From: a virus
Length of the DNA stretch: 21,853 nucleotides
Strand: one strand, 5' to 3'
IMG/VR virus record: IMGVR_UViG_3300044546_000675
Location: 1-21,853 of that record
Below are positions 1-21,853 of the stretch, in pieces. Made by a program: the position numbers and the translations under genes. The notes under the pieces are model-generated. The model saw nothing but the letters and a program-made list of their open reading frames with translations. It ran no database searches and was not told the origin of the DNA. Numbering within the stretch: position 1 is the first letter of the stretch; each line of letters starts with the position of its first letter.

Positions 1-1461
1 GGTGACCTGCGTAGTTGCAGTCAAGGAGGTATTCGTAATGCAAGTGCTACTGTTTTTTATCCTATTTGGCATCATCAGTTTGATGATCTTATTGTTCTTA
101 AGAACAACCAAGGAACAGAAGAAACCCGAGTCCGTCATATGGATTATGGGGTTGTGCTTAGTGCCTTCTTCTGGAGACGATTCAAAAACAAAGAAGACAT
201 AACCTTCTTTGATCCCAACGAAGTACCTGACCTATACGAAGCGTTTTACAAAGACACTGAGTTGTTTGAAGAACTCTATGTCAAGTACGAAAAACAAAAA
301 GGCCTCCGTAAGAAAACGATGAGTGCCGAAGAAGTGTTCAAGAGTGGTATACTAAAAGAGCGCACAGACACGGGTCGAATATATCTCGTATTCATTGATA
401 ATGTCATGAACCAAGGACCTTTTGATCCTGAGTACCATACGATTTATCAAAGTAACTTGTGCTGTGAGATCCTATTACCCACACGTTCATTTAAGCGATT
501 AGACGACGATAGTGGACGCATAGCGTTATGTACACTGGGATCTATCAACTGGGGATCGTTCCGCAATCCAGAGGATATGCGTAGAGCCTGTAGGATTCTA
601 CAGCGTAGCCTGTGTAACATTCTTGACTATCAAGATTTCTTGTCGATACAGAGTAAACTTAGTAACGACGAGATACAACCACTAGGTATTGGTGTTACAA
701 ATCTTGCCTACTGGCATGCCAAGCGTGGACTCAAGTATGGCGAGAAAGATGCACTACAGGATGTTAAAACCTGGATGGAGCACCAAGCGTTCTACTTAAC
801 AGAAGCCACAGTTGAATTAGCCAAAGAACGTGGCCCGTGTACAGAGAGTCATAAAACTAGATATGGACAAGGCGTCTTTCCCTGGGAACTTCGTGCCAAG
901 GGTGTTAATGAACTGGCAGACTTCGCTCCTGAACTTGATTGGGAAACACTACGTGGTAATATGAAGCAGTACGGTGTGCGTAATGCCACATTGATGGCCA
1001 TTGCCCCTGTTGAAAGTTCAAGTGTTGTTATTAACTCAACCAATGGCATTGAAATGCCCATGAGCCTAATATCAGTTAAAGAATCAAAGGCAGGATCATT
1101 TGTACAGGTTGTTCCTGAATACCATAAACTAAAAAACAAATATCAAATGATGTGGGAACAGAAAGACTGTGATGGCTATTTGAAAACAGCCGCAGTTCTT
1201 GCTGCCTATGTTGATCAATCAATTTCAACTAACACATTCTACAATCCAGCACACTGGGCAGATCGTAAAGTGCCTACTACATTGATTGCTAAAAATTTGA
1301 TGCAGGCGCACATGTGGGGATTGAAAACATTCTACTACAGCCTGATTAATAAGGCAGGTAGCAAAGCAATGGCCGAAGCAACTCCCGAAGTACACTACAA
1401 CGGGTTCCATAACGAAAGAGAAGTAATCGAAGACGAAGACTGCGAGGCATGTAAATTATGA
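1..1461 (+). CDS. nrdA: Ribonucleoside-diphosphate reductase alpha subunit, class Ia (5' end missing)
   Basis: Reduces ribonucleoside diphosphates to deoxy forms as the large subunit of the NrdA-NrdB complex, supplying dNTPs for phage replication. The reading frame is open from the first base, so the gene starts left of the window; 486 C-terminal residues remain of a usual ~750. Visible class Ia hallmarks are SCSQGG and VRHMDYG near the left edge, NLCCEI (equivalent to E. coli N437-C439-E441), IALCTLG (C462 equivalent), the FYY pair equivalent to Y730/Y731, and a C-terminal CEACKL tail whose two cysteines re-reduce the active site. The stop overlaps the nrdB start by ATGA, which implies translational coupling. 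Identification is firm; the ATP-cone region lies outside the window. Confidence 0.97.
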   Translation, partial: GDLRSCSQGGIRNASATVFYPIWHHQFDDLIVLKNNQGTEETRVRHMDYGVVLSAFFWRRFKNKEDITFFDPNEVPDLYEAFYKDTELFEELYVKYEKQKGLRKKTMSAEEVFKSGILKERTDTGRIYLVFIDNVMNQGPFDPEYHTIYQSNLCCEILLPTRSFKRLDDDSGRIALCTLGSINWGSFRNPEDMRRACRILQRSLCNILDYQDFLSIQSKLSNDEIQPLGIGVTNLAYWHAKRGLKYGEKDALQDVKTWMEHQAFYLTEATVELAKERGPCTESHKTRYGQGVFPWELRAKGVNELADFAPELDWETLRGNMKQYGVRNATLMAIAPVESSSVVINSTNGIEMPMSLISVKESKAGSFVQVVPEYHKLKNKYQMMWEQKDCDGYLKTAAVLAAYVDQSISTNTFYNPAHWADRKVPTTLIAKNLMQAHMWGLKTFYYSLINKAGSKAMAEATPEVHYNGFHNEREVIEDEDCEACKL

Positions 1462-2558
1462 GCAAACAACAATATAACCTAACCACAAAAACAGACTATC
1501 TCAATCGCAAGATGTTTCTGGATCCAGCAGGGCCAGTGACCATTCAACGCTTTGAAGAAGTAAAATATAAAAAGATTGCAGACTTTGATTCAACTGCCCG
1601 AGGATTCTTTTGGCAACCAGAAGAGATTAGTTTGACTAAAGATTCGAACGATTTTAAAGATGCCAGCGATGCTGTCAAACATATCTTCACTAGCAACCTA
1701 CTTCGTCAAACAGCACTGGATAGTTTGCAAGGTCGTGGACCAACACAGGTATTTACTCCGGTGTGTAGTCTCCCTGAAGTAGAAGCACTTATGTACAACT
1801 GGGGATTCTTTGAAACAAATATTCACAGTAAGAGTTACAGCCATATTATTCGTAACATTTACAATGTACCCAAGGATGTGTTCAACACCATCCATGACAC
1901 TCGAGAAATTGTAGACATGGCCAGTTCGGTAGGCAACTACTATGACAAGCTACACGTTATTAACTGCCGTAAAGAACTTGGACAAGAGGTTACTGAGAAA
2001 GAACACGTTAAGGCTGTTTGGTTGGCACTACATGCCAGCTATGCGCTAGAAGCGTTCCGCTTTATGGTTAGCTTTGCCACCAGCTTGGCCATGGTAGAGA
2101 ATAAAATCTTTATGGGTAATGGCAACATCATTCAATTGATCTTGCAAGATGAACTCTTACACAAAGGGTGGACTGCTTATATGATCAATCAAGTGGTCAA
2201 AGAGGATGCTCGATTTGTCGAAGCTCGAGAAGAATGCCATGCAGAAGTGTATCAACTTTACATGGATGTTATTCGTGAAGAAAAAGAATGGGCCACCTAT
2301 TTGTTCAAGTTAGGTCCTGTTATTGGACTCAATGCCAACATCCTAAAAGATTTTGTAGATTATACCGCAGTGGGCGCATTAAAAGATATTGGTATCAAGT
2401 ATCTTCAGGCCGCACCAAAATCAACTCCAATTCCGTGGTTCAACAAGCACACAGATACCAGCAAGAAACAAAGTGCTCTACAAGAAACAGAAAGCACAAA
2501 CTATGTTATCGGCGTCATGGGAGAAAATATTGACTATGCTGAATTGCCGGCTATATAA
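1458..2558 (+). CDS. nrdB: Ribonucleoside-diphosphate reductase beta subunit, class Ia
   Basis: Small subunit that houses the di-iron/tyrosyl radical cofactor and passes the radical to NrdA. It has 366 residues, against 376 in E. coli, and is full length. Expected ligands are seen: D88 (LDSLQGR), E119, H123, radical tyrosine Y127 (HSKSYSHI), E198 (ALEAFRF), and E232/H235 (QDELLH). The tail, ending in a Y plus acidic residues (NYVIGVMGENIDYAELPAI), is the NrdA-docking peptide type. Oddity: the first metal motif reads E-T-N-I-H, one residue longer than the E-T-I-H of E. coli and T4, as judged from memory of those sequences. The gene starts inside the nrdA stop and ends on a TATAAT that belongs to a candidate promoter for the next gene. 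Confidence 0.97.
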   Translation: MSKQQYNLTTKTDYLNRKMFLDPAGPVTIQRFEEVKYKKIADFDSTARGFFWQPEEISLTKDSNDFKDASDAVKHIFTSNLLRQTALDSLQGRGPTQVFTPVCSLPEVEALMYNWGFFETNIHSKSYSHIIRNIYNVPKDVFNTIHDTREIVDMASSVGNYYDKLHVINCRKELGQEVTEKEHVKAVWLALHASYALEAFRFMVSFATSLAMVENKIFMGNGNIIQLILQDELLHKGWTAYMINQVVKEDARFVEAREECHAEVYQLYMDVIREEKEWATYLFKLGPVIGLNANILKDFVDYTAVGALKDIGIKYLQAAPKSTPIPWFNKHTDTSKKQSALQETESTNYVIGVMGENIDYAELPAI

Positions 2559-2559
2559 T
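2530..2559 (+). promoter_or_regulatory. Candidate sigma70-type promoter for glutaredoxin
   Basis: TTGACT at 2530-2535 and TATAAT at 2554-2559 are separated by 18 bases. The -10 overlaps the nrdB stop codon. Transcription would begin near 2566, giving a leader of about 13 bases that still contains the AAAAGGA ribosome binding site of the glutaredoxin gene. The match could be coincidental within coding sequence. Confidence 0.5.
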
Positions 2560-2578
2560 ACAGTTAAAAGGACACATC

Positions 2579-2827
2579 ATGGAAGTAATAGTTTGGAGCA
2601 AGTACCATTGCCCTTATTGTGATCAAGCAAAAGCATTGTTGACACAGCAAGGTGTTAAATTTGAAGAACGTAAAATTGGTGACGGTTACACTCGAGAAGA
2701 ATTGTTAGAAGCTGTACCAACTGCTAGAACAGTACCACAAATTATCATCAATGGTAATGTAATTGGTGGCTTTACAGAATTAAGAAAATATATCGATGAA
2801 ACTGGTTTCAACGGTAGCGGATACTAA
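2579..2827 (+). CDS. Glutaredoxin (CPYC type)
   Basis: Small dithiol oxidoreductase of 82 residues with a thioredoxin fold. The redox centre CPYC is at residues 11-14, followed by the cis-proline motif TVPQ at about 51-54 and a GG near residue 65, the glutathione-binding pattern of glutaredoxins. In this position, directly after nrdA-nrdB, its likely job is to re-reduce the C-terminal cysteines of NrdA, like T4 NrdC. An AAAAGGA ribosome binding site lies about 8 bases before the ATG, and a candidate private promoter sits at 2530-2559. The electron donor (glutathione or thioredoxin reductase) cannot be read from the window. Confidence 0.95.
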   Translation: MEVIVWSKYHCPYCDQAKALLTQQGVKFEERKIGDGYTREELLEAVPTARTVPQIIINGNVIGGFTELRKYIDETGFNGSGY

Positions 2828-2841
2828 TTAGGAAAATATAA

Positions 2842-3159
2842 ATGTTATTTAATAAACAAAAATTTGCAGCAGGTGATATCATCTCAGTTAAATTGATTAC
2901 TGGAGAAGAAGTCATGGGCAAATTTGTGGAAGACACAATGGGAACTATCACTCTAGATCGTCCTTTAATGTTGGCCATGACACAGAAAGGACCAGCAATG
3001 TCTCCAGTACTGATGACAGTTCATCCGGATGCCAAGTTGACATTTAATTCAAGTGCAATCATCACCATGGCAGAAACAGATCCGGAAGTTGGCAAGCAGT
3101 ATGTATTCCAGACCACAGGCATTCAGCCAGTAAGTGCTGGTAGTATTATCAAAGGTTAA
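2842..3159 (+). CDS. Sm-like (LSm-fold) protein of the marine-phage type
   Basis: A 105-residue protein whose N-terminal half, GDIISVKLITGEEVMGKF followed by short beta-strand-like blocks ending in LTFNSSAIITM, looks like the five-stranded Sm barrel. A structurally solved Sm-like protein of putative cyanophage origin has been described from ocean metagenomes, and this sequence fits that type by pattern memory. RNA binding is therefore possible but not shown. The gene follows glutaredoxin by 14 bases with a weak TAGGAAAA ribosome binding site, and leads into tail-type genes. A small baseplate role is an alternative. Confidence 0.5.
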   Translation: MLFNKQKFAAGDIISVKLITGEEVMGKFVEDTMGTITLDRPLMLAMTQKGPAMSPVLMTVHPDAKLTFNSSAIITMAETDPEVGKQYVFQTTGIQPVSAGSIIKG

Positions 3160-3162
3160 TCT

Positions 3163-3543
3163 ATGGCCGCAGGAGACCCAATTGATTACAGTAGTTACTA
3201 TGCCGATATTGCTACAGCATTAGGAACAATTGCAACGAATTCAACTGATATTAAGAATTCGTTGGCCATAATTGCTGCCCAAACAACTACCTTAGCTAGT
3301 ACATTAGGGGAAATCGAAGGTCATCAGCAAAAATTGCGTGAGCTTGGCGAAGGCCCTGGTATCCATATTATTGGGCCTTATGAATTAGTGCAATTCATCA
3401 CCTCATATAGAAGTCTAATTGAAGAAGGCAAACTGCTGAGTTTTCGTGATAAACAGCCGTCGGACAAAGAAGTTAGCAAAGCACTAAATGATCTTGGCAA
3501 CTATATAGCAAAGATCAAACAGAATATTCCCAAGGATTTTTAA
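3163..3543 (+). CDS. Unknown protein with N-terminal helical repeat region
   Basis: This 126-residue protein is not recognised. Residues about 12-60 are rich in A, T, S, I and L with heptad-like spacing (IATALGTIATNSTDI and IAAQTTTLASTL), suggesting a coiled coil. The rest is charged and helical, ending in lysines. It sits 3 bases after the Sm-like gene and 1 base before the PAAR protein gene, so it is probably co-translated with tail-tip components. A baseplate or tail accessory role is inferred from position only. The ribosome binding site is a modest AAAGG. Confidence 0.75.
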   Translation: MAAGDPIDYSSYYADIATALGTIATNSTDIKNSLAIIAAQTTTLASTLGEIEGHQQKLRELGEGPGIHIIGPYELVQFITSYRSLIEEGKLLSFRDKQPSDKEVSKALNDLGNYIAKIKQNIPKDF

Positions 3544-3544
3544 T

Positions 3545-4507
3545 ATGCCAGGAGTATCGAGACAAGGCGCCGATATTGCCGGCGGAACAATCGCAGCAGG
3601 TTCTTCTAATGTTTTTGTAAATGGTTCACCAATTGCAAGACTAGGAGATGCAGTAGCAGGTCACGGTCGTGGTTCGCATAGTAGCCCTACAATGGCTGGA
3701 TCTAGTAGTACAGTATATGCTAACGGCATTCTAATATGTAGAGAAGGTGATGCGGCAACCTGTGGCCATCCTGCTACTGGCAGCGGAAATGTGTTCTCCG
3801 GAACATTTGCATCCTTTGTAGTCCCTCCTGTAGTAATTGCTCCAGCAACACAAGCAGCCATTAACAGACAAACAAGTGCATATGTGGCTAATCCCGGTGC
3901 TTACAATGTTGCATCTAACGACCAGGTTAAACAAAACTTTCCGGGTACTCCACAAGGAGCAGACGGTGAGAGTTTAATTGACACTGATGTGGTACTAGCC
4001 AGTGACATTCCTTCATTGCTGTCGCAGAATCTCGACGAAGCCGGCAAGGGGATTTGGGAAGAGACAGGAATGGGCGGCCGCGCCAGTAATTCTAGGATCA
4101 CTGGTATATGGAAAGAACTTGGATATCCACAGACTGGTGCTTGGCTTACTGACCAAACTGCTTGGTGTATGGGTTATGTAAATTGGGTGTTGAAACGATG
4201 CGGCTACAGATTTGTGCAAACTGCCTGGGCTTTTGATATTAGGGATAAAGCTGCTGCATATAAAGCCGTTAAGATCCCACTTAATCAAGGACAGCCTGGA
4301 GACATAGCTTTATGGAGTTATGGTCATGTGAATTTTATCTATACTGCCAGTAGCGGAACATACTCTTTTGTTGGTGGTAATCAAAGCACTAAAGCAAAAA
4401 ATGTTAATAATCCCTCGAGCGGGTCTGTGACAAGATCTTGGCCAAGCGGGTATCGAACACCCGGCGACAATTCCTTAATTGGAATATTTAGACCTGTTAA
4501 GGAATAG
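3545..4507 (+). CDS. PAAR tail-spike tip protein fused to a CHAP-type peptidoglycan hydrolase
   Basis: A two-domain protein of 320 residues. Residues 1-90 form a PAAR domain: repeated G-S-x-x-V-(F/Y)-(V/A)-N-G hairpins (NVFVNGSPIARLGD, TVYANGILICREGD) with H40, H45, C65, C73 and H75 as candidate zinc ligands at the spike apex. After a low-complexity linker, residues about 185-320 match the TIGR02594/CHAP amidase type: AWCMGYVNWVL (nucleophile C208), GHVNFIY (H261) and GGNQS (N279). The fused enzyme would sharpen the tail tip and locally cut peptidoglycan during injection, a job done in T4 by the gp5 lysozyme domain. It follows the upstream gene by one base. Both domains are clear; the injection role is inferred. 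Confidence 0.88.
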   Translation: MPGVSRQGADIAGGTIAAGSSNVFVNGSPIARLGDAVAGHGRGSHSSPTMAGSSSTVYANGILICREGDAATCGHPATGSGNVFSGTFASFVVPPVVIAPATQAAINRQTSAYVANPGAYNVASNDQVKQNFPGTPQGADGESLIDTDVVLASDIPSLLSQNLDEAGKGIWEETGMGGRASNSRITGIWKELGYPQTGAWLTDQTAWCMGYVNWVLKRCGYRFVQTAWAFDIRDKAAAYKAVKIPLNQGQPGDIALWSYGHVNFIYTASSGTYSFVGGNQSTKAKNVNNPSSGSVTRSWPSGYRTPGDNSLIGIFRPVKE

Positions 4508-4508
4508 C

Positions 4509-4919
4509 ATGAAAAAATTCTTATGGAAAATATTAGGTTTCCTTAGTTTGGGAATGGCCTATGTTGGATTAGTTACACCAGGTATCCCCTACTCAATCTT
4601 TGTGGTGTTTGCGGCCTATTGCTTTGCCAAAGGTAGTCCCAAGATGCATGCCTGGATTTACAATCACAAACTGTTTGGACCGTTCCTTACTAACTGGGGT
4701 GAAAAGCGTGTGTTCCCACAGAAGATGAAATACTTCATGTTGTTCATGATGACAACCAGTTTGATCACCATGTGGTTGACAGCAGTCCCAGTTCGTGGTA
4801 TAATATACACAGCAGTGTTTATGATGCTGGTGGCCATATGGGCTTGGAGATTCCCCAGCTCAGTTGAAGAATATGACAACAGAAAAGCACAAGGTAAAAA
4901 AATTGGATGGATTAAATGA
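4509..4919 (+). CDS. DUF454 (YbaN-like) inner-membrane protein
   Basis: This 136-residue integral membrane protein has the DUF454 signature: GLVTPGIPYSIFVVFAAYCF, then KGSPKMHAWIYNHKLFGPFL and a W-x-x-x-R-V-F-P-x-K-M-K block. Hydrophobic segments lie at about residues 7-24, 27-40, 74-90 and 97-115. The ATG at 4509 is preferred over an in-frame ATG at 4479 because it follows the previous stop by one base and begins with the MKKFLWK expected for this family. The molecular function of DUF454 is not established. It overlaps the next gene by ATGA and contains a consensus promoter within its coding region. Confidence 0.85.
   Translation: MKKFLWKILGFLSLGMAYVGLVTPGIPYSIFVVFAAYCFAKGSPKMHAWIYNHKLFGPFLTNWGEKRVFPQKMKYFMLFMMTTSLITMWLTAVPVRGIIYTAVFMMLVAIWAWRFPSSVEEYDNRKAQGKKIGWIK
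4776..4804 (+). promoter_or_regulatory. Perfect-consensus sigma70-type promoter inside the DUF454 gene
   Basis: TTGACA at 4776-4781 and TATAAT at 4799-4804 are separated by exactly 17 bases. Initiation near 4811 would give a transcript with about a 105-base leader reaching the first 2OG oxygenase gene at 4916. A 12-of-12 match at the optimal spacing is unlikely by chance in a window this size, but the encoded residues may also constrain the bases. Confidence 0.65.
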
Positions 4920-5566
4920 CACCTACCTATAAGGTCACTCCACTGTTTGGCGTGCCTTTGTACCAGACCAACATTGGGTCATTGGATAAAGGCATGCGCG
5001 AATTCATTGAAAATCAAGAATATGAACGCATGGCCGCCGACAACGGTGACTATACAGTGAACAAGTATATTTTAGATACTCCAGAACTTGCTCCGTTGAA
5101 AGCTAAAATTATGAAAGCGGCAGATAATTTTATCTACACAGTCTTAGACGTAAAACGCAACATGGATTTTCGCATGGAGAACAGTTGGGTGAATCGTCAT
5201 TACACAGGCGACTACTCTGGACAACACTATCATGGCAACAGCCTTATCAGTGGTGTTTATTACATAGACACAGGCGTTGATACTGGTGCATTTGTATGTC
5301 ACAAAGACAAGGGCAACTATAACCTATGGACCGAAACTGTGAGAGTGGACTTCAATTATCAAGACCACGGTAACGATGCCAAGCTGAATTTCTTCAATGC
5401 CGATGCTTGGGGTTTGTATCCTGCCAAAAATGACCTAATCATGTTCCCATCCATGATGACTCATTCGGTTGAGGAAAATCAATCGTCAAAGATACGATAC
5501 AGTTTGGCCTTTAACCTATTCCCCCGAGGCACAGCCGGTGGTGTAATCAATACCCTAACTGTTTAA
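4916..5566 (+). CDS. 2OG-Fe(II) oxygenase family protein (TIGR02466 / 2OG-FeII_Oxy_5 type), first copy
   Basis: Predicted 2-oxoglutarate- and iron-dependent hydroxylase of 216 residues. Family landmarks are the N-terminal TPLFGVPLYQT block, HYHGNSLISGVYYID (H104, H106), MFPSMMTHSV (H183) and the R-Y-S-L-A-F-N block with R194, the likely 2OG carboxylate contact. The usual HxD iron motif reads H-x-H-x-N-S here, as in this family. Substrate is unknown; phage members are thought to modify protein or nucleic-acid targets, but nothing in the sequence settles it. The start overlaps the DUF454 stop by ATGA. It is followed without a gap by a paralogue with the same architecture. Confidence 0.88.
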   Translation: MTPTYKVTPLFGVPLYQTNIGSLDKGMREFIENQEYERMAADNGDYTVNKYILDTPELAPLKAKIMKAADNFIYTVLDVKRNMDFRMENSWVNRHYTGDYSGQHYHGNSLISGVYYIDTGVDTGAFVCHKDKGNYNLWTETVRVDFNYQDHGNDAKLNFFNADAWGLYPAKNDLIMFPSMMTHSVEENQSSKIRYSLAFNLFPRGTAGGVINTLTV

Positions 5567-6214
5567 ATGCAACATAGAATAACGCCATTGTTTGCAATAC
5601 CTTTGTTTCAAACACATCTAGGCAATCTCAATATCATTACCAAAACTTGGTTAAAAAATCTTGAGTATCCTTATCAACGAACCGGCCACGATGGCACTGA
5701 CGAAGATCTCGATGAGGGATCAAAAGGCATGTACATTCTAGACAAACCTCAACTCAAGAATTTGCGTAAACAGATAACAGACGCAATTGATTATTTTGTG
5801 CATCAATCGTTGGGCGTCGACGATGGTATAAAATTTGATATATCAACCAGCTGGGCCAATCGATATCTAAATGATGAACTTGTGATTAAACATAATCATA
5901 AAAATTCTATGATCAGTGGAGTCTACTATATAGAAACAACAGCCACCACTGCTCCAATTGTGTTTGAACAGGCATGGTCGCATGTGAACCTGTTTCACTC
6001 AACAACAACGCCCACGTTTAAAAAAACTCATGTGAACGAGTATAACTCAAGCACACATACCATTTATCCGAGAACTGGAGATCTCTTGTTGTTCCCTTCC
6101 CATCTAGAACATACAGTTCCCGCAAGTGATTCAACAGACACTAGATACAGTCTAGCATTTAATTGTTTTGCTAGAGGACATATGGGATTTGGAACTGGAC
6201 AAATAACACTATGA
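5567..6214 (+). CDS. 2OG-Fe(II) oxygenase family protein, second tandem copy
   Basis: A 215-residue paralogue of the preceding gene, starting on the base after its stop. The same blocks are present: ITPLFAIPLFQTHLG, HNHKNSMISGVYYIE (H109, H111), LFPSHLEHTV (H182) and RYSLAFN (R193), ending FARGHMGFG. Catalytic positions are kept in both copies while the middle is diverged (this copy has an acidic DGTDEDLDEG stretch near residues 42-51), pointing to an old duplication with distinct substrates rather than a redundant pair. The start overlaps no upstream codon and has no obvious Shine-Dalgarno, so coupling to the upstream gene is likely. Substrate unknown. Confidence 0.88.
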   Translation: MQHRITPLFAIPLFQTHLGNLNIITKTWLKNLEYPYQRTGHDGTDEDLDEGSKGMYILDKPQLKNLRKQITDAIDYFVHQSLGVDDGIKFDISTSWANRYLNDELVIKHNHKNSMISGVYYIETTATTAPIVFEQAWSHVNLFHSTTTPTFKKTHVNEYNSSTHTIYPRTGDLLLFPSHLEHTVPASDSTDTRYSLAFNCFARGHMGFGTGQITL

Positions 6215-6459
6215 AAAAAATAACACTAGACCAATTGGTAGAAATTGCCGCAGAAGTAGAAGCTGGCGATCCCGCAGATTGGGGTAAACTTGCTGTTGGG
6301 CAAGAACAGGCATTTAGAATGATTGGCACAAGTATACTTGACATGTTTGACAAAGAAGTGTATACTGATGATGACAAACTGATAATGTTGGCAACTATTA
6401 CTAAACTAACAGTTGAAAACATGTTGCTTAATCTAAAGATTATGGATAAAAGTTCATAA
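6211..6459 (+). CDS. Small unknown protein
   Basis: An 82-residue, mostly helical, acidic protein that is not recognised. It opens [27 protein letters not shown] and has an amphipathic C-terminal helix ([20 protein letters not shown]). The ATGA overlap with the second oxygenase argues that it is a real, coupled gene. Its stop lies inside a CATAAATA motif that may be a late promoter for the cold-shock gene. It lacks membrane segments and cysteines. Confidence 0.75.
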
Positions 6460-6462
6460 ATA
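6455..6462 (+). promoter_or_regulatory. Candidate T4-type late promoter (CATAAATA)
   Basis: CATAAATA differs at one base from the TATAAATA late promoter box of T4-like phages and lies 45 bases before the cold-shock gene start. It overlaps the end of the preceding gene. A phage late sigma factor is assumed; none is visible in the window. Confidence 0.4.
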
Positions 6463-6506
6463 ACTCACACAGACAGCATAAATTTACAAACAAGGAAAAT
6501 AGTAAA

Positions 6507-6710
6507 ATGGTAACAGGAAAAGTAAAATGGTTTAACGACGCCAAAGGTTTTGGATTCATTACTCCGGACGATGGTGGCGCAGACTTATTTGCTCACTTTT
6601 CACAGATTAATTCGAGTGGCTTCAAGAGCCTACAAGAAGGACAAAGTGTAAGGTTTGAAGTGACTCAGGGTCAAAAAGGCGAGCAGGCTAGTAATATTCA
6701 AGCTGCCTAA
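6507..6710 (+). CDS. Cold-shock-domain protein (CspA family)
   Basis: A 67-residue single OB-fold that binds single-stranded RNA and DNA and can melt RNA secondary structure. The family pattern is complete: [16 protein letters not shown] (RNP1 = KGFGFI), then DLFAHFSQI (RNP2-like, with L-F-A replacing the usual V-F-V), G-F-K-S-L-x-E-G-Q-x-V-x-F-E-V and QASNI. An AAGGAAAA ribosome binding site precedes the ATG. It stands directly upstream of the tmRNA gene and could be cotranscribed with it. A transcription-antitermination or mRNA-melting role during infection is inferred. Confidence 0.95.
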
Positions 6711-6791
6711 AAAATTGTTGTAGAAGTCTTAAAGTAAGGCATTCTGGACGCGGGTTCGACTCCCGCCAGGTCCACCATAAAGGAGATTAGT

Positions 6792-6863
6792 ATGGATAAC
6801 GAATATAGTGCTCTAGTTGGCTTTATTGTTGTTATCGTAGTATTTGCTCTAGTCCTTTTATGA
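6792..6863 (+). CDS. 23-residue membrane peptide ORF in the tmRNA intervening segment
   Basis: A small ORF lies entirely in the 87-base segment between the two tmRNA pieces. It has a strong ribosome binding site (AAAGGAG at 6779-6785) 6 bases before the ATG. The peptide starts MDNEYSALVG and continues as an unbroken hydrophobic run (FIVVIVVFALVLL), a plausible single membrane span. The TGA stop at 6861-6863 leaves one base before the mature 5' end of the coding piece, so a terminating ribosome would cover the acceptor-stem strand. No function is known; a small membrane effector or a leader that times tmRNA processing are both possible. Chance occurrence cannot be excluded, but the start signals are better than those of many genes here. 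Confidence 0.6.
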   Translation: MDNEYSALVGFIVVIVVFALVLL

Positions 6864-6943
6864 TGGGCCTGCCATGGTTTCGACAGGGTGAGATAGGATA
6901 AAGATCAACACGTGGGGTCACGTAAAATACAAAAAACGTAAAT

Positions 6944-7030
6944 GCAAACGCAGATACATTCGACTTCAGCGCAATGAGCTTCACTGGAAACACTGTTTCC
7001 GGCAAAAGCAAAGTTGCTCTAGCTGCCTAA
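6944..7030 (+). other. tmRNA tag reading frame (28-residue degradation tag)
   Basis: From the GCA resume codon, preceded by an A-rich stretch and GTAAAT, the frame runs 28 codons to TAA. It starts ANADTFDF and ends KVALAA, the C-terminal hydrophobic signal recognised by ClpXP/ClpAP. A GGAAAC-ACT-GTTTCC hairpin (6975-6989) lies inside the frame. The tag is longer than the roughly 8-20 residues usual in bacteria. The resume codon is inferred by analogy and could lie a few codons later. Confidence 0.75.
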
Positions 7031-7076
7031 AAAACAGCGGTCCGAGGTAGTTATACCTTGTCATCCAAAATAGCAG

Positions 7077-7101
7077 AACCCGCTTCGGCGGGTTTCTTTT
7101 T
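7077..7101 (+). terminator. Intrinsic terminator after tmRNA
   Basis: A 7-bp stem AACCCGC/GCGGGTT closed by a TTCG tetraloop is followed by TCTTTTT. It cleanly ends the cold-shock/tmRNA transcription unit. Confidence 0.9.
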
Positions 7102-7131
7102 GGCAATATTTCCAAATTATCGTCTCGAAGT

Positions 7132-7174
7132 TGTGCGTGTACGCACATGTTTTGTTTGAAAGTTCACGTATAAT
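7132..7174 (+). promoter_or_regulatory. Palindrome plus TATAAT box upstream of the DUF4214 gene
   Basis: TGTGCG-TGTA-CGCACA (7132-7147) is a perfect inverted repeat, and TATAAT lies at 7169-7174, 33 bases before the ATG. No good -35 hexamer is found at 16-18 bases, so an activator bound at the palindrome or a phage-specific polymerase factor could supply recognition. The remainder of 7102-7206 shows only an AAAAAGGAAAA ribosome binding site. Confidence 0.4.
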
Positions 7175-7206
7175 GGTAGGATCATATTATTTAAAAAGGA
7201 AAAATT

Positions 7207-8103
7207 ATGACAACAACAATTACAATCAAAGACAAACCGATTAACGCAACCTATCAAAATGTTACAGGCCTAACAGGCGGAACCGGAACAGGTGCTGCTT
7301 TTGATGTTACTAAAACAGACGGAGTATACTCTGTTGTTCTAGACAGTCTAGTAGCCAGTGCAGGATCGGGATACCTTGCTGGTGACACAATCACTCTTGC
7401 TGGTACGGCACTAGGCGGAGCGGCAGCTAACAACTTGATCGTTACTGTTGCTACAGTTGGCACTGCTGGTAAAATTGCTACGTTCGGTGTAGTAGGTACA
7501 GGTCGTGCTGGCGACGGCACAGTTGATATTACAGTTGATGTTACCGGTACTACAGGTATTGACACTTACACAATGGGAGGCGCAAGCACAGAGTTCACAA
7601 CAACTAAAACTGCTAGTAAAGTAACCTTGGCAAGTACCTTGATATCTAACATGGAATTTAATCTTGCTGATCACGAGCGTGTTGTATTCACAGACAAAGC
7701 TATTGCCTATGATGCCGCAGGTCGTGCAGGTGATGTATACTCATTACTAGCAGCCGCACTTGGTACTGCTGATGTTACTAACGCATACAAAGGCATTGGC
7801 ATTGATCTAGCCGACAAAGGTTGGACCAACAAACAATTGGCAGAAGCCCTATTAAACACAGACGTTTACAAAACAGACGCAGGTGGGGTTGGCAATGAAA
7901 CTTTCATCAAGCACGTTTACAAAAACGTATTTGGCACTGATGCTGCATTGACACAGGTTACAGACTACACAGTATGGATGACTAACAATAACCTGTCACA
8001 AGCTGATGTTTTGGTTGCCGCAAGTGAGTTAGCAGCTTTTGAAACAACTATTGGGTTGGTCGGTTTAGCCACAACCGGCATTGAATATACTCCTGTTGTA
8101 TAA
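7207..8103 (+). CDS. Beta-rich structural/adhesion protein with C-terminal DUF4214 domain
   Basis: This 298-residue protein is rich in T, G, A and V and low in charged residues. Residues about 15-95 resemble a repeat seen in phage fibre and structural proteins: GTGTGAAFDV, then VASAGSGYLAGDTITLAGTALGG and a strand block. The C-terminal 85 residues look like DUF4214 (ETFIKHVYKNVFGTDAAL, then LSQADVLVAASELAAF), a domain of secreted S-layer-like and calcium-binding repeat proteins. No signal peptide is visible, which suits a virion protein. It is a single-gene unit: terminators flank it on both sides, and a palindrome with TATAAT precedes it. Likely a decoration, fibre or receptor-contact protein; the exact role is not certain. 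Confidence 0.75.
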   Translation: MTTTITIKDKPINATYQNVTGLTGGTGTGAAFDVTKTDGVYSVVLDSLVASAGSGYLAGDTITLAGTALGGAAANNLIVTVATVGTAGKIATFGVVGTGRAGDGTVDITVDVTGTTGIDTYTMGGASTEFTTTKTASKVTLASTLISNMEFNLADHERVVFTDKAIAYDAAGRAGDVYSLLAAALGTADVTNAYKGIGIDLADKGWTNKQLAEALLNTDVYKTDAGGVGNETFIKHVYKNVFGTDAALTQVTDYTVWMTNNNLSQADVLVAASELAAFETTIGLVGLATTGIEYTPVV

Positions 8104-8121
8104 TTAATTACACGCCAAGAC

Positions 8122-8144
8122 AGGCTCTTCGGAGCCTTTTCTTT
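8122..8144 (+). terminator. Intrinsic terminator after the DUF4214 gene
   Basis: AGGCTC-TTCG-GAGCCT, a 6-bp stem with a UUCG tetraloop, is followed by TTTCTTT. Confidence 0.88.
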
Positions 8145-8201
8145 ATTAATTTTTTCTATTAGCGTCATTAAAATAATTATTGAAAAAACTATTAAAATTG
8201 C

Positions 8202-8230
8202 TTGACCTATAGGTTAAATAAACGTACAAT
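8202..8230 (+). promoter_or_regulatory. Sigma70-type promoter for ahpC with palindrome at the -35
   Basis: TTGACC (8202-8207) and TACAAT (8225-8230) are spaced by 17 bases. The perfect palindrome ACCTATAGGT (8205-8214) overlaps the -35 and could be an operator. The surrounding 8145-8278 stretch is AT-rich and holds no other gene. A second TATAAT at 8230-8235 would need a 22-base spacer and is less likely. Confidence 0.7.
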
Positions 8231-8278
8231 ATAATATCAGTACAAACACTGAGTTTTTATCACACACAAGGAGAAGAT

Positions 8279-8818
8279 ATGAAAACAGTCGGACACAAAT
8301 TAGAAAAATTCACAGTCACCGGCGTCAAGCCAGGACAACCAGAAGACGCTTTCTTTGACATTACAGAGAAGTCATTTGAAGGCAAGTGGAAAGTAATCGT
8401 TTACTATCCAAAAGACTTTACATTTGTATGCCCAACAGAAATCGTAGCCTACGACAAATTGACAGGCGACTTTGCTGATCGTGATGCTGTATTGCTCACA
8501 GGTTCGACAGACAACGAGTTCTGTAAAGTTAGCTGGCAAACAGCTCACGCTGATTTGAAGAAGATCACACACAATCAGTTTGCCGACACACAACGTGGTG
8601 AGTTGAGCTTGATTGAACAGTTGGGCGTATTCTATGCACCTGCTGGTGCCGCACTTCGCGCAACATTCATTGTTGATCCAGACAACGTTATTCAACACGT
8701 TACTGTCAACAACTTGAACGTTGGTCGTAGCCCAGAAGAAACTCTGCGTGTGTTGGATGCGCTACAAACCGGTGAGCTTTGCGCTTGTAACCGTACAGTT
8801 GGCGGCGAAACACTTTAA
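8279..8818 (+). CDS. ahpC: Alkyl hydroperoxide reductase subunit C (2-Cys peroxiredoxin)
   Basis: A peroxiredoxin of 179 residues that reduces hydrogen peroxide, organic peroxides and peroxynitrite. The peroxidatic cysteine C51 is in DFTFVCPTE, and a resolving pair lies in GELCACNRTVGGETL (C168/C170), the C-x-C tail of the AhpD-dependent (mycobacterial-like) group rather than the AhpF-dependent enterobacterial one. That agrees with the ahpD gene two positions downstream. The AAGGAG ribosome binding site and the 8202-8230 promoter mark it as first gene of its operon. Peroxide defence during infection is the natural reading. Confidence 0.96.
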   Translation: MKTVGHKLEKFTVTGVKPGQPEDAFFDITEKSFEGKWKVIVYYPKDFTFVCPTEIVAYDKLTGDFADRDAVLLTGSTDNEFCKVSWQTAHADLKKITHNQFADTQRGELSLIEQLGVFYAPAGAALRATFIVDPDNVIQHVTVNNLNVGRSPEETLRVLDALQTGELCACNRTVGGETL

Positions 8819-9018
8819 TGGAAACTAGGACAAGGACCTTGGTCAAGACCATCATCTATAGGATTTGGGTCTTATGCTCAACCTATGTGATGTTGTTGGT
8901 AACAGGACAAAGTTTAACACAGGCCCTTGTTCCTACAATCATTATAAATTGTGTCTGGATGACATCATACTATTTGTATGATAGACTTTGGGCACGTATT
9001 AAATGGGGACGAAAATGA
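8818..9018 (+). CDS. DUF2061 small membrane protein
   Basis: A 66-residue protein with the DUF2061 pattern: METRTRTLVKTIIYRIW, hydrophobic VLCSTYVMLLVTG, a second span (LVPTIIINCVWMTSYYLY) and the ending DRLWARIKWGRK. Two membrane spans are predicted with basic ends. The first base overlaps the ahpC stop and its own stop overlaps ahpD by ATGA, so it is translationally tied to both peroxidase genes. The family has no assigned biochemical function; a membrane anchor or redox link for AhpC/AhpD is only a guess. Confidence 0.85.
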   Translation: METRTRTLVKTIIYRIWVLCSTYVMLLVTGQSLTQALVPTIIINCVWMTSYYLYDRLWARIKWGRK

Positions 9019-9521
9019 GTTTTATTGAAACAGTAAAAGGCGCATTGCCAGACTACGCAAAAGACACCAAGTTAAATATTGACGCTGTGTTTGTGCGTAG
9101 TACATTGGATGCTGATGTTGCTATGGGTTGTGCCGTGGCCGCACTCGCCGCAACTGGCAACGGTAAGGTGTTAAGCATATTGTTAGCAGATGCGCCAGTA
9201 CACGCAGAGTCAGCAATGACAGCGGCGAGCATTATGGCACAGAACAACGTCTGGTATCCCTACGTTGAGATGGCCGATGATCCTGCTCTAAAAGGCCTGC
9301 CAGCACAGTTACGCATGAATGCCATTGCCAGTCACGGTGGAACAACCAAGAGCAACTTTGAGGCATTTAGTTTGGCCGCAAGTATTGTAGGCAAGTGCCA
9401 CTTCTGTGTTAAGGCACATTACGAAACGCTCAAGCAAGAAGGCTACACTGTAGAACAGCTTCGTGATATTGGCCGCATTGCCAGTGTGATGAATTCGGTG
9501 GCAAAAGTGTTAAACAGCTAA
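9015..9521 (+). CDS. ahpD: Alkylhydroperoxidase AhpD
   Basis: AhpD recycles oxidised AhpC using lipoyl/dihydrolipoamide electrons and has weak peroxidase activity itself. From the ATG at 9015 the protein has 168 residues and begins MSFIETVKGALPDYAKDTKLN, matching the start of M. tuberculosis AhpD; an in-frame start 12 bases earlier would add MGTK and is less fitting. Catalytic residues are present: E116 (NFEAFS), C128-x-x-C131 (KCHFCVKAH) and H135. It ends the ahpC operon, followed by a strong terminator. In M. tuberculosis the electrons come from host dihydrolipoamide dehydrogenase and the SucB lipoyl protein; no such partner is encoded here, so host enzymes would be tapped. Confidence 0.94.
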   Translation: MSFIETVKGALPDYAKDTKLNIDAVFVRSTLDADVAMGCAVAALAATGNGKVLSILLADAPVHAESAMTAASIMAQNNVWYPYVEMADDPALKGLPAQLRMNAIASHGGTTKSNFEAFSLAASIVGKCHFCVKAHYETLKQEGYTVEQLRDIGRIASVMNSVAKVLNS

Positions 9522-9526
9522 ACTAG

Positions 9527-9555
9527 TTGACAAGAGTTAGCGATTACTGTATTAT
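9527..9555 (+). promoter_or_regulatory. Sigma70-type promoter nested in a terminator
   Basis: TTGACA (9527-9532) and TATTAT (9550-9555) are separated by 17 bases. The -10 forms the loop of the ahpD terminator hairpin and the spacer forms its left arm. Initiation near 9562 would fall inside the right arm, so transcripts from this promoter cannot form the hairpin. Confidence 0.75.
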
Positions 9556-9576
9556 AGCAGTAATCGCTTTTCTTTT
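9539..9576 (+). terminator. Intrinsic terminator of the ahpC operon
   Basis: Perfect 11-bp stem AGCGATTACTG/CAGTAATCGCT (9539-9549 with 9558-9568), 8-base loop TATTATAG, then TTTCTTTT. It stops readthrough from ahpD while the nested promoter restarts transcription for the SGNH gene. Confidence 0.9.
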
Positions 9577-9585
9577 GGAGAAATT

Positions 9586-10005
9586 ATGTTAGAGTGTTTG
9601 ATTGTAGGTGATAGTATAGCAGTGGGCACACACATGTTTGCCAAAGAATGTACTCTTGTAGGCAAGGGAGGAATCAATACTTGGCAGTGGAATCGTGATT
9701 ATCTAAAAAATGATTTAACCGCCAATACCGTTATTATAAGTTTAGGAAGTAATGATCATAAACATATACATACAGAAGCAGAGTTGTTAAAGATGCGTGA
9801 CAAAATAAAAGGCAAACGTGTGTTTTGGATTTTGCCAGCTGGCAATCTTAAAGCAAGTCAAGTTAATATAAACTATATTCAACTAACAATAAAAGAAATT
9901 GCTAACAAATACGGCGATACTGTGTTGCCAATTACCAAATTGCAACCAGACGGCATACATCCAAGTTGGGCTGGATATAAACAACTAGCAGAACAGATAA
10001 AATAA
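9586..10005 (+). CDS. Small SGNH/GDSL-type hydrolase
   Basis: A minimal SGNH-fold esterase-like protein of 139 residues. Block I is VGDSIAVG (nucleophile S10), block II GKGGINT (oxyanion glycine), block III ISLGSND (N56), and block V PDGIHPSWAGY (D122, H125), so the full catalytic set is present. It is shorter than most secreted GDSL lipases and has no signal peptide, so an intracellular or virion-associated enzyme is likely. Possible substrates are acyl or acetyl esters on glycans or lipids; the sequence does not decide. The TTTTGGAG ribosome binding site follows directly on the terminator T-tract, and the gene has its own nested promoter. Confidence 0.85.
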   Translation: MLECLIVGDSIAVGTHMFAKECTLVGKGGINTWQWNRDYLKNDLTANTVIISLGSNDHKHIHTEAELLKMRDKIKGKRVFWILPAGNLKASQVNINYIQLTIKEIANKYGDTVLPITKLQPDGIHPSWAGYKQLAEQIK

Positions 10006-10049
10006 AATCTGTCGAACACAATACAGCTAAGTAAAACACAAGGAATATC

Positions 10050-10418
10050 ATGATTATAGAAATTAAACTAGGGCCAGATTTAACATTGGCATTTGAAGAG
10101 CCGGCAAATGATATGGGAATCGGCATTACTGCCAGTATCACTGCCATGCCAGTGCTTGACGATATAGCCAACCAGCTCTATTTCAAAGTAGATACCGGAC
10201 CAAAACTTCGGTGTCGGACCGGCAACGGCAATTATCCCGAAGACATGCCAAACAGGAACAAAGCTGACAATCACGTCAGTTGGAGACTGGCGCAACACGA
10301 AGCTCGTTTATGGCAAATTGGTGGACAACCTTATCTAGGAATTGATCATCCAGACTACCAATATGAAATTGCCTTGACTGCAGAGCAGAGTGAGATATTC
10401 AGCAAGAGGTTTCCATAA
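10050..10418 (+). CDS. Unknown protein
   Basis: A 122-residue soluble protein that is not recognised. It starts with short strands (MIIEIKLGPDLTLAFEEP), has a polar middle (LRCRTGNGNYPEDMPNRNKADNH) and a C-terminal ALTAEQSEIFSKRFP helix. Stop-free length, an ACAAGGA ribosome binding site and a position 44 bases after the hydrolase gene support coding. No membrane or metal-binding pattern is evident. Confidence 0.7.
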   Translation: MIIEIKLGPDLTLAFEEPANDMGIGITASITAMPVLDDIANQLYFKVDTGPKLRCRTGNGNYPEDMPNRNKADNHVSWRLAQHEARLWQIGGQPYLGIDHPDYQYEIALTAEQSEIFSKRFP

Positions 10419-10454
10419 GGCGTTATTCTTTGCAATAAATTGAATTGTAGGCAG

Positions 10455-10483
10455 TTGACAACCTCTAAACTAGATGCTATACT
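10455..10483 (+). promoter_or_regulatory. Sigma70-type promoter for the 10517 gene, inside a long inverted repeat
   Basis: TTGACA (10455-10460) and TATACT (10478-10483) have a 17-base spacer. CTATAC (10477-10482) and GTATAG (10488-10493) form an inverted repeat centred just downstream of the -10, an operator-like position. Confidence 0.72.
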
Positions 10484-10518
10484 AGTCGTATAGTTTAACA
10501 AGTTTGGAGGTTTCTTTT
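10460..10518 (+). promoter_or_regulatory. Long hairpin that hides the ribosome binding site in readthrough transcripts
   Basis: AACCTCTAAACT (10460-10471) pairs with AGTTTGGAGGTT (10501-10512) over 12 bp with one U-G, followed by TCTTTT. The right arm contains the GGAGG ribosome binding site (10506-10510). RNA reading through from upstream would hide the site or terminate; RNA started near 10490 lacks the left arm and leaves it free. Confidence 0.6.
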
Positions 10519-10912
10519 GACAATGCATCTAGAAGGTCCGTGGCTTAGTACCACTGGCAAACCCAAAGGCAAGCAAAAGTTTGCATCAGCAGAACACGCA
10601 AGAAAGGCCCGTGAATTGAACGAATCGTGGAAAGAACTACAGAAGAAATGGGCTGTAGAGATTGAAGATAAGAAACGAACTCGTGGGCTGGCGGCAGAAT
10701 CTTTGAGCAAATCATACTCACTGAAGATTCCTGAGGGCCGCAATACCACTGCACATATCAAAAGTGTGGATACCGGCGGCAATGCTGTGTTAAAAGCCAG
10801 TCCAATCTACACTGGAACCAAAGTCAAAGGCATTGCGACAATGCACAAGAGCAACGCTGTGCCTGTGTTCAGTGATGAAGAAGCACAAGATATCTCCAAA
10901 ATGCGTCGATAA
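10517..10912 (+). CDS. Unknown basic protein
   Basis: A 131-residue lysine- and arginine-rich protein without a recognised domain. A TTG at 10517 lies 6 bases after GGAGG; the in-frame ATG at 10523 would leave 12 bases, so the TTG start is slightly favoured. The N-terminus (MHLEGPWLSTTGKPKGKQKF) is distinctive, followed by a helical ARKARELNESWKELQKKWAVEIEDKKRTR segment and a C-terminal half with strand-like VDTGGNAVLKASPIYTG. I have the impression of similar small proteins in T4-like phages, but cannot assign a role. It is expressed from its own promoter and precedes the structured non-coding stretch. Confidence 0.72.
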   Translation: MTMHLEGPWLSTTGKPKGKQKFASAEHARKARELNESWKELQKKWAVEIEDKKRTRGLAAESLSKSYSLKIPEGRNTTAHIKSVDTGGNAVLKASPIYTGTKVKGIATMHKSNAVPVFSDEEAQDISKMRR

Positions 10913-10925
10913 TCACCAGTTTCTC

Positions 10926-11161
10926 GGGAGATAACGCAAGTATGAGGTATATATTAAACGTTTCGCAAAGAAACTAAGATAGTTGGTTAGATGAAAATGT
11001 CAAAAGCATGGAAGTTTAGCCCGCGGGTCTTGGCCAATGAGAAACCCGTATTTTCGGGATGCCAAGGGTCGCCAAAGGTACTAAGAGTTATGAACTTAGT
11101 GGCTAATGGAGACAACTACACGAAAGTAGGGTTCTTTCAGAGCCTCGTGAAGTTAACTCCC
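10926..11161 (+). ncRNA. Candidate structured non-coding RNA between the 10517 gene and the endolysin gene
   Basis: This part of a 300-base stretch without a convincing ORF can be closed by a long-range stem: GGGAG-A-TAAC (10926-10935) with GTTA-A-CTCCC (11152-11161), 9 bp around an A-A mismatch. Inside are GTTTC-GCAAA-GAAAC (10960-10974), TCTTGGC/GCCAAGG (11028-11034 with 11061-11067) enclosing CCCG/CGGG (11045-11058), ACTAAG/CTTAGT (11080-11100) and CTAC/GTAG (11116-11129). CGGGT (11024-11028) could instead pair with ACCCG (11044-11048), an alternative fold. It matches no RNA class I know (not tmRNA, RNase P, 6S or group I core). It may be a free RNA or a 5' leader controlling lysis genes. 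Confidence 0.5.
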
Positions 11162-11170
11162 TTTATGTAA

Positions 11171-11212
11171 TGTAATCTGAACTTTGGATTACACCAAGTC
11201 AAAGGAGGACTT
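11171..11212 (+). promoter_or_regulatory. Endolysin leader hairpins, one presenting the ribosome binding site
   Basis: TGTAATC/GATTACA (11171-11177 with 11187-11193) forms a 7-bp hairpin. Directly after it AAGTC/GACTT (11196-11200 with 11208-11212) puts AAAGGAG, the ribosome binding site, in a 7-base loop just before the ATG. Such a layout could tune lysis timing. Confidence 0.5.
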
Positions 11213-11758
11213 ATGGAAAAATTTATTAGATTTACCACCTATGTTATAGGTTTAATTGTAGTATGCCTATTGGTGCAGAATGTAACTTTTGCCAAAATGG
11301 AAAAGCTACGTGAGGGTCAGATGTTATCATCGCCCGACATTGTGTCAATTAAAACTAGAGAACGACAACTAGAATGCCTAGCGATGAATATCTATCGCGA
11401 AGCAGGACACGAAAACTTTGAAGGCAAAGTAGCAGTGGCACAGGTCACCATGAACAGGGCGTCTCATCCCTCGTTCCCAAAAGATGTCTGTGCAGTTGTT
11501 TTTCAAAAGTCAGTAGTGATAGACAGAGTCATTTGCCAATTCTCATGGTATTGTGACACTGCGCACAAAGCTAGACCTATTAACCAATCGGCTTACAACG
11601 AAAGTATGGCTGTGGCTAAAAAGGTATTATTGGAAGGTTTCAGACTTGACGTAATGAAAGAAGCATTGTATTATCATGCTAACTATGTCAATCCGCAATG
11701 GAATCTAGAAAAAATTGGAACAATCGGCAATCATATCTTTTACAGAGGAAAGAAATAA
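11213..11758 (+). CDS. SleB-type cell-wall hydrolase, probable endolysin
   Basis: A peptidoglycan hydrolase of 181 residues. Residues 6-27 form a hydrophobic N-terminal segment (YVIGLIVVCLLVQNVTFA) ending in a signal-peptidase-like TFA or serving as a signal-anchor. The Hydrolase_2/SleB domain covers about residues 50-180: CLAMNIYREAGHE (catalytic E63), AVAQVTMNRA, FPKDVCAVVFQ, CQFSWYCD, then ALYYHANYVNPQW and IGNHIFY. SleB-family enzymes are lytic transglycosylases or related muramidases. The combination with the small three-span membrane protein just downstream suggests the phage lysis cassette; the N-terminal segment suggests Sec-dependent export or signal-arrest-release. It could alternatively be a virion-associated lysin. 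Confidence 0.87.
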   Translation: MEKFIRFTTYVIGLIVVCLLVQNVTFAKMEKLREGQMLSSPDIVSIKTRERQLECLAMNIYREAGHENFEGKVAVAQVTMNRASHPSFPKDVCAVVFQKSVVIDRVICQFSWYCDTAHKARPINQSAYNESMAVAKKVLLEGFRLDVMKEALYYHANYVNPQWNLEKIGTIGNHIFYRGKK

Positions 11759-11759
11759 A

Positions 11760-12095
11760 ATGGTAGACTTCAACAAATTTAATCCGCTGCCTCATTTTGA
11801 AAATCTTCAAGAGTTCAAAACCTGGGCTACCGCCAAAGTCAGCCACATTTCGGCAGAGACATTTGGTTGGCTAGCAGTCATTGTACTACACGCTGCCACT
11901 GTTCCTAGTCTGTTCGCTGTAATGAGTGGGTTAACTGACAAGATGCCCGCAGTGGATCTTGTGTTGTTATGCTGGGGCGGCCTAACCCTGTTATTTGTCA
12001 AAGCCACAGTGCAAAAAGACATGCTCAACGTAGTCACTATTGGATTTGGATTTATTGTCCAAGCAGTAATGATGGCGCTAATCTTCTTCAAATAA
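11760..12095 (+). CDS. Three-span membrane protein, candidate holin
   Basis: A 111-residue protein starting at ATG 11760 behind AGAGGAAAG, one base after the hydrolase stop. An upstream in-frame ATG would lie inside the hydrolase and lacks a ribosome binding site. Predicted spans are at about residues 36-58, 63-82 and 89-110, with a polar N-terminus of about 30 residues. Size, three spans and adjacency to the SleB-type enzyme fit a class I holin. No holin family is recognised by sequence, so the name is inferred from topology and position. Confidence 0.6.
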   Translation: MVDFNKFNPLPHFENLQEFKTWATAKVSHISAETFGWLAVIVLHAATVPSLFAVMSGLTDKMPAVDLVLLCWGGLTLLFVKATVQKDMLNVVTIGFGFIVQAVMMALIFFK

Positions 12096-12103
12096 ATTGG
12101 TTA

Positions 12104-12136
12104 AGCACCCGGTTGACATTGAGCAGCCGTGGTGCT
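12104..12136 (+). terminator. GC-rich hairpin after the lysis genes, overlapping a promoter
   Basis: AGCACCCGG (12104-12112) pairs with CCG-T-GGTGCT (12127-12136), 9 bp with one bulged T; the 14-base loop holds the -35 of the next promoter. No true T-tract follows (ATACTTATTATAT), so termination may be weak. Confidence 0.45.
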
Positions 12137-12141
12137 ATACT
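12113..12141 (+). promoter_or_regulatory. Sigma70-type promoter for the lipoprotein genes
   Basis: TTGACA (12113-12118) and TATACT (12136-12141) are separated by 17 bases, with initiation expected near 12148. The -10 is identical to that of the 10455-10483 promoter, and the -35 sits in a hairpin loop. Confidence 0.75.
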
Positions 12142-12175
12142 TATTATATCGTTAACACACACAGAAAGGTACACG

Positions 12176-12649
12176 ATGAAAAAGGCAATTCTAGTAGGCT
12201 TACTTGCAACAGCTATTACAGGCTGTTCGTCAATGAAAGATATTCCAGAGCGCAAGACATTTGCTCAACCTGGTTGGTATCAAAGTTGCGCACAGGAAGG
12301 CGTTAAAGGTTGGTTCTGGTGGAGTGAAGATTATGTCTATGCCTGCGGTGCAGGAGACAGTAATTACGCTCAGGCAGCAGAAGAACAAATGGATGCGATT
12401 GCAATGAACAACTTTGCAAAACGTATCAATGGTACAGTTAATAGCGAAACATCTATTGACATTGTCAACGACAAGAAAACAACTCGTACCAAGATTACCT
12501 ACAAGGTAGAAGACACCGCCATCCGCCGTCATGTGAAAAGTGAACGCGGACACTTTACTATGGCCGGAAAACATTATACTTTTGTTCGTCTTGAGATGAA
12601 GAAGGCTACATTCGATCAATTGATCGCTGAAGCTCAGCGAGCTCAATAA
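12176..12649 (+). CDS. Lipoprotein with an LPP20-like domain
   Basis: Starts at ATG 12176 behind AGAAAGG, after the 12113 promoter; upstream in-frame codons fall in the preceding gene. The 157-residue protein has a lipoprotein signal (MKKAILVGLLATAITGC, lipobox ITGC), so the mature protein is lipid-anchored at Cys17. The mature part has GWFWW, then AAEEQMDAIAMNNFAKRINGTV and a strand-rich tail, loosely like LPP20-type lipoproteins where an A-rich helix precedes repeated strands; that assignment is tentative. Its promoter suggests independent, perhaps early expression. A surface-altering role such as superinfection exclusion is possible but only inferred. Confidence 0.75.
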   Translation: MKKAILVGLLATAITGCSSMKDIPERKTFAQPGWYQSCAQEGVKGWFWWSEDYVYACGAGDSNYAQAAEEQMDAIAMNNFAKRINGTVNSETSIDIVNDKKTTRTKITYKVEDTAIRRHVKSERGHFTMAGKHYTFVRLEMKKATFDQLIAEAQRAQ

Positions 12650-12984
12650 TGAAGGCTCTGGTCATTACAGTAGTTCCTGCACTGGCATTATTGGCGCTAA
12701 CAGGCTGCGGATCTGCATCAAAAGTTGTTGCTCAGAAACCGCAGTACTGTCATACTAGTCAAACTATTACTACTCATAACAAAGAAACAGTAGATAGCAA
12801 GACTGTGTTAGAATGCACAGACGACGATATCAAACGAATTACCACGGCAAGGTTAGGTATGTCAACTAACTGCGGTGAATTTACTTATTGGATGCAGATT
12901 GGAGGAAGAGATGTTCAACGCAAAGGCGTCAGTTGTCAAAAAATGGATGGTGGCTGGGAAATTGTTAATACTGGTCGTAACTAG
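12649..12984 (+). CDS. Lipoprotein with a 17-kDa-antigen-like C-terminus
   Basis: A 111-residue protein whose ATG shares its first base with the previous stop. The signal is MKALVITVVPALALLALTGC with a clear LTGC lipobox. The mature region has four or more cysteines (C at YCHT, LEC, TNC, SCQ) and ends CGEFTYWMQIGGRDVQRKG, then SCQKMDGGWEIV, a pattern like the C-terminal repeat of the bacterial 17-kDa surface antigen group. It overlaps the next gene in another frame by 74 bases. Function unknown; likely periplasm-facing. Confidence 0.72.
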   Translation: MKALVITVVPALALLALTGCGSASKVVAQKPQYCHTSQTITTHNKETVDSKTVLECTDDDIKRITTARLGMSTNCGEFTYWMQIGGRDVQRKGVSCQKMDGGWEIVNTGRN

Positions 12985-13342
12985 TCCAGCATTGGCTAAT
13001 GACATCAGTAATCCTAGATTTTTCGAATATCGCTCAGGTTCGTTTATTAATGAAGTTGCGCAAATATCTTTTGGATGGTTCAAAACTTTGGACAATGATC
13101 AAAAAGATTCTTACACCCAGGCGCTGTATCATGCCGTGATGTTTGCCGAAAATGGACAGGCTGTTGAATGGTACAAACGTGATGCTAGTGGTGTTGCAGT
13201 GCCTGTGATGACATGGCCCACTGGATCGGGATATTGTAGGAGGATGCATGTGCAGGCCATAGCTTATGGTGTGCAGAGAACATTGAGTAGCACAGCCTGT
13301 TTCTCAAATGCGAGCAGTAATTGGCGTTGGATAAGGGAATAA
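12911..13342 (+). CDS. Exported protein of the 17-kDa surface-antigen-like family
   Basis: A 143-residue protein from ATG 12911, behind GGAGGAAGAG inside the previous gene. A signal-peptide-like run (KLLILVVTSPALA, cleavage after ALA) precedes the mature part. The C-terminus carries the surface-antigen pattern G-S-G-Y-C-R-R, ending T-A-C-F and N-W-R-W, with a preceding helix (SYTQALYHAVMFAENGQAVEW) as in the RT0821/Lpp0805 group. An alternative start at 12947 would give a shorter signal. With the two upstream lipoproteins it makes a three-gene envelope unit. Function is unknown; it suggests an alpha- or gammaproteobacterial source. Confidence 0.72.
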   Translation: MFNAKASVVKKWMVAGKLLILVVTSPALANDISNPRFFEYRSGSFINEVAQISFGWFKTLDNDQKDSYTQALYHAVMFAENGQAVEWYKRDASGVAVPVMTWPTGSGYCRRMHVQAIAYGVQRTLSSTACFSNASSNWRWIRE

Positions 13343-13351
13343 ATATTACAC

Positions 13352-14746
13352 ATGAAAATAAATCTCAGCGATAAAATTATTGCCTGGCTGGCCCTGTTCA
13401 GCGGGTTAACCATTTCTGCAGTGGCCATTTGGTACAGCGTAGCGGGTCTCGTTAGCATTTTCGCAGCCGCTGCTATCCCTATTATTGTTATGGGTGTAGT
13501 GCTAGAAGTCAGCAAATTAATTGCCACTGTATGGTTAAAAATCAATTGGGATAGAGCCCCTATTTACATTAGAAGTTATCTCATAGTTGCCATTGCCATC
13601 CTTATGGTAATTACCTCCATGGGCATCTTTGGTTTTCTATCAAAGGCACACAGTGATCAAACATTAGTGTCCGGAGATGTTCAGAGCAAAATTGCTATCT
13701 ATGACGAAAAAATAAAAACTGAACGCGAAAACATCGAAGCTGGTCGCAAGGCCCTGAAACAAATGGATGCCACCATTGATGAAACCATTGCTCGCAGTAA
13801 AACTGATCAAGGGGCTGTCAATGCCAATACCATGCGTCAACGCCAGGCCAAAGAAAGAGCCCAGATAAATTCTGACATAACTAAATCGCAAAAGGCCATT
13901 GCCACTCTTAATGAAGAACGTGCTCCAATTGCGGCCGAAATACGCAAGGTTGAAGCTGAAGTTGGTCCCATCAAATACATAGCTGCCTTTGTGTATGGCA
14001 GCAATCCCGATGCCAACCTATTAGAAAAAGCGGTGACTTGGGTAATTATTATCATTGTTTCAGTATTTGATCCTTTGGCAGTGATACTGCTGTTGGCCAG
14101 CCAATATAGTTTTCAATGGTTTCGCAGAGCCGAAGAAGACCACAAGGAATCTCTAGAAAATTCCATACCAACAGATAACAAAGATGGTCCTCCAACCAAT
14201 GAAGAAATTACTCCAAGATCAGAACCTTTTATACCACCAGCCACAAATTTATGGCCGTTTCCCGCAGCCGCATATATACAAACAACACACACAGCACCTG
14301 TCGTAGATTCTTTCACAACACAGCCGACCGCACTAGGAGGTGATATAACGGCGTCTGAGGAACTGCATGAAGAGGATGACGACTACGACGAAAATGACAC
14401 AGTTGAGATTAGAGAAGCCAAGCGAAATTGGAAACACGATCATCCGGACGATTCTTTGAAAAGACACAGACGTCTTTTAGAAAATGGTTTGATTGATCGT
14501 CTTCCTTGGGAAGAGTACCTAAAAGCTGCCCCCGACTTTACAGACAATGAAGCCGCAGAAGAAGCAGCGAAATGGGCTCTAGAACAAGTTGAAGAAACTA
14601 AAAAAAAAGATAACAGCATGGATGGAACGGGAACAGGGTCAACAGATTCGCAAGATTCAGGAAAGCTAGTGGGCTATATTCAAAATGCCGAGCAGAATGA
14701 ATCTACGATCTGGCAAAAGGTCAAACAAGTCAAAGGACAAGGATGA
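13352..14746 (+). CDS. Large membrane protein with internal coiled coil and disordered acidic tail
   Basis: A 464-residue protein. Residues about 8-95 contain three hydrophobic segments (IIAWLALFSGLTISAVAIWY, a 37-56 span, IVAIAILMVITSMGIFGF). Residues about 105-205 form a long charged coiled coil (KTERENIEAGRKALKQM, NSDITKSQKAIATLNEE). A fourth span is VIIIIVSVFDPLAVILLLA near 228-246. The remainder is proline- and acid-rich and probably disordered, with EEDDDYDEND. The start has no strong Shine-Dalgarno and lies just after AATAAATA. I recall similar proteins in marine T4-like phages without a known role. It overlaps the next gene by ATGA. Confidence 0.75.
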   Translation: MKINLSDKIIAWLALFSGLTISAVAIWYSVAGLVSIFAAAAIPIIVMGVVLEVSKLIATVWLKINWDRAPIYIRSYLIVAIAILMVITSMGIFGFLSKAHSDQTLVSGDVQSKIAIYDEKIKTERENIEAGRKALKQMDATIDETIARSKTDQGAVNANTMRQRQAKERAQINSDITKSQKAIATLNEERAPIAAEIRKVEAEVGPIKYIAAFVYGSNPDANLLEKAVTWVIIIIVSVFDPLAVILLLASQYSFQWFRRAEEDHKESLENSIPTDNKDGPPTNEEITPRSEPFIPPATNLWPFPAAAYIQTTHTAPVVDSFTTQPTALGGDITASEELHEEDDDYDENDTVEIREAKRNWKHDHPDDSLKRHRRLLENGLIDRLPWEEYLKAAPDFTDNEAAEEAAKWALEQVEETKKKDNSMDGTGTGSTDSQDSGKLVGYIQNAEQNESTIWQKVKQVKGQG

Positions 14747-15126
14747 CAGCCAAGGTAGTTGTAGTCACTGCTCCTGACGATGTATTGATTGATGGTTTTA
14801 GATTGTTGTTGGTAGATCTCAATGCTGAACAGACCAAAATCATTTCAGATAGTTTGTTGAATCTAAAATCACAGCATGATATCATTACCTATCTTTGGTC
14901 ATCTGATCACGACACGGATTGGCTGCTGGACAAAAAATCCAAGAGCGATCTCATCATATTCAACGCAGATAGCGCAAACAGTCTTGTTATAGGATACATC
15001 TGCGCTCAAAAAAATTCACACTACTTTGGCAACCTAAGAAATTTATCACGTGCTAATGCAAAGGCTATATATGCTAGTGAGGATTGTGAATCTTTACTTA
15101 ACCTAACCATAAACAATTATGAATAA
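14743..15126 (+). CDS. Unknown soluble protein
   Basis: A 127-residue protein that is not recognised. It reads as alternating strands and helices: KVVVVTAPDDVLIDGFRLLLVDL, then a helix, DIITYLW, SDLIIFNAD, and a C-terminal YASEDCESLLNLTINNYE. The pattern resembles small Rossmann-like or receiver-like folds but has no conserved site that I can name. ATGA overlap with the upstream membrane protein and an 8-base overlap with the bS21 gene support it as coding. Confidence 0.7.
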   Translation: MTAKVVVVTAPDDVLIDGFRLLLVDLNAEQTKIISDSLLNLKSQHDIITYLWSSDHDTDWLLDKKSKSDLIIFNADSANSLVIGYICAQKNSHYFGNLRNLSRANAKAIYASEDCESLLNLTINNYE

Positions 15127-15355
15127 ATCAAGAGTTACTCTAGGGAGAACCGTAGTTCTCAAAGAAGGCGAAAATATCAATCAGGCTCTCCGCCGATTCA
15201 AAAAGAAAGTCGAAGAAAGTGGTATTCTCGATGAACTGAGACAAAAAGAGTTTTACGAAAAACCCACAACCATGCGCAAACGCCTCAAAGGTGCAGCAGT
15301 GGCTAGATGGCGCAAGAAACTGCGTGAAAACGAATTACCTAAAAAAATGTTTTAA
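15119..15355 (+). CDS. rpsU: Ribosomal protein bS21
   Basis: A 78-residue homologue of the small-subunit protein bS21, which sits near the anti-Shine-Dalgarno end of 16S rRNA and affects initiation. The family core is clear: GENINQALRRFKKKVEESGIL, then REL-like RQKEFYEKPTTMRKRLKGAAVARWRKKLRE. Length is a little above the bacterial ~70 residues, with an extended basic C-terminus ending LPKKMF. Virus-encoded bS21 is known from aquatic phages including pelagiphages, where it is thought to replace host bS21 and favour phage mRNAs. It overlaps the upstream gene by 8 bases and leads directly to a new promoter. Confidence 0.94.
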   Translation: MNKSRVTLGRTVVLKEGENINQALRRFKKKVEESGILDELRQKEFYEKPTTMRKRLKGAAVARWRKKLRENELPKKMF

Positions 15356-15359
15356 TCTA

Positions 15360-15388
15360 TTGACATTCTGTCAGAAAGGTAGTATAAT
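15360..15388 (+). promoter_or_regulatory. Perfect-consensus sigma70-type promoter for the exonuclease gene
   Basis: TTGACA (15360-15365) and TATAAT (15383-15388) have a 17-base spacer. TGACA-TTC-TGTCA (15361-15373) is an inverted repeat over the -35. Only six bases separate the -10 from the ATG at 15395, so transcription should begin at or next to the start codon. Confidence 0.85.
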
Positions 15389-15394
15389 AACTGT

Positions 15395-15976
15395 ATGAAC
15401 ACAGATATTATGATCGACTTGGAGACGCTAGACGTTCTCCCCACAGCAACAATCTTAACCATTGGTGCAGTTAAATTTGATCCATTTGGTGATGATGTAA
15501 ACGAAAAAAAATGTGAGAAATTTTATGTCCGTGTTGATGTTGATAGTTGTGATCGGATTGGTGCTACGGTTTCGCAGGCTACCTTAGATTGGTGGGCTTC
15601 ACAATCACAGGAAGCTCAGAACGAAGCATTTGATCCTGCAAACAGAGTCTCTATTGAAGAAGCAATGACACAACTGTACAAGTTTTGTTGGGGCGGCAAA
15701 AGAGTATGGAGTCACGGTGCTGGCTTTGATGTTACTATTCTAGAATGGTATTTTCGTAAGATCGGCAAAGCTATTCCTTGGAGCTTCTGGGAAGTTCGCG
15801 ACACTCGCACAATTTTCGATGTAGGTATCAATCCCAACCGTCCTCCAGTGCTAAAACATCATGCTCTCGAAGATGCGTGGAATCAAGCAGTAGGTGTGCA
15901 AAATGTCTACAAAGCTCTGCGGACCAGTACAATGAGCGACGGTAACTATATCGCACCATTTGCAAATCAAAGGTAA
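15395..15976 (+). CDS. DEDDh 3'-5' exonuclease (DexA / Rv2179c-like)
   Basis: A 193-residue exonuclease of the DEDDh class. The four acidic residues and His are seen: D8 and E10 (IMIDLETL), D112 (SHGAGFDVTI), and H155/H156 with D160 (KHHALED). The middle has TLDWWASQSQEA, common to T4 DexA, and FWEVRDTRTIFD. T4 DexA is a DNA exonuclease; the related Rv2179c group degrades RNA, so substrate is uncertain. The start is fixed by the first strand (TDIMIDLE), as in T4 DexA (MFDFIIDFE); a later ATG would remove it. No Shine-Dalgarno lies at the usual distance; the promoter immediately upstream implies a leaderless mRNA. Confidence 0.88.
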   Translation: MNTDIMIDLETLDVLPTATILTIGAVKFDPFGDDVNEKKCEKFYVRVDVDSCDRIGATVSQATLDWWASQSQEAQNEAFDPANRVSIEEAMTQLYKFCWGGKRVWSHGAGFDVTILEWYFRKIGKAIPWSFWEVRDTRTIFDVGINPNRPPVLKHHALEDAWNQAVGVQNVYKALRTSTMSDGNYIAPFANQR

Positions 15977-15979
15977 TAT

Positions 15980-16264
15980 ATGGACAGTCAAACCAAAGAA
16001 GTAATGGACATTCTCCAAGAAGAATGTGCTGAAGTAATTCAAGCGGTAAGTAAAATCAGCCGCTTCGGACTAGACAATTTTAAACCAGGAAAACCTAAAA
16101 CCAATAGGCAACATCTGGAAGAAGAGCTAGGCGATATGATAACCATGATTGATATCTTGCACAACATGGATATTGTAAGCTGGACAAATATCGACCGTGC
16201 AGCTGAAGCTAAACGTGAAAAACTAAAAAAATGGTCAAATATTCAGAATTTAGAGAATATTTGA
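15980..16264 (+). CDS. MazG-like NTP pyrophosphohydrolase
   Basis: A 94-residue all-alpha NTP-PPase-like protein. The metal-binding helix pair is visible: EECAEVIQAVSKISRFG (E14, E15, E18) and LEEELGDMITMIDIL (E47-E49, D52). Such enzymes hydrolyse nucleoside triphosphates to monophosphates; phage MazG is proposed to act on dNTPs or on alarmone levels, though in-vitro substrates vary. A weak AAAGGTAA ribosome binding site precedes it, and the gene lies 3 bases after the exonuclease, sharing its transcript. It ends exactly at a TATAAATA box. Confidence 0.82.
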   Translation: MDSQTKEVMDILQEECAEVIQAVSKISRFGLDNFKPGKPKTNRQHLEEELGDMITMIDILHNMDIVSWTNIDRAAEAKREKLKKWSNIQNLENI

Positions 16265-16272
16265 TATAAATA
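16265..16272 (+). promoter_or_regulatory. T4-type late promoter box (TATAAATA) upstream of dnaK
   Basis: An exact TATAAATA begins on the base after the MazG-like stop, 88 bases before dnaK. It equals the consensus recognised by T4 gp55-type late sigma factors. The leader that follows has a GAGCA-TAG-TGCTC hairpin (16307-16319). Late expression of dnaK is inferred. Confidence 0.6.
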
Positions 16273-16327
16273 AAATCGTAAGCTGCACCAAAGCGGGCGG
16301 TTTATAGAGCATAGTGCTCACAATCTA

Positions 16328-16364
16328 GATCTTACTTTAAAAGGAGATAATTATGTCTAAGATC
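16328..16364 (+). promoter_or_regulatory. dnaK translation-initiation stem-loop (candidate RNA switch)
   Basis: GATCTTA (16328-16334) pairs perfectly with TAAGATC (16358-16364), placing AAGGAG and the ATG in a 23-base loop. Nearly the same leader sequence precedes hsp20, where a different 7-bp stem with an identical 23-base loop occurs. Confidence 0.5.
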
Positions 16365-18254
16365 ATCGGTATCGATTTAGGTACCACAAACTCATGTGTA
16401 GCTGTTATTGAAAACGGCATCCCCAAAGTAATTGAAAATGCAGAAGGTGCTAGAACAACACCTTCAATCGTTGCCTACGGCAAAGATGAAATTCTCGTAG
16501 GTGCTTCAGCAAAACGTCAATCAGTTACTAACCCCAAAAATACAATCTATGCTTCAAAGCGTTTGATTGGACGCAAGTTTAAAGAGGAAGCTGTTCAAAA
16601 GGACATCAACCTTATGCCCTACGAAATCATGGAAGCCAAGAATGGCGATGCATGGGTTCGTGCTAATGGTCAAGAGTTGGCGCCTCCACAAATCTCAGCA
16701 GAAGTTTTGCGTAAGATGAAAAAGACAGCGGAGGATTATCTAGGTCATGAAGTTACTCAAGCAGTTATCACAGTTCCTGCGTACTTTAACGACAGCCAAA
16801 GACAAGCTACTAAAGACGCTGGACAAATCGCAGGCCTGGAGGTACTCCGTATTATTAACGAGCCTACTGCGGCAGCTCTTGCTTATGGCGTTGATAAAGC
16901 TGATAAAAGAGATAGGAAAATTGCTGTTTACGATCTTGGTGGCGGTACATTCGATGTTTCGATCATCGAAATAGCCAACGTAGATGGAGACAAGCAGATC
17001 GAAGTATTGAGCACAAACGGCGATACATTCCTTGGCGGTGAAGACTTTGACCAACGTATTATGGATTACTTGGTTGAAGAATTCCGCAAGGATCAAGGTG
17101 TTGATCTAACCAAAGATGTACTTGCTCTACAGCGTTTAAAAGAATCTGCTGAGAAGGCAAAAATTGAATTGTCTAGCTCTGCAAGCACAAGTGTTAATTT
17201 GCCATACATCACAGCAGACGCAAGTGGCCCTAAGCACATGAATATCACTATTAGCCGTAGCAAGTTAGAACAGCTTGTTGACGAGTTAATCACTCGCTCA
17301 ATTGAGCCATGTAAAGTTGCCATGAAAGATGCAGGTGTCACAGCCGCTGACATCGATGAAGTTATTCTTGTTGGTGGTATGACACGTATGCCAAAGGTAC
17401 AAGAAGCCGTTGAAAAATTATTTGGCAAGGCACCACGTAAGGATGTTAATCCAGACGAAGCTGTTGCCGCAGGTGCCGCAGTACAAGGTGCTGTTCTCGG
17501 TGGCGATCGTACTGATGTGTTGTTGCTAGATGTGACTCCACTGAGTTTGGGTATTGAAACAATGGGCGGTGTGTTTGCAAAGGTTATTCAAAAGAACACA
17601 ACCATTCCGACTAAGGGACAGCAGACATTCTCAACAGCAGAAGACAATCAACCTGCGGTGACTATCAAGGTATTCCAAGGTGAGCGTGATCTAGTACAAT
17701 ACAACAAATTGCTAGGTGAATTCAATCTTGAAGGTATTCAACCGCAACGTCGTGGACAGCCGCAAATCGAAGTTACATTTGATATTGATGCTAACGGTAT
17801 CATGAATATCTCGGCCAAGGACAAGAGCACAGGCAAAGAAAACAAGATCACTATTAAATCAGATAGCGGTCTAAGCAAAGAAGAAATTGAACGCATGGTA
17901 CGTGAAGCTGAAGAAAATGCAGAGAGTGATCAAAAAGCTCGAACATTAATTGATGCTCGCAACCAAGCTGAAGCAACTGTACATGAAGTTAAAAAAGATC
18001 TTGAAGAATTTAAAGATGAATTAACTGATACAGAAAAGACAGAAATCGAGACAGCAGTTAAATCAGTCGAAGACGCTATGAAAGAAGATGACGCTGATAA
18101 AATTAAAGCTGAACTCGAAAAAGTTTTTCCGGCAATGAAAACATTGTTGGAGAAAAAGCAGGCCAAGGAACAGGCAGCTCAGGCGCCTCAACCAGAAGCC
18201 AAAGCAGATGACAATGTGGTAGACGCTACGTTTACAGAAACTAAGTCTAGCTAA
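16353..18254 (+). CDS. dnaK: Molecular chaperone DnaK (Hsp70), full length
   Basis: ATP-dependent Hsp70 that binds exposed hydrophobic stretches of client proteins. All parts are present in 633 residues: phosphate-binding [11 protein letters not shown] (residues 5-15), [11 protein letters not shown] and [11 protein letters not shown] in the ATPase domain, interdomain linker [13 protein letters not shown], the substrate-binding beta domain (ending near [16 protein letters not shown]), a helical lid, and a C-terminal tail with VVDATFTE like bacterial DnaK tails. Catalytic and linker residues look intact, so it should be active. It resembles proteobacterial host DnaK, so recent-to-moderate transfer from a host is likely. 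No GrpE gene or DnaJ is visible; host co-chaperones would be needed. Full-length DnaK in a phage is unusual. Confidence 0.98.
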
Positions 18255-18262
18255 TTGTCTTG

Positions 18263-18290
18263 GGGGCACCTTCGGGGTCCCCATTGTTCT
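18263..18290 (+). terminator. Hairpin after dnaK, probable terminator or attenuator
   Basis: GGGG-C-ACC (18263-18270) pairs with GGTCCCC (18276-18282) over 7 bp with one bulged C, followed by ATTGTTCTT. The T-rich part is imperfect and the hsp20 gene begins only 20 bases later, so partial termination or mRNA stabilisation is more likely than a full stop. Confidence 0.55.
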
Positions 18291-18319
18291 TACTTTATAA
18301 GGAGACTATTATGAACAAT
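18283..18319 (+). promoter_or_regulatory. hsp20 translation-initiation stem-loop (candidate RNA switch)
   Basis: ATTGTTC (18283-18289) pairs perfectly with GAACAAT (18313-18319). The 23-base loop contains TAAGGAG and the first two bases of the ATG. The G of ATG is paired. The leader 18286-18313 matches the dnaK leader at 24 of 28 positions. Confidence 0.5.
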
Positions 18320-18757
18320 AACGCATTACAAAGAATTGAAGCTATTAATAGAGCACTGATTGGTTTTGACACCATGTTCGACCAAATGGAACGTAGATTT
18401 TCCAACAGTGTGTCCAACAACTATCCTCCGCACAATATACTCAAGACTGGTGAGAATCAGTATGAGATTCAAATTGCTGTGACAGGATTTGAAAAATCGG
18501 AAATTTCCGTAACTGTAGAAGCTAATGTGCTTACAGTAAAAGGCGAAGGAGCAGAATCTGTTCGCCATGAGAATCCGGAAATTGTTTACTTGCATCGTGG
18601 TCTAGCCACCCGCGACTTTGTTCGTGAGTTTCCACTTGCTGAACACATGGAAGTTGCAGGTGCAGAAATCCGCAATGGCATGCTGATTGTGAAATTGATC
18701 CGCAATATTCCCGAGTCTGAAAAGCCACGTGTGATTGACATTGTGGAAGTTAAATAA
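18311..18757 (+). CDS. Small heat-shock protein Hsp20 (IbpA-like)
   Basis: An ATP-independent holdase of 148 residues. The start at 18311 follows AAGGAGACTATT; an in-frame upstream start would lie in the hairpin region. The N-terminal arm (ALIGFDTMFDQMERRF) matches IbpA-type proteins. The alpha-crystallin domain spans about residues 42-135: PPHNILKTGENQYEIQIAV, VTVEANVLTVKG, YLHRGLATRDFVREFPLAEH, and AEIRNGMLIVKL. The C-terminal anchoring motif would normally read IxI or similar; here I-D-I-V-E-V is available. Phage Hsp20 is common in T4-like marine phages. It would hold unfolded proteins for the neighbouring DnaK. Confidence 0.95.
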   Translation: MNNNALQRIEAINRALIGFDTMFDQMERRFSNSVSNNYPPHNILKTGENQYEIQIAVTGFEKSEISVTVEANVLTVKGEGAESVRHENPEIVYLHRGLATRDFVREFPLAEHMEVAGAEIRNGMLIVKLIRNIPESEKPRVIDIVEVK

Positions 18758-18765
18758 TCAATCAA

Positions 18766-18783
18766 TGGGGGAGAAATCCCCCA
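18766..18783 (+). other. GAAA-tetraloop hairpin between hsp20 and clpS
   Basis: TGGGGGA-GAAA-TCCCCCA is a 7-bp GC-rich stem with a GNRA tetraloop. The AGTTGGAG that follows has no T-tract, so a transcript stabiliser or processing site is likelier than a terminator. Confidence 0.6.
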
Positions 18784-18798
18784 GTTGGAGAAATAAAA

Positions 18799-19101
18799 AT
18801 GACCACTGAAATTCAAATAGAAGAAAAAATTATAACAAGTTTACAGCCACCTAAAATGTGGAAAGTAATCGTGCTCAACGATGAAAAGACTCCTATGGAG
18901 TTTGTGATAGAATTGTTAACTGACATATTTAAACACAGTGTAAGTGCAGCCAAAGATATCACTCTGGAAATACATAATTCTGGCAGTGCTGTGGCAGGAG
19001 TCTACACTCATGAGATTGCCGAGACCAAAGGCATAGAATCAACTCAACTGGCTCGAAGTAATGGGTTTCCATTGCGCATCACACTAGAACAAGAAGAATG
19101 A
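18799..19101 (+). CDS. clpS: ClpS, adaptor of ClpAP
   Basis: A 100-residue homologue of the N-end-rule adaptor that brings proteins with destabilising N-terminal residues to ClpA(P) and can redirect it away from tagged substrates. The core is kept: WKVIVLNDEKTPMEFVIELL (N27-D28-E29, the usual N-D-D with D to E), LEIHNSGSAVAGVYTHEIAETK (H59), and GFPLRITLE. The flexible N-terminal arm of about 15 residues needed to inhibit ClpA is present. No clpA lies near, so it would act on host ClpAP. It sits in a chaperone/proteolysis block with dnaK and hsp20 and overlaps the next gene by ATGA. The D-to-E change is at the binding pocket. Confidence 0.93.
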   Translation: MTTEIQIEEKIITSLQPPKMWKVIVLNDEKTPMEFVIELLTDIFKHSVSAAKDITLEIHNSGSAVAGVYTHEIAETKGIESTQLARSNGFPLRITLEQEE

Positions 19102-19358
19102 CCTTTGACGATGTGCGATTAATCAAACATCAATTTACAGGGGCACGTAGATTCGGTTATTGGGTTCATTTTAGAGATCAGCGTCCCAGTTCTCAAGCCA
19201 GTGGCAAGTCCGGCAAACTAAGTATAATACGATTTGTAGAATCAGCTTTTGGTCCATTGGGAACACGTTGGCAGTATCAAAGATTCAATGTCAACGATTA
19301 TATTCTCAAGCTCAACAGTGAACAGGATCTTGTGATGCTGATACTACGTTTCAGATAA
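19098..19358 (+). CDS. Small unknown basic protein
   Basis: An 86-residue protein without a recognised domain. Basic and aromatic residues are frequent (RRFGYWVHFRDQRP, TRWQYQRF), and the C-terminus DYILKLNSEQDLVMLILRFR is strand-like. The ATGA overlap with clpS shows a coupled gene. It is the only gene between clpS and heme oxygenase. Nucleic-acid binding is possible from its charge but not shown. Confidence 0.68.
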   Translation: MTFDDVRLIKHQFTGARRFGYWVHFRDQRPSSQASGKSGKLSIIRFVESAFGPLGTRWQYQRFNVNDYILKLNSEQDLVMLILRFR

Positions 19359-19371
19359 TTACGGAGTCATA

Positions 19372-19923
19372 ATGAGCCTAAGAGAATTAACCAAAGACAA
19401 TCACACCAATGCAGAAAGACAGGAGTTTGTAAAAATACTGTTTTCAGGAACCATAGATCCCAAACTGTACGCTACATATCTCTACAATCAATTTCCTATG
19501 TATGAGCTGTTAGAAGTATGTGCCATGCCGCATGGACTGCTGTCTGACATGCCAGGAATCTTACGGGCCAAGGCCATTAGAGCTGACTTTGAGGAATTAT
19601 GGGGATCAGACGAAGAAGATAGACCCAAAATGTGTGCAGTGGTAAAAGAGTATATGGATCATATTATGAAAATTAAAGATGATCCTAAATTGCTAATGGC
19701 ACACCTTTATGTACGACACATGGGCGATCTAGCTGGCGGACAAATGATTGCCAAAAAGGTGCCCGGGGCTGGCAAGTACTATCAATTTGAAGATGCCGAT
19801 AGTCTAAAAGCAGCAGTTCGTTTAAAAATCGACGACAGCATGGCCGACGAAGCAAAAGTCTGTTTTGATTTTGCTACACAATTTTTTAAAGAGATGATGG
19901 AAATTGCAAACATCAACAAGTAA
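19372..19923 (+). CDS. ho: Heme oxygenase (HO-1 family)
   Basis: Opens the heme ring to biliverdin, CO and iron, using reductant. The 183-residue protein has the HO pattern: LTKDNHTNAE with proximal H11 (axial heme ligand), and GDLAGGQM at residues 118-125, the distal helix glycine motif. Overall size fits the compact bacterial/cyanophage form rather than larger eukaryotic enzymes. The ribosome binding site ACGGAG sits near the start. The downstream bilin reductase starts inside its 3' end, so biliverdin would be passed to reduced bilin. Such pairs are known in cyanophages and in uncultured oceanic phages. No ferredoxin gene is visible in the window. Confidence 0.93.
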   Translation: MSLRELTKDNHTNAERQEFVKILFSGTIDPKLYATYLYNQFPMYELLEVCAMPHGLLSDMPGILRAKAIRADFEELWGSDEEDRPKMCAVVKEYMDHIMKIKDDPKLLMAHLYVRHMGDLAGGQMIAKKVPGAGKYYQFEDADSLKAAVRLKIDDSMADEAKVCFDFATQFFKEMMEIANINK

Positions 19924-20596
19924 AGTCTGGCAAACACTCATTGAAGTGCAAGAGCTGTTTATTGAACAGTTCAACAAAACCGGAAAGGAAGTATATGAAA
20001 CGGGTATGGATCGCTTCAACAGCCCTGGTTGGGTTAATCGTGTTTGGACCAGTAGCAGTTATCGTAGGGCTCACGTTGATGTTGTGGATGCTAGAGAAAC
20101 CAAAGGACTCTGGATGATGCACTGTTGCATCTTCCCGCATACACATAATCCTGCACCGATCTTTGGATTCGATGTAATTGCAGGCAAGAACAAGATCACC
20201 GGGTGTTTCTATGATTACTCAGCTGCCGGCGATAAAGAACATGCTATGATGGATTGGTTTGCAGAAGAAGCACAAAAGCTAGAGTGGAATAAAACTCGCA
20301 AACTGCCAGATTGGGCAGAACGTATCTTTAGCCCTAGTATGGTAGCTGCTGGGAACGTTAGCGATGAAGAAGAACTAGCACAGATTATTGCCATGGCAAA
20401 AGAGGGCATACAGCACTATTTGAGCACGGTAGCAGAAACCAATAATACAGCTAACGATACTACAGAGGCACAGAACTACTACTGCGAAAATCAAAAGCAG
20501 AACCCGCATACACCACGTGTAATGGTTAGTTTAGGGCTTTCAGAAGAGGACGTTAAACATTTTATTCAAGAATGCCTGTTCCCTGAAATCAGCTAA
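19904..20596 (+). CDS. Ferredoxin-dependent bilin reductase, PcyX-like
   Basis: A 230-residue member of the PcyA/PebS/HY2 family, which reduces biliverdin with ferredoxin electrons. Core blocks are VDVVDARETKGLWMMHCCIFP (H73, matching the PcyA H88 position), APIFGFDVI (D90, catalytic Asp equivalent to PcyA D105) and a C-terminal helix (LSEEDVKHFIQECLFPE). It lacks an ATG: the TTG at 19904 overlaps the ho end by 20 bases, next in-frame choice is GTG at 19946. The TTG is preferred because it keeps the N-terminal helix. Closest by memory is PcyX, the phage enzyme proposed to make phycoerythrobilin; PcyA-like phycocyanobilin output cannot be excluded. No bilin lyase or phycobiliprotein is visible. 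Confidence 0.86.
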   Translation: MQTSTSKVWQTLIEVQELFIEQFNKTGKEVYETGMDRFNSPGWVNRVWTSSSYRRAHVDVVDARETKGLWMMHCCIFPHTHNPAPIFGFDVIAGKNKITGCFYDYSAAGDKEHAMMDWFAEEAQKLEWNKTRKLPDWAERIFSPSMVAAGNVSDEEELAQIIAMAKEGIQHYLSTVAETNNTANDTTEAQNYYCENQKQNPHTPRVMVSLGLSEEDVKHFIQECLFPEIS

Positions 20597-20605
20597 ATAT
20601 TAGCT
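20591..20605 (+). promoter_or_regulatory. Palindrome and CTAAATA box just before the last gene
   Basis: AGCTAA-ATA-TTAGCT is a perfect inverted repeat that abuts the ATG at 20606 and contains CTAAATA (20593-20599), reminiscent of T4-like late boxes. No Shine-Dalgarno is found ahead of this gene. A late promoter this close would give an almost leaderless mRNA, so the role is uncertain. Confidence 0.35.
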
Positions 20606-21853
20606 ATGAGAGCATTTGAAATAATTACAGAATCAGAAGGCGGGATTATCCGTCGTGCCCAAGAGGTTAGTCAGGGCAAAACTATCACGTTTGCTAAAGA
20701 TGGTAAAAAAATTAACCTAGTTAGCACAACAGTTATTCCTGAAACTGAATTGAGATATGAAGTTCAAACTGATCTCGAACAAGGTTTAAAAGATGCTCTT
20801 GCAGCACTGGGCAATCCCACAGTATATTATTACAGTAAAGTGCAGGGAAAATCCGGAGCAGCATTAATTACCCTATGGGAAGACGAAAACAAGAAATCAA
20901 TTGCGTTCGTTAAATTTACTAATACAAAAAAAGCCGGAGCATTTCCAATTGCATGGACAAATGCAGATTTTGGAAGAGATACTGGCTACACACAAACTGA
21001 TAATAAAATTGCAGAACGTGCGCAGTTTGATATTAAACCCAACAAGTTGTTTGCTACAGACATTGATATTCCTGTTGCAACACTGCCTAAGCAGATTAAA
21101 CAAAAAGAAGATCTATCTCCAGAGATTAATCAACAGATTAGTCAACTGTTGACAAATGTACTAACCAACTCAACAACTCCAGTTCCGGGTGCTGATCAAT
21201 ATATGACAACCTATGAAGTTGATCTTGGTGAAAGTGCAGCACCAATTGCACTAGTCACCGGTAATTTTGTCACCGGTAGTTATAGAGAAGCTGAAGCAGC
21301 ATTATTAACTCCTATTGGGCTAACTTGGAACGGTATTAAATCTGTACTGTTTCCAGGCGGTGGATCAAATTTATTATACGACAGTTATCTAAGACTGAAC
21401 AAAACTACTTCTTTAAAAGTAAGTAGCAAAGATAAAAAAGGTGGTGCTGCTGCCGCAGTCACAGGGCTATTAAAAGATATTCAAGAAAATCCAGAACGTT
21501 TTTCAGAAGTCACAGACAAGCCCAACTATCAAGAGATTTTAAAAATTATTAACGTAATTGCATCTAACTCTGCAATTACAGGTCCATTAGAATTAGCAGT
21601 AAAATTTGGCTTTATTGACAGTACTGATGCGGCCAATGTCCAACAGAATTTAGGCCAGGCAATTAAATATAATCCGCAACTACCGTGGGCAACTACTCCC
21701 GGAGTACAGTCGGCATTTAAAAGAAAAGGTGCAAAGTTTGAAGACCCTGCATATGATATGGGATATCACGCATTGGCAGGTATCGCTGAACTAGTAGCAG
21801 ATCATTTGAACAAGATGCCAGGTATGAGCGATTTCTTTAAAGCCGTACTTGAG
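20606..21853 (+). CDS. Large unknown protein (3' end beyond window)
   Basis: The frame is open from ATG 20606 to the window end, 416 codons without a stop, so the gene continues right. It starts MRAFEIITESEGG. The sequence is soluble and mixed: strand-rich ~15-130, a helical Q/N-rich part near 170-185 (QIKQKEDLSPEINQQISQLL), then LTWNGIKSVLFPGGGSNLLYDSYLRL followed by SLKVSSKDKKGGAAAAV. The D-S-Y and K-V-S-S-K arrangement faintly recalls PD-(D/E)xK nuclease cores, but I would not assign that. Similar long proteins occur in T4-like marine phages from memory. Role unknown. Confidence 0.72.
   Translation, partial: MRAFEIITESEGGIIRRAQEVSQGKTITFAKDGKKINLVSTTVIPETELRYEVQTDLEQGLKDALAALGNPTVYYYSKVQGKSGAALITLWEDENKKSIAFVKFTNTKKAGAFPIAWTNADFGRDTGYTQTDNKIAERAQFDIKPNKLFATDIDIPVATLPKQIKQKEDLSPEINQQISQLLTNVLTNSTTPVPGADQYMTTYEVDLGESAAPIALVTGNFVTGSYREAEAALLTPIGLTWNGIKSVLFPGGGSNLLYDSYLRLNKTTSLKVSSKDKKGGAAAAVTGLLKDIQENPERFSEVTDKPNYQEILKIINVIASNSAITGPLELAVKFGFIDSTDAANVQQNLGQAIKYNPQLPWATTPGVQSAFKRKGAKFEDPAYDMGYHALAGIAELVADHLNKMPGMSDFFKAVLE

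Follow-up and report, generated by a model that had tools for sequence, protein, structure and literature searches.

A T4-like giant phage with a permuted tmRNA gene in which the intervening sequence probably doubles as a protein-coding gene

The permuted tmRNA gene and the phage that carries it

The window, that is the whole stretch of viral DNA analysed here (21,853 nucleotides; IMG/VR record IMGVR_UViG_3300044546_000675), carries a permuted tmRNA gene on its plus strand. Scanned over its whole length with Rfam 15 at gathering thresholds, the window showed two matches over cut-off, both at this locus: RF04321 (tmRNA_permuted) at 6716–7030, with 120.5 bits against a cut-off of 47, and RF01850 (beta_tmRNA) at 6683–7005, with 102 bits against a cut-off of 84, so that the gene scores as the betaproteobacterial subtype. 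ARAGORN reports a permuted gene at 6685–7121 with the tag ANADTFDFSAMSFTGNTVSGKSKVALAA*. The standard, alpha and cyano tmRNA models were absent among the matches listed in a permissive scan of 6500–7300, from which four overlapping same-clan matches of lower score are omitted.

The acceptor half precedes the coding half. According to the sequence and the RF04321 alignment, the acceptor piece closes (6750–6777) with the T arm (6750–6766), the acceptor 3′ strand CAGGTCC (6767–6773) and an encoded ACCA that ends at 6777. The coding piece starts with the acceptor 5′ strand GGGCCTG (6865–6871), with the expected RNase P site at 6864/6865. All seven pairs of the acceptor stem are formed between the two halves, the third one, G6867–U6771, being the alanine G-U pair. 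The tag reading frame (6944–7030) specifies 28 residues, ends in ALAA and has TAA as its stop codon. A hairpin followed by a T run at 7078–7101, read from the sequence, resembles a terminator. The element is a permuted tmRNA by every feature tested, namely score, gene order, G-U pair, CCA and ALAA tag. A group I intron in the tmRNA was ruled out, with the T loop (6755–6761) intact and no third Rfam family over cut-off in the window. An earlier sequence-only reading of this DNA had placed a circularly permuted tmRNA at 6721–7070, with the acceptor half first, a 7-bp stem containing the alanine G-U pair, and pieces ending at 6777 and starting at 6865. This structure was borne out and the two expected ends fit, and the comparison of Rfam models that it had proposed put both tmRNA_permuted and beta_tmRNA over their cut-offs.

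No phage isolate matched the tag in a tblastn search. The tags in the window and its relatives are unusually long (22 distinct coding sequences of the ANADTFDFSAMSFTGN type), and the nonsynonymous/synonymous ratio of their first 18 codons is 0.09, as pooled from single-difference codons across non-independent pairs; the tag extension looks conserved as a peptide. The usual 10-aa tag is found in many other phage tmRNAs of the set.

The window comes from a large T4-like phage, because it is nearly identical to locus L122 of a contig of 353,123 bases (G001; 99.95% identity across 12,894 bases compared), and this contig encodes a homologue of T4 gp23 (PF07068, 2.6e-96). The gp23 homologue is also present in a second large virus record (G002) and was not found in a third (G003). 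The T4-like assignment of the sequence-only reading therefore holds. That reading had also stated that a better-scoring one-piece tmRNA elsewhere in the genome would speak against it; the standard model RF00023 passed its cut-off in none of the three large virus records, and its best sub-cut-off matches have 31.3 bits in G001, within the stretch holding the window's own intervening sequence, and 37.4 bits in G002. SmpB was found in none of the six phage records examined, which may be fragments, and the tmRNA would therefore use the SmpB of the host. Megablast of the window against phages gave no match, and what DNA searches with the tmRNA region hit among phages was mostly the T-arm stretch of tmRNAs or tRNAs that are unrelated, or else the terminator.

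A cold-shock domain protein is encoded directly 5′ of the tmRNA gene (6507–6710), with its end overlapped by the ARAGORN span. The window also encodes a full-length DnaK (Hsp70; 16353–18254, 855.6 bits) together with an HSP20 protein (18260–18757), a heme oxygenase (19372–19923) adjoining a ferredoxin-dependent bilin reductase (19904–20596), an AhpC-type peroxiredoxin (8279–8818) and two adjacent 2OG-Fe(II) oxygenases (4916–6214).

While the permuted tmRNA in a T4-like phage stands, two further parts of the earlier interpretation do not. Host tRNA-processing enzymes would suffice for a permuted tmRNA, so the idea that the phage acquired a host-type processing pathway overreaches. The permuted type, supposed there to be unusual in phages, is in fact not so: at least 119 stretches in viral contigs match one permuted-tmRNA pattern, and the accessible part of PMC9004378 gives 53 of 133 unique phage tmRNA structures as two-piece, 50 of these 53 being from marine or aquatic phages.

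The reading frame in the intervening sequence

In permuted tmRNAs, the spacer is commonly regarded as waste. In the window, this intervening sequence (ITS) is 87 nt long (6778–6864, plus strand). Its ends pair with each other (TAAAGGA...TCCTTTTA), and in the predicted fold the acceptor stem runs on into this ITS stem. The ITS contains a Shine-Dalgarno sequence, AGGAG (6781–6785), with a predicted unpaired probability of 0.2, and an open reading frame (6792–6863) that starts with the ATG at 6792 and encodes 23 residues, MDNEYSALVGFIVVIVVFALVLL, with a single predicted membrane helix. The TGA (6861–6863) ends one base before the coding piece and thus precedes the expected RNase P cut, so that a nonstop feature of the arfA type is absent from the window. 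This ORF was not part of the sequence-only reading and surfaced only in the follow-up analysis. Misassembly of the ITS was rejected because the identical ITS is present on six other contigs (14 loci, two of which are the window itself and the rest paired from the six contigs). A tblastn search of phage isolates with the 23-aa peptide found no match, although a peptide this short and hydrophobic may be masked in a BLAST search, and in related phage loci no homologue of this peptide family was found outside ITSs.

Among the matches listed, 19 distinct ITSs have a start codon 9–14 nt past the CCA, one hydrophobic helix and a TGA at the same place as in the window. Most of the 19 have a Shine-Dalgarno-like sequence (by rule there is none in L225, L089 and L114), and the start codon of L068 is TTG. 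In all 19, only the ORF frame is hydrophobic, with a best 15-aa Kyte-Doolittle mean of 2.69–3.57 compared with at most 1.79 in the other frames; a composition artefact is rejected by this frame control. The changes between close pairs are mostly synonymous: L019/L201 differ by 10 synonymous changes on 19.2 sites and 5 nonsynonymous ones on 52.8, L030/L098 by 5 and 3, and L227/L068 by 7 and 5. Diverged pairs such as L346/L312, L024/L227 and L114/L089 present little or no synonymous excess, and L310/L337, with 1 synonymous versus 6 nonsynonymous changes, goes against a coding reading. L161, which shares its downstream gene with the window, is without such an ORF, and L077 has a Shine-Dalgarno-like sequence and an ATG but only 10 codons. 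Judged from the sequences compared, the ORF family of the window evolves as a protein, and the spacer is not an ordinary non-coding one.

Cargo in the intervening sequences of other phages

Eighty loci share the gene downstream of the window's tmRNA; 45 of them have a permuted tmRNA by ARAGORN, and the ITSs differ among them. ITSs were collected with permuted-tmRNA patterns, two of which demanded ATG or AGGA in the ITS, and, as a second source, with a pattern in the coding half alone that is blind to ITS content. The matches listed comprise 301 loci with 188 distinct ITSs of 24–382 nt (median 79), and 49 of the 188 contain a cargo ORF by rule and judgement: 41 come from an automatic rule that demands a Shine-Dalgarno sequence, and eight were added by judgement. 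Without the Shine-Dalgarno demand the rule gives 55 further ITSs, from which these eight were kept for length, hydrophobicity or relatives; the remaining 47 were treated as chance ORFs. The other 139 of the 188 ITSs listed have no cargo by rule, possess a strong terminal stem and often end in TGAT. These counts are not frequencies in nature, because the sequences are distinct but often related and were taken only among the matches listed. Three of the 188 listed ITSs contain a tRNA gene (L125, L194 and L022; Arg CCG twice and Asn GTT).

A chance origin of the ORFs was rejected by 200 shuffles that keep both ends of each ITS, with ITSs seen only in the ATG- or AGGA-selecting searches left out. 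When an ITS qualifies by a Shine-Dalgarno sequence, an ATG at offset 8–16 and a frame open over 75% of its length, 28 of the 151 listed ITSs of at least 60 nt qualify, compared with a shuffle mean of 0.89 and a maximum of 4. The ITS-blind coding-half set alone has 20 of 69 listed ITSs qualifying, compared with 0.32 in the shuffles (maximum 2). As a bacterial control, 250 genomes of one order, a sample that lies outside the alphaproteobacteria and cyanobacteria, gave 13 matches over the RF04321 cut-off; the ITSs extracted from nine of the 13 are 24–42 nt long, with L372, L374, L375 and L376 failing the extraction rule. The ITS-ORF pattern had no match in bacterial genome contigs, which is a weak control given that the general permuted pattern has only three matches there. 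By eye, the phage isolates Mosig, XacN1, Marzo and BUCT628 have no comparable ITS ORF; their ITSs are about 43 (by eye), 114, 57 and 26 nt long, respectively.

Fifty cargo proteins (those of the 49 ITSs and of L114, which the extraction rule had missed) are 19–122 aa long and fall into 21 groups by short BLAST. The grouping is a single linkage of very short hydrophobic peptides, in which chance may account for some links (L024 with L166 is an example) and some families may be split. A strongly hydrophobic stretch is found in 36 of the 50. Two of the ten cargo proteins scanned match Pfam over cut-off, DUF2061 with 3.5e-20 and DUF6356 with 7.3e-10; the other eight have no Pfam match, and none of the ten matches an endonuclease family. 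A DUF2061 gene lies in the tmRNA spacer of L179, L258 and L285, whereas the window has a free-standing one at 8818–9018 (5.8e-5, barely over cut-off). Among pairs of larger cargo genes, L258/L285 differ by 28.8 synonymous and 21.2 nonsynonymous changes on 47.5 and 159.5 sites, and L326/L294 by 13 and 7 on 64.8 and 247.2 sites; from L256/L339 and L153/L328, which are of unequal length and unaligned, no inference was drawn. For five cargo families, homologues exist at other positions in related phage loci, outside the ITS. All 13 cargo-bearing loci scanned passed RF04321 with 78.8–124.5 bits, even with an ITS of 370–380 nt, and their subtype is mixed (beta_tmRNA in six, alpha_tmRNA in four, neither in three).

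The closing stem is retained in cargo ITSs but is weaker than in ordinary ones. The terminal duplex of cargo ITSs has −8.20 kcal/mol with its own arms versus −5.39 kcal/mol with swapped arms (44 of 49), and that of ordinary ITSs −12.05 versus −5.05 kcal/mol (132 of 132). The left arm holds the Shine-Dalgarno sequence and the right arm the last codons, and RNA pairing therefore accounts in part for the C-terminal motifs LVLL and HVFF. The mean unpaired probability of the Shine-Dalgarno sequence is at most 0.27 in 15 of the 18 cargo ITSs folded, and 0.41–0.61 in L258, L294 and L310; since it is predicted to be mostly paired, translation may be weak or conditional. The stop codon lies one base before the coding piece in 33 of the 49 cargo ITSs and earlier in nine, and seven have no stop before the coding piece. 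Of these seven, L247, L307 and L358 have the cut right after an in-frame GAT, a full sense codon; L336 also ends on a codon boundary, and L159, L250 and L266 break off after the second base of a codon. In all seven, processing would yield an mRNA that lacks a stop codon, which is the type of substrate that tmRNA acts on.

Interpretation and comparison with known systems

We consider it quite probable that this T4-like giant phage has a permuted tmRNA whose ITS doubles as a protein-coding gene, in a slot that serves as a cargo site. Cleavage by RNase P and 3′ processing are established for permuted tmRNA generally. A single precursor transcript would cover both tmRNA halves and the ITS; host RNase P would cut it at 6864/6865, and 3′ processing would end the acceptor piece at 6777, after which the acceptor and coding pieces would pair into a two-piece tmRNA that uses host SmpB. 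The spacer, with its Shine-Dalgarno sequence, ATG and stop codon, would act as a small message, translated within the precursor or after its release as an 87-nt piece, and its product would be the 23-aa peptide with one predicted membrane helix. In related phages the tmRNA and the closing stem are retained, with differing small genes, or a tRNA gene, inside the spacer. Many ordinary ITSs end in TGAT, from which the stop codon was probably derived, and the Shine-Dalgarno sequence probably arose out of the stem's left arm. The tmRNA anatomy, the ORF anatomy, the coding signature, the recurrence of the slot with dissimilar cargo and the free-standing homologues of some cargo were computed, and from these we infer processing, translation, membrane location, the direction of gene movement and any function of the peptide.

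It has somewhat less than an even chance that the spacer genes are ordinary phage passengers without a regulatory tie to the tmRNA, tolerated since the spacer is discarded. The five cargo families with homologues outside ITSs in related phages are what such passengers would leave, and so are the tRNA genes in three of the 188 ITSs listed; the start and stop, on the other hand, sit mostly in the two arms of the closing stem, which points to a fitting of gene to spacer. This alternative is compatible with a protein-coding ITS that serves as a cargo site, and the sole difference between them is whether the position matters. A rather unlikely extension makes the spacer a dedicated expression site, from which RNase P and 3′ processing would release a mini-mRNA closed by its own terminal stem, with cargo output coupled to tmRNA maturation; as this message would end at its stop codon or before it, the same tmRNA would rescue or tag its translation in a feedback loop. 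The ITSs in which processing would leave a nonstop message are a minority (7 of 49), and the window is not among them.

We regard it as improbable that the ORF is a translated leader whose ribosomes melt the closing stem or block access to the RNase P site and so tune tmRNA maturation, with the peptide itself idle. A leader would be consistent with a Shine-Dalgarno sequence inside the stem and with the single base that, in 33 of the 49, separates the stop codon from the cleavage site of RNase P, but it has no need to conserve a membrane helix or to be a DUF2061 or DUF6356 protein, and in 9 of the 49 the stop comes earlier and in 7 none precedes the site. Very improbable is a by-product of RNA constraints, in which the closing stem (AAGGA...TCCTT) passes for a Shine-Dalgarno sequence, the TGAT for a stop codon, and U-rich stretches translate as hydrophobic residues: cargo and ordinary ITSs alike do have paired ends, and the stem does include the Shine-Dalgarno sequence and last codons, but hydrophobicity is limited to the ORF frame, conservation is codon-wise, the end-preserving shuffles give 0.89 where 28 were observed, and other cargo is soluble, up to 122 aa long, or matches Pfam families.

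If the spacer is translated, one phage locus would use one transcript to supply a protein as well as the ribosome-rescue RNA, a single base lying between stop codon and RNase P site in 33 of the 49 cargo ITSs, and the link of tRNA-type processing to gene expression would become directly testable. Such genes may be overlooked by ORF callers, where these mask RNA genes, and equally by RNA finders, where these discard the spacer. The single-helix membrane peptides of 19–30 aa would be candidates for functions in lysis timing, exclusion or at the host membrane, as their small size and phage origin suggest. The stop-less ITSs would serve as natural tests of arfA-like control, and if the feedback loop were true, a membrane peptide and ribosome rescue would be joined in a one-gene feedback, as for arfA in the accessible part of PMC10107115.

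Among known systems, the window shares its gene order, the G-U pair in the acceptor stem, the CCA and the ALAA tag with the permuted tmRNAs described by RF04321 and RF01850 and those of Melnitz and Mosig, as far as the accessible text of PMC9004378 covers them; that text lists a two-piece tmRNA for phage Melnitz. SsrA is annotated in the Mosig record, and ARAGORN calls it permuted. Unlike the window, the ITSs of Mosig, XacN1, Marzo and BUCT628 show no comparable frame on inspection by eye. The available part of PMC11915505, which introduced RF04321, counts 79 unique phage tmRNAs and has a database with 11,946 permuted sequences, describes two further arrangements of interest. Group I introns carry a homing endonuclease gene in 36 of 883 intron forms, where a protein gene is likewise nested in a tmRNA gene and removed at maturation; in contrast, the slot in the window is the permuted spacer and no intron, and none of the ten cargo proteins scanned matched an endonuclease. 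The other, termed unique there, is a permuted tmRNA whose intervening sequence holds a tRNA-Ala gene; it uses the same slot, but with RNA as cargo and in a nominally archaeal assembly.

Control through a nonstop message, as given for E. coli arfA in the accessible part of PMC10107115, resembles the seven stop-less ITSs, but arfA lies outside any tmRNA gene and the window ORF keeps its stop codon. For the split tmRNA of Sinorhizobium meliloti, the available portion of PMC10117765 reports a predicted sORF of 23 aa in the permuted gene, the same length as in the window; its C-terminal part is the tag itself, mutation of its start codon left tag translation unaffected, and as far as that portion goes it is not a separate spacer gene. 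No description of a spacer-borne protein gene in a permuted tmRNA was found in the open-access papers searched, subscription papers and supplements aside (e.g. Sharkady and Williams 2004, Mao 2009); the accessible parts of PMC9004378 and PMC11915505 do not mention spacer ORFs, nor do those of PMC4131195, PMC10117765, PMC10107115 and PMC3985003 mention spacer protein genes. Permuted tmRNA in aquatic phages has thus already been published, whereas protein genes in its spacer appear to be new.
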